Source of the DNA: Selaginella tamariscina
Taxonomy: Eukaryota; Streptophyta; Lycopodiopsida; Selaginellales; Selaginellaceae
NCBI GenBank assembly: GCA_003024785.1
Contig: PUQB01000181.1
Span: 201,501-265,500, forward strand
Direction: 5' to 3'
DNA: 64,000 bases
Shown here one piece after another: positions 1 to 64,000 of this stretch (positions within the stretch are counted from its first letter, which is position 1; the number at the start of each line of letters is the position of its first letter). A program made the translations under genes and the position numbers. Under the pieces are notes generated by a model. The model was not told the DNA's origin and ran no database searches. It worked only from the letters and a program-made list of their open reading frames with translations.

Positions 1-1615
1 TACAAGATTGAGGACTCAACTACTATCATGCAAAGTTGGAATGCTTGTGTGGAAGAGTTACAGCTGGAGTTTGGCAAAACCCAGTTGGTAGAGACTTTCT
101 GTTTTATGGAGCTAGTGCATGGATCTCATCCTTGAGATGAGCTATTGGGCATGTGGATCCTGAGATCAAGTGGAGCATCAAGTGAGTGAAGCTTGAGTAC
201 AGTGGAGTGAAAGACACTTGGTTTAAAATAAAGTTTAAATCTCCAAACAAGTATATTTATTAAAGAAATATTTTTATAATAAAGAAGATCAAGTCTTTCT
301 AATGTATATACAAAAAGTTAAATTTTTTTAATGTCACCTTGGGCAAAGCTATTGTGAGAGTTTCCTTGAGGAGTTTGCTGACGTCTTCCCTCCAATTACC
401 TCATGGCTTACCACCTGCAAAAGGTGTGAGCATGAGATTGTGTTGAAACCAGGTACAAAAGCCATTTATTGTAGGCCGTTCCGATTGAGTCATGCTAAGG
501 AGTAAGAGGTTAATAAATAAGTAATGGAGCTATTGGAATATAGCTTCATACAACTGAGCAAGTCTCCATTTGGTGCACCAGTATTGGTCGTTGGGAAGAA
601 AGATGTCACCATGAGGATGTACATAAACTACAAAGCTCTCAACAAGCAAACAATAAAGGACAAGATGCCCATGCCACGTGTGGATACTATCATGGATCAT
701 CTCGATGAAGCCAGAGTATTCACCAAAATAGATTTGCACAATGGATATCATCAAATTGCTAAAGGCATATATTTACAAAATTGCTTTCAACACCAACTTT
801 GGGCCAACCACATATTTACAGTAAGAATATGAAGGAGCATGTGGAACATTTGGGGAGAGTCATTTAGTTGTTGCAGGAGAACAAGCTTAATGCAAATAAG
901 AATAAATATGCATTCACTTAGTGCAAAGTGGAGTATTTGAGTCACATTGTGATGCCAAGTGGAGTTAAGACTGATCCACAAAAGGTGGTAGTTGTGGAGC
1001 AATGACCAGTTCCTAGCAATATACAAGAATTATGGAGTTTCTTAGGCATGGCTGGTTATTACTGTTGATTTGTCAAAAACTATGCCAAAAAAACTTCTTC
1101 ATTAACTAGGTTGCTAAGCAAAGACGTTCCCTTTGCATGGAGTGCTTCAAAGCATAACAATTTTCAAGCTTTGAAACAAGCCTTGATACGTGCACCAATT
1201 TTATGTATTGTAGATCTCTCTAGGCCTTATGAGGTATCATGTGATGTGAGTGGAGTGGCAATTGGAGCTGTACTTATGCAAAAGAGGAGGCCTATTGTTT
1301 TTGAGAGTCATACTTTGAATCCTGCAAAGCAATGATACTTAACGTATGAATAAGAGTTACTGACTATTGTTAATGCATTACAAGTTTGAAAGCACTATCT
1401 TTATAGTGCAAGTTTCAAGGTGTTTACAAATCACAAGCCTTTGGTGTATTTGTTCACACAGAAAGAGTTAAACTCTCGGCAATCTCTCTAGATGGTTAAG
1501 TTTATGGAGCATTGCACAAGAAAGACTAACATGGTGGCAAATGCTTTGTCATGCGTTAGGAGAGCAATGGTTGAAGAATTCCAAATACGCTTATGTAATG
1601 CATTAACAAGGACGA
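1..1615 (+). pseudogene. Family A Ty3/gypsy remnant A1: protease end, RT, RNase H
   Basis: Decayed pol of a Ty3/gypsy element, broken by stops and frameshifts. Positions 1-140 match the protease-proximal part of the better copy at 42470. Positions 360-480 encode the RT entry (FADVFP-like, then LPHGLPP-like in A3). Positions 524-760 keep RT motifs: [37 protein letters not shown]. The catalytic YxDD block is deleted: the sequence jumps from YHQI at about 758 to a downstream motif near 830. RNase H follows (FLGMAGYY; SCDVSGVAIGAVLMQ at 1243-1290; LTYE*ELLTIVNAL; FTNHKPLVYLF). The open stretch 1111-1335 is the longest left. The block ends where element B1 is inserted and integrase resumes at 9010. 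It cannot make a working polymerase. Family assignment is firm; clade is not. Confidence 0.85.
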
Positions 1616-2430
1616 TGTTGAAGGAAAATCACCCGAGGACTCATATGTTCGAGACTTGATGGCTTTAGTGATAGTGCATCGTAGTAGTCCTTACTAATGA
1701 TCACACACATGAAGAAAATAAAATAAAATAAAAGGAAAACATAAGATGAAACTCATGACACAAAAGATACACTAACTAATTTTTATATTTATAAACACAA
1801 ACAATATAATCCTATCACACCTATTTACAAAGTAAGAAAAGAAAAAAAGAAATTAGAGACTCTCCTCTATATCCATGTATATATATGTCTCAAACCCTTG
1901 AGCCTTGGTTCCTTATATACCCAAAATAATATAAAGAATGCATGTAGTGTAGGTAGGGGTGTAAAAGATGGGGGTTATATAAGAATAATGGTAGGGGGTT
2001 ATGAAAAAAGGTGGGTTTGACTCATAAATAGTGAGGGTTATGAAAGAAGGTTGACTTGACCCATAAATGGTGGGGGTTATGGAAGAAGGTTCGGAATCCA
2101 TATTGTCCGATTAGACCAATCCCAATCCTACGAGCAAATGAGGCTTCGTTTTGCACCACACAAAAATGTAGAGAAAAACAAACCAACTTGACTTTGACTT
2201 GGAAAGGTGATAAGGATGTGCATGGAAGAAGACAAGGAAAATGTGCATGGTCAAAGCAAGCACTAATTATATGCATTGACATAATAATGTTGATTAGTTT
2301 GACCATGCAAGAAAAGACAAAGAAGGGGAATAGTAAAGTGAAATAGAAACATATAAATACGAGTAGAAGACTAGTCCATTACATGCATGCCATGAGCTAC
2401 CAAGGTAATGGTCCAAATTTTTCCGTGACA
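1616..2430 (-). repeat. B1 3' LTR
   Basis: About 815 bp, matching 8281-9009 over most of its length, including both ends (TGTTGAAGG... and ...TGGTCCAAATTTTT..TGACA on the + strand). It holds direct imperfect repeats of a unit with GGGGGTTATGGAAGAAGGTTGACTTG character at about 1985-2095. It is longer than its partner, mostly from extra copies of this unit and one extra segment near 2090-2150. Confidence 0.85.
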
Positions 2431-2439
2431 TAAGTCCCA

Positions 2440-3955
2440 CCTAAACAACACGCATTGTCACGCAATGTGGGTTGTTGACAATCAATAGCTATTGCCAAAC
2501 ATAAAAGCGCTTCAACATGTAACCATTAACCTGTGTGCCATGCTGTTCTCCATTCAAGTTTGTTAAAAGATATGACCCATTCTTATAAGCCTCTACAATG
2601 ATGAAAGGTCCATCCCATCTTGGTAAGAACTTCTTTGAGAAGGTCTTATCCAATCGACTATCATATCACTAAATCACTCACATGAAGTGGTCATTCTTGA
2701 ATCTTCTTATCGAATTTTGCCTTTCACTTCTATTGCATTGCCTCCACAAGTTGCAAGGCTTGTCTTTGTGACTCATCCATGCTCAACCTTGCTTACAAGT
2801 CCTCACCATCTCCAAGCCCATGCCTCAATGCTAGACACAAGCTCAGTATCTCCAGTTTGAGTATTGTTTTTATACCATAAACTAATTGAAATGGTGTGTA
2901 CTTGGTAACAACTTTGTGTGTTGTCTTGAAAGCCCAAAGTGCTACCAATAACCTTGTTTCAATCCTTCTTATGATCCAACGCAAGCTTAGCTGATATATT
3001 GCACAACACTCCATTTATGAACGTTGTAACTAAAATGGGAATGTCTATAGTCCCATTTTCTTAATAATTAGCAATTTTAATTATTTAATTAGCATTTTTT
3101 AATATAAAGAAATAATTTTTAAAATAATATATGTTTAAAAAAAGAGTATTCTTTAAAATGTATGTTTAAATATTAATAATTAATACATAAGTATTAATTA
3201 ATTTTTTTTTATATTCCATTTTCATGTATCATTCTCATTTTAATTACAACGTTCATATTTGTTCGTTCCACCAGTCCATTAGCTTGAGGGTAATAACTTG
3301 TTGATTGTCGCCGTGTGATGGACAATTGAGAAAGAAGAAGCTCCACCACTTCATTGCAAAATGAGAACCCTGATCTGTTACTATCTCTAATGGGCACCCA
3401 AACCTGGTGACAATGTTCTGGATGATGAAATTTGTTGCGACCTCCTTGGTACAAGCTCGAACAGAGACTGCTTCCACCCACCTCGTTAGATAGTCAGTAC
3501 CCACAATAATGTATCTCTTTTGTGGAAGCCACTGGCAAGGGACCAACAAAGTCTATTCCCCACTTCTCGAATGGACCTGTTGGTAAAATAGGATGCAAAG
3601 GTCCCTTGTACAACACTCTTCTTCCAAAAGTCTGACAAACCTGGCAAGTCCGACACCACTCCTTAACATCCTTGAAGAGGGTCGGCCAATAATATCCTGC
3701 ATTGACTATCTTCTTGGAAGTGTAGTCGTGTGAGAAGTGTCCACCAAAATCCTTCATGGCATTGCTCCATGATCTTTTTCTCTCCTGACGACCCACCGCT
3801 CGTCGAAGCACACCATCTCGCCCTATCCTATAAAGTAACTCATTACACATATAAGGTCGAGATTGTCGCATGATCGTCTTCTTCTTGGTTGTTGTACATC
3901 CTTCTGGAAACTTCCCATCCATCAAGAAATTGTAGACTTCTTGATAATCCTCCAT
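2440..3955 (-). pseudogene. B1 integrase
   Basis: Reading the minus strand from 3955: the HHCC zinc-binding region (GHFSHDYTSKKIVNAGYYWP, then CRTCQVCQTFGRR), the first catalytic Asp in KWGIDFVGPLP, the second in IVTDQGSHF, and the catalytic Glu in YYPQANGLVERTN near 3265. Frame changes occur near 3495-3550 and 3480. The frame is cut by a MITE at 3024-3250 just after the VERTN motif, and the integrase C-terminus continues at 3014-2793 (LLVALWAFKTTHKV, TPFQLVYG). All three acidic residues can still be recognised, but the protein is broken. No chromodomain follows before the LTR. Confidence 0.85.
3024..3250. mobile_element. MITE in B1 integrase
   Basis: About 227-bp AT-rich non-coding insert. 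Its ends are inverted: GTTGTAACTAAAATGGGAA at the left, and at the right the complement of GTTGTAATTAAAATGAGAA. It splits the integrase coding sequence between NV and the codons for HKWS. The flanking AACGTT is palindromic, so the exact target duplication (4 to 6 bp) is ambiguous. The same insert lies at the same place in B3 (46204-46417), where the terminal repeats are nearly perfect. Superfamily not assigned. Confidence 0.8.
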
Positions 3956-4129
3956 GTCGGGTGAAAGAGCACAAACTTCCAGAGATAATGGAACTTCTCA
4001 ATGTCACCTTGGTCCAACATTTCTGCTAACCTGCTTTGTGCTCTTTTCATGTTGAAACTCAAAATCATACTCAGCCAAGGTCGTGATCCACCTAGAAAAC
4101 TTCCCTGTGAGCCCAGGCTTATTGGCAAT

Positions 4130-5260
4130 GTACTTAAGTGTGCATTGTTGATGAGGAAAACAAAGTGGTGCCCTCACAAATAATGCTTGAATTTTTCCAC
4201 TGCATATATGATTGTTGTTGCTTGTTTCTCCAATAATGGGTAGTTGAGTTCTAGCCCTTGTAATTGTCTTCCTACATAATAAATAGAAAACAAATATCTG
4301 CTTGTCCCCTTTTGCATCAGGATCACAGTGATTGAAACTTCTCCAACGCTAAAGATTGACATAAAATAACTCTTCCCATTTAGGTGCCACCAAAATTGGA
4401 TGTGAACTTAGTGCAATTTTGAGCTTCTCAAACAATATTTGACATGAATATGTCCATTGAAATCTGACTCCCTTGCGAAGTAGCTGGTTCAACGAATATG
4501 TCATCTCTGCGAATCCCATTTGCGATAGTACCCTACCAACCCTACAAACTTTCATACCTCTTTGACACAAGTTGGAGTTGACAACATGAGTAGCTTGTCC
4601 ACCTTGTCTTGACTCAGCTCAATGCCATCCTTTAAGATCACATGTCCCACTAAGGTGCCCTTAATACTACCAATCTAACACTTTTCTGGGTTCAAGCATT
4701 CTTTTGCATCATCCATCCTCTGGAATGCTAGTCGTACCTTCTCCAAGTGGCTCATCCTATCGCTATAGATGCAAAAGTTGTCGAGGTAAACCCTAATGAA
4801 TGAACCAAGATATGGTTCAAACACCTTATTCATTAATCGTTGAAACGTTGTTGGGCATTTGTGAGTCCGAATGGCATCACCCTATAAGCAAAGGTTTCCC
4901 ATGGTGTGGTAAAGGTGGTCTTCAACTGGTCCTCCTCACAAATCCTGACTTGGAAATACCTAGAGTACTCATCACAAAACATGTACATCTCATACCCTCT
5001 CACTTCATCTAATATCTCAGCCATGAAAAGAATGGGATGATGATCTCAATGTGTGTCATCATTTAGTCGTTTAAAGTTGACACAAACTTGCCACTTACCA
5101 TTTTTTTTTTAGGCTACCACCATGGGAGAAACATCTCCACCTTAAAAATGAAATTCAAACGCTGTAACTTCATGAACTCTTCATAAACTATGCTTTTTTC
5201 AAAGGACCCAACCTATAAGCCTTTTGTGCAACTCCCCTCGTACCTGGTTTAAGTGGGATC
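4130..5260 (-). pseudogene. B1 reverse transcriptase and RNase H
   Basis: Minus strand. RT motifs: [38 protein letters not shown] (near 4850-4900), then a catalytic box that reads VYLDNFCIYS near 4770-4790, with Asn where Tat/gypsy RTs carry the second catalytic Asp. Connection: LSQMGFAEMTYSLNQLLRKG (4500s). RNase H: VGEVSITVILMQKG (4340s) and YYVGRQLQGLELNYPLLEKQ (about 4230-4290). Several frameshifts break it. The YLDN change alone would be expected to abolish polymerase activity. Confidence 0.8.
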
Positions 5261-5599
5261 TCATGTTGCATAATATTACTTGACGAAACTCCTCATATGA
5301 TGTCACAAACAACATGGGGAACTCATGTTGCTCCTTCTCCTCAAGAGTCAAACTTGGACTAAGCATCTTCTCAAAAAGAGCTCATCACTCCACTTCCTTT
5401 GCCTTAAACTTGTTGCCATTACTTACTTCCTGCCCCTTTTCAACAACCCCTACTACCACTTCTTGAGTCTCCTACTCCTGAGTGAGTTGTTGATCATAGA
5501 CCTCATGTATATCGTGAGGCTCCACATGAGTAGCAACCTTAGGAATTGCCTTGAGAGCATATAATTTCTTTTCATCTTGCTCACTCTCAGAATCTGAGG

Positions 5600-6240
5600 T
5601 TGTCATCTCGCTATTACTGCTAGAGTCATATTCCCACTGGAAGATGAACCTTTGTTGTGTTCTCCTTGATGGCTATTGTCACTCGTCTTGACTTATGACC
5701 AATAGTCATCTCCTCTTTTTTAAAAATAATTCTTAGCATCAACCTTATAAGCCAAGGTTGGCCAAGCAAGCAATGAGATCGTGGCCAAGAGGAAAGAGGA
5801 TAGTGCATCCCGTCGTAGTTGCATGACATGCACATCTACATAGGTAAGTTATCCCATGCACTGTGATCGACAAGTCAATAATCATTCTTACTTGCTTGAA
5901 CACATTGATCATCTGCCACCCTAATCTCCAATTCGATGTCGGTTGCACTTGAGACCAAGTTTCTCCATCAACCAACTACTCATGACATTGATCTCTGCAC
6001 CACCATCTACTAGAACACGTTGCACACGCATTCCATCTACCACATCCACAATTGGTGCCACAGCATTCGTATCAAATTCTCTTATTATCACTTGTACATT
6101 CCGCATCACCTCATCTTCACCACTAGGACATACCTTCTTTACACGAGTATTAATCCCTTGTTGAAGCTCTCTCCTCAAGCTTGGGCATTTCGACAATAAC
6201 TATGCAACTATAATGTTGGCACGAGCATCTCCTAGATCCT
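5600..6240 (-). pseudogene. B1 protease
   Basis: Minus strand 6196-5921 is open and reads VQVIIREFDTNAVAPIVDVV, then VQRVLVDGGAEINVMSSWLM. The VLVDGGAEINVMS box is the aspartic protease active site, with DGGA in place of the usual D(T/S)GA; this variant occurs in Tat/Athila-like elements. A second frame (5975-5745) continues as the C-terminal half. Then comes a frame-broken linker to RT. Confidence 0.75.
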
Positions 6241-6499
6241 CAACAATTGAATATTCCTTATGCTCCTTGCCATCTCCATATCATGTATAGCAACCTTACG
6301 TTGTGGTTGGTGCTTTCTTTCTTTTCTTCTTACTTGCACGTGTCTCCACTTGTTCAAGTTGCTCAGCTTGTTTGCTCCCTCTAGCTCTCTTAAGACCTAA
6401 GAGATCCAAGTCACCTTGCTCAGTTGTTAACTCCACCAAATGAACACTAGGTTGGTCCTTCTATTGTGGTGCAGGAGTTGGTTGAGGTTTGAGGACACT

Positions 6500-7300
6500 C
6501 ATTTTGCATAGTGTCTCACCTATTTACATGTAAAACATGTACTTGTGGTTGTGGTTATTGACATTCAGTGGCATAGTGACCTTGTTATTTACAAATGTAA
6601 TAAGTGACATTAGCTCAATACCTAGGTGGCCTTGGAGGTTTTGGTCCCGTCTGCTTTGCTTAAAGCAAATGCAACTTAAGTTCGTTGATCTGAGGTCAAT
6701 CTAGCAATATTACTCTCCAACTCAGATGATTTGACTGGAACGGTTGCAGGAATCATAACTTAAGGTGTTTGTAGAATTGGTGCCAACCTTGGCTGTGATG
6801 CTATCGTTGAGATTGAGGCTTTCAAGATCCATGAGAAGTGCCTCCTTTTCATAGCAATCTTCACAGCTTCATGCAAGTTACTAGGCTCTTTATTCTTTAC
6901 CTTCTACTGTAATACCAACTTCAATTTAGTAAGAACTTGTTGAACACCAATGCATCTATCCCGATAGCTGGCTTGGACTATTTGGATGCATCCTCTAGTC
7001 CTTCGGAGGCCTCCCTCCAAACCACTTCATAGCTTACATTGGAGCTCCAACACACGCTCACTGAATGCCTTCACATTGTCTTTTTCACTTTGCCTCAATT
7101 GATCCAATTGTTTCATGACCTCATCCAATGTCTTTGGCTTTCCATACTCTCCTAGAAAAGCCTCACTCAACCTTTCCACTAGCCTTAACATCACTAATCT
7201 GACACTCAAACCACTTCAATGCTCCATCCTCCAAAAAGGATGGTAGAAGTTCTGCCCAAGTGGTAGAACTTCTATCTCCATTCGAAATGCATGCTCGCTT
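6500..7300 (-). pseudogene. B1 gag with zinc-knuckle remnant
   Basis: Minus strand 7209-7027 reads LVERLSEAFLGEYGKPKTLD, then QLDQLRQSEKDNVKAFSERV, typical of the retrotransposon gag core. Near 6590-6545 the minus strand gives YICK*QGHYATEC, a CX2CX4HX4C knuckle whose first Cys has become Tyr and which carries a stop. The protein is heavily frameshifted between these blocks. Confidence 0.7.
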
Positions 7301-7439
7301 AAATGAACATAAATACTGATCGGCATCTCATTTTGCAAACCATGATATACTGAAATAGACACCATCTTTATAAGTGTAAAAATGGCAAAGGTTTCACTTA
7401 ATTAAAGTAGATGAAGAGACATATTCACTTTATGAGGCA

Positions 7440-7840
7440 ATGCCCATATGTGCAAGCTTGTCAACTTGTAGATTCTCTCTTCGAGGAACATGCTTTATTT
7501 CAAAAGTGTCGAACCCCCTTTTGAGATCTTGAACGCTCAGATAGCACCAACAACTCAGGCTTTCTCACTTTCCATTGACCTCGCACTTGATTCATCACCA
7601 ACTTAGAATCACCAACCGCAACCACGTTCTTTGCTTCTTATTTCCTTGCCTCCTTCAATCCTCGAATCAATGCAGAATACTCTGCTTGATTACAAGATTA
7701 GCACTAAAAGTTGGCTTAGAAATTTTAATTTGCTTCCCTACTGGATCAGTTAACATGACCATTACATTCGCAACTTGCTTCTTTAGCTTGTATGCTCCAT
7801 CAAAATTGACTTGCCACATTAACAAGCACAACCAAACCTC
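7440..7840 (-). pseudogene. RNase H-like (aRNH) domain upstream of B1 gag
   Basis: Reading the minus strand from about 7830: WQVNFDGAYKLKKQVANVMV, MLTDPVGKQIKISKPTFSAN, a frame-shifted counterpart of AEYSALIRGLKEARK, then AKNVVAVGDSKLVMNQVRGQ, and IKHVPRRENLQVDKLAHMG. FDGA, AEY, GDSKLV and VPRxxNxxxDxLA match the four catalytic regions of the archaeal-type RNase H that Tat-lineage elements carry as a second RNase H. Here it lies between the 5' LTR leader and gag. In Tat elements I know, it follows RT-RNase H in pol. Frames are broken. Domain identity is fairly sure; whether the position is ancestral or rearranged is open. Confidence 0.7.
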
Positions 7841-7849
7841 TCACAACGC

Positions 7850-8280
7850 ACACAATACTCTTACTTCACCAAACTCCACACTTTACAAGATTCCAAAGAC
7901 TTCGATGAATCCAACAAGATATTGTTACGACTACAATGTGAGGATATATGGAAGATCCATACACAAACGATGTGCCTCATCGATATCACCACTATCACAT
8001 GGTGCCAAATCTTGATCCATGCTTGGTTCACCTCTACCTCCTCAAAAGCACATTCGCAGTTGCAAGTTGTATTTCAAACTTGAATTCTTCAAATCCCCAC
8101 GCTTGTATGACCACCAACTTGTTATTTAAAGCAAACCCATGTGGATGCTTAAAACAACACTTTAATATTTGATTTTAAAAAATTTGGAAGTTGAAAGAAC
8201 CTTCTCCAGAAAGGATGCTCATGTTCATGAAAATTCATAAACAACACATATTAGCATTCCATGCTCACCGCACCAAAAAT
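7850..8280 (-). other. B1 5' leader and primer-binding region
   Basis: No clear protein. Just inside the 5' LTR the minus strand reads TTTTTGGTGCGGTGAGCATGG, the position of a primer-binding site. It resembles, but does not clearly match, the TGGCGCC-type tRNA sites of Tat elements. The remainder leads into the RNase H-like block. Confidence 0.5.
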
Positions 8281-9009
8281 AGTCGAAGGAAAATCACTTG
8301 AGAATTCATATGTTCGGGACTTGATGGCTTTAGTGATAGCGCATCGTAGTAGTCCTTACTAATAATCACACACATGAAGAAAAGGAAAGGAAAGGAAAGG
8401 AAAACATGAGATGAAACTCATGATACAAGATATAGTAACTGATTTTATATTTCATCATAAGAACAAAATAAATAATATAATTCCATCACACCTATTTACA
8501 AAGTAAGAAAAGAAAAAAAGAAATTAGAGACTCCTTTATATCCCTATTTCTATATGTCTCAACCCTTAAGCCTTGATCCTTATATCCAAAATAATATAAA
8601 GAATGCATTAGTGTAGGGTATGGGTGTAAAAGAGGGTGTAAGATGGAGGTTACATAAGAATAATGGTAGGGGGTTATAAAAGAAGGTGGGTTTGACCCAT
8701 AAATGGTGGGGGTTATGGAAGAAGGTTAACTTGACTCATAAAGGTGGGAGGTTATGAAAGAGGTGACTTAACTTTGACTTAGGAAAGTGACAAAGAAGGT
8801 GCATGAAAGAAGACAAAGAAAATGTGCATGGTCAAAGCAAGCACTAACTATATGCATTAACAAATAATGTTGACTAGTTTTGATTATGAAGAAAGGATAA
8901 GGAAGGGGAATAATAAAGTGAAATAAAGACGTATAAATACTAGTAGAAGACTAGTCCACTACATGTATTAAGGGCTACCAAGGTGATGGTCCAAATTTTT
9001 CTCATGACA
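8281..9009 (-). repeat. B1 5' LTR
   Basis: About 730 bp, partner of 1616-2430. It ends TTTTTCTCATGACA next to ACGG. The first bases are decayed (tagtcgaagg for tgttgaagg). A short (AAAGG)n tract lies at 8385-8400. Confidence 0.85.
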
Positions 9010-10347
9010 ACGGTCAATGAGTTTAGCCATGTAGTTCAACATGCTCAAGCACAAGACATAAAGGTGCAAGAGCTCAAAAGACAACTAGAGCCACCATTCT
9101 CAGTTTAGGATGGAGTTTTGTACTACAATGGCCATGTGTCAACATATCTTCCTCGTGTGGACATTTGATCAGCCAGGTACTAATTCAACCAAAGGTTGGT
9201 CATTTTGGGGGGAGGAAAACGTATGAGTTGATTAAAAGAGGTTCATTGGAGGAATATGAAATTGATATCATATAGTACTACAGGACTTGTGACAAGTGTT
9301 AGTAAGTAAAGGTGCCTAGGGAGAAACTAGGTGGGCTATTAGTACCATTGCCTATTCTAGACATGCGATGGGCAGTATCTTTATGGACTTTATCATTCAT
9401 TTGCCAAGGACACAAAGGTAGAGTGAACATGTGTGGATCATTGTGGATAGGTTGACAAAGTTTGTCAAATTAATTCTCTTAGGGAAGAATGTGAATGCAT
9501 CAGAGCTGGCTACAATGTATTTACAACATTTATTTCCTATCCATGGATCCTCAGATGATATTGTAAGTGTTCGGGACTCCAAGTTCACTTTTAACTTTTG
9601 AAGAGGTTTTTCTAAGTGCATGAAAGTGAAACTTAAGTTGTTTAGTGGAGATCATCCTTGAAATAAATGGGCAAACAGAGAAGGTAAACATGTTCTAAGA
9701 TATGCTAAGGTGCACTATTAACCAGAAGGAACGCCAGTGGGATAAGTATTTCATTACTCGAGTTTGCTTATAATAATAGCCAACACATTGGGATTGGGAT
9801 GAGTTTGTATTATGTTATGTTTGAATGGCATTCCAAGACAGCTTTTGAGTTGGGGTTATTAAGTAAGAAGGCCCATGGCAACATGGATGAGGAAGTTACA
9901 AATTTGAGTGTTGAACTTTGAGAACATTTTATAATTGTGTAAGAAAAACTTACAAATAGCTCAAAGTCGACTATTAAGTTTGTTAATGAGCACAGAAGCT
10001 TCCAAGAGTTCTAAGTGGGAAATTATGTATATCTTCAAGTGGTATTTGCCACACATGTAAGGTAAAACACTATTGTGGCCTTGTGAAAGGGATGCAATGA
10101 TAAGTTGTCTCCTAGGTACTCATGTCCTTATGAGATTTTGAAGCGTATCGGTAAGGTGGCATATCGACTATAGCTACCAAAAGGAGTGAGGGTGCACCCA
10201 ATGTTTTATGTTAGCCAATTAAAAAGAGTACTCACAAGGAACGAGTCCCGAGTAAATTCTTTATGGATGTACAAGGCTAATGATATAAGACTAATTGAGT
10301 AAGTTATACTACCCTTGAGAACAAGGACTCGCTAATGGGGGGAGGAT
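9010..10347 (+). pseudogene. A1 integrase remnant and polypurine tract
   Basis: Continuation of A1 beyond B1. Recognisable pieces: FRMEFCTTMAMCQHIFLVWT (9100s); the first integrase Asp in GSIFMDFIIHLPRTQ (about 9370-9415); VDRLTKFVKLI; the decayed second-Asp region (IVSVRDSKFTF); NKWANRE for NGQTE, the Glu region near 9665; and the C-terminal VHPMFYVSQLK near 10190. Stops and frameshifts are frequent. A polypurine tract, GGGGGGAGGAT, ends at 10347, directly before the LTR. Confidence 0.8.
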
Positions 10348-10631
10348 TGTTATTTCAAAGACTATTCCTAGAAAAGTATAAGCTAGAATATTTCCTAAAG
10401 GCTATAAGGACACGTGTACATAGATTTAAAAGAATCTCAAAAGAAATATAAATCTAAGGTATAAAAGGAAATAGGAGAATTAAGTAAAGCACCTTAATAT
10501 TGAAAGTTTTTTGGAGGTCGGGCTTATCTTGCGAAGGTATCTAATTTGTACGTAGTGGTCCTAACATGTTAAGTTTGTATGTAGTGGTGACATATATATG
10601 AGAATCTTATTGGCGTTGGATCCACAGCACC
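10348..10631 (+). repeat. A1 3' LTR
   Basis: Starts TGTTATTTCAAAGACTATTC after the polypurine tract. Related copies start at 36461, 48558 and 55607 (3') and at 41726 and 54197 (5'). A TATAAAA box lies near 10460. The 3' limit is uncertain because the D solo LTR is inserted at 10632; GTTGGATCCA..GCACC just before it is shared with the other A-to-gene junctions. Confidence 0.7.
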
Positions 10632-12268
10632 TGTCAGAGTTTTAACCCAAAGGGCCAACACGTGGCAACACGTGGTTGCCAAGTGGTCATTTGGCATCAT
10701 CACCCTGTGTGAGCAACGCTAAGTCTTCCAAGATAACCTTAAAAGTTTGACTCAGGGGCCCAATTAAGCTAAAGACTTAGAGTCCTACCCTAAGTCCATC
10801 TCCTAAACCCTAGAGGATAACCCGAGTAGACTTTAGGATCCTGTCCCAGTAGACCTAGACAGGCTCATGCCCTAACCTCATAAAAGAGATGTGTCTCACA
10901 CATACCCCCATGATAGAGCCAAAGCATCATCACTTACCCCTTGAGGAATCACCCTCATTCGGGAGTACAACCCCTTTAGAGCGACAAGGGGTACCCTGAA
11001 CCATGACTAACCCCTAAGGGTTTGGGTGGCCAAGTCATACCCTAGACCTAGGGCTAGTACTTAGTGAGGGCACGAGTGTGCGCTGTAGGCGGACACGAGT
11101 GTTCTACTAAGCAAACTCCCTAAGGCTAGATTTGAATAACCCTAAGTACATGACCTTGCGAGTGCTTCACAAAAATGCTCCTGATAACAAGCTTAAGTTG
11201 TTCAACCCCTAGATTCCAAGGAGGACACTCCCCTAACCAAGTGTGCCTAAGCACACTTAATTATGAGACCTAACCTCCCTTGAGCAAATGCCCAAGGCTT
11301 AGCACCCTAGTGCAAGCACAAGCATGCCTGTTTGTCAGAGTATCCAACCCCTTGGCGACAAGCCCATGACATAACCCCAAAGGGCGTGCCTCAGGCATTG
11401 TATCATGTGACGTTTAGCCCAGTATCACATCTCCATGTGACACTGCCTTCCCCGTTGTGGGCTATCATGCCATAACCCTTAGATTCAAGAGTTGCACCAA
11501 GTGCCACAAACGTGAACTCTAGAACCCCTTAGTGAACCCTCAGTCAAACATGATTCCACGCCCACAGTTGGACAAGGACATGAATGTGCCTTGCTTGGCC
11601 ATGAGTGCTACACCTAGTTTGACGTGAAGGAGGAGGCCGAAGACAAGCCTCAACCTCTGCTTCTTGGAACGCATTCCAACAAGACCTTCCAGGCATGGAT
11701 TCGCCAACGTTAAATGTGAGCTACCCCGAAGGTGGGACGTACCCTTGTCATCTGAAAGTTAGAGCGGCACAACAGAGGGTTGTGTCTTGACGACACAAGC
11801 TAGAGCTTCCCCGAGAGAAGAGTAACGAGCTCAGTCATGAACCCAGGAACCCTCACTCCTACATACTACCTTATTTATGTGACATAGCCCCCCCTGTTTT
11901 CCTGTTTACATAAATAAGTGGGCTGGCACGGAATCTCATTCCCAGAGGGAATATACTTGGTGAGTTATCCATCGATCCCTAAACCCTAACTTGTCAAACC
12001 TAGGGGTATTTCTAAACATATCCGACATGCCGAACTCATCGGAACTAGCCATTAACCCAACCGGGACACAGAAAACCAAAGTAAGAGTTTTCTAAATGGA
12101 AGTGCTAGCTTCGCCCAGAGTTTCTTATAAATACCTAATGACACCAGCCAGACCATCACTAAATATCCAAGTGCACTAAGCGGGCCTGTTTCTTCTACAC
12201 CTAAGGCTTATCAATATAATACAGTAGGTAACAACAGTCAATGTCCAAAGTAAAAAGGGAGTCGTACA
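10632..12268 (-). mobile_element. Solo D LTR
   Basis: About 1.64 kb LTR of family D, beginning TGTCAGAGTTTTAACCC and ending near GAGTCGTACA, flanked on both sides by the 5-bp repeat GCACC (10627-10631 and 12269-12273). The last bases are degraded compared with the usual ..AAAACTATGACA. No internal region is present, so this is the product of LTR-LTR recombination. It separates A1 from the first AUX/LAX-like copy. Confidence 0.85.
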
Positions 12269-12273
12269 GCACC

Positions 12274-12865
12274 CTCCTCTGCATATTTTCTATTTTTAAA
12301 ACACATGCTATATAATTTACTTTAAATATAAGATTACATATATTACATTTAAATCACATTGGTACTTTTAATTTAAATATTTTAATTTTAATTTTTATAT
12401 CAACAGTGGATTTCTCATATATATGACATTACATTAAAATCACATTGATACTTTCAATTTAAAATTTTAATTTTAATTTTAATTTCTTTATCATCATTGG
12501 ATTTTTCACGATCAAATATATTGAAATATTAAACTTAAAATATGTTACAAATGATGAATTTAGTGTTGCTATCACTTCACATTATAGATTTTAATATAAT
12601 TTGGTTTTGTCATAACCTTCCGTCGGTTTTACACTTGTTTTCCTTTTTATGTCTCTTTAATAATATAATATAGTATAATAATTAATTTATATACACCAAA
12701 TTATATTTAAGCTGCAGAAATTTTTATTTTCAATTTATCTTAAAGTGTCTTGACTTTGAAACATAAGTTTTGTTTTTAAGTATATAATAATTTATTTTTT
12801 ATTATTATTATTATAATATTTGAGTCAATCTAGTCTTTTAAGTCTGTTCACCACAAAACATTATT
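12274..12865 (+). promoter_or_regulatory. Conserved upstream region of AUX/LAX-like copy 1
   Basis: About 590 bp of AT-rich DNA that recurs before each carrier copy (36641-37223, 48836-49431, 55633-56026, 63551-64000). Shared landmarks are CCTCCTCTGC at the start, TTTTTAAAACACATGCTATA, GGATTTTTCACGATCAAATA, TTGGTTTTGTCATAACCTT and TATATACACCAAA..TTTAAGCTGCAGAAAT. Conservation suggests it was duplicated with the gene. No TATA box can be assigned with confidence because TATA-like strings are many. Confidence 0.6.
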
Positions 12866-14623
12866 ATGGATACTGAGAATCACACAAGAGAGTCCTTTCA
12901 AGAATTTATTCTTAGAATAGTATGGTACGGAGGTTCTACATTCGATGCGTGGCTAAACATTGCAGCAGCTAAGGTTTGTATAATTCAATACATATTTCAT
13001 ATAGTGCTTGTGCGTGCGTATGTGCGTGCGTGCGTGTAATCTTCCCGTATGTAAGGTTGCAGGCCGGCTATTGAATACGCCACAAGCAAGTGCTCAATTG
13101 GGATTACCTTCAGCAATTGTTATACAGCTCTTTCAAGTAGCTATAGGAATTTGGATACAAAGCATAATTAATATTTTATATTTAAAACACAAGTTTAATA
13201 TCAGGCAGACTAGAAATCGTGACTCATATAATCAGACAATTCAGGTAAATTCTATTTAATTTTTATTTAATTTGATGATATTTTAAACTTATAGCTTCAT
13301 GAAGTCATTGGTGGACTGTTGGGGTGGAAATGGAAAATAATATCATTAATATTAAATCTGGGTCTCTTTTCTTTGTTTCAGCTCTACAAATAGTTGCATG
13401 TAGCAAGTAAGTCATAATATAATAAAATCCTTCGTTATTATATTATTTTATTAATTTACAGTTTTGTTTATCTGGTTAACGATAAATTAAATAAAAGGAC
13501 ATGGACTATGGTATTTGGAGCAGTTTTCTCTCTGTCAATACTTGTTCCAAGTGCACATAACTATAGAGTATTGTCCTTCATTGGCGTGGTTACAACTATT
13601 TTTGCTTCTGGATATTTAACAATTGCTACTCTTTCCATGGAAAGGTTGTATTTAATTTATTAATTTATATTTTATGTATAATTTATATATTTTGCATTAT
13701 TATTGTTATTATTATTATTAATGTTTATTATACAGATTCCAAATGTGAAACGCACCTCTCCACATAGTTATCAAGATTACTTCACCGGTATGTCTGCCTT
13801 GACAAATCTCGGGCACGTGGCAATCCCTGTGTAAGCACTCTCTCTCTCTCTTACACACTCACACACACTCACGCACACACATGTGGTGTATGGACCTACG
13901 TGAACATGTATTATATATTAAACATACTGCAGGGAGATTATGGATGCAATGTGGAGACCCCAAGAATATAAAGTGGCATATTTTGGAGGAGGAATATTCC
14001 ATCTTTTAATGGTTATGGTTCCAAGTATTATTATGAACATAAATTTTGGAGATGCATTACTCACAAAGACAAATGCCATAGTTTTGCTTCGAGATTCTAA
14101 GTTTAAAGACACAACCATAGTTCTCATTCTTATTCACACGGTACATACGCACTTACGCACGCACACATACACACAACTAATGTTTTACCTTTTGAAGTTT
14201 ATTAGCTTTGGGATGTTTTCAATATCTGTATATACAATGTGGGAGAAGACGGTGGGAGTACATGAGTCACCTAGCTATATAAAGAGAACATTATTTAGGG
14301 TTCCAGTGTTTATCGGGTTTTGGGTGGCAGCATTAGCATTTCCATTCTTCGGAATGATGAATAGAGTGATTGACTCTATGATAGTAACATGGAACTTACA
14401 TATTCTACCATGCATGGTTTATAACATAGTTTTTTGGTCAGTTAAAGAACAGAAATTAACACATCCTTTATCAAGGTTGGGATGGGCGGTGGATTTAAGT
14501 GTTAATTTTGGGATTATCTTATGGAGGATGATTGTGGACTGTGGGTTATCATCATGGGGCAATATGGATGCATTACTGAAGTCAAAAAGTCTTAAATTAT
14601 TTCCACGTTGTTATAATTGCTGA
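12866..14623 (+). pseudogene. AUX1/LAX-like auxin influx carrier, copy 1 (two frameshifts)
   Basis: Seven exons, with introns that fit GT..AG: 12866-12973, 13056-13244, 13295-13406, 13462-13644, 13736-13830, 13933-14140, 14198-14623. About 440 codons, against roughly 470-490 for AUX1/LAX proteins. Landmarks: WYGGSTFDAWLN (exon 1), QLGLPSAIVIQLFQ (2), VNDKLNKRTWTMVFGA (4), SAHNYRV (4), VEIMDAMWRPQEYKVAY (5/6 junction), FGDALLTKTNA (6), MWEKTVGVHES and FPFFG (7), C-terminal CYNC like the family's CYQC. The family is an amino-acid/auxin permease-type, multi-helix H+ symporter of the plasma membrane that imports auxin. Compared with copy 3, one G is missing near 13360 (exon 3) and one T near 13635 (exon 4), so this copy should not encode a full carrier. 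Exons 6-7 remain open. Confidence 0.85.
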
Positions 14624-16151
14624 TAAACATATACAATGTTATATCTCAAAACTTAATTGGGTTTAGGGTTTAAGATTTCACCATAATTAACATTAATTAT
14701 TAAAAAATTAAATATAAGTTTTTTTGAAACATAAAATAAATAATAAAGAATAGTTGTTATATGTGCTAAGAATATTCTATATATATGTTCTCAAGTAAAA
14801 TAAAAATTAAGATCACTAAGAGTTTACATCAACCTAACCTTATATTTGTTAAGACTATTTAAGAACTAATATAAAGGTTTTGATAATAACTTCTATATTT
14901 TAATAAGTAAAACATATTTTTTAATTAATTCTCTATTCTTAATAATTCTTGAAATGACCCGCAAGTTTAATATATATTTTAAATTTTTAATACTTAAAGT
15001 GTTACTTTTTCACATTTCTCACATAGAATAAATCTTTAAATTAAATTTTGTAAATTAAGTGATATATATTTAAGAAGTCATTAATATTTAATATGATTTA
15101 AAGATTTTAATACATTTATTGATGTGGGATATATATCAAATATGTGGTTATCATTATTTATATAAGATTATTAATAAAATTTGTGCTCAAGATTGTTGCA
15201 TAAAAAACAATTTTATATGATTATAACATTATAAAATAAAAATTAATATTAAATTTCATGTCCTAATGTTATATAAACATATTTAAAATAATTAAATTAT
15301 ATCTTTTATATTTTGTACTATATATAAATATAAATGTCATGCATATAAAGAAAACTACTTATTTATATGCACTTAAAATTATATAAAATATTAAATTTTA
15401 AATTTTAAAAATTAATTGTAGTGACAAGTATAAACTTATATATTTTAGTATAGATGTTTTAATGAAATAAGTATATTTCACTGCAATTTTTTTTTCAAAA
15501 ATAAAAAAGTCATCCATCCTAAAATTGATTATGAAAGCCTAAACAAATCTAATAAATAATTATCTTTAATTATTTCATTTTTCCTATTGTGTACCACAAT
15601 TAAATCATAAAATGCATACATCACACGCTTAAAGATTTACACGGCCAACACATATCTTAATTTTAGAGTTAATACATATCTTAATTCTAACAACATATCT
15701 TAATTCTAGGATTAATATTTAATTAATTATTAATTCTAAGGTTAGTACTTAACCATATCTTAATTCTAAGGTTAATACTAAATAACCATAACATCAGTAT
15801 ACACTATTCATGCATAAACACTTCGTGTTTATTAGCTTTGCAAATGATTATCTCTGTTATGGTAATATTTTTCTTAAGCAGCTTAAAAAAAATTCAATTA
15901 AAATTATTACACCAACTCTTAATGTGATTGGATGGATTATTAAAAGGGTGTAAACTTTCATTAAAATATGTTAAACTCGATATTATTTCCTTTTTAATGC
16001 AACTATATGTACATTTACTCATAAGTAATAAAAAAGTTCTACAATTCTTATGTTATATAAAATTAAATAATTAAATTTATTTATAATAATTAAAAATTAT
16101 TTAAATAGAATTAATTTTATTATTTAAATTAATTATCATATAATTTATTAC
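14624..16151. other. AT-rich spacer between convergent genes, unit 1
   Basis: No credible gene. It aligns in pieces with 38821-40126 and 51177-52521, so it belongs to the duplicated unit. It has many short A/T runs and a few repeated phrases around CATATCTTAATTCTA at 15640-15775. It probably holds the 3' ends of both flanking genes. Confidence 0.6.
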
Positions 16152-16248
16152 CTGGTTAACTTTTACAAAACTCTCTTTCACATCTTCCTTTTTTATTGAT
16201 TCAATTGTAATCTTCTCCTTATTCTGTATTAAAACAAAATAAGAATAA

Positions 16249-16249
<1 letters not shown>

Positions 16250-16320
<71 letters not shown>

Positions 16321-16321
16321 T
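16250..16321. repeat. (TA)n(TG)n microsatellite
   Basis: About 23 TA units followed by about 11 TG units, in the intron after the last recognised exon of the unknown gene. The matching place in copies 2 and 3 is short or empty, so the repeat expanded in copy 1 only. Confidence 0.9.
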
Positions 16322-17029
16322 TATACATTTAATAATATTCCATGTTTGATATCGAATATAAAACAAATTATTATAGTAAATATATATACTAAGTATAATT
16401 TAGTAATATGATGTATTTAACATAAGGTAATCTCTATATTTAACAAATTGATGACGTGGCATTTTCATTCCTATATGTGCATATGCTAATTAAGGAGAGT
16501 TTTACATACTAAGTAAACCACATCCACTTTTGAAGTATCTGTGTGTGATACACACACACATCATGTGATATGTACACACATATCGTGCATGTCAGTTTAC
16601 AATTATATTTGATTAAGGTTTATAAATATTAGCATTATATTACTGGCTTTTACCATTAAAAAAAGAATTTAACTAAAAGTATATACCTTTTCCATGGGAT
16701 GGAATCTGCCATCTATGACATCTTCATTGTAATGACCTCCAAAGATGAAATGCTTCCTCCAAAGTGTACTGTTGGTCCTTATTTGCTTAACTCCTGGCCC
16801 AGTTCTTCCATTTATCACACTTCTCTCAGGTACTATTAAATACAAAATTATATTAAATAAAAGAAATAAAAAAGAATTAATTTATTATTATTTTTCTTAA
16901 TTAAATATATGACATACCTAGTTGAACTTACCAGGATCATAATGTGAACCAGCGGCCATATGTTCTCTTTGGTGGCGTAAGTCTCGTATCTTAGACTGTA
17001 GAAATTATTTCAGTTAATTACATATATAT

Positions 17030-17115
17030 GTGTGTGTGTGCGTCTCTCTCTCTCTCTCTCTCTCGATTTATACACACACACACACACATATATCTATATG
17101 TGTGTGTGTGTGTGA
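17030..17115. repeat. Compound TG/TC/CA microsatellite
   Basis: Runs of TG, TC, CA and TG in an intron of the unknown gene. The same intron in copies 2 (40890-41000) and 3 (53280-53370) carries the same compound repeat at different lengths, so it came before the duplications and has mutated since. Confidence 0.85.
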
Positions 17116-17581
17116 ATATATGTATGTATACATTACGTATGTATATACACATATACGTAGTACAAATATATACATATAAATACTGCGGATGATGTTGTCA
17201 TGGTGACCAGCCTCCACATATCTCTTAACAGTGTGGTGAATTGAAAACCTCTTTTTTATGTGGGGAATTTGCACTGTGAACAAAATAAATTGAATAAAAA
17301 ACAAAATTAAGAATTTTAAATAAAAATTAAGCGAGACTTACGTTCGTAAGGAATGTATTGAAGTGAAGTGCAGGCATTGGGGTCGAAGCCACGTGTCAGA
17401 AAAGCCTAACATTTCATTGCTTTCATGGACTCGAAAACAACAAATAATAATGTGTACATATACATTCACACACACGCATGTGTACGAATGCATACAAATA
17501 CACACACTACACACTCACAGTGGATCGTCTCTTATGATGTCGGCCGATCCACTACCGTCAGGAAAACCCAAAGCGTTTCAT

Positions 17582-20205
17582 ATGCAACACTAGTCATTAA
17601 GAGAACCTAAGCCTTAGGAACTCAAACCCCTAACTGACTAAGCCCACGAACGAGACTCACCTTGTGAATCAGGGTACACGGACTAGCCGAGCTTTAGGTG
17701 TCGTTCCTAGCTTGGCGTGGTTGAGGCGGCCGGAGCAAGGCCTCAACCATTAGTTTTGCAGAACGTGAACTCGGGCAATGTCTTTAAGCTTGCGGGCAGG
17801 TTTTCGGACTGTCAGAGTTTTAACCCAAAGGGCCAACACGTGGCTGCCAGGTGGCCATTCGGCGTCATCACCTTGTGTGAGCAACGCTAAGTTTCCCAAA
17901 ACAACCCCAACGACCCCTAGGGTTAGACTCTAATGCCCAAGTGGATAGAAGACTTTAGGGTTTAGCCTAAGTCCCCTAGAATGTCTACCCCCAAAACCCT
18001 TGAGGGATAACCTAGTTGACTTAGGATCTTTCCCTAGAAGACCTAGACAGGCTCATGCCCTAACCCCCATTAACGAGACATGTGTTCCACACATACCCTT
18101 GTGACAGAGCTAAGGCATCGTCACTTACCCCTTGTGAAATCACCCTCATCCGGGAGTACAACCCCTTTAGGAAGACAAAGGGTACCTTGAACCACGACTA
18201 ACCCCTAAGGGTTTGAGTGGCCAAGTCATACCCTAGACCTAGGGCTAGTACTTAGTGAGGACACGAGTGTGCACCGTAGGCGGACACGAGTGTGCACCGT
18301 AGGCGGACACGAGTGTTCTGCTAAGCAAACTCCCTAAGGCTAGGTTTTGGATAACCCTAAGCACATGACCTTGCGAGTGCCTCATGAAAGGGCTCCTTGC
18401 TAACATGTTTAGGTTGTTCAACCCTTGAATTCCAAGGAGAACACTCCCTTAGCCAAGTGTGCCAAAGCACACCTAGTTATGAGACCTAACCTCCCTTGAG
18501 CGGATGCCCAAGGCTTAACACCCTAGTGTAAGCACAAGCATGTCTGTTTGCTAAAGTATCCAACCCCTTGGCGACAAGCCAATGACATAACCCCAAAGGG
18601 CGTGCCTCGGGCGTTGTACCATGTGACGTTTAGCCCAGTGTCACATCTCCATGTGACACTGCCTTTCCGATGTGGGTTATTATGCCATAGCCCTTAGATT
18701 CAAGAGTTGCACCAAGTGCCACAAACGTGGCTCCTAAATGCCAACTCTAGAACCCCTTAGTGAACCCTCAGGAACTGGTAATGTGAACCTATCAAACAAG
18801 ATCCCACGCCACAGTTGGACAAGGACACGGATGTGCCTTGCTTGGCCATGAGTGTTACACCTAGCTTGACATGGAGGAGGAGGCTGGAGACAAGCCTCTA
18901 CCTCTGCCTCCTGGAACATGCATTCCGACAAGACCTCCCAGGCATGGATTCGCCAACGTTAAGGGTAAGCTACCCCGAAGGTGGGACGTACCCCTGGCAT
19001 TTGGAAGTTAGGGCGGCACAACAGAGGGTTGTGTCTTGACGACACAAGCTAGAGCTTGCACCGGGAGAAGAGTAACGAGCTCAGTCATGAACCCAGGAAC
19101 CCTCACTCCTATATACTACTTTATTTATGTGACAGAGCCCCCCCCCCCTGTTTTCCTATTTACATAAGTGGGCTAGCACTGAAATCTCATTCCCAGAGGG
19201 AACGTACTTAGTGAGTTATCCATCAACCCCTAAACCCTAACCTATCAAACCTGGGGGTATTTCTAAGCATATCCGACATGTCGAACTCACTAGAACTAGC
19301 CATTAATCCAACCGGGACACGGAAAATCAAGGTAAGAGTTTTCTAAATGGAAGTGCTAGATTCGCCCAGAGTTTCTTGCAAATACCTAATGACACCCGGC
19401 CAGACCACCACACTAGATATCCAAGTGCACTAAGCGGGCCTGTTTCTTCTACACTTAGGGCTTATCAACATAGTACAGTAGGTAACAACAGTCAACATCC
19501 AAAGTAAAGAGGAGTCATAGTAAAAACTATGACACGGACCAAGGAATCTGATTAACTCGGAAGTGACGTGCCCTATCTCAAAGGCAAGATCCTGCCAACG
19601 ATAAGGATAGTCTAACCCTAGGGTGGGTTGTACCCCTGTCGTGTGGAAGTTTGGGCGGCACAACGGAGGGTTGCACCTTGACGACACAAGCTTAGCTTGC
19701 ACCGGTAGGAGGTTAACGAGCTCTCTTTTGAACCCAGGAAGCCTCACTACATATACTCTACCTTATTTATGTGACGGACCCCCCCCCCCCTGTTTACCTA
19801 AATGAGTAAGTGGGCTGGCACGGAAATGCCAGCCCTTAGAGAAAATGGTTGTCCTAACCTAACCCTAAACCTAACCCCTAGGGGGGGTATTAGGGCGTGG
19901 GGTTAGGGCAACCCTAGGGTTAGGTCAACCCTAGGGGTGTCCCTAACCCTTTTTGACAAGCTATATTTAACGGAAAACCTATCTTTTGTAACGTCAAACT
20001 GGGGGAGAGTTTTCTAGAGGGTAAGTACTACCTTCGCCTAGAGTTTCTCGAGGTACCTAGTGACAGCCGGCCGGACTACCCCTAAACACCTAAGTGCACT
20101 AAGCGGGGCTGTTTCTCACTACAACTAGGGTTCGCCACACAACTCGGTAGGTAACAACAGTCAAACCCCAAAGTAAAGGGTCGAGTCATAGTAAAAACTA
20201 TGACA
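17582..20205 (-). repeat. C 3' LTR, truncated and interrupted
   Basis: C LTR sequence at 17605-17809 and 19535-20205, matching 25604-26562, with the D solo LTR in between. The outermost part seen in the other LTR (TGTCAGAGTTTTTACCTGG and about 100 bp) is replaced by a short stretch, TGCAACACTAGTCATTAAGA, which I cannot place. Confidence 0.75.
17810..19534 (-). mobile_element. Solo D LTR inside C 3' LTR
   Basis: Complete 1,725-bp LTR from TGTCAGAGTTTTAACCC to AAAAACTATGACA, flanked by perfect CGGAC duplications at 17805-17809 and 19535-19539. This is the best reference for family D LTR length. It post-dates C. A short internal tandem duplication (GTGTGCACCGTAGGCGGACACGA region) lies near 18265-18310, and a run of C at 19138-19148. 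Confidence 0.9.
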
Positions 20206-20225
20206 CACTCCCCTTTGAAAATGTC
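20206..20225 (-). other. C polypurine tract
   Basis: The minus strand reads AAAGGGGAGTG directly before the 3' LTR start TGTCATAG, which is the expected plus-strand primer position for reverse transcription. Confidence 0.75.
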
Positions 20226-20599
20226 AACGTCCTCGTTGACGTCTAACTCCAAGACTAGATAGTTAGAAAAATTAACTGAAAACTAACATATCACTCTATG
20301 TGGAGTCAGCCAAAAGTTCACAAGTTTTATTACCCCCCTTGCATTACGAAACCAAGTACTTCAGAACCGTCGTTCACTGAGTCGAAACAGCTGCCGGAGG
20401 CACCACCTGCGACAAGAAGTCACTTGGAGACCTTTTGCACGTCTGCAAAGTCTGTCACCCGACACGACAACAAGTTAATTAATTTCTTTAAGTTAACTAG
20501 AATTTATATTGGAGGCCTCTAGTTAGGTTGTTGCGGCCCCTAGGTTAATAAGAAATAAATTGCTTTATTTCTTCATCATTATTACAGTTTGAGACCTTG

Positions 20600-22165
20600 C
20601 CTCAAACTCCTTCACTATCTCCATCGCGTTCTGTAGATTATCCAATGGTTCCCATGTCGACTCGCATGCCGGGTAACCCTTCCACTTAAAAGATATTCTC
20701 GTTTACGTTTTCGCGTCCCTCGGCGTTTAATATCCTTTGCATCCAATATCGACTCAACTTCGAACTCCTTCGTATCGCCGACCAGCTCAGGAAGCGGACG
20801 TAAGCTTTCATATCTCTGCGGATGTTTCTCATCCTTGTGGAATGGCTCGAGTAAATTGACATGAAACACATTGTGTATTGTTCCCAACTCCGGAGGAAGA
20901 TCTAACTCATAAGCCACTTTCCCTACTTGCTTCACCACCTTGTATGGACCTATGTAGTGCGATAGAAATTCCTCGAAAGAGTCGTTGGAACCTTCAGGTT
21001 TTTGGTACTCAACAATACCATATCCCCAACCTGATACTCTACATCCCGCCGATGTTATCGTACTGCTGACGATACCTTTCCTGAGCTGCAGCCATCGCTT
21101 GACGAGCAGCTTCCCATGTTCGATACAATTGTCCCGTGAACTCTGCTACAGATGGAACTCGATTGCTATCGTCTTTCGGTAACACCATACTCTGAGGAAT
21201 ACCACCCTTATTCCCAGTTAACACTTCCATCGGGCTACATCCGATTGCAGTGTGTGTCGAGTTATTGTAACATATCTCAGCCATATAAGTGTTCAGCCCA
21301 ATCAAGTTGATCACCTTGAACATAGCATCTGAGATAGTCCTCGACTTGTCGGTTCACCTCTCCGTTTGACCATCAGTTTGCGATGGTAAGCCGTACTGAA
21401 CTTCAGCATCGTACCAAACTGCTTAAAAACGTCCCCAAAACTTCCCCGTAAACCGAGGATCCCGATCTGAGATCATGGTTTCCGGTAGTCCGCGCACTCT
21501 TATGACTTCGTGGAAGAACAACTTCGCTGCTTGAATTGCATTCACTGTCTCTACAGTTGGAATGAAATGAGCAACCTTTGAAAACGATCGACTACCACCA
21601 TGAGCGCATTAAAACCACAAGATTTTGGCAATCCCATGATAAAGTCCAAAGTAACACTTTGAAATGGCCGCTCTGGAATCGGTATACACTGCAACTTCCC
21701 AGCTCGTTTTTGCGATCGACTCTTTACTTGTTGACATGTGGGGCATGTCTTGACATACTTGGCAACATCATCTATCATACCCGGCCAATAGAATCCCTGT
21801 TTCAACAAAGCCAACGTCTTATGCCTTCCACCATGTCCTGCCAAAGGAACGTCGTGATGCTCTCTTAACAGCCTCTCCCTCCATGTCCCTTCTGGAACAT
21901 AGAGTCTCTTTTCTTTATAATAAAGAACTCCATCTCGTACCGCAAAATGCGCCTGTTTGAGTGCATCCATTCGACTTTCTATTCCTGCTGGAATATTACC
22001 ATCTCTTCGTAACTGATGAACTTGTTTCCTCTTTGCCACCAGGCTCAAAGCCTCCTTAGCAAACTTGTCCTGAGGATACGCCGTCACAAATTCATCCACC
22101 AAAGTTGACACGGGTGCTGACATAATACGAAGATGACCCTTTCTACTGAGTGCATCAGCTACCAC
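20600..22165 (-). pseudogene. C integrase with C-terminal chromodomain
   Basis: Minus strand from 22165: LRREHHDVPLAGHGGRHKT and CPTCQQVKSR (HHCC), the first catalytic Asp in VTLDFIMGLPKS, VVVDRF, a frame break near 21560, then SDRDPRF (about 21450) and SQTDGQTER (about 21370), then ICYNNSTHTAIGCSPMEVLT. The C-terminus reads YELDLPPELGTIHNVFHVNL, and EFEVESILDAKDIKRRGTRK starts a chromodomain. A frameshift after KREYLL moves its second half (WKGYP..STWEPL) into another frame near 20640-20680. Chromodomains steer chromovirus integration through modified histones. At least three frame breaks. Confidence 0.85.
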
Positions 22166-23449
22166 ATTGTCCTTTCCCGCTTATGTTGATTTCAGGCTGA
22201 AATCGTGCCAACTTCTGCTGCCATCTAGCATACTTCGGCGATAGCTTCGGCTGCGTTTCAAAATACCTTAGAGTTACACTATCTGTCCAAACCACAGTGC
22301 CATGACTTGGAAGATAATGACGCCAATACTCCAAGGAAGCAACAATAGCATACATCTCCTTTTCGTGAGTAGGCCATCGAGTTTGCGCGGCATCTAACTT
22401 CTTCGAGAAAAAGGACACTGGATGTCCTTTCTGTTGCAATACACCACCAATTGCAAAGTCGGAAGCGTCACATTCTACTTCAAAGGGATCTTCAAAGATG
22501 GGCAACTGCAAAACTGGCTCAGAAGAGATAGCCTCTTTGAGTTTGACGAACGCACGTTGGCACTCTGGAGTCCAATGCCATGGAATGTTTTTCGTAAGAT
22601 CTGTCAATGGGGCCGCTATTTCCGAGTAACCCTTTATGAATCTTCGGTAATACCCTGTCAGACCAAGAAATGATCTAACTTCATGCACATCTTTTAAAGT
22701 CATCCACTCGTAATAGCTTGAATTTTCTTTGGGTCCATGGCAACCTCCCCACCTGAGATCAAGTGTCCCAAGAAATCTATCTTGGTTTGACCAAATGCGC
22801 ACTTGCTTTCTTTAGCATACAACTGGTTCTCTCTCAACCTCTGAAACACTTTTTCTAAGTGTTCCACATGTTCCTCAATTGTCGAACTGAAAATCAGAAT
22901 GTCATCAATATACACCACTACGAACTCGTCTAGATAGTCTCTAAACACATCATCCATCATTGTGCAAAAAGTTGCTGGAGCATTGCACAACCCGAATGGT
23001 AAGACTAGAAACTCAAATGATCCATAACGCGTTCGAAAAGCGGTCTTCTCAATGTCATTCTCTGCTACCCGAATCTGATGGTACCCCGATCTCAAGTCTA
23101 TTCTTGAAAAATACTTTGCTTTTGATAGCCTATCAAATAAGTCGTCCACTCGTGGAAGAGGATACTTATTTTTGATAGTTATCGCGTTCAGCGCTCGATA
23201 GTCCACACACATTCGCATCGTACCATCCTTTTTCATTACAAACAAGATAGGTGCACCATATGGCGATCGACTAGGTCGAATGTGTCCTCGACCAATCAAT
23301 TCTGTCAGCTGTCTCTTCAATTCTACTAACTCTTGAGGATTCAACCGATATGGGGCTCTTGCCGGTGGAGACGAACCTGGCAAAATCTCTATCTGTGGTC
23401 CACAGCTCGACGTGGAGGTAACTCGGCGGCAAGTCTTCTGGCAACACAT
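22155..23449 (-). pseudogene. C reverse transcriptase and RNase H
   Basis: Minus strand. RT 23449-22700: [49 protein letters not shown], and an intact catalytic box [13 protein letters not shown] near 22900. RNase H 22802-22155 in an overlapping frame: VRSFLGLTGYYRRFIKGY, FEVECDASDFAIGGVLQQKG, THEKEMYAIVASLEYWRHYL, ARFQPEINIS. The only obvious damage is a frameshift near 22720-22800. This is the best-preserved polymerase in the window besides that of E. Confidence 0.9.
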
Positions 23450-23620
23450 CCTTAAACATGTTCAAGACTTCCAAAATAGGTTCAGGAACAGATTCTTGAC
23501 CATCTCCTATTTTGACTTCACCAGTATCCAAAACCATTGCAAGAAACACACGTTCCCGATGTCTAACTGCCTTACGCAACTGAGTTAAGGTAAGGAACAT
23601 AGGATTCCAATCCTTATCAG

Positions 23621-24157
23621 TTAGCGTTTCCATTTTGAGCGTGGTCTTTCTAATGTCTCTTTATCTGCTGCAAGCGTGATTCGATTATCTCCAGAACCCC
23701 TCATTTCGATTACATGTTTATGGAACCATTCCATACCCAAAACAAAGTCAAACCCCGTCATATTCAAGACAACTAAGTCTAGCTTAGCCTTCCAATCTTT
23801 GATTTGGACAGGAACTGCCCTTGCTATATTATTAGTATTTTGAGAACCTTTGCCAAAATTGATCTTTATTTCACACATCTTTATTACATCCAAATTCAAT
23901 CGACGAGCTAGACTAGTCGATATGAAGTTGTATGTTGCTCCAGTATCGATCATCATTCGGACTCGGTCCCCTCGTATCCTTCCTGTCAAATATAGCAAAG
24001 GGTCAGTTTTGTCTTGAATAGCGAATAAGGCAGGTTGTGTCTGGCACAACATTACCTCTTCTGACTCATCTTCCGGATCTTCAAGCGTTTCTGGTTCAGC
24101 AACTTCCTCTTCTACCATCGCCTTGAAATGTCCTGATTGTTGTGAGGGTGCCGACAC
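23621..24157 (-). CDS. C retropepsin domain (pol fragment)
   Basis: Open minus-strand frame of 178 codons containing the aspartic protease core. RMMIDTGATYNFIS at about 23935-23975 has the catalytic DTGA, and FVLGMEWFHKH near 23720 is the second conserved block. The protease would cleave Gag-Pol inside the particle. It overlaps the gag zinc-knuckle frame upstream; frameshifts separate it from RT. The start at 24157 is only the first Met of the open frame, not a proven start. Confidence 0.75.
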   Translation of the reverse strand: MSAPSQQSGHFKAMVEEEVAEPETLEDPEDESEEVMLCQTQPALFAIQDKTDPLLYLTGRIRGDRVRMMIDTGATYNFISTSLARRLNLDVIKMCEIKINFGKGSQNTNNIARAVPVQIKDWKAKLDLVVLNMTGFDFVLGMEWFHKHVIEMRGSGDNRITLAADKETLERPRSKWKR

Positions 24158-25276
24158 TCTTTAGCAAAATGACCAGGCTTGTTACAATTATAACATTTCA
24201 CGACCCCGCCTGCGGAACGCGGGGGAGCAGACTTTGGAGCCGATCCTTTGGCTGCTGAGGAGGTGGTAACGCCAATGGTTTCCGAAATCCGGTGGGTCTT
24301 GATGTGTCCGAAAACTTGGAACTGCCACAAAGGGACTTGCACTTCGAATTGATGGCGATTGATCTGGTCGCCTATCAAACCTTCTGAACCCAGACTTTGG
24401 AGGAAACCTCCTTGGTTTAGGTTTTGCTTCCTCCCCTTTGTACAAGTCTTCTAACGACATGCCATAAGCAACCTTTTGAGCTGCCTCTTGACATTCCCGA
24501 TAGCTTGTTGGCTTGTACCTTAAGATTTCTCTTCGCGTCTTTCTCATTCAAGCTAGCCATGAAGCAACTTCGAGCTTCATCATCGCTCATATTTGGCACC
24601 AATCGCCGTACACTTTCGAATCGATAAACGTGGTCCATAGGACTTCCCCGAACTCCCTGTTGACAAAGTGCCAGGTCAGCACGCAATCGCAAACCGAGAT
24701 CATCCGGCATATACTGCTTTTTGATCTCCTTTTTCATGTGCTTCCAGCTGTTTCGGTATCCACGTTCACCTTCAACAATTCGCCACCAAGTCTTAGCTTC
24801 TTCTTTAAGAAACTGCTTGGCACATGCAACCTTTTCTGTCTTTCTCACGGAAGCAGCCTCGAAATAGCTTTCCATATCATACAACCAGTCATCCAAAACC
24901 TTGTAATCCTTTGAACCCATGAAATTCGAAGGCTTTACCGGTTTGAATTTACTGGGACCTCACACTTCTTCCGTCGAAGAATCTGATTCAGAGGAACCTG
25001 ACTCTGAGTCATGCTTCTTCTTCTTTTTTGTGTGTCTGGTTGCGGAACATCTGGCACTGCAGTATTCGTTGGAATCCGAACGGCAACATTATCGATTCGG
25101 TCGTTCAACCCAAAACATCCCCTCGAAGTTCGTTTAGGGCATCCATCATTATTTCGCCAACCAGGTCGTTGTCTAACTCTAGGGGGTCGACCTGGATCAG
25201 CCTCATCCATCTCCTCATTTTGAGCCTCTGCGACAGCCCTCTCTGCCTCAGGCTCTGGTTGCTTTCTCTTGCTCAT
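24112..25276 (-). pseudogene. C gag
   Basis: Probable start at 25276 (MSKRKQPEPEAERAVAEAQN). Then the capsid core at 24920-24417 (KDYKVLDDWLYDMESYFEAA, EEAKTWWRIVEGE, KKEIKKQYMPDDLG), and the zinc knuckle VKCYNCNKPGHFAKECRHPH at about 24145-24200, a perfect CX2CX4HX4C. The parts lie in different frames, with breaks near 24935, 24500 and 24300. Gag forms the particle; the knuckle binds RNA. Confidence 0.8.
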
Positions 25277-25585
25277 CGTATTGAACCCTAGTTTCAACAC
25301 TCGGAGAATATGCTTGGAATATTCCCAATGTGAAACTTGGAAACACCCTGCACAGGTTGTACACCCACACACATCAGCTTAAACTAGCATAAGACTTTCG
25401 GACATACCTAGAATCTCACGCCGACTCACTGAGCAAGTGTTCTCCGAAGTTTGACAACTCACAGGATCAAACTCTCTGCGCAGAATACAGACATGTCAAC
25501 CGAAAGCAATAGAGTATATCAAGAATTTAGAGTTATCTAAACATTGAAACACCCTAACTTAAGGCAGTCCTACTGACCGCAGAGA

Positions 25586-25603
25586 ACTTGCTCCGATACC
25601 AAT
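25586..25603 (-). other. C primer-binding site
   Basis: Just inside the 5' LTR the minus strand reads TTGGTATCGGAGCAAG, close to the initiator-Met tRNA complement TGGTATCAGAGC used by most plant chromoviruses. The same site and leader occur in element D at 30325-30337. Confidence 0.8.
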
Positions 25604-26562
25604 TGTCAGAGTTTTTACCTGGTGCCACAAAGGCGGCTTGCCAGGTGCCAACCCTGGAATCCCCTCTCTGGAAACCCCACGGAATCTGGTAAAGTAACCC
25701 GTATTAGGAACCCAAGCCTTAGGAACTCAAACCCTAACTGACTAAGTCCCAGAACGAGACTCACCTTGTGAATCAGGATACACGGACTAGCCGAGCTTTA
25801 GGTGTCGTTCCTAGCTTGGCGTGGTTGAGGCGGCCGGAGCAAGGCCTCAACCACTAGTTTGCGGAACGTGAACTCGGGCAATGTCTTTGAGCTTGCGGCA
25901 GGTTTTCGGACCAAGGAATCTGACTAACTCCTTGGAAGTGACGTGCCCCTATCTCAAAGGCAAGATCCTGCCAACGATAAGGATAGTCTAACCCTAGGGT
26001 GGGTTGTACCCCTGTCGTGTGGAAGTTTGGGCGGCACAACGGAGGGTTGCACCTTGACGACACAAGCTTAGCTTGCACCGGTAGGAGGTTAACGAGCTCT
26101 CTTTTGAACCCAGGAAGCCTCACTACATATACTCTACCTTATTTATGTGACGGACCCCCCCCCCCTGTTTACCTAAATGAGTAAGTGGGCTGGCACGGAA
26201 ATGCCAGCCCTTAGAGAAAATGGTTGTCCTAACCTAACCCTAAACCTAACCCCTAGGGGGGGGTATTAGGGCGTGGGGTTAGGTCAACCCTAGGGGTGTC
26301 CCTAACCCTTTTTGACAAGCTATATTTAACGGAAAACCTATCTTTTAACGTCAAACTGGGGGAGAGTTTTCTAGAGGGTAAGTACTACCTTCGCCTAGAG
26401 TTTCTCGAGGTACCTAGTGACAGCCGGCCGGACTACCCCTAAACACCTAAGTGCACTAAGCGGGGCTGTTTCTCACTACAACTAGGGTTCGCCACACAAC
26501 TCGGTAGGTAACAACAGTCAAACCCCAAAGTAAAGGGTCGAGTCATAGTAAAAACTATGACA
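25604..26562 (-). repeat. C 5' LTR
   Basis: 959 bp from TGTCAGAGTTTTTACCTGG to AAAAACTATGACA (+ strand). The inner end TGTCAGAGTTTT and the outer ~70 bp are shared with family D LTRs; the middle is different. Confidence 0.9.
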
Positions 26563-27521
26563 CCATGACATAATCCCAAAGGGTGTGCCTCAGGCGTTAT
26601 ATCATGTGTGTTTAGCCCAGTGTCACATCTCCATGTGACACTGCCTTCCCCAATGTGGGCATGCCATGGCTCTTAGATTCAAGAGTTGCACCAAGTGCCA
26701 CAAGTGTGGCTCCAAAATGCCAACTCTAGAAGCCCTTAGTGAACCCTCAGGAACTGGGTAATGTGAACCCGTCAAACAAGATCCCACACCCACGGTTGGA
26801 CAAAGACACAAATGTGCCTTGCTTGGCCATGAGTGCTACAGCTAGCTTGATGTGGAGGAGGAGGCTAGAGACAAGCCTCAACCTCTGCCTCTTGAAACGT
26901 GCATTTCGACAAGACCTTCCAGACATGGATTCGCCAACGTTAAGGGTGAGCTACCCCAAAGGTGGGATGTACCCTTGTCTTCTGGAAGTTAGGGCGGCAC
27001 AATAGAGGGTTGTGCCTTGACGACACAAGCTAGAGCTTGCACCGGAAGAAGAGTAACGAACTTAGTTATGAACCTAGGAACCCTCACTCCTACATACTCT
27101 ATCTTATTTATGTGACGGAGAGCCCCCCCCCCCCCCTTTTCCTGTATGTGTAAGTGGGCTGGCACTTAGTTAATGAGATGAGTTTGCACACTAACCCCTA
27201 CCCCTAAACCTTACCCAAGGGGGGTGGGGGTTTTTAGGGCGTGGGTTAGGGCAACCCTAGGGTGTTCCTAACCCTATTTAACATGCCAAACTCATCTTAA
27301 CTAGGACGTCAAAATTGGGGGTGGGTTTTCTAGAAGGTAAGTGCTACCTTCGCTTAGAGTTTCTTGCGATATCTAAAGATAGTTGGCCGGACTACCCTAA
27401 ACACCTAAGTGCACTAAGCAGGGCTGTTTCTCACTACATTTAGGGTCCGTCATCAATAATACAGTAGGTAAAACAATTAACCTCCAAAGTAAAGGGTCGA
27501 GTCATAGTAAAAACTATGACA
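26563..27521 (-). repeat. Partial D LTR at right flank of C
   Basis: Begins inside a D LTR (CCATGACATAATCCCAAAGG, matching 18588 onward) and runs to its normal end ..AAAACTATGACA, followed by AAGAG and A2 RNase H. The first ~770 bp of the D LTR are absent, so C was inserted into this D LTR and the left part was later lost. Confidence 0.8.
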
Positions 27522-28084
27522 AAGAGCTACTAGCTATTATTAATGCATTATGAGTTTGGAAGCACTATCTTTATGGTATAAGTTTTAAGGTGTTTACAAA
27601 TCACAAGCCTTTGGTGTATCTATTCACATAGAAAGAGTTAAACTCTCGGCAAGCTCTCTAGATGGTTAAGTTCGTGGAGCATCGCATGAGGAAGGCTAAT
27701 GTGGTGGCAGATGTTTCGTCACACGTTAGGAGAGGCACAATGGTTGAAGAATTCCAAACATGCTTATGTAATGCATTAACAAGGATGGTTAATGAGTTTA
27801 GCTCAACATGCTCAAGCACAAAACGTTTAGGTGCAAGAGCTCAGAGGATAGCTAGAGCCACCATTCTTATTTCAGAATGGAGTTTTGTACTACAATGGCC
27901 GTGTGTCAACATATCTTCCTCGTGTGTACCATTTGATCAGCCAGGTACTATATTTTCATCAAGATCGCCCAAAGGCTAGTTAGTTTGGAGGGAGGAAAAC
28001 GTATGAGTTGATCAAAAGGAGGTTCTATGAAAGTTGATATCATATAGTACTACAAGACTTGTGACAAGTGTCAGTAAGTAAAGG
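27522..28084 (+). pseudogene. A2 RNase H end and integrase start
   Basis: Matches 1345-1620 and 9010-9310. RNase H: FTNHKPLVYL and MVKFVEHRMRKANVVADVSS at 27662. It then runs without interruption through the B insertion site at about 27785, so A2 never carried B there. Integrase: FQNGVLYYNGRV-like phrases and TCDKCQ, decayed, before element D begins. Stops are frequent. Confidence 0.8.
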
Positions 28085-30323
28085 TATCATGACTCCCCTT
28101 TACTTTGGATGTTGATTATTGTTATTTACTCTATTATGTTGATAAGCCCTAGGTGTAGAAGAAACAGGCCCACTTAGTGCACTTGGATATCTAGTGATGG
28201 TCCAGCCAGGTGTTATTAGGTATTTGCAAGAAACTCTGGGCGAAGCTAGCACTTCCATCTAGAAAACTCTTATCCTAGTTTTTCGTGTCCCAGTTAGGTT
28301 TTTGGATGGTTCCGATGAGTTTGGCAAGTCGGATATTTGGCTTCTTCAACTTTAAAAATTAAGAACTTATCATCTAATTGATAGAACTAGAAAAAAAAAC
28401 TACGGATTAGTTCGACTTGAGTTTTAGAAAATTATAGAACCAAATATAAATGTTTTTAATTATGTTGTGTTTAACCTATATTCGACGGTTCAGCTTCATT
28501 AACTTCATATTTCAATGCATTACTTTCTAATAAACCTGTTTGGCAATGTTACATATATATCCTCGTCGTAAAACTCAGAATGTTAATGGTAAAACACTAA
28601 AATTTAATTCTTTAATTTTTTATTTTTGATTTAGAAAATTTTCATTACTTATTAACATGTTATTTATATTATTATTTTTCCAAGGCCAACCTGATTTTCT
28701 TTTCGGAGGAACCATATCTTAAAAAACTAGTGTCCATGTTCAAAATGACGCAACATTTCGAAACCCTAATTTTATTTTATATTTTTTAAAATTTAATTTA
28801 ATTTAGGTTAGGGTTGGTTGACCTAATAATTATTTATTTTTTCACCAGATTTGGTGACTATTTTGGCAAGTCGGATATGGGTAGAACACCCCTAGGGTTG
28901 ACCTAACCCCACGCCTAAACCCCTTAGGTTAAGGTTTAGGGGTTAATGAGTCATTAATTAACTCACCAAGTATATTTCCACTGGGAATGACCGTGCTAGC
29001 CCACTTATGTAACACAGGAAAATGGGGGGGGGGGGGGGGGGCTCTGTCACATAAATAAGGTAGTATATAGGAGTGAGGGTTCTTGGGTTCATGACTGGGC
29101 TTGTTACTCTTCTCCCGGTGCAAGCTCTAGCTTGTGTCGTCAAGGCACAAACCTCTGTTGTGCCGTCCTAACTTCTAAATGATAAGGGTACGTCTCATTA
29201 TCGGGGTAGCTCACCCTTAACGTTAGCGAATCCATGCCTAAAAGGTCTTGTCGGAAATGCACGTTCCAAGAGGCAGAGGTTGAGGTTTTCTCTAGCCTCC
29301 TCCTCTCCACGTCAAGCTAGGTGTAGCACTCATGGCTAAGCAAGGCACATTCGTGTCCTTGTCCAACCGTGGGCGTGGGATCTTATTTGACACTTTCACA
29401 TTACCCAGTTCCTGAGGTTCACTTGAGTTGGCATTTAGGAGCCACGTTTGTGGCACTTGGTGCAACTCTTGAATATAAGGGCCATGGCATGATAGCCCAC
29501 AACGAGGAAGGCAGTGTCACATGGAGATGTGACACTGGGCTAAACGTCACATGAACGCCCAAGGCACGCCCTTTGGGGTTGTGTCATGGGCTTGTCGCCA
29601 AGGAGTTAGATACTCTGACAAACAGGCATGCTTGTGCTTGCGCTAAGGTGCTAAGCCTTGGGAATTTGCTCAAGGGAGTTAGGTCTCGTAACTAGGTTGC
29701 TTAGGCACACTTGGCTAGGGGAGTGTCCTCCTTGGAATCCAAGGGTTGAACAACTTAAGCTTGTTAGCATGAGCCTTTTTGTGAAGCACTCACAAGGTCA
29801 TGTACTTAGGGTTATCCAAACCTAGCCTTAGGGAGTTTGCTTAGTAGAACACTTGTGTTCACCTACAGCGCACACTCATGTCCTCACTAAGTACTAGCCC
29901 TAGGTCTAGGATATGACTTGGCCACCCAAACCCTTAGGGGTTAGTCGTGATTCAGGGTACCCCTTGTCACCCTAAAGGGGTTGTACTTCTGGATGAGGGT
30001 GATTCCTCAAGGGGTAAGTGACAATGCCTTAGCTCTATCACGGGGGTATGTATGAGACACATCTCCTTTGTGGGGTTAGGGCATGAGCATGTCTAGGTCT
30101 ACTGGGACATGATCTTAAAGTCTACTTGGGTTATCCTATAGGGTTCAGGGGATGGTCATTATAGGGGACTTAGGGTAGGACTATAAGTCTTTTGCTTAAT
30201 TAGGCCCCTGAGTCAAACTCTTAGGGTTATCTTGAAAGACTTAGCGTTGCTCACACAGGATGATGATGCCGAATGGCCCACTTGGCAGCCACATGTTGGC
30301 CCTTTGGGTTAGAACTCTGAACA
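28085..30323 (+). repeat. D 5' LTR with internal insertion
   Basis: Reverse complement of the solo D LTR at 17810-19534. It lacks about the first 15 bp (TGTCATAGTTTTTAC) and carries a 525-bp insert at 28337-28861. It ends ACTCTGAACA, followed by the primer-binding site. Long G run at 29026-29041. Confidence 0.85.
28337..28861. mobile_element. 525-bp insertion in D 5' LTR with 17-bp flanking repeat
   Basis: Absent from every other D LTR here. Flanked by TTTGGCAAGTCGGATAT at 28320-28336 and 28862-28878. AT-rich, no ORF, no poly(A), no obvious inverted ends. A 17-bp duplication is too long for LTR or most DNA transposons and fits target-primed (LINE/SINE) insertion or templated repair. Family unknown. 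Confidence 0.7.
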
Positions 30324-33300
30324 ATGGTATCGGAGCCTATTCTCTAGGTCAGTAGGACTACCTAAGGTTGGTGCATTTTAGGGCTTAGTTAGTTCTAAGT
30401 TCTGAAGTACTTTATCACTTTTGACTAACATCTAAATTCTGCGTGGAGAGTTCGTCCTGAGATCTATAACTCTTCAAAGTACACCTACTTCATAAGGGGG
30501 TGTGGGCTATGGACTTATAAGATAACACTTGGAAGTCAACTTTCAAGTTGTATGCCAGGTTACTTTACCTTATACTTTACTATATACTTCCACAAACGTG
30601 GCGTGTTAGTTTGTTCTGGCGTACAAATTAAGTCTTGCAAAGTGGATCATGTGATATGCTAAATTTACACATTATTGAAAATTTTTCTTTTCTTTAAGGT
30701 GTATGAAATTGGGATAACACATAATTAAGAACGTGACAACGTCCTTTGAGTTTTGACTTATGTCAAGATTCAATATCGTGTCCAGCAATGGTGTTCAAGT
30801 GGGGAAAGGCTTATGTTAAATGTGCATCTTTGACTTCGAAAGAAGGGGCATATTCAAACATATTAAGAGTGAACACTACATTCTGACAGAAGGTGTAAAA
30901 TGAGCTCTCATTATAGTGCATGTTTTCAAGAGTGTAACTCTAGAAGCAGACTATGGTGATGAACTTATAATACAACAAAATGTCGAATATTAACATATGA
31001 TGAATATGTTAAGTAGTGCGTTTAAAGATCCAATATAATCAAAGTATTGTCCGATGTTCGCAATATTTTGATGATGCTAGCTACAAATAACATTAGGTGG
31101 AATAGTTTACTAAGTTCAAGTCCCTTGATTTGAATAAAGTATAACGTGAAACCTTAGTTAGTTGTAAGTGCGCACTTTGTATTCAAGTTGGCTAACTCGT
31201 TTGAAGTTATATCTCATATGGGATCATGAGAGAGATTTAGGATAACAATTTAAGGATTTCGCTTTCTTATTGGTACAGTTTCAAGGTAGATGGCATGATC
31301 TACCAAAAAGAGTAATGTTGAAAACATACGTTTACATTTTCAGTTTACTGAGTAATGAAGGACTTGCATAATGAAGGCATTCAGTGCACACTTGTGCATT
31401 TTCATTGTTAACTCTTTAATCTTGAAATCTGTAACATTGTTTGTAATGTGAGGATAAGCTCTTGAACAAGGGTGATTCCTTGCTTAAGAAGAGCATGATT
31501 TAGGATTCTCCACTCTACTTATGGACTAAGTAAGGAAACTTGCTAAGTTTAATAAGTTATGTGTGGTGGTGTCAAATGAGTCGGAAGCTAGTCAGGTATA
31601 CATTTTGGAGGTTTAAGTACATGTACCTCCTCAGAGAGTCGGTATTCGATGAGAATTAAAGTTGATATTAGTTTTCAATATCGATATCATTTTTGAGTTG
31701 AATACGATTATTCAAAAGACGGTTTCTTGACTTTGCATCATGGTCGCAAATGTGGGCACTCTGAGAACTTATAAAGTAAGTATTTTCAGTTCTTTGGAAT
31801 ATCAAAAAATAGAATTATTTTTGACTCAAGGTTTGATTGTAGTCCTTGGGTTAGTTATCGGTTGATGATGTTCCTTGAGTCTAGTTCAAAATCCTTAAAA
31901 GTGAGATATCCAGTGGTTAGATTAGTTCAAGAAGATGGTCTCCCTTCTTGATGATTATGATACAGTATGGTCCAATATCTAGTACAAAAATATGAGGTTT
32001 TCTATCACCTCATTCATTTAGATATTCATATCTTAAACTTTGGAAGTATTTGTGATAGTCTTTTAAGATTGATTATAAATGACTTGTCAAAGTATAATAT
32101 GATATCTTTTGAATATTGAGTTTGGAGCGCTCAATATTAAGACTTGATTATAATCACATGAGGTGGCCATAATCCTAAACCAGGTAGTACCTTAATGTAG
32201 TAACTTGAAATGTGTTTTCAAATTAATTGAGAAATAAGGTGTTTCTCAATACGTTGTTTAAGAGGCAATGTGATACTTTATGGATGGCTAGGTGTTTAGG
32301 ATGAATAGTGTATCTTAGTTTGACGTACTAAACTAGATACCTTATTCATGTTTGGGGAGATTTATTAAATTATAAGGTATGACTGAAACATGAAGTTGAT
32401 ATAACACTTCAGTGTTATGATAACATTTATGTGGAGATTGATATCTTACTAAATCAGTTAGATGAATCAAACACAAGTTCATGATTCCTCTTAGTCTTTG
32501 AACAAAGTTCCTCAGAATATTGTCATAACATTATATTTCCATCTGAAAACTGAAGTTCAGTTCATGTAAACTAAAACTATGTCTATATTATAATTGTAGC
32601 ATTTCGATAAATTGATATGATTGTAAGTTTATATTCGCTAGTATAATAACTAGTTGGTAAGCTTAGGATTTGAACGTTAAACGATCATTATCCATTCGAG
32701 AGTATCAATATCGAAATTGCAACTGTTTATAGAATAAGGATTAGTTTAAAAAGATGTTTATCAAAACATTAATTGCTCCAATTAGTGAAAATGCTATACT
32801 TCAGTATAGTGTTGAGAAACATTTACATAATCAGTTTGAGAGCTGGACATGAATATAATGTTACGAAGGCGTGCAGTATTTTGAGTTCATGGAGATTCTT
32901 ATCGTGGAAACTAGGTTTTGAAATTTGGTATTTTTAAACTTAGTGAGATGAGAGTTAGGAATTATGGAATGGCATCTAGTATGTTGTGCTCTTTGGAGAA
33001 TGAGTACAATAAATGTGTCAGTTAAGACACGTACTATCTTAGAGATGAGTTGAATTTTCTGGTTTCCACATTGGTTTTTAAAGAAAGGTATGTTAGCTTA
33101 TCTGGTCCTTGAATTGGTCGGTGTTATGAAAGAGTAAAGGTAGGTTGCAAAAAACAAATGGTAGTGCTATCACAGTTTGTCGCAGATTTGACTGAATTTG
33201 ATTCTTATCGGGAATAAATTTATGTTAATGACACACCAAGTGGATGGCATTTGGCAGGTTGGCATGACCTTGTTGTATACATGTACACAGCCATGCGCCT

Positions 33301-33758
33301 CTGTGATCACCTCTGGCCAGATTGACATGTCTACAAAGAACAGGATTCGGGAATAGTACTCTAGTATCAGAAAAGAGCTTGATTCCGATAAAGTCTCATA
33401 CCTAGTCTGACGTAACTATATACTAATGGGGGATAGGTATAATAGCAGACCCTTATGTAAAGGGGTAATGAGAAACACCAAGGGATGCAGAAATATAAAG
33501 CTATAATATCATAACATGTGGAGATGTGGGACCATTGGGAAATCAAAGAAATGAGAAGGCATTTAGTTAAGCACTTGAGATGGATGTCAAAGTGCTTGTT
33601 GTGTGCTAAGACGACAAGGTCGTCAACAGCATTTGATATTAAGGAATAAAGCAAGCCTTTATTTCTTGTTAACCAAGGGGCCGGTAGCAACACTAACTAA
33701 AAGCCTCCAATATAAATTCTAGTTAAGTAAAGAAATTAACCATTGTGTTGTGTGTGTC
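30324..33758 (+). other. Non-coding interior of element D
   Basis: Starts with the initiator-Met-type primer-binding site TGGTATCGGAGCC (30325-30337) and a leader like that of C. The following ~3.3 kb has stops in all frames and no retroviral motifs; the longest open stretch (33367-33693, minus) looks random. The last ~100 bp (CAAGGGGCCGGTAGCAACAC, GCCTCCAATATAAATTCTAG) match the C 3' untranslated region near 20490-20560. Origin of the middle part unknown. Confidence 0.8.
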
Positions 33759-35438
33759 ACATTGACTGTTGTTACCTATTATACTATGTTAATAAGCCCT
33801 AGGTGTAGAAGAAATAGGCCCGCTTAGTGCACTTGGATATCTAGTGATGGTCCGGTCGGGTGTCATTAGGTATTTGTAAGAAACTCTGGGCAAAAGTTAG
33901 CACTTCCATCTAAAAAACTCTTACCCTAGTTTTTTGTGTCCCAGTTAGGTTTTTGGGTAGTTCTAGTGAGTTCGACAAGTCAGATATGGGTAGAAACACC
34001 CCTAGGGTTGACCTAACCCTAGGGTTGCCCTAACCCCATGCCCTAAACCCCTTAGGTTAAGGTTTAGGGGTTAATGAGTCATTAATTAACTCACCAAGTA
34101 TATTTCCACTGGGAATGAGATTCCGTGCCAGCCCACTTATGTAAACAGGAAAATGGGGGGGGGGGGGCTTTGTCACATAAATAAGGTAGTATATAGGAGT
34201 GAGGGTTCCTGGGTTCATGACTGGGCTCGTTACTCTTCTCCGGTGCAAGCTCTAGCTTGTGTCGTCAAGGCACAAACCTCTGTTATGCCGTCCTAACTTC
34301 CAGATGATAGGGGTACGTCTCATTATCGGGGTAGCTCACCCTTAACATTGGCGAATCCATACCTGGAAGGTCTTGTCGGAATGCACGTTCCAAGAGGCAG
34401 AGGTTGAGGCTTGTCTCTAGCCTCCTCCTCCACGTCAAGCTAGGTGTAGCACTCATGGCCAAGCAAGGCACATTCGTGTCCTTGTCCAATTGTGGGCGTG
34501 GGATCTTGTTTGACACTTTCACATTACCCAGTTCCTGAGGGTTCACTTGAGTTGGCATTTAAGAGCCACGTTTGTGGCACTTGGTGCAACTCTTGAATCT
34601 AAGGGCCATGGCATGATAGCCCACAACGAGGAAGGCAATGTCACATGGAGATGTGACACTGGGCTAAACGTCACATGATACAACGCTCGAGGCACGCCCT
34701 TTGGGGTTGTGTCATGGGCTTGTTGCCAAGGGGTTGGATACTCTGACAAATAGGCATACTTGTGCTCGCGCTAGGGTGTTAAGCCTTGGGCATTTGCTCA
34801 AGGGAGGTTAGGTCTCGTAACTAGGTGTGCTTAGGCACACTTGGCTAAGGGAGTGTCCTCCTTGGAAACCAAGGGTTGAACAACCTAAGCTTATTAGCAT
34901 GAGCCTTTTCGTGAAGCACTCGCAAGGTCATATACTTAAGGTTATCCAAACCTAGCCTTAGAGAGTTTACTTAGTAAAACACTCGTGTCCGTCTACGGTG
35001 CACACTCGTGTCCTCACTAAGTACTAGCCCTAGGTCTAGGGTATGACTTGGCCACCCAAACCCTTATGGTTCAAGGTACCCCTTGTCGCCCTAAAAGGGT
35101 TGTACTCCTGGATGAGGGTGATTCCTCAAGGGGTAAGTGACGATGCCTTAGCTCTGTCACAGGGGTATGTGTGAGACACATCTCCTTTGTGGGGTTAGGG
35201 CATGAACATGTCTAGGTCTACTAGGACAGGATCTTAAAGTCTACTTGAGTTATCCTCTAGGGTCAGGGGATGGTCATTATAGGGGACTTAGGATAGGACT
35301 ATAAGTCTTTTGCTTAATTGGGCCCTGAGTCAAACTCTTAGGGTTATCTTGGAAAACTTAGCGTTGCTCACATAGGGTGATGATGTCGAATGACCACTTG
35401 GCAGCCACGTGTTGGCCCTTTGGGTTAAAACTCTGACA
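33759..35438 (+). repeat. D 3' LTR
   Basis: Matches the 5' LTR without the 525-bp insert and ends GGTTAAAACTCTGACA. The outer ~40 bp of the LTR start and the polypurine tract are missing at the junction GTGTGTGTC/ACATTGACTG. Confidence 0.8.
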
Positions 35439-36460
35439 AAAGGTGCCTAAGGAGAAACAAGGTGGGCTATTAGTACCATTGCCTATTCTAGACATGCAAT
35501 GGGGTAGTATCTATATGGACTTTATCATTTATTTGCCAAGGACACAGTGGCAGAATGAACATGTGTGGGTCATTATGGACAAGTTAACAAAGTTTGTCAA
35601 GTTAATTCCCTTACGGAAGAATGTGAATGCATCAAAGCTGGCTACAATATATTTATAACATCCTATCCATGGATTTTTAAATGATATTGTAAGTGTTCGG
35701 GACTCCAAGTTCACTTTTAACTTTTGAAGAGGTTTTTCTAAGTGTATGAAAGTGAAGCTTAAGTTGTTTAGTGGAGATCATCTTGAAATAAATGGGCAAA
35801 CAGAGAAGGTAAACCAGGTTCTAAAAGATATGCTAAGGTGCACTATTAACCAGAAGGAACACCAATGAGATAAGTATATTTCATTACTCAAGTTTGCTTA
35901 TAATAATAGCCAACACATTGGGATTGGGATGAGTTTTACTATGTTATGTTTAAATAGCATTCCAAAACAACTTTTGAGTTGGGGTTATCAAGTAAGATGG
36001 CTTATGGCAACATGAATGAGGAAGTTAAAAATTTAAGTGTTGAACTTGAAAACATTCAAAGTTTGTGTAAGAAAAACTTACAAACAATTCAAAGCTAAGC
36101 TATTAAGTTTGTTAATGAGCATAGAAGCTTCCGAGAGTTCTAAGTAGGAAATTATGTATATCTTCGAGTGGTATTTGCCACACATGTAAGATAGAACACT
36201 ATTATGGCCTTGTGAAAGGGATGCAATGATAAGTTGTGTATTAGGTATTCATGTCTTTATGAGATTTTAAAGTGTATTAGTAAGGTGACATATCAATTAT
36301 AGCTATTAGAAGGAGTGAAGATGCACCTAGTGTTTCATGTTAGCTAGTTAAAAAGAGTACTCACAGTTAATTCTTTATGGATGTACAAGGCTAACAATAT
36401 ATGACTAGTTGAATAAGTTATACTACCCTTAATAACAAGGACTTGTTAATGGGGGAGGAT
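35439..36460 (+). pseudogene. A2 integrase C-terminal half
   Basis: Resumes exactly after D. 35443-35658 is open: MPKEKQGGLLVPLPILDMQW, the catalytic Asp in GSIYMDFIIYLPRTQ, and IMDKLTKFVKLIPLRKNVNA. Then a decayed core (INGQTE at about 35790-35800, NSQHIGIG near 35915) and the C-terminus MHLVFHVS near 36320. It ends at the polypurine tract GGGGGAGGAT (36451-36460). Confidence 0.8.
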
Positions 36461-36640
36461 TGTTATGTCAAAGACTATTTCCCATCAAAGTATAAGCTAA
36501 AATATTCCATAATACATAGATTTAGAAGAATCTAAAAAGAATATAAATCTGGGGTGGTCTTGTGTGCAGCGGTCCCTAACATGTGAAGTTTGTATATAGT
36601 GGTGCTTGACATATATATAGTCGGCGTTGGATCCACGGCA
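36461..36640 (+). repeat. A2 3' LTR, shortened
   Basis: TGTTATGTCAAAGACTATTTCC onward, with an internal deletion against A1 (the segment from about CCTAAAGGCTATAAGGAC is reduced). It ends near GTTGGATCCACGGCAC, next to the carrier promoter. Confidence 0.7.
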
Positions 36641-37223
36641 CGCTCCTCTGCCTTCGTATGTTTTCTATTTTTAAAACACATGCTATATAATTTAATTTAA
36701 AATATAAGATTACGTATATTACAAATAAATCACTTTGGTACTTTTAATTTAAATATTTTAATTTTAATTTTTATATCAACAGTGGATTTCTCATATATAT
36801 ATGACATTACATTAAAATCACATTGATACTTTTCAATTTAAATATTTTTATTTTTATTTTAATTTCGTTATCAGCATTGGATTTTTCACGATCAAATATA
36901 AATTCCATTACAGATTTAAATAATAATGTTATAAATGATGAATTTAGTGTTGCGATTTTAATATAATTTGGTTTTGTCATAACCTTTGGTCGGTTTTACA
37001 CTTGTTTTCCTTTTTATTTCTCTCTAATAATATAATATAATGATTTATTTATTTATATACACCAAAGTATATTTAAGCTGCAGAAATATTTTAAAGTATC
37101 TTGAGTTTTGTTTTTAAGTATATAATAATTTACTTTTTTTTATTATTATTATTTTAATATTTGAGTCAATCTAGTCTTTTAAGTCAGGGATGTGGAGTTA
37201 CCTGTTCACCACAAAACATTATT
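36641..37223 (+). promoter_or_regulatory. Upstream region of AUX/LAX-like copy 2
   Basis: Homologous to 12274-12865, with small deletions. Contains GCTCCTCTGCCTT, the AAAACACATGCTATA phrase and TATACACCAAAGTATATTTAA. Confidence 0.6.
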
Positions 37224-38820
37224 ATGGATACTGAGAATCACAAGAGAGTCCTTTCAAGAATTTATTCTTAGAATAGTATGGTAAGGAGGTTCTACATTCG
37301 ATGCGTGGCTAGACATTGCAGCAGCTATAATTCAATACATATTTCATATAGTGCTTGTGCGTGCAATCTTCCCGTGTGTAAGATTGCAGGCCGGTACTCC
37401 ACAAGCAAGTGCTCAATTGGGATTACCTTCAGCAATTGTTATACAGCTCTTTCAAGTGCATAATTAATATTTTATATTTAAAACACAAGTTTAATATCAA
37501 GCAGACTAGAAATCGTGACTCATATAATCAGACAATTCAGGTAAATTCTATTTAATTTTGATTTAATTTTTATGACATTTTAAACTTATAGCTTCATGAA
37601 GTCATTGGTGGACTCTTGGGTGGAAGTGGAAAATAATATCATTAATATTCAATCTGGGGTCTCTTTTCTTTATTTCAGCTCTATAAATAGTTGCAAGTAA
37701 TAAATAATAAAATCCTTTGTTATTATTATTATTTTATTAATTACAATTTTGTTTATCTGGTTAACAATGAATTAAATAAAAAGACATGGACTATGGTATT
37801 TGGAGCAGTTTTCTCTCTGTTAATACTTGTTCCAAGTGCACATAACTATAGAGTATGGTCCTTCATTGGCGTGCTTACAACTATTTTTGCTTCTGGATAT
37901 TTAACAATTGCTACTCTTTTCCATGGAAAGGTTGTATTTAATTTATTAATTTATATTTTATGTATAATTTATATATTTTCCTTATTATTTTCCTTATTAT
38001 GTTTATTATACAGATTCCAAATGTGAAACGCACCACCGGTGAAGTAATCTTGATAACTATGTGGAGAACGTATGGCTTGACAAATCTCGGAAGCGCACTC
38101 TCTCTTACACACTCACACACACTGACACACGCACACACATGTGGTGTATACATGTATTATATATTAAAACATACTGCAGGGAGATCATGGATGCAATGTG
38201 AAGACCCCAAGAATATAAAGTGGCATATTTTGGAGGGGCAATATTTATTCTTCCAATGGTCATGGTTCCAACTATTACTATTTTGGAGATGCATTACTCA
38301 CAAAGACAAATGCCATATATTTGCTTCCAGATTCTAAGTTTAGAGACACAACCATAGTTCTCATGCTTATTCACACGGTACACACACGCACGCACGCACG
38401 CGCACACACATACACACAACTAATGTTTTACTTTTGAAGTTTATCAACTTTGGGATGTATGTGTATACAACGTGGGAGAAGATGGTGGGAGTACATGAGT
38501 CACCTAGTTATATAAAGAGAACATTATTTAAGGTTCCAGTGTTTATGGGATTTTGAGTGGCAAGCATTAGCATTTCCATTCTTTAGAACGATTAATAGGG
38601 TGATTAACTCTGATGGCAGTATGGAACTTACATATTATACCATATATGGTTTATAACATTTTTGGTCATGTAAAGAGCAGAAATTAACACATTCTTTATT
38701 AAGGTTGCGATGGGCGGTGGATTTATGATTGTGGACTGTGGCTTAACATCATGGGGCAATATGGATGCATTACTAAAGTTAAAAGGTTTTAAATTGTTTG
38801 TACATTGTTATAATTGTTAA
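37224..38820 (+). pseudogene. AUX1/LAX-like carrier, copy 2 (heavily damaged)
   Basis: All seven exon regions can be found, but broken. Two bases are missing near 37241, shifting exon 1. The exon 1 donor (AAGGTTTG) is deleted near 37325. Exon 2 lost part of LLNTP and the QVAIGIWIQS segment. Exon 3 has a stop (GCTCTATAA, 37680s). Exon 4 (37750-37930; NELNKKTWTMVFGAVFSLLI, SAHNYRVWSFIG) is open and is the best-preserved part. Exon 5 is rearranged: GGTGAAGTAATCTTGATAACTATGTGG near 38036-38062 is the reverse complement of the copy 1/3 order (CATAGTTATCAAGATTACTTCACC), so this part is inverted. Exon 7 carries TGA in the FWV region near 38555 and a deletion near 38725. Clearly non-functional. Confidence 0.85.
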
Positions 38821-40126
38821 TAAACATATTATAATGTTACACCTTGGAGCTTAATTGGGTTTAAGGTCTAAGATTTCACCATTAATATTAATTATTTAAA
38901 TATAATTTTTTTGAAACGTAAATAAATAATATTGACTATTCACTAGATGTGCTAAGAATATTTTATATATATATTCTTAATTAAAATCCATAAGAATTCA
39001 CATTGACCAAACTTTATATTTGCCAAGACCATGGTACAAAAGTTTTATAATAACTTTTTATTTAGAAAAGAAAATATTTCTTTAATTAATGCTCTATTCC
39101 TAATAATTCTCCAAAAGACCCACAAGTTTAATATATATTTAAAATTTTTAATACTTAAAGTGTTACTTCACATATCTCACATAGAATAAATCTATAAATT
39201 AGCTTATTTATAATAAATTTTGTAAGTTAAGTGATATATATATATAAAAAGTCATTAATATTTAATAATTATTTATATAAATTGTTAATAAAATTGCACT
39301 CAAAATTATTGCATAAAAAACAATTTCATGTGATTACAACATTATAAAATAAAAATTAATATTAAATTTCATGTTCTAATGTTATATAAACAGATTTACA
39401 ATAATTAAATTTTATTTTTATATTTGTACTATATATAAATATAATGTGATGCATATACATAAAACTCATTTAAAATTATATAAAATAATAAATTTAAATT
39501 TTAAAAATTAATGACAATGACAAGTATAAACTTATATATTTTGGTATAGATATTTTAATGAAATGAAGATATTTCAATGCAATAATTATTTTTATAATAA
39601 AAAAAATTCATTCATCCTAAAGTTGATATGAAAGTTTAAATAAATCTAATAAATAATTATCTTTAATTATTTCATATTTCTCTCCTGCACAATCAAATCA
39701 TAAATGCATACATCATATACACCTAGCCAAGCCATATGTTAATCCTACAGTTAGTACTTACTAACCATATCAGTGTACAGTATTCATGCATAGACATCTC
39801 ATATTAAATATTGATTAGCTTTGCAAATTATTGACATTACGTCTCTATTTATTATTATGATAATACTTTTCTTAAGTAGTTTAAAATATTTTCTAATTAA
39901 AATTAATACACCAACTTTTAATGGTATTTTTTAAAATATGTAAACTTGATATTATTTTCCTTTTAACGCAATTATATGTACATTTATTCAAAAGTAATAA
40001 AAAGGTTTTACAATTCTTATGTTATATAAAATTAAATAATTAAATTTATTTATAGTAATTAAAAACTATTTAAATAGAAATAATTTTATTATTTAAATTA
40101 ATTACCATATAATTTATTACCTGGTT
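38821..40126. other. AT-rich spacer, unit 2
   Basis: Homologous in patches to 14624-16151 and 51177-52521. No gene seen. Confidence 0.6.
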
Positions 40127-40907
40127 AACTTTTATAAAACTCTCTTTTACATCTTCCTTTTCGAATGATTCAATTGTAATCTTCTCTTTTTTCTGTATTA
40201 AAACAAAAATAAGAATAAGTATGTACATATGTTATACATTTAATAATATCCCATGTTTGATATCGAATATAAACAGATCATTATAGTAAATATATATACT
40301 AAGTATAATTTAGTAATGTGGTGTATGTAACATAAGGTAATCTCTATATTTAATAATATTTACAAATTGATGATGTGGCATTTTCATTCCATTTAGATTA
40401 AAAGTACAGTGCATATGTTAATTAACGATATGTACACACACATATCGTGCATGTCAGTTTACAATTATATATATATATATGTGAACATCTAATTATATTT
40501 GATTAAGGTTTATAAATATTAGCATTATATTAAAGAATTTAGCTAAAAGTATATACCTTTTTCATGGAATGGAATCTTGCCATCTATGACATGTTCATTG
40601 TAATGACCTCCGGACCAACAGTAACTTTGGAGGAAGCATTTCATCTTTGGCCCAATTCTTCCATTTATCACACTTCTCTCAGGTACTATTAAATACAAAA
40701 TTATATTAAATATAAGATATAAAAAATAATAAATTTATTTTAAAATATTTAATTAAATATATGACTTACCTAGTTGAACTTACCAGGATCATAATGTGAA
40801 CCAGCGACCATATGTTTTCCACGTGTCCTCTTCGGTGGCGTAAGATCTCGTATCTTACACTGTAGAAATTATTTCAGTTAATTACATATGTGTGTGACTG
40901 TGTGCAC

Positions 40908-40965
<58 letters not shown>

Positions 40966-41345
40966 CTGTGTGTGTGTGTGTGTGTGTGTGTGAATATATG
41001 TATATACACATATACGTACTAGTACAAATACATACATATACATGTACATACCCCACTGCGGATGATGTTGTCATGATGACCAGCCTCCACATATCTCTTA
41101 ACAGCGTGGTGAATTGAAAACCTCTTTTTCATGTCGGGAATTTGCACTGAACAAAATAAATTGACATTTCAAATCAAAAATGAAATAAAAAACAAAATTA
41201 AGAATTTTAAATAAAAATTAAGCGAGACTTACGTCCGTAAGGAATGTATTGAAGTGAAGTGCAGGCATTGGGGTCGAAGAACTGAGGTGCCACGTGTCAG
41301 AGAAACCTAGCATTTCATTGCTTTCATGGACTCGAAAACAACAAA
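40127..41345 (-). pseudogene. Spliced gene of unknown function, copy 2
   Basis: Best copy for reading exon borders. Minus-strand exons: about 41290-41233 (FFDPNACTSLQYIPYG, donor GTAAGT), 41146-41052 (QIPDMKKRFSIHHAVKRYVE, then AGHHDNIIRSG, donor GTATGT), 40859-40784 (CKIRDLTPPKRTRGKHMVAG, donor GTAAGT), about 40686-40557 (PERSVINGR, then a deletion against copy 3), and about 40198-40127 (KEKITIES.., KESFIKVNQ). Phases fit between blocks (1, 0, 1). Basic, with RxxSIHHxVKRY and PPKRTRGK stretches; no domain recognised. The start and any further exons are not found. The deletion in the fourth block makes it a likely pseudogene. Confidence 0.6.
40905..40993. repeat. (TC)n(TA)n(TG)n microsatellite
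   Basis: About 18 TC, 10 TA and 12 TG units in an intron of the unknown gene. Orthologous to the repeats near 17030 and 53295. Confidence 0.9.
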
Positions 41346-41725
41346 TAATAATATGTGTACATATACATTCACACACACATATGCGTGCGTGCGTGTGTGC
41401 ATTTATACGTATGCATACAAATACACACACTACACACTCACAGTGGATCGTCTCTTATGATGAGCCATTGCCGATCGGCCGATCTACTACCGTCGGGGAA
41501 AACCCAAAGCGTTTCATAGGGTTTTGCCCTTTGACCACGTGGCCCTAACTTCACGTGCCACCTTTTGCAAAATTAGGTTTAATTAATGGCATTTTTCATT
41601 GCACTATTGTGTATTGTAAATTCAAAAAAATGTTACATCATTAATAATAATTATCACTGTAGTTTTACACTAATGATTAATTGAATTAAAAATTATATAT
41701 GTATAAAGCGAGATTATACATATAT
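41346..41725. other. Spacer between unknown gene and A3
   Basis: CA/TG-rich stretch (41365-41440), the palindrome GATCGGCCGATC near 41467, TTTCATAGGGTTTTGCCCTTTG, then AT-rich DNA up to the A 5' LTR. The same order recurs at 53830-54196; in unit 1 it is cut off at 17581 by the C junction. Confidence 0.6.
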
Positions 41726-41900
41726 TGTTATGACCCATAAAATTGACGAATATTCCCTAGAAAGTTATAAGCTAAAATATTCTTTAAAGGCTAGGACAAG
41801 ACTAGAGAGGTGAGAGTAGTTTGTACGTAGTGGTGCCTAATAATTTAGTATAAATAGGTTATAAAACTTATGTAGACATCTTAACTCGGTAATTCAGTTT
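41726..41900 (+). repeat. A3 5' LTR
   Basis: TGTTATGACCCATAAAATTG onward, related to the 3' A LTRs (AAAGTTATAAGCTAAAATAT; GTTTGTACGTAGTGGTGCC). Shortened inside. End and primer-binding site not clear. It starts at the same spacer site as A4 (54197), so the insertion is older than the duplication. Confidence 0.65.
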
Positions 41901-43032
41901 AAGAATTTGAAAGAGTTGTTCAAGTATGCTCACTTGCTAAATGAGGAAGAGAAGGTGTTTAAGGAGAACGAGCAACATAGCAAGAAGTGTGGTAGGAGTA
42001 CCTTTCCAAATCCTCATGAGTACCAGGAGTATAGAGGGAATAACAATCATGCTAGGTCGAAGTCCAAGCTAATAGCCTCTAATTCTTATTGCACCGACAA
42101 CCGGCCTAAGAAGATTGTTAAAGTGTTTGATAGTAAACATTGCCACTTCTGTGGAGAAGTGGGACACTAGAAGGCAAATTGTCCAAGGAGAAACTGGCCC
42201 AAGGACAAAAGTTTTAATGGTGGCAAGGACAAGGAAGCTTCAGGAGATGGAGCATGGAGAGGAGCACGAGGGAGACAATTCTAAACCACGAGGTAAATTT
42301 ATGTCTAGTCTTGCTCGATAGGTAAATTGCATGGCATGAGAAGAGCCAACACACGTGCTATTGTGGTGGAGGGACACATTGGTGGATGTCCAGTGCAATC
42401 CTCTTGGATAGCGGGAGTAACGATAACTTTGAGTGCAAAAGTGCAACTTGCCCATGAAGAATGTGCCTCAATACAAGATTGAGGACTCAACTACTATCAT
42501 GCAAAGTTGGAATGCTTGTGTGGAAGAGTTACAGCTGGAGTTTGGCAAAACCCAGCTGGTAGAGACTTTCTGTTTTATGGAGCTAGTGCGTGTGGATCTC
42601 ATCCTTGAGATGAGCTATTGAAGCATGTGGATCCTGAGATCAAGTGGAGCATCAAGTGAGTGAAGCTTGAGTACAGTGGAAGACACTTGGTAAAACAAAG
42701 TTTAAATCTCCAAATAAGTATATTTATGTTATGTCTTTAAAGAAATATTTTTGTAATAAAGAAGATCAAGTCTTTCTAATGTATATACAAAAGTTAAATT
42801 TTTTTAATATCACCTTAGGCAAAGCTATTGTGAGAGTTATCCTTGAGGAGTTTGCTGACGTCTTCCCTCTCAAATTACCTCATGGCTTACCACCTGCAAA
42901 AGGTGTGGAGCATGAGATTGTGTTGGAACCAGGTACGAAAGCCATTTATTGTAGGCTATTCTGACTGAGCCATGCTAAGGAGTAAAAGGTTAAGAAATAA
43001 GTGATGGAGCTATTAGAATATGGCTTCATACA
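41900..43032 (+). pseudogene. A3 gag zinc knuckle, protease, RT start
   Basis: Gag C-terminus 41907-42170 is open: LFKYAHLLNEEEKVFKENEQ, and the zinc knuckle CHFCGEVGH*KANC at about 42140-42183, with a stop inside. Protease: ILLDSGSNDNF at 42398-42430 (DSG active site), followed by the MKNVPQYKIEDSTTIMQSWN region. RT entry 42840-42962: FADVFPLKLPHGLPPAKGVE, HEIVLEPGTKA. Frameshifts and stops separate the parts. It is interrupted at 43033 by a C solo LTR. Confidence 0.8.
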
Positions 43033-43965
43033 TGTTAAAGTTTTTACCTGGTGCCACAAAGGCGGCTTGCTAAGTGCCAACCATGGAATCCCCTCTCTTG
43101 GAAACCCCACAGAATCTGGTAAAATAACCCGTATTAGGAACCCAAGCCCTAGGAACTCAAACCCCTAACTGACTAAGTCCACGAACGAGACTCACCTTAT
43201 GAATCAGGATACACGGACTAGCCGAGCTTTAGGTGTCGTTCCTAGCTTGGCGTGGTTGAGGCGGCCGGAGCAAGGCCTCAACCATTAATTTTGCGAAACG
43301 TGAACTCAAGCAATGCCTTTGAGCTTGCGAGCAGGTTTTCGGACCAAGGAATCTGACTAACTCCTTGGAAGTGACATGCCCCTATCTCAAAGGCAAGATC
43401 CTATTAACGATAAGGATAGTCTAACCCTAGGGTGGGTTGTACCCCTGTCGTGTGGAAGTTTGGGCGGCACAACGGAGGGTTGCACCTTGATGACACAAGC
43501 TTAGCTTGCACCGGTAGGAGGTTAAGGAGCTCTCTTTTGAACCCAGGAAGCCTCACTACGTATACTCTACCTTATTTATGTGATGGAACCCCCCCCCCTG
43601 TTTACCTAAGTGAGTAAGTGGGCTGGCACGCCCATAGAGAAAATGGTTATCCTAACCTAACCCTAAACCTAACCCCTGGGGTTAGGGCAACCCTAGGTGT
43701 TCCTAATTCTTATTTTGACAAGCTATATTTTGCGAAGAACCCTAACCTGGAATGTCAAAACGGGGGATGGTTCTCTAAATGGAAGTGCTAGCTTCGCCTA
43801 GAGTTTCTTGCAAATACTTAACAACACCCAGTCGGACCATCACTAGATACCCAAGTACACTATGCGGGCCTGTTTCTTCTACATTTAGGGTTCGTCACAT
43901 AATCCAGTAGGTAACAACAGTCAAACCCCAAAGTAAAAGGTCGAGTCATAGTAAAAACTATGACA
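43033..43965 (-). mobile_element. Solo C LTR in A3 RT
   Basis: 933-bp LTR from TGTTAAAGTTTTTACCTGG to AAAAACTATGACA, flanked by perfect ATACA duplications (43028-43032 and 43966-43970). The uninterrupted site is seen in A1 at about 545-560 (CTTCATACAACTGAGC). Confidence 0.92.
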
Positions 43966-45032
43966 ATACAACTGAGCAAGTCTCCATTTGGTGCACCAGT
44001 ATTGGTCGTCAAGAAGAAAGATGTCACCATGAGGATGTACATAAACTGCAAAGCTCTCAACAAACAAACAATGAAGGACAAGATGCCCATGCCACATGTG
44101 GATACTATCATGGATCATCTCGGTGAAGCCAGAGTATTCACCAAAATAGATTTACACAATGGATATCATTAAATTGCTAGAGGCATATATTTACAAAATT
44201 GCTTTCAACACCAACTTTGGGCCAACCACATATTTACAATAAGAATATGAAGGAGCATGTGGAACATTTGAGGAGAGTCCTTTAGTTGTTGCAGGAGAAC
44301 AAGCTTAATGCAAATAAGAATAAATGTGCATTTGCTTAGTGCAAAGTAAAGTATTTGAGTCACATTGTGATGCCAAGTGGAGTTAAGACTGATCCACAAA
44401 AGGTGGTAGTGGTGGAGAAATGACCAGTTCCTAGCAATATACAAGAATTATGGAGTTTCTTAGGCATGGCTGGTTATTACTGTTGATTTGTCAAAAACTA
44501 TGCCAAAAAAACTTCTTCGTCAACTAGGTTGCTAAGGAAAGATGTTCCCTTTGCATGGAGTGCTTCAAAGCATAGCAATTTTCAAGCTTTGAAACAAGCC
44601 TTGATACATGCACCAATTTTATGTTTGTAGATCTCTCTAGGCCTTATGAGGTATCATGTGATGTGAGTGGAGTGGCAATTGGAGCTGTACTTATGCAAGA
44701 GAGGAGACCTATTGCTTTTGATAGTCATACTTTGAATCCTGTAAAAGCAATGGTACTTGACGTATGAATAAGAGCTACTGGCTATTGTTAATGCATTACG
44801 AGTTTGAAAGCACTATCTTATGGTGCAAGTTTCAAGGTGTTTACAAATCACAAGCCTTTAATGTATCTGTTCACACAGAAAGAGTTAAACTCTCGGCAAG
44901 CTCTCTAAATGGTTAAGTTCATGAAGCATCGCACAAGGAAGACTAACATGGTGGCAAATGCTTTGTCATGCGTTAGGAGAGCAATGGTTGAAGAATTCCA
45001 AATACGCTTATGTAATGCATTAACAAGGACGG
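43966..45032 (+). pseudogene. A3 RT and RNase H remnant
   Basis: Same content and the same YxDD deletion as A1: [39 protein letters not shown], then the jump to [15 protein letters not shown]. RNase H follows (DVSGVAIGAVLMQE near 44670; FTNHKPL). The shared deletion and shared stops (FLGMAGYYC*FV) show A1 and A3 are duplicates of one already dead copy. Confidence 0.85.
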
Positions 45033-45614
45033 TGTTGAAAGAAAAATCACCCGAGGACTCATATGTTCGGGACTTAATGGCTTTAGTGATAGCGCATCGT
45101 AGTAGTCCTTACTAATGATCACACACATGAAGAAAATAAAATAAAATAAAAGGAAAACATAAAGATACACTAACTAATTTTATATTTACAAACACAAATA
45201 ATATAATCTATAAATGGTGAGGGTTATGGAAGAAGGTTGACTTGACCTATAAATGGTGGGGGTTTTGGAAGAAGGTTCAGACCATATTGTCCAATTAGAC
45301 CAATCCCAATCCTACGAGCAAATGAGGCTTCGTTTTGCACCACACAAAAATGTGGAGAAAAACAAACCAACTTGACTTTAACTTGGAAATGTGATAAGAA
45401 AGGTGCATGGAAGAAAACAAAAAAATGTGCATGGTCAAAGCAAGCATTAACTATATGCATTAACATAATAATGTTAATTAGTTTGACCATGCAAGAAAAG
45501 ACAGAGAAGGGGAATAATAAAGTGAAATAGAGACATATAAATACGAGTAGAAGATTAGTCCATTACATGCATGCCAGGGGCTACCAAGGTAATGGTCCAA
45601 ATTTTTCTGTGACA
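45033..45614 (-). repeat. B3 3' LTR
   Basis: Matches 1616-2430 with about 230 bp missing, mainly between AATATAATC and TATAAATGGTGAGGG at 45209. Confidence 0.85.
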
Positions 45615-45679
45615 TAAATCCCACCCAAACAACACGCATTGCCACACAATGCAAGTTGTTTGACAATCAATAGCTATTG

Positions 45680-47475
45680 CCGAACATAAAAGCGCTTCAA
45701 CATGTAATCATTAACCCGTGTGCCATGCTGTTCTCCATTCAAGTTTGTTAAAGATATGACCCATTCTTATAAGCCTCCACAATGATGAAAGGTCCATCCC
45801 ATCTTGGTAAGAACTTCTTTAAGAAGGTCTTATCCAATCAACTATCATATCATTAAATCACTCACCTGGAATGATCATTCTCAAATTTTCTTATCGAATT
45901 TTTCTACTGCATTGCCTCCACAAGTTGCAAGGCTTGTCTTTGTGACTCATCCATGCTCAACCTTGCTTACAAGTCCTCACCATCTCCAAACCCATGCCTC
46001 AATGCTAGACCCAAGCTCAGTATCTCCAGCTCAATTGAGAGTATTGTTTTTATACCATAAACTAATTGAAATGGTGTGTACCTGGTAGCAACTTTGTGTG
46101 TTGTCCTGAAAGCCCAAAGTGCTACTGGTAACCACTTGTTCCAATCCTTCTTATGATCCAACGCAAGCTTAGCTAATATATTGCATAACACTTCATTTAT
46201 GAACGTTGTAATTAAAATGGGAATGTCTATAATCCCATTTTCTTACTAATTAGCATTTTTTAATATAAAGAAATAATTTTTAGAATAATAATATGTTTAA
46301 AAAAAGAGTATTCTTTAAAATGTATGTTTAAAATATTAATAATTAATACATAAGTATTAATTAAAGATTTTTTTTATATTCCCATTTTCATATATCATTC
46401 CCATTTTAATTACAACGTTCATATTTGTTCGTTTCACTAGTCCATTGAGGGTAATAATTTGTTGATTATTGTCGTGTGATGGACAATTGAGAAAGAAGAA
46501 GCTCCACCACTTCATTGCAAAAATGAGAATCTTGATATGTTACTATCTCTAATAGACACCCAAACCTAGTGACAGTATTCTGGATGATGAAATTTGTTGC
46601 GATCTCCTTGGTACAAGCTCAAACAGAGATTGCTTCCACCCACCTCTTGAGATAGTTAATACCCACAATAATGTATCTCTTTTGGGAAGAGGCCACTAGC
46701 AAGGGACCAACAAAGTCTATTCCCCACTTCTCGAATGAACATATTGGTAAAATAGGATGCAAAGGTCCCTTGTACAATACTCTTCTTCCAAAAGTCTGAC
46801 AAACCTGGCAAGTCCAACACCACTCTTTAACATCCTTGAAGAGGGCCGGCCAATAATATCCTGCATTGACTATTTTCTTGGAAGTATAGTCGTGTGAAAA
46901 GTGTTCATTACAAAATCCTTCATGACATTGCTTCATGATTTGTTTTCTCTCCTGACGACCCACCGCTCGTCAAAGCACACCATCTCGTCTTATCCTATAA
47001 AGTAACTCATTCATCACCATATAGGGTCGAGATTGTCGCATGATCTTCTTCTTCTTGGTTGTTGTACAACATTCTGAAAACTTCTCATCTATCAAGAAAT
47101 CGTAAACTTCTTGATAATCCTCCATGTCGGGTGAAAAAACACAAACCTCCAAGAGATAATGAAACTTCTCAATGTCACATTGGTCCAACATTTTTGTTAG
47201 ACCCGCTCTTGTGCTCTTCTCATGTTGAAACTCAAAATCATACTTAGCCAAGGTATCCACCTAGAAAACTTCCCTGTGAGCCCAGGCTTGTTGGCAATGT
47301 ACTTAAGTGCTACATTGTTAATGAGGAAAACAAAGTGGTGCCCCACAAATAATGTTTGAATTTTTCCACTACATATATGATTATTGTTGCTTGCTTCTCC
47401 AACAATGGGTAGTTGAGCTCTAGCCCTTGTAATTGTCTTTCTGCATAATAAATAGGAAACAAATATCCGCTTCAT
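45680..47475 (-). pseudogene. B3 integrase and RNase H fragment
   Basis: Integrase: HFSHDYTSKKIVNAGYYWPA and CWTCQVCQTFGRR (46963-46780), Asp in KWGIDFVGPLLVAS, YLKRWVEAISV; the second Asp region near 46545 is frame-broken. C-terminus at 46191-45967: WNKWLPVALWAFRTTHKVAT, TPFQLVYGIKT. RNase H side 47502-47197: ALKYIANKPGLTGKFSRW (counterpart of the 4100s in B1). The MITE sits at 46204-46417. Confidence 0.8.
46204..46417. mobile_element. MITE in B3 integrase
   Basis: 214-bp copy orthologous to 3024-3250. Terminal inverted repeat GTTGTAATTAAAATGGGAA is perfect here at both ends. A small internal hairpin, AAAATGGGA..TCCCATTTT, lies just inside the left end. Confidence 0.85.
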
Positions 47476-48557
47476 AAATAGGAATATGAAAGTTGATATC
47501 ATATAGTATTATAGGACTTGTGACAAGTGTTAATAAGTAAAGGTACCTAGGGAAAACTAGGTGGGCTATTAATACCATTGCCTATTCTAAACATGCGATG
47601 GGGCAGTATCTTTATGGACTTTATCATTCATTTGCCAAGGACACAGATGTAGAGTGAACATGTGTGGATCATTATGGACATGTTAACAAAGTTTGTCAAG
47701 TTAGTTCCCTTAGGGAAGAATGTGAATGCATTAGAACTGGCTACAATGTATCTACAACATTTATTTCCTATCTATGGATTCTCAGATGATATTCACTTTT
47801 AACTTTTGAAGAGTTTTTTGTAAGTGCATGAAAGTGAAGCTTAAGTTGTTTAGTGAAGATCATCCTGAAATAAATGGGTAAACAGAGAAGGTAAACCAGG
47901 TTCTAAAATATATGTTAAGGTGCACTATTAACCAGAAGGAACGCCAGTGGGATAAGTATAGTTCATTACTCGAGTTTGCTTATAATAACAGCTAACACAT
48001 TGAGATTGGGATGAGTTTGTACTATGTTATGTTTGAATGGCATTTCAATACAGCTTTTGAGTTGGGGTTATCAAGTAAGAAGGGCCATGGCAACATGGAT
48101 GAAAAAGTTAAGAATTTGAGTGTTGAACTTGAGAACATTTAAAGTTTGTGTAATAAAAACTTACAAATAGTTTAAAGCTGAGCTATTAAGTTTGTTAATG
48201 AGCACAGAAGCTTCTGAGAGTTCTAAGTGGGCAATTATGTATATCTTCGAGTGGTATTTACCACACATGTAAGGTAGAACACTATTGTGGCCTTGTGAAA
48301 GGGATGCAATGATAAGTTGTCTCTTAGGTATTCATGTTCTTATGAAATTTTGAAACGTATCAATAAGGTGACATATCGATTATAGTTACCAGAAAGAGTG
48401 AGGGTGCACCCAATATTTCATATTAGCCAATTAAAGAGAGTACTCACAAAGAATGAGTCTCAAATAAATTCTTTATGGATGTACAAGGCTAATGATATAA
48501 GACTAATTGAGTAAGTTATACTACCCTTGAGAACAAGGACTCACTGATGGGGAGGAT
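47476..48557 (+). pseudogene. A3 integrase remnant
   Basis: ESxYHIVLQDL*QVL, SIFMDFIIHLPRTQ (Asp, about 47610-47645), IMDMLTKFVKLVPLGKNVNA, decayed INGQTE region (INGxTEKVNQVL, about 47870), and C-terminal VHPIFHISQLKRVLT (about 48405-48450). Polypurine tract ATGGGGAGGAT before the LTR. Many stops. Confidence 0.8.
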
Positions 48558-48835
48558 TGTTATTTCAGATACTATTCCCATCAAAATATAACCTAGAATA
48601 TTTCCTAAAGGCTATAAGGAAACGTGTACACAGATTTAAAAAGAATCTCAAAAGAAATATAAATCTAAGGTATAAAAGGAAATAAGAGAATTAATTAAAG
48701 CACCTTAATATTGAAAGTTTTATGGAGGTAGGGCCGATCTTGCTAAGGTATCTAATTTGTATGTAGTGGTCCTAACATGTTAAGTTTGTACGTAGTGGTG
48801 GCATATATATGAACATCTTATTGGCGTTGGACCCT
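48558..48835 (+). repeat. A3 3' LTR
   Basis: TGTTATTTCAGATACTATTCC onward, including GGTATAAAAGGAAATA (TATA-like, about 48671). Close to the A1 3' LTR. The end merges into the carrier promoter at TTGGCGTTGGACCCTCC. Confidence 0.7.
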
Positions 48836-49431
48836 CCTTTGCATGTTTTCTATTTTTAAAACACATGCTATATAATTTACTTTAAAATATAAGATTACAT
48901 ATATTACATTTAAATCACATTGGTACTTTTAATTTAAATATTTTAATTTTAATTTTTATATCAACAGTGGATTTCTCATATATATGACATTACATTAAAA
49001 TCACATTGATACTTTCAATTTAAATATTTTAATTTTAATTTTAATTTCTTTATCATTATTGGATTTTTCACGATCAAATATAAATTCCACTACACATATT
49101 GCACTATCAAACTTAAAATATGTTATAAATGATGAATTTAGTGTTGCTATCACTTCACATTATTGATTTTAATATAATTTGGTTTTGTCGTAACCTTTCG
49201 TCGGTTTTACACTTGTTTTCCTTTTTATTTCTCTTTAATAATATAATATAATAATTTATTTATATACACCAAATTATATTTAAGCTGCAGAAATTTTTAT
49301 TTTCAATTTATCTTAAAGTGTCTTGACTTTGAAACATAACTTTTTTTTATTATTATTATTGTAATATTTGAGTCAATTTAATCTTTTAAGTCAGGGATGT
49401 GGAGTTACCTGTTCACCACAAAACATTAATA
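48836..49431 (+). promoter_or_regulatory. Upstream region of AUX/LAX-like copy 3
   Basis: Homologous to 12274-12865 over its whole length. Confidence 0.6.
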
Positions 49432-51176
49432 ATGGACACAAGAGAGTCCTTTCAAGAATTAATTCTTAGAATAGTATGGTATGGAGGTTCTACATTCGAT
49501 GCGTGGCTAAACATTTCAGCAGCTAAGGTTTGTATAATTCAATACATATTTCATATAGTGCTTGTGCGTGTGTGTGTGCGTGCGTGCGTGTAATGTTCCC
49601 GTATGTAAGATTGCAGGCCGGCTATTGAATACGCCACAAGCAAGTGCTCAATTGGGATTACCTTCAGCAATTGTTATACAGCTCTTTCAAGTAGCTATTG
49701 GAATTTGGATACAAAGCATAATTAATATTTTATATTTAAAACACAAGTTTAATATCAGGCAGACTAGAAATCATGACTCATATAATCAGACAATTCAGGT
49801 AAATTTTATTTAATTTTTATTTAATTTTTATGGCATTTTAAACTTATAGCTTCATGAAGTCATTGGTGGACTGTTGGGGTGGAAATGGAAAATAATATCA
49901 TTAATATTAAATCTGGGGTCTCTTTTCTTTATTTCAGCTTTTCAAATAGCTGCATGTAGCAAGTAAGTAATAAATAATAATATCCTTCATTATTATTATT
50001 ATTTTATTAATTAAATTTAATTTACAGTTTGGTTTATCTGGTTAACGATAAATTAAATAAAAGGACATGGACTATGGTATTTGGAGCAGTTTTCTCTCTG
50101 TCAATACTTGTTCCAAGTGCACATAACTATAGAGTATTGTCCTTCATGGGCGTGCTTACAACTATTTTTGCTTCTGGATATTTAACAATTGCTACTCTTT
50201 TCCATGGAAAGGTTGTATTTAATTTATTAATTTATATTTTATATATAATTTATATTTTTCATTATTATTATTATTATTATTAATGTTTATTATACAGATT
50301 CCAAATGTGAAACGCACCACTCCACATAGTTATCAGGATTACTTCACCGGTACGTCTGGCTTGTCAAGTCTCGGGGACGTGGTAATCCCTGTGTAAGCAC
50401 TCTCTCTCTTACACACTCACACACACGGACACACGCACACACATGTGGTGTATACATGTATTATATATTAAAACATACTGCAGGGAGATTATGGATGCAA
50501 TGTGGAGACCCCAAGAATATAAAGTGGCATATATTGGAGGGGAATATTCATTCTTTTAATGGTCATGGTTCCAAGTATTACTATGAACATCAATTTTGGA
50601 GATGCATTACTCACAAAGACAAATGCCATAGTTTTGCTTCCAGATTCTAAGTTTAGAGACACAACCATAGTGCTCATGCTTATTCACTCGGTACACATAC
50701 ACACACATGCACGCACACATACACACAACTAATGTTTTACCTTTTGAAGTTTATCAACTTTGGGATGTATTCAGTACCTGTATATACAATGTGGGAGAAG
50801 ATGGTGGGAGTACATGAGTCACCTAGTTATATAAAGAGAACATTATTTAGGATTCCAGTGTTTATGGGATTTTGGGTGATAGCATTAGCATTTCCATTCT
50901 TTGGAACGACTAATAGGGTGATTGGTTATTACGGTAGTATGGAACTTACATATTATACCATGCATGGTTTATAACATAGTTTTTTGGTCAGATAAAGAAC
51001 AGAAATTAACACATCCTTTATCGAGGTTGGGATGGGTAGTGGATTTAAGTGTTAATCTTGGGATTATCTTGTGGATGATGGTTGTGGAGTGTGGCTTAGA
51101 ATCATGGGGCAATATGAATTCATTACTAAAGTCAAAAGGTTTTAAATTGTTTGCACGTTGTTATAATTGCTCATAA
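49432..51176 (+). pseudogene. AUX1/LAX-like carrier, copy 3 (best preserved, two frameshifts)
   Basis: Exons 49432-49527, 49610-49798, 49850-49962, 50028-50211, 50298-50392, 50484-50690, 50750-51176; all borders fit GT..AG. Exons 1-5 are in frame through about 225 codons: MDTRESFQELILRIVWYGGS, NTPQASAQLGLPSAIVIQLF, LHEVIGGLLGWKWKIISLIL, ISAFQIAACSN/LVYLVNDK, KRTWTMVFGAVFSLS, TTPHSYQDYFTGTSGL. Exon 6 lost one base near 50540 (GGAGGGGAATATTC against GGAGGAGGAATATTCC in copy 1), and exon 7 lost two near 50925. The end reads CYNCS, then stop. Shorter N-terminus than copy 1 by four codons. Family role: plasma-membrane auxin import. Not expected to make a full protein unless the assembly is wrong at these two sites. 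Confidence 0.85.
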
Positions 51177-52514
51177 ATATATACAATGTTACATCTCATA
51201 GCTTAATTGGGTTTAGGGTTTAGGATTTCACCATAATTAATATTAATTATTAAAAAATTAAATATAAGTTTTTTAGAAACATAAAATAATAATCATTACA
51301 TGTGCTAAGAATATTCTATATATATATTCTTCTCAAATAAAATAAAATAAATTAAAAATTAAGATCAATAACAATTCACATTAACCAAACCTTATATTTG
51401 CTCAGACTATTCAAGAACTTGTTTTAATAGTTGTATAATATGGAGGTTTTTATAATAAGTAAAACATATTTTTTCAATTAATTCTTTATTCTTGATAATT
51501 CTTCAAATGGCTTGCAAGTTTAATATATATTTTCATTTTTAATACTTAAAGTGTTACTTTTTCACATTTCTCACATAGAATAAATCTATAAATTAAATTA
51601 TGTAAATTAAGTAATATATATTTAAGAAGTCATTAATATTTAATATGATTTAAAGATTTTAATACATTTATTGATGTGGATATATATTGGTTATCATTAT
51701 TTATATAGAGATTGTTAATAAAGTTTGTGCTCAAGATTGTTGCATAAAAAACAATTTCATATGTTATAATATTATAAAATAAAAATTAATATTAAATTTC
51801 ATGTCCTAATGTTATATAAACAGATTTACAATAATTAAATTATATCTTTTATATTTTGTACTATATATAAATATAAATGTGATGCAAACTGCTTATTTAT
51901 ATGAACTTAAAAATATATAATATAATTTAAAATTTTAAAAGTTAATTGTAGTAACAAGTACAAACTTATATATTTTGGTATAAATATTTTAATGAAATGA
52001 GTATATTTCAATGTAATAATTATTTTTATAATAAAAAATTATTCATCTTAAAATTGATTTTAATTATTTCATTTTTTCTCTGGTGTACCACAATTAAATC
52101 ATAGAATGTATACATCACACACCTAATGGTCAGTGTGGCCAAGACAATTCGAATGTTAGTACTTAGTAACCACGAGTATACAATATTTATACATTGACAT
52201 TTCATTTTGATTAGTTTTCTAAATTATTAACATTATAATCTTTATTTGTTATTATGGTAATATTTTTCTTAAGCAATTTAAAAAATATTCCACTTAAAAT
52301 CATACACCAACTCTTAATGGTATTGCATGGATTATTAAAAGGGTGTAAATTTTCATTTAAATATGTTAAACTTAATATTATTTCCATTTTAACGCAAGTA
52401 TATGGTTCTACAATTCTTATGTTATATAAAATTAAATAATTAAATTTATTTATAGTAAATCAAAATTATTTAAATAGAAATAATTTTTACTTAAATTAAT
52501 TACCATATAATTAT
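51177..52514. other. AT-rich spacer, unit 3
   Basis: Homologous to 14624-16151. No gene, no inserted element recognised. Confidence 0.6.
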
Positions 52515-53315
52515 TACCTGTTAACTTTTATAAAACTCTCTTTCACATCTTTCTTTCCGATTGATTCAATTGTAATCTTCTCCTTTTTCTGTATTAAAAC
52601 AGTTATACATTAATAATATTCCATGTTTGATATCGAATATAAAACAGATCATTATAGTAAATATATATACTAAATATAATTTAGTCATATGGTGTATGTA
52701 ACATAAGGTAATCTCTATATTTAATAATATTTACAAATTAATGACATGGCATTTTAAATTAAAAGTATAGTGCATATGTTAATTAATGAGAGTTTTACAT
52801 ACTAAGTATTAAACCACATCCACTTTTGATGTATGTGTGTGTGATCATATGTACACACATATCCTGCATGTCAGTTTACAACCACATCTAATTATATTTG
52901 ATTAAGGTTTATAAATAATTAAGCTAAAAGTAATATCTTTTCCATGGAATGGAATCTGCCATATGACATCTTCATTGTAATAACCTTCAGGATATAGCAA
53001 ATAAGGACCAACAGTACACTTTGGAGGAAGCATTTCATCTTTGGGCCCCATTCTTCCATTTATCACACTTTCTCAGGTACTATTAAATACAAAATTATAT
53101 TAAATATAAGAAATAAAAAATAATTAATTTATTATTACTTTTTAAATTAAATATATGACTTACCTAGTTGAACTTACCAGGATCATAATGTGAACCAGCG
53201 ATCATATGTTTTCCACGTGTCCTCTTTGGTGGCGTAAGATCTCGTATCTTACACTGTAGAAATTATTTCAGTTAATTACATATATGTGTGTGCGCGTCTC
53301 TCTCTCTCTCAATAT

Positions 53316-53346
<31 letters not shown>

Positions 53347-53820
53347 TATATCTATATATATGTGTGTGTGAATATATGTATGTATACATTACATATATAT
53401 ACACATATACTTAGTACAAATACATACATATACAGATACATACTGCAGATGATGTTGTCATGGTGACCAGCCTCCACATATCTCTTAACAGCGTGGTGAA
53501 TTGAAAACCTCTTTTTTATGTCGGGAATTTGCACTGTGAACAAAATAAATTGACATGTTAAATAAAAAACGAAATAAAAAAACAGAATTTTAAATAAAAA
53601 TTAAGCGAGGCGTACGTCCGTAAGGAATGAAGGAATATTAAAAGTTTATTCATGAGGCAAAAATATAACAACAATTCTAACACCGTCTAACTACTTTGCT
53701 AGATACCTCAAAAGTTCTATGTACGTCCGTAAAGAATGTATTGAAGTGATCGAAGAACTGAGGTGCCACGTGTCAGAAAAACCTAGCATTTTATTGCTTT
53801 CATGGACTCGAAAACAACAA
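52515..53820 (-). pseudogene. Spliced gene of unknown function, copy 3
   Basis: Blocks on the minus strand: about 53800-53730 and 53625-53612 (first exon, split by a 91-bp insertion), 53537-53446 (QIPDIKKRFSIHHAVKRYVE), 53258-53183 (CKIRDLTPPKRTRGKHMIAG), 53080-52935 (full fourth block: MGPKDEMLPPKCTVGPYLLY, PEGYYNEDV), and 52591-52522 (KEKITIESIGKKDVKESFIK). The fourth block is the only complete, non-inverted one and gives the likely ancestral reading, but it has a base deletion in its PERSVINGR part. The first exon is destroyed by the insertion. Confidence 0.6.
53630..53720. mobile_element. 91-bp insertion with 18-bp flanking repeat
   Basis: Absent from copies 1 and 2. Flanked by GTACGTCCGTAAGGAATG (53612-53629) and GTACGTCCGTAAAGAATG (53721-53738). 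Insert is AT-rich, with no poly(A) and no inverted ends. It destroys the donor-proximal part of an exon. Confidence 0.75.
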
Positions 53821-53829
53821 ATAATAATG

Positions 53830-54196
53830 ACATATGCATTCACGCACACGCGTGCGTGCGTGCGTGTGTGCATTTATAAGTATGCATACAAATACACACT
53901 AACACTCACAGTGGATCGTCTCTTATGATGAGCCATTGCCGATCGGCCGATGCGCGGGTTTCATAGGGTTTTGCCCTTTGACCACGTGGCCCTAACTTCA
54001 CGTGCATTCGATCCCGTCAGCTTTTGCAAAATTAGGTCTAATTAATGGCATTTTGAATTAATGCCACTTTGGGCACTATTGTGTATGGTAAATTCAAAAA
54101 AATGTTACATCATTAATAATAATTATCACTTAATTTTACACTAATGATTAATTGAATTAAAAATTATATATGTATAGAGCAAGATTATATGTATAT
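53830..54196. other. Spacer between unknown gene and A4
   Basis: Homologous to 41346-41725, including GATCGGCCGAT and TTTCATAGGGTTTTGCCCTTTG. Confidence 0.6.
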
Positions 54197-55632
54197 TGTT
54201 ATAACCCATATAATAAATCAAAGAATATTCCTTAAAAAGTTATAAGTTAAAATATTCCCTAAGGACACATGCACATATATTTGGAAGACTAGAGAGGAAG
54301 TGATATTGTGGTATTGTGAGGGTCTCTACATAGTGTCTAATAATTTAGTATAGATGGGTTATGAAGTATTAACTTACGTAAACATCTTAATTCGGTAATT
54401 TAATCTAAAAATTTGGAGGAACTATTCAAGTATGCTCGCTTGCTAAATAAGGAGGAGAAAGTGTCTAAGGAAAATAAGCAACATGGCAAGAGTATGGTAT
54501 GAATACCTATCTAAGTCCTCGTGCACACCAGGAATAACAATCATGTTAGGTCGAAGTTCAAGCTAGTGACAAGTGTCAGTAAGTAAAGGTGCCTAGGGAG
54601 AAACAAGGTGGTACCATTGCTTATTCTAAACAGGTGATGGGACAGTATCTCTATGGACTTTATCATTCATTTGCCAAGGACACAGAGGCAAAATGAATAT
54701 GTGTGAGTCATTGTGAACATGTTAATAAAGTTTATCAAGTTAGTTCCTTAGGGAAGAATGTGAATGCATTAGAGCTAGCTACAATGTATTTATAACATTT
54801 ATTTTTATTCATGCATTTTCAGATGATATTATAAGTGACTAGGACTCCAAGTTCACTTTTAGCTTTTGGAGAGGTTTTTTTAAGTGCATGAAAGTGAAGC
54901 TTAAATTGTTTAGTGGAGATCATCTTAAAACAAATGACTAAACAGAGAAGGTAAACCAAGTTATAAAAGATATGCTAAGGTGTATTATTAATAAGAAGGA
55001 AGGTCAGTGGGGTAAGTATATTTCATTACTAGAGTTTGCTTATAATAACAGCCAACACATTAGGATTGGGATAAGTCTATATTATGCTATGTTTAGATGG
55101 CATTCCAAAACAACTTTTGAGTTGGAATTAGCAAGTAGAAGGCCCATGGCAACATGGATGAGAAAGTTAAAAATTTGAGTGTTGAACTTGAAAACATTCA
55201 AAGTTTGTGTAAGAAAAACTTACAAAGAGCTGAGAACCGAGCTATTAAGTTTACTATTGAGCACATAAGCTTCCGAGAGTTCTAAATGGGAAATATGTAT
55301 ATTTTCGAGTGGTATTTGCCACACATTTCAGGTAGAACACTATTGTGGCCTTATAAAAGGGATGCAATGATAAGTTGTCTCATAGGTACTCGAGATTTTA
55401 GAGTGTATTGGTAAGGTGGCATATTGATTGCAGCTACCAAAAGGAGTGAGGGTACACCCAGTATTTTATGTTAACTAGTTAAAGAAAGTACTCACAAGAA
55501 ACGAGTCTTAGGTAAATTCTTCATGGATGTACGAGGCTAATGATACAGGACCAGTTGAGTAAGTTACATTACTCTTGAGGACAAAGACTCGCTAATGGGG
55601 GAGGATTGTTATGTCAAAAACTATTCCCCATG
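54197..55632 (+). pseudogene. A4, family A with internal deletion
   Basis: 5' LTR 54197-54400 (TGTTATAACCCATATAATAAA), a short gag stretch (YARLLNKEEKVSKENKQHGK-like, frame-broken), then at about 54567 a direct jump from gag (..AAGCTAGT) into integrase (GACAAGTGTCAG), removing protease, RT and RNase H. Integrase pieces: FMDFIIHLPRTQ-like, 54972-55178 open (MLRCIINKKEGQWGKYISLL, EFAYNNSQHIRIGISLYYAM), C-terminus VHPVFYVN near 55455. 3' LTR begins at 55607 after GGGGGAGGAT but stops after 26 bp at 55632, fused to carrier promoter DNA. Confidence 0.8.
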
Positions 55633-56026
55633 GTTTTAATTTCGTTATCAGCATTGGATTTTTCATGATCAAATATAAATTCCACTACAGATTTAAATAT
55701 TAAATTTAAAATATGTTATAAATGATGAATTTAGTGTTGCTATCACTTCACATTATTCATTTAAATATAATTTGGTTTTGTCATAACCTTTGGTCAGTTT
55801 TACACTTGTTTTCCTTTTTCATTTCTCTTTAATAGTAATAATAATAATTTATTTATATACACCAAAGTACATTTAAGCTGCAAAAATATTTATTTTAAAT
55901 TTATCTTAAAGTATCTTGACTTTGAAATATACGTTTTGTTTTTAAGTGTATAATAATTTATTTTATTATTATTATATTTGAGTCAATCTACTCTTTTAAG
56001 TTACCTGTTCACAACAAAACATTCAT
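55633..56026 (+). promoter_or_regulatory. Upstream region of AUX/LAX-like copy 4, 5'-truncated
   Basis: Homologous to about 12470-12865. The first ~200 bp of the conserved promoter are missing at the junction with A4. Confidence 0.6.
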
Positions 56027-56296
56027 ATGGATATGGAGAATCGCACAAGAGAGCCCATTCAAGAATTTATTGTTATAATAGTATGGTATGCATTTGATGT
56101 GTGGCTAAGCATTGCAGCAACTAATGTTTGTATAATTCAATGCATATTTCATACAGTGCGTGTGCGTGCGTGCATGTAATGTTCCCGTATGTAAGATTAC
56201 AGGCTGGCTATTGAATGCTCCACAAGCAAGTGCTCAATTGGGATTACCTTCAACAATTGTTATACAGCTCTTTCAAGTAGCTATAGGAATTTGAAC
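56027..56296 (+). pseudogene. AUX1/LAX-like carrier, copy 4 (exons 1-2 only)
   Basis: Exon 1 from ATG 56027 (MDMENRTREPIQEFIVIIVW; then a deletion removing GGST before FDVWLSIAATN), exon 2 at about 56199-56296 (AGWLLNAPQASAQLGLPSTI, VIQLFQVAIGI). It is cut within exon 2 and joined to A integrase (..GGAATTTG/AACATAGAGCC). Exon 1 donor is changed (AATGTTTG). Non-functional. Confidence 0.85.
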
Positions 56297-56623
56297 ATAG
56301 AGCCACCATTCTCATTTCAGGATGGAGTTTTGCACTACAATGGCCGTGTGTCAACATATCTTCCTCATGTGGACCATTGGTAATATATTTCCATCATGAT
56401 CGCCTAAAGGTTGGTCATTTTAGAGAGAGGAAAACATATGAGTTGATCAATCGGAGGTAAAGTTAATATCATATAGTACTATAAGACTTGTGACAAGTGT
56501 CAGTAAGTAAAAGTGCATAGGGAGAAACCAGGTGAACTATTAGTACTATTGCCTATTCCAAACAGGCAATGGGGCAATATCTTTATGGACTTTATCATTC
56601 ATTTGCCAAGGACACAGAGGCGT
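56297..56623 (+). pseudogene. A5 integrase, first part
   Basis: Matches 9080-9420: EPPFSFQDGVLHYNGRVSTY, LPHVDHW, TCDKCQ, PGELLVLLPIPNRQWGNIFM, DFIIHLPRTQR (Asp). It stops at the insertion of E, after GGCGT. Confidence 0.8.
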
Positions 56624-56903
56624 TGTCACGACCGGATACATGATATGCCTATAGGATATACCTACCGGATACAGGATATGCCTATAGGATATACCTACAG
56701 GATATGCCTGCAGGATATTCCTATAGGATATACCTACAGGATATTCCTACAGGATATGCCTAAAGGATAAGGGTCACTATTTTTAGCTCATGACCATATT
56801 AGACTCATGACCAGATTAGCTTGGAGTTGTGAGTATAAAAGCTCCGACCTAATTATTGTACAATCAGTTACTATTAACACCAGTCATTCTACGATCATTT
56901 TTG
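56624..56903 (+). repeat. E 5' LTR, outer part
   Basis: TGTCACGACCGGATACA onward to GATCATTTTTG, matching 61914-62215. Carries the minisatellite (56630-56770), TATAAAA at 56834-56840 and the predicted transcript start at about 56861 (AATCAGTTACTATTAA). The rest of the LTR lies inverted at about 57498-57565. Confidence 0.85.
56630..56770. repeat. 12-13-bp minisatellite in E 5' LTR
   Basis: About ten units of CCTATAGGATAT / CCTACAGGATAT / GCCTACAGGATAT type. Units are near-palindromic (ATATCC..GGATAT). The 3' LTR has the same array (61920-62085), more decayed, with several units losing a few bases. Confidence 0.9.
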
Positions 56904-57399
56904 ATCCTTGTGTGAGCTTTCGTAACTTCGTGCATGCGGAATGGTACTTATCGGGATCTCCAAAGCAAGCTTCAAAGGCAGCCACGAAACCTTTAAAGTC
57001 TTTCATGAATGGGTCGTCACGTTCCAGCAAAGGGGCAACTTAAGCCCGTGGAGATTCAACTAGTAGGGATGCCAAAAGGCCAACCTTTTGTGCATCAGTC
57101 GAGTAGCAGCATGGTTGCATGCGGATCAAAAGCCTAATCTGATTCAGGAACCCTTGGAAATCGGCACGATTACCATTGAACTTTTCTGGCATGTTAATCT
57201 TCGGCTTTGAAGAAGTGTTCGATGTAGAGGAAATCACGGATGCTTGAGAGAGAGCCTGTGCAGCAACCTTGGAGGATGCATCAACAGTTGCATGCGCCGC
57301 GTTGGTGGAACCTTGCAGATCTGTGACCACTTGGCGCAAAGTGGCTAGCTCATGAAGCAATATTTGATGCTCGCGTTGAAATTGCTCAAAATCGGCCAT
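56904..57399 (-). pseudogene. E gag, N-terminal part, inverted
   Basis: Open from ATG 57399 to 57043: MADFEQFQREHQILLHELAT, LRQVVTDLQGSTNAAHATVD, NMPEKFNGNRADFQGFLNQI, AQKVGLLASLLVESPRA; stop TAA at 57042-57040. It then reads on as VAPLLERDDPFMKDFKGFVA and AFEACFGDPDKYHSACTKLR, up to the inversion breakpoint near LTQGS. Gag capsid domain of a chromovirus. The orientation is opposite to the rest of the element. Confidence 0.85.
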
Positions 57400-57479
57400 G
57401 ATCTATGAAAGAAAAAAAAAGGAGAAAAACGAAGGAGAAGAATTAAGGAAAAAAGAGTAGCTAAAAATCAAAAAGCTAT

Positions 57480-57498
57480 GAAATCAGTTACTATCAAA
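57480..57498 (-). other. E primer-binding region, self-complementary to LTR
   Basis: In element direction (minus here) the LTR end is followed by GTTTGATAGTAACTGATTTC. Its 16 nt TTGATAGTAACTGATT are the exact complement of AATCAGTTACTATCAA in the 3' LTR (62176-62191), with one mismatch in the 5' LTR. No initiator-Met-type TGGTATC site is present. This is the arrangement of self-priming Tf1-type chromoviruses. Confidence 0.75.
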
Positions 57499-57565
57499 CT
57501 GTCAAGCCACACCTAAGAGCAAGATAATAACAAGAAGGCTTGACTCAAGAACAAGGCAAGAGCAA

Positions 57566-58037
57566 CTTCCGTTTATGCATCCGAATTTCAGCAACTTTGC
57601 ACGAACATTCCATGGGACGAAACTGCATTGATTGAACACTTCCGTTTTGGGTTGATGGATGATGTGAAGGACCTTCTCCTTTCGTTACCGGATGCCCAAA
57701 CATTAGCGAAGATTATGTAACAGGCCGTTCGTTGCAACAACTGCTTGTTCGAGCATCGTCAGGAAAATCCCGTCAACAGTTCCTGCAAACCAATCCTGCA
57801 GCTGTGGTATATACTTCTGCGACACCTTCTGGAGTAGTTCCTATGAAGGTTGAGAAATACAAGCGTGGCCCACTTTCTGCTACTGAGAAGCAACGTCGCC
57901 GCAGTGAGAATCTATGTTTGTATTGTCGTGAAGCAGGACACAAGGCGGCGAAATGTCCTATTAAAGCCAGGAAGTTCAAGACGCATGAAGTTGAAGCTGA
58001 AGTTCAGTCGGAAAACTTCAATGTTCACTTCGTTTAG
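57566..58037 (+). pseudogene. E gag, C-terminal part with zinc knuckle
   Basis: SVYASEFQQLCTNIPWDETA, EHFRFGLMDDVKDLLLSLPD, then stop TAA near 57718 and a frameshift. 57732-58037 is open with LCLYCREAGHKAAKCPIKAR, a perfect CX2CX4HX4C knuckle at about 57915-57957. Fits directly to the inverted N-terminal part. Confidence 0.85.
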
Positions 58038-58039
58038 GA

Positions 58040-58650
58040 GCCACGAAGTTGAACGTAGGTACAGACTCCATTGGTGCTGCTCATACCATTCCATCACTCA
58101 AGTTTCCTATACACATTCATCTCAATAATCGAGAGCTCAAGGAGTTTGCCCTGTTAAAACTGGTGCAAATGCATGCTTCATGGATGACACTTTTGCAACT
58201 CAACATGGCATTCCGATGGTGAAGTTGAAGCGTGCAGTTCCTGTAGAGGTGGCCGATGGTCGTCTGATTGCTTCTGGCGTAGTTACCCATGCTACCAAAC
58301 CTCTCTCTTGCAGTCATGGCGCATTCAACTGTTCAATTTCCTTCAACTTGATCAAGACTCGGTCGACTCCCATCATTTTGGGCATGCTATGGTTCGTTGT
58401 TGCAAATCCTCAGATCAACTGGAGGTCTAGGACGTTCACGTTTTCCTCTCCGGCAACCAGGACCAATCCTGTACCTTCATGTGTGCAGAATACATCCTTA
58501 GTGTCTGAGGCAGTACAAGCTACAGGATTGACCGTGCCTATTCCTGTATCAGTGTTGAAGACTCCTCCTCGACAGGATCCACCTCCTATTGGTTCGTCAG
58601 CACACTCACAAGTTCTCCTCACTCCTATGCATCCACGGACTTCTGTATAG
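58040..58650 (+). pseudogene. E protease
   Basis: From about 58085: PSLKFPIHIHLNNRELKEFA, then ALLKTGANACFMDDTFATQH at about 58150-58205. The active-site triad D(T/S)GA reads KTGA, so the catalytic Asp is replaced by Lys. The second block IILGMLWFVVANPQINWRSR matches the ILGMPWL.. motif of Tf1-like chromovirus proteases. TAG at 58648 ends the open frame. Confidence 0.8.
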
Positions 58651-58802
58651 GATTCTTCCAATCCTGTACACTTGTCAACATCCACACATGTTTCTCCCAA
58701 TCCTGCCTCTTTTCATTACTCTTCTTCTGTTCCACCCCCCAAGATCCTTCCTCTTTTTCAATCATAGCTCCCTCCTTCTCTTTTCGAGTTCTTACCATTA
58801 CT

Positions 58803-59600
58803 ATGCATGAACTTGCCACTGATCCTGCTCCTTTTCATCTTTTTGCCTTCCAAGTAACTCCTACGTCCTCTTCTACCTTTCTTGTATCTGATTCCCCTGC
58901 TTTTCAATCTCCTTTTCTTTCCTTCTTCTCCTCCTTCTTCCACCATCCAAGTATCACTCCTTTTAGAACGTTTTTGACAAGCACAAGCACAGTTCTTCCT
59001 GTTCACAGGTCCTACGATTGTCCTATCGATCTTGTGGAAGGAAAGACTCCACCGTTCGGACCGATTTATGCACTGTCACCTACAGAATTGGAGGTTCTTC
59101 GTCAGTACATCGAGGAAAACTTGGCATCCAACTTCATTCCTCACTCAAAGTCCCCTGCAGGAGCACCTATCTTCTTTATCAAGAAGAAAGATGGGAGTTT
59201 ACGTTTGGTTGTGGACTACAGAGATTTGAATCAAGTCACTATTCGGAACCGGTACCCGTTGCCATTGATCCAGGAACTTCTCGATCGGCTGCAAGGAGCA
59301 AAAGTGTTCACGAAGATTGACTTACGAGGGGCTTACAATCTTGTACGGATTCGTCCAGGCGATGAGTGGAAGACTTGCCTTTCATACAAGGTATGGACAC
59401 TTCGAGTATACGGTGATGCCTTTTGGACTTACCAATGCCCCAGCCGTGTTCCAACACATATGAACGACATCTTTCGTGACTTCTTGGACCAGTTTGTGGT
59501 AATCTACCTCGATGACATTTTGATTTTCTCCAAGGACCAGGCGGCTCATGACAAGCATGTACAACTAGTTTACAGAGGCTTCGCGAGCATGGCCTGTATG
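58803..59600 (+). pseudogene. E reverse transcriptase
   Basis: Begins within the 58803-59918 frame. [80 protein letters not shown], then a short frame-shifted stretch at 59385-59460 holding [20 protein letters not shown] in other frames, then back in frame with FLDQFVVIYLDDILIFSKDQ, an intact YLDD catalytic box at about 59507-59518. Both shifts nearly cancel, so most of the domain survives. It synthesises element cDNA in the particle. Confidence 0.9.
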
Positions 59601-60300
59601 CGAAGTTGGAGAAGTGTTTCTTTGACAGGATACTGTAGAGTTCTTGGGCTACATTGTCTCTCCTGCTGGCGTTTCCATGGACATGCACAAGGTGAAGACT
59701 ATCGCGGAGTGGGAGAGGCCCAAGTCTGTACGAGATGTACAATGTTTCCTTGGCTTTGCAAACTTTTACAGGCGTTTCATACAGGACTTCTCCAAGTGTG
59801 TACTTCCACTCATGGAACTCACCAAGCGCACAAGTGTTCTCTTGGTCCGACAAGCAGAACATGCATTCACAACACTCAAGAACATCTTCACGACAGCTCC
59901 GATTTTAGCACATCCTGATCCTTCTCGTCCCTTCTTCGTTGAAGTAGATGCCTCAGATTTTACAGTAGGATCTGTTTTATCACAAGTTGGAGAAGATAAG
60001 TTGCTTCATTCTGTAGCTTTTCACTCTCGTAAGTTCCTTTCGGTGGAGATCAATTACGAGATTCATGATAAGGAACTCAAGGCCATTGTGGATTCGTTCG
60101 AGAAGTGGCGGCATTTCCTATAAGGTGCTGCGCATCCTGTACAAGTTCTTACAGATCACAAGAACCTGGAGTATTTTCAAACGGCTTGAGTTTTTAGTCG
60201 ACGACAGGCTAGGTGGGCAGAGTTCCTATCATGTTTTGATTTCGTCATCATCTACAGGCCTGGTTTCGAAATGGCAAGGTGGATGCATTGTCTAGGCGCT
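59600..60300 (+). pseudogene. E RNase H
   Basis: Open at 59644-60123: GYIVSPAGVSMDMHKVKTIA, CFLGFANFYRRFIQDFSKCV, RPFFVEVDASDFTVGSVLSQ (catalytic Asp), INYEIHDKELKAIVDSFEKW, then stop at 60121. It continues as VQVLTDHKNLEYF (Asp) with a stop, and RQARWAEFLSCFDFVIIYRP, GFEMARWMHCL, a decayed version of GKxNxxADALSR. Early frameshift at about 59565-59640. Confidence 0.88.
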
Positions 60301-60611
60301 CTTACTTTGCACCGACCCTGGGCAATCCTGCATATGACTGTCAAAAGCAAGTGTTGTTGGGTTCCTGATCGACTTCGGCTTGCAGCACTACAAGTTCATC
60401 AGGCTCCAGCAGATTCCACACTCCTACAGGACATCCGTTTGCAGTTGGCTACAGACGACTTGGCAAGGAATGTGTTTTCACACATTAGTCCTGACATCGC
60501 AAGTTCCTCTTCCTCCAGTTCCCGTACAGACTACAAGTTGTTTACCATACAGGACGGACTCCTGTATCGGGAAGGTCTCTGTATGTTCCTGTTGGTGTTT
60601 GCAGGACTCGT

Positions 60612-61210
60612 GTGGTACAGGATTGTCATGATACCCCGGCTACAGGACATTTTGGTGTGGCCAAGACAGTTGAGTTGGTGACTCGCAACTATTGGTGGCC
60701 TGGGTTGCGAGGTTTTGTGGACAAGTTTGTACGGAGTTGTGACACCTGCAATAGGTCGAAGATGCCTCGTCACGCGCCCTCTGGTCTTCTTCGTCCTCTT
60801 CCTGTTCCTTCTGCTCCTTGGAGATCCATTTCTATGGATTTCCTCACAGATCTTCCTCCTTCTCGTGGATTTGATGCAGTTCTTGTCGTGGTTGACCGTT
60901 TCACCAAACAAGCTCATTTCCTACCATGTCACAAGACTGCTACAGGCCAGACAACTGCTGAGTTGGTGATCCGCGAAGTATTCCGACATCATGGTCTTCC
61001 TGAGAGCATTGTTTCTGATCGAGGCCCACAATTCATGTCCAAGTTTTGGCGAGAACTTCTCCGGAGTCTACAGGTTAAAGCGGACCTTTCTTCAGGATAC
61101 CATCCACAAACTGATGGGCAGTCAGAACGCACGATTCAGACCTTGGAGCAATATTTCGCTGCTTCATCAGTTACCAACAGGACAACTGGTTGGACCTTCT
61201 TCCAATGGCG
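60612..61210 (+). pseudogene. E integrase, zinc-binding and catalytic domains
   Basis: HDTPATGHFGVAKTVELVTR with CDTCNRSK (HHCC). Asp in ISMDFLTDLPPSRGFDAVLV (about 60830), VVDRFTKQAHFLPC, Asp in IVSDRGPQFMSKFWRELL (about 61015), Glu in SGYHPQTDGQSERTIQTLEQ (about 61125). The D,D,E triad is complete. A frameshift near 61180 moves the C-terminus into another frame. It inserts element cDNA into the genome. Confidence 0.9.
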
Positions 61211-61903
61211 GAGTTTGCCTACAACAACTCCGTTCACGCATCTACAGGCCAGACACCTTTCTTTGCTCTTACAGGCTACCATCCACGTTTTGACTTTGCT
61301 CCTCCTGCTTCTCCTTCTTCTGCTCCTGCAGTACAGGATCGTCTCCAGCATCTTCGTCAGGTACATGAGGATCTCCGGGTTCATCTTCAGCAGGCACAGG
61401 AACGGTACAAGCATTATGCTGATGCTCATCGTCAACCGGCACCTACATACAAGATTGGTGATCTCGTGTGGCTTCTTCGTCGGCATATTCGCACCAACAG
61501 GCCTTCTTCTAAGTTGGATTTTCAACGATTGGGCCCTTACAGGATTGCGGCTGAGGTCAATCCTGTAGCTTTCCGACTCGAGTTACCATCTACGGTGAAA
61601 CTTCATCCTGTGTTTCACACTTCTTTGTTGGAGCCGTATCATCCTTTTCTCTTCTTGGTCGTTTCTTCTCCTCCCCCTCCTGTGGTCATTGACGGTGAAC
61701 CTGAGTATGAAGTTGCAGCCATCCTTGATTCTCGTCTTCATCGCCGCCAACTTCAATACTTGGTGGATTGGAAAGGTTATTTGCCTACCGATCGCACTTG
61801 GGAACCTGCATCCAACTTACTCCATGCTTCTTCCAAAGTTGTTGCTTTCCATCGGCGTTATCCTGCTAAACCAGGTCCCAAGACTCGTGGAACTCGTCCT
61901 TAG
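61190..61903 (+). CDS. E integrase C-terminus with chromodomain (pol fragment)
   Basis: Open 237-codon frame to a normal stop just before the polypurine tract: LLPMAEFAYNNSVHASTGQT, GPYRIAAEVNPVAFRLELPS, KLHPVFHTSLLEPYHPF, then the chromodomain at about 61710-61870 (PEYEVAAILDSRLHRRQLQY, LVDWKGYLPTDRTWEP, ASNLLHASSKVVAFHRRYP). The aromatic and WKGY..TWEP residues typical of the fold are present. It would target integration to heterochromatin marks. First Met shown is not a native start; the frame joins the integrase core upstream through one frameshift. Confidence 0.88.
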   Translation: MDLLPMAEFAYNNSVHASTGQTPFFALTGYHPRFDFAPPASPSSAPAVQDRLQHLRQVHEDLRVHLQQAQERYKHYADAHRQPAPTYKIGDLVWLLRRHIRTNRPSSKLDFQRLGPYRIAAEVNPVAFRLELPSTVKLHPVFHTSLLEPYHPFLFLVVSSPPPPVVIDGEPEYEVAAILDSRLHRRQLQYLVDWKGYLPTDRTWEPASNLLHASSKVVAFHRRYPAKPGPKTRGTRP

Positions 61904-61913
61904 GAGGAGGTGC
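61902..61913 (+). other. E polypurine tract
   Basis: AGGAGGAGG just before the 3' LTR start; plus-strand primer in element replication. Confidence 0.75.
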
Positions 61914-62292
61914 TGTCACGACCGGATACAGGATATGCCTAGGATATACTACAGGATATGCCTATAGGATACCTACGGATGCCTATAGGATATACCTACA
62001 GGATATGCTTAGGATATCCTACAGGATATGCTATAGGATATATACAGGATATGATAGGATATTACAGGATATGCCTAAAGGATAAGGGTCACTATTTTTA
62101 GCTCATGACCATATTAGACTCATGACCAGATTAGCTTGGAGTTGTGAGTATAAAAGCTCGACCTAATTGTTGTACAATCAGTTACTATCAACACTAGTCA
62201 TTCTACGATCATTTTTGTCTTGTTCCTTGCTCTTGCCTTTTCTTGAGTCAAGCCTTCTTGTTGTTATCTTGCTCTTAGGTTGTGACTTGACA
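61914..62292 (+). repeat. E 3' LTR
   Basis: 379 bp, TGTCACGACCGG .. GACTTGACA, with minisatellite 61920-62085, TATAAAA at 62149-62155, and the predicted transcript start at about 62176 (27 bp from the TATA start), which begins AATCAGTTACTATCAA. Confidence 0.9.
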
Positions 62293-63120
62293 GGCGTGTG
62301 GGTCATTATGAACAGGTTAACAAAGTTTGTCAATTTAGTTTCGTTAGGGAAGAATATGAATGCATCGGAGCTTGCTACAATGTATTTACAACATTTATTT
62401 CCTATCCATAGATTTTCAAATGATATTATAAGTGATTAGAACTCCAAGTTCACTTTTAAACTTTTGAAGAGGTTTTTCTAAGTGCATGAAAGTGAAGCTT
62501 AAGTTGATCACCTTGAAATAGATGAGCAAACAGAGAAGGTAAACCAAGTTCTAAAAAATATGCTAAGGTGCACTATTAATCAAAAGGAAGGCTAGTGGGA
62601 TAAGTATATTTCATTACTTGAGTTTGCTTATATTAACAATCAATACATTGGGATTGGGATGTGTTATGTCTGGATGGCATTCCAATACAAATTTTGAGTT
62701 GGGGTTAGCAAGTAAGAAGGCCCAGGGCAACATGGATGAGGAAGTTAAAAATTTGAGTGTTGAACTTGAGAACATTCAGAGTCTATGTAAAAAGAACTTA
62801 CAAATAGTTTAAAACCGAGCTATTAAGTTTGCTAATGAGCACATAAGTTTTTGAGAGTTCTAAGTGGGAAATTATGTATATCTTCGAGTGGTATTTGCCA
62901 TACATGTAAGGTAGAATACTATTATGGCCTTATGGAAGGGATGTAATAATAAGTTGTCTCCTAGGTACTCGTGTCCTTGTAAGATTTTGGAGTGTATCGG
63001 TAAGGTGGCATATCGACTACAGCTACCAGCACCTAGTGGTTCATGTTAATTAGTTAAAGAGATTACTCATAAGGAACAAGTCCCTAACAATACATGCCCA
63101 ATTGAGTAAGTTATATTACC
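62293..63120 (+). pseudogene. A5 integrase, second part
   Basis: Continues A5 after E: GVWVIMNRLTKFVNLVSLGK, NVNASELATMYLQHLF-like, KQTEKVNQVLKN, NQYIGIG, ELGLASKKAQGNMDEEVKNL, SVELENIQSLCKKNLQIV, C-terminus near 63020-63065. Stops frequent. The site where E sits is shortened (about 10 bp lost) against A2. Confidence 0.75.
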
Positions 63121-63302
63121 AAGGGGTGTAAGAGAGGGTGTAAGATAGGAGTTACATAAGAATAATGGTAGGGGGTTATGGAAGAAGGTGGGTTTAACTC
63201 ATAAATGGTGGGGGTTATGAAAGAAGGTGACTTGACTTTGACTTGGGAAAGTGCCAAGGAAGGTGCATAGAAGAAGACAAAGAAAATGTGCATGGTCAAA
63301 CC
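63121..63302 (-). repeat. B LTR fragment inside A5 3' end
   Basis: 182 bp matching the B LTR at about 8625-8840 (GGGTGTAAGAGAGGGTGTAA .. AAAATGTGCATGGTCAAA). It replaces the A polypurine tract and the start of the A 3' LTR. No target duplication, so it is a rearrangement product rather than an insertion. Confidence 0.75.
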
Positions 63303-63550
63303 ATACATAGATATAGATTTAAAAGAATCTTTAAAAAAATATAAATCTAAGGTATAAAAGGGAAATAGGAGAATTAAGTAATATTGCAATCCTTTTGGAA
63401 AACAATGTGTGCAGACTAAGACAGCTTGGGAGGTTGGGTGGTCTTGTTCGTACGTAGTGGTCCCTAACACATGAAGATTTCTAATTTGTACATAGTGGTC
63501 CCTAACATGTGAAGTTTTGACATATATATAAGAATCTTATCAGCGTCGGA
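63303..63550 (+). repeat. A5 3' LTR, 5'-truncated
   Basis: ACATAGATATAGATTTAAAAG onward, TATAAAAGGGAAATAG (TATA-like, about 63352), two versions of ACGTAGTGGTCCCTAACA-type sequence (63455 and 63490), ending near GTCGGATCCACGGCACC. Confidence 0.7.
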
Positions 63551-64000
63551 TCCACGGCACCCTCCTCTGCCTTCACTATTTTTAAAACACATGCTATATA
63601 ATTTAATTTAAAATATAAGATTGCATATATTACATGGTACTTTTTATTTAAATATTTTAATTTTAATTTTCATTTCGATATCAGCATTGGATTTTTCATG
63701 ATCAAATATAAATTCCACTACAGATTTAAATATTAAACTTAAAATATGTTATAAATGATGAATTTAGTGTTGCTATCACTTCACATTATTGATTTTAATA
63801 TAATTTGGTTTTGTCATAACCTTTGGTCGGTTTTACTTGTTTTCCTTTTTCATTTAATAATTTATTTATATACACCAAAGTACATTTAAGCTGCAGAAAT
63901 ATTTATTTTAAATTTATCCTTAAGTATCTTGACTTTGAAACATACGTTTTGCTTTTAAGTGTATAATAATTTATTTATTACCTGTTCACAACAAAACATT
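63551..64000 (+). promoter_or_regulatory. Upstream region of a fifth AUX/LAX-like copy
   Basis: Homologous to 12274-12865 and runs to the window edge at ACCTGTTCACAACAAAACATT, the sequence that directly precedes the start codon in the other copies. The gene itself should start within the next few bases outside the window. Confidence 0.75.

Follow-up and report, generated by a model that had tools for sequence, protein, structure and literature searches.

Our results suggest, with high confidence, that element E is a decayed member of an abundant lycophyte family of Tf1/sushi-type chromoviruses whose members are primed by the 5′ end of their own RNA, without a tRNA. The element lies in a window of 64,000 nucleotides (the whole stretch of DNA that was analyzed) from the lycophyte Selaginella tamariscina. 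Judged from sequence, self-priming is very likely for the family, because a 12-nt pairing between the LTR and the primer-binding site (PBS) is found in 60 of 72 copies, LTR and PBS differ jointly, and relatives have the same anatomy. The Tf1-type self-primer site that an earlier, sequence-only reading of this DNA had proposed therefore stands: its core is conserved, its LTR partner lies at the expected TATA-directed start, and the pair closes the predicted fold. The same reading had found self-priming surprising in a seed plant. That surprise falls away, since the host is a lycophyte and self-priming has already been predicted for the Tcn1 clade, according to the available text of PMC6317226.

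If E was self-primed, its transcript would begin with the A of AGTTACTATCAA, which lies about 32 nt past the TATA box, and the initial 12 nt of this RNA would fold back to pair with TTGATAGTAACT, the PBS located 2 nt beyond the LTR. By analogy with Tf1, the element's RNase H would cut between CAA and CAC, and the released 12-mer would prime minus-strand DNA synthesis without any tRNA. The PBS of the new copy would in turn be copied from this 12-mer, and hence PBS and LTR would stay matched.

The anatomy of E in the window is as follows.

56619..56623, no strand: 5′ target-site duplication GGCGT (identical 5 bp after the 3′ LTR)
56624..56903, plus: 5′ LTR, truncated by an inversion (alignment to the 3′ LTR)
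56834..56840, plus: TATAAAA box of the 5′ LTR (sequence)
56866..56877, plus: 5′ LTR self-primer site AGTTACTATTAA, one mismatch, 32 nt from the TATA start (sequence)
56904..57565, right end approximate, minus: inverted segment with LTR end, PBS, leader and gag start (alignment)
57040..57399, minus: gag start, 119 aa, inverted (ORF list)
57486..57497, minus: PBS, 12-nt core, 2 nt past the LTR end (complementarity)
57500..57565, minus: 3′ end of the 5′ LTR (U5, ...TTGACA), within the inversion (about 94% identity to the 3′ LTR end)
57732..58037, plus: C-terminal part of gag with a CX2CX4HX4C knuckle, recognized by eye (ORF list)
58180..58650, plus: protease region, assigned from position and similarity
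58803..59918, plus: reverse transcriptase (RT) ORF, frameshift-damaged (Pfam RVT_1, E 1.2e-16; homologues; tree)
59644..60123, plus: RNase H part (Pfam RT_RNaseH_2, E 7.1e-30)
60612..61568, plus: integrase part (Pfam Integrase_H2C2 and rve; Ty3 Gag-Pol match)
61190..61903, plus: C-terminal end of integrase, carrying a Tf2-1-like SH3 and a chromodomain (Pfam SH3_Tf2-1, E 9.1e-19; Chromo, E 2e-13)
61902..61910, plus: polypurine tract AGGAGGAGG (sequence)
61914..62292, plus: 3′ LTR, 379 bp, TGTCA...TGACA (sequence, alignment)
62149..62155, plus: TATAAAA box of the 3′ LTR (sequence)
62180..62191, plus: 3′ LTR self-primer site, predicted to form the initial 12 nt of the RNA and located 31 nt after the TATA start (sequence)
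62293..62297, no strand: 3′ target-site duplication GGCGT (sequence)

Pfam searches gave no match for the gag start, the C-terminal part of gag or the protease region. Stretches similar to the gag start occur in the relatives L049, L075, L050 and L051, among others, and stretches similar to the C-terminal part in L075, L045, L046 and others; 58129-58500 resembles L044-L052, L073 and L075, among others. Because four paralogous stretches differ at the insertion site of E, we claim only the 5-bp duplication there and not an exact empty site. The window also holds an AUX/LAX-like ORF, which matches solved AUX/LAX proteins; a comparison of its protein with 134 candidates preselected by length yielded no hit at E<=0.001.

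The complementarity itself is confirmed. On the plus strand, AATCAGTTACTATCAA is found exactly at 62176-62191 and at 57482-57497, and with one mismatch at 56862-56877, the last being the 15/16 match in the 5′ LTR that had been noticed before; by chance, 0.17 matches with at most two mismatches would be expected in the window. Read in element direction, 57497-57482 is TTGATAGTAACTGATT, and its 16 nt are exactly complementary to 62176-62191, as had been claimed. In 20,000 first-order Markov resamples of LTR and leader, scored for a complement starting 0–5 nt past the LTR end, the longest was 11 nt (5 of the 20,000). Two details of the sequence-only reading need changing. The match does not directly follow the LTR end but begins 2 nt (GT) past the terminal CA. 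The length of 16 nt holds for E itself, where the match runs beyond the core to 57482, but not for the family, where the core has a length of 12 nt, with some copies reaching 13; the 16-nt match was absent from every other copy scored.

One could argue that a local inversion or an assembly error gave rise to the match in the window, and indeed the PBS of E sits within an inverted block. This block of about 660 bp carries the LTR end, PBS, leader and gag start on the minus strand, and the 5′ LTR proper ends on the plus strand at 56903. Aligned to three uninverted copies, the segment forms a single minus block of about 96% identity. We nevertheless consider the chance of such an origin negligible and reject it: copies on other contigs have LTR and PBS in the normal order and keep the core match, and the 16-mer is not located at the inversion breakpoints.

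A further 82 copies were fetched from the host genome, 72 of which were scored (the other 10 have no anchor). The family is large, and the divergence between the two LTRs of a copy is mostly low. The pair with the copy's own LTR is a perfect 12/12 in the 60 copies mentioned above and imperfect in 12. At one position LTR and PBS vary, and the bases (LTR/PBS) are T/A in 50 copies, A/T in 10, A/A in 3 and T/T in none. The two alleles are associated with a Fisher p of 2.2e-9, computed without correction for kinship; parsimony on a tree of 64 copies places three changes at the LTR site and three at the PBS site. All 10 A/T copies have the A in both LTRs together with the corresponding difference in the PBS, although they may descend from few events. 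Covariation among relatives had been set beforehand as a test of self-priming, and these 10 copies, which differ at LTRs and PBS together, show such covariation.

The same data bear on tRNA or half-tRNA priming, with the LTR match being incidental. Met-tRNA-type sites are found in most plant chromoviruses and in element C of the same window. The tRNA-Met-primed chromoviruses of plants have a TGGTATCAGAGC-like PBS past the LTR. The PBS of the E family, GTTTGATAGTAACT, is not of this type: no TGG adjoins the LTR, hence there is no complement of a tRNA 3′ end, and the site does not fit tRNAs ending in CCA. Moreover, the PBS differs together with the LTR, and the unrelated sites of relatives each match their own LTR. 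The covariation largely refutes tRNA priming, which we regard as extremely unlikely.

If E-family elements are self-primed, we lean slightly toward a more specific view, in which the PBS is not a fixed, inherited site but is rewritten in each cycle, with the 5′ end of the element's RNA as the source. Changes in the LTR would then reach the PBS through a mismatched intermediate with new LTR and old PBS, and the variable base at the PBS edge would record where and how the parent RNA began. This edge base is hypervariable (16 changes, joint second among 437 columns), which suggests that the RNA 5′ end is what the PBS is copied from anew. Three copies combine a new 5′ LTR with an old PBS, compared with ten that are new at both and none with an old LTR and a new PBS ("new" and "old" being assigned from allele frequency). 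Among the three, L176 has two new LTRs and a 5-bp target duplication, L198 has an old 3′ LTR, and in the third the base in the 3′ LTR is unread. The counts suggest that the LTR changes before the PBS, but three against zero are too few for proof.

The position of the primer also agrees with a predicted, TATA-directed transcript start. It begins 31–33 nt after the TATA box in the sequences of E and of seven relatives' contigs, and 31–32 nt after it in the 18 measured among the first 20 host copies. When leaders were folded from the presumed transcript start, the helix between primer and PBS closed the predicted fold in 13 of 13, with a mean pair probability of 0.92–0.98 in a computation without shuffled controls. 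A second predicted stem joins R to the end of the LTR. Of its 9 pairs, 8–9 are present in six fern-associated contigs, 7 and 6 in two copies of the E family, and 5 in L046; non-cognate pairings reach 8, and we treat this stem as supportive only.

The second stem in the fern-associated contigs implies that structure may matter there. The complementarity could be real and selected for another role, such as a packaging fold, translation control or dimerization, while priming starts elsewhere. This seems very unlikely to us: the pairing falls exactly at the place of a PBS, its length of 11–12 nt resembles that of Tf1 (11), its partner starts at the predicted RNA 5′ end, the hypervariable base lies where primer copying would end, and beside the LTR no alternative PBS candidate was seen.

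Self-priming is also consistent with what we found on other contigs. Our scan for self-pairs covered 22 relatives' contigs, of which three had no upstream stretch to search. Seven of the other 19 have the geometry of E, with three other primer types. Between the versions in L050 and L049 a C-G pair is exchanged for U-A. No such pair was found in L044 and L048 (same MAG), in the eight contigs L053-L060 or in L073, some of which may lack LTRs; L057 does have a 10-nt pair 2 nt past a CA, but its partner lies 2.7 kb downstream. In IMG/VR no protein relatives of E were confirmed, and the 16-mer has 43 exact-match stretches there.

The RT sides with Tf1/sushi-type rows and apart from element C, as the earlier reading had wanted checked. 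In a midpoint-rooted tree of 51 rows, which do not include Tf1 and sushi themselves, E clusters (98/98) with four rows, two of them fern-associated and two metagenomic, and falls on the side of the fungal and vertebrate rows; the group of element C forms a separate clade (100/100). The chromodomain of E aligns with CDY chromodomains and has the Y..W..Y cage residues. With the Pfam Chromo match and these Y/W/Y positions it is of the aromatic-cage type, CHD_I, as defined in the available part of PMC3350952. E and its family probably belong to the plant Tcn1 clade.

Joint differences of primer and primer site, within one genome and across fern-associated relatives, are natural evidence for self-priming. 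The covariation within one genome and the hypervariable base at the PBS edge are possibly new. From the family, the 5′ end of the RNA and the strong-stop DNA can also be predicted exactly. Provided that the contigs do come from Azolla, ferns would join the hosts of self-primed elements.

The E family bears on an open point in the literature, because SM-Tcn1 from another Selaginella, S. moellendorffii, was reported by Novikova et al. 2010 to have neither a tRNA site nor a self-priming site (PMC2864245, available text). As described there, SM-Tcn1 shares with E the TG...CA LTRs, Gag, PR-RT-Int-chromodomain and a T-rich leader; unlike the E family, it has no recognized priming site, and this absence counts against self-priming of the E family. 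Self-priming is also predicted for the TAR lineage of Ty1/copia elements in plants (Houba, Osr-1; PMC6317226, available text), which belongs to a different superfamily. The seed-plant chromovirus clades Tekay, Reina, CRM and Galadriel share the Ty3/gypsy order with E, and most have a chromodomain, but their PBS is of the tRNA type. Element C also differs from E: its Met-type PBS, reported earlier and seen again here, is TGGTATCGGAGC, its self-complement is 5 nt, and its RT falls in a separate clade.

In Tf1 and Tf2 of Schizosaccharomyces pombe, the RNA begins with 11 bases complementary to the PBS, and RNase H cleaves it between positions 11 and 12 (PMC7175516, available text). The E family has a complement of 11–12 nt in a different host; it is known from sequence, whereas the mechanism of Tf1 has been tested experimentally. 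A close likeness is also seen to the Tcn1 clade of REXdb. Going by the accessible text of PMC6317226, its members have an aromatic-cage chromodomain, a Tf1/sushi-type RT and hosts outside the seed plants, as E does; a tRNA-type PBS is mostly absent, and Neumann et al. 2019 predicted self-priming for most such elements of mosses and club mosses. That prediction was made from complementarity, to which the E family adds joint differences within one genome.

The stretch from 56619 to 62297 contains one decayed Ty3/gypsy chromovirus, E, flanked on each side by the 5-bp target duplication GGCGT. Its Pfam matches (RVT_1, RNase H, integrase, a Tf2-1-like SH3 domain and a chromodomain) are split into pieces by frameshifts; in an alignment with CDY chromodomains the three aromatic cage residues are kept. 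Part of E is inverted. Aligned to three host-genome copies that lack the inversion, the inverted segment forms one minus block, and the alignment is plus again from 57560. The inversion brings gag up against the middle of the 5' LTR, the aligned blocks overlap by 6 bp (57560-57565) at the right breakpoint, and the inversion was not found at that place in the three host copies compared. The features used below, including the primer-binding site (PBS) of C, another chromovirus in the window, are:

61914-62292, 3' LTR of E (TGTCA...TGACA), polypurine tract before it
56904 to about 57565, inverted segment of E, about 660 bp, containing the 5' LTR end, PBS, leader and gag start
25590-25601, minus strand, tRNA-Met-type PBS of C, TGGTATCGGAGC

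E adjoins the edge of the last of five copies of an AT-rich block (about 9431-10249, 35563-36427, 47662-48467, 54701-55507 and 62296-63120), which by eye reads as integrase-like. Elsewhere in the window, an ORF at 13940-14623 resembles AUX/LAX auxin transporters (phmmer 4.9e-34 to the solved auxin transporter-like protein 3), which we take as a land-plant sign; DNA of this ORF's block is repeated at about 38228-38605 and about 50541-50924.

The sequence-only reading held that a 16-nt stretch directly after the 5' LTR end is complementary to the element's own LTR. The complement is real: AATCAGTTACTATCAA occurs at 62176-62191 and, within the inversion, at 57482-57497, and with one mismatch at 56862-56877. 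It does not follow the LTR directly, as in element direction the LTR end TTGACA is followed by GT and only then by TTGATAGTAACTGATT. Across 20,000 Markov-1 resamples, complements at the PBS position never exceeded 11 nt, against 16 nt in E. C served as a control; it has the Met-tRNA-type site that the same reading had assigned to it, and its self-complement is at most 5 nt.

Covariation of LTR and primer site among relatives had been set beforehand as a test, and it was found. A leader search of the host genome (40 of 1960 candidates scored) and an RT search (150 of 13585 scored) make all copy numbers lower bounds. The first set, 20 copies from the leader list, was selected in a way that already includes the PBS; GTTT follows the LTR end in all 20, and 17 have a complement of at least 12 nt. 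The second set comprises 62 copies hand-picked among the 150 RT matches (L134-L153, L157, L159, L161, L166-L204). Both anchors are present in 72 of the 82 copies; the other 10, all from the RT set, were dropped. A perfect 12-nt primer/PBS pair is found in 60 of the 72, comprising two matched allele types: 50 are AGTTACTATCAA/TTGATAGTAACT and 10 are AGTTACAATCAA/TTGATTGTAACT. Three of the 12 imperfect copies combine an A-type LTR with a T-type PBS; the other nine carry deletions or changes of another kind. The reverse combination (LTR T-type, PBS A-type) was not found among the 72 scored copies. LTR and PBS alleles are associated (Fisher p 2.2e-9, uncorrected for kinship). A tree of 64 of the 72 copies has three changes at each site and five of the pair; the alleles of L197 and L203 are read off shifted in this tree because their primer has a deletion.

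The simplest account is Tf1-type self-priming, which we predict for the E family. The RNA would be cleaved at CAA/CAC after base 12 (in the AAGG type, after base 11). The primer would be the template for the PBS of a new copy, and the RNA 3' end that for the initial 12 bases of its new LTRs. A change in the LTR would therefore first give copies with a new LTR and an old PBS, and later copies in which both are new. The observed classes (three new/old, 10 new/new and none of the reverse) fit this order. That the PBS is re-copied from the primer is what we infer.

The 3' ends were retrieved for 24 copies. All 10 A/T copies (LTR A, PBS T) have A in both LTRs, with one extra change in the 3' LTR of L199. 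Among the A/A copies (LTR A, mismatched T-type PBS), L176 (with L205) has the A-type primer in both LTRs, a T-type PBS and the 5-bp target duplication CTGGC. L176 would be the mismatched intermediate expected if the RNA is the source from which the PBS is rewritten. The 3' LTR of L198 has T, and that of L191 is unread at this base since its 3' anchor is absent. Best-match LTR-LTR mismatches over aligned columns in nine copies were 8/578, 13/583, 12/653, 5/517, 2/510, 56/575, 6/448, 12/297 and 9/353; U3, which is rich in repeats, often shows gaps. By mismatch count the majority of the insertions look fairly young, C451 (56 mismatches) being the exception.

Of the 20 first-set copies, 18 have a TATA box 31-32 nt ahead of the core, the 12-nt paired stretch, and by eye a second subfamily has CATAAAA at equal spacing. 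The start suggested earlier, at AATCAG, 27 nt past the box, adds four bases, of which at most one is paired in other copies. The base adjoining the 3' edge of the PBS core is where the copying of a primer of 12 nt would stop. The tree has eight changes at this base (over 403 columns, mean 1.33, 95th percentile 5, maximum 11). With gaps counted it changes 16 times, joint second among 437 columns, and the remaining columns with at least 11 changes lie 355 to 727 alignment columns upstream. Taken together with its neighbours in a 3-column window, it reaches 19; nine further windows of 384 score as high or higher, all far upstream.

An RT-alignment scan over bacterial and archaeal reference assemblies gave 32 loci, of which 22 were run through the self-pair script. 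Because their contigs start at or shortly before the RT, L047, L061 and L062 had no upstream search, which leaves 19. In seven of these (L045, L046, L049-L052, L075), an 11-12-nt complement begins 2 nt past ...CA, and its partner lies 31-33 nt past a TATA box. The script found no pair at that geometry in L044, L048, L053-L060 (eight contigs) and L073. Different pairs, 12-13 nt long, occur in L054 and L060. In L057 a 10-nt pair begins 2 nt past a CA, and its partner, preceded by a TATA-like string, is 2.7 kb downstream. L072 has a Met-type site with its own complement 9 kb off. The seven have as primers ACTCTTGATCAA, AGTCTCGACAA, AAGGTGAACAA and AAGGCGAACAA; each pairs 11/11 with its cognate PBS and 5-8/11 with unrelated types, the two AAGG versions reaching 10-11 with G-U included. 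PPT-like stretches and LTR starts are visible in L050, L052 and L075 and were not seen in L045, L046, L049 and L051.

These loci (L044-L075) carry a eukaryote-type Ty3/gypsy RT on contigs in bacterial or archaeal records (e.g., Mycobacterium, Streptomyces, Bradyrhizobium), most likely as contamination. Six of the seven pairing contigs belong to a MAG with the name Trichormus. One strain of the species Trichormus azollae is a 'Nostoc azollae', which PMC5901025 describes as the Azolla symbiont. Through this symbiont, we infer that the six are Azolla fern DNA. A protein of the fern Ceratopteris richardii is 53% identical to the integrase/chromodomain end of E over 89% of the query.

Folds were predicted for six host copies and the seven contigs, each as one natural stretch that begins at the presumed start and ends 50-60 nt past the LTR or PBS. 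In these 13 unshuffled leaders, the predicted fold is closed by the primer:PBS helix (mean pair probability 0.92-0.98). For six fern-associated contigs a second predicted stem, of R with the last LTR bases, is good; in E it is weaker. Separately, the sequence immediately preceding the predicted RNA start is complementary to the primer at L050:65-92, L051:19-46, L052:1568-1595 and L075:2718-2745 and, by eye, near 108-139 in L046 and 681-710 in L049; in these contigs the predicted start thus sits in a palindrome, which by eye is absent in E.

The RT tree holds 51 of 62 extracted rows, the other 11 being host copies; no Tcn1, Tf1 or sushi sequence is among its rows, and its E row includes a frameshifted stretch. 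E groups with five host copies (100/99), and two fern-associated and two metagenomic rows join them (98/98). The E group falls on the side of the fungal and vertebrate rows, and C within a 12-row clade (100/100).

Among the titles that general searches on the subject returned, none concerned variation at the PBS edge or covariation of PBS and LTR inside one plant genome; the searches did not use those words, and most subscription literature lay outside their scope. According to passages of Neumann et al. 2019 (PMC6317226), self-priming is predicted for most Tcn1-clade chromoviruses (moss, club-moss) and TAR copia elements, and the remaining plant chromovirus groups do not use it. For SM-Tcn1, an excerpt of Novikova et al. 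2010 (PMC2864245) reports a PBS of neither kind. Hence, the E family is a further and unusually well documented case of a kind of element that is already known.
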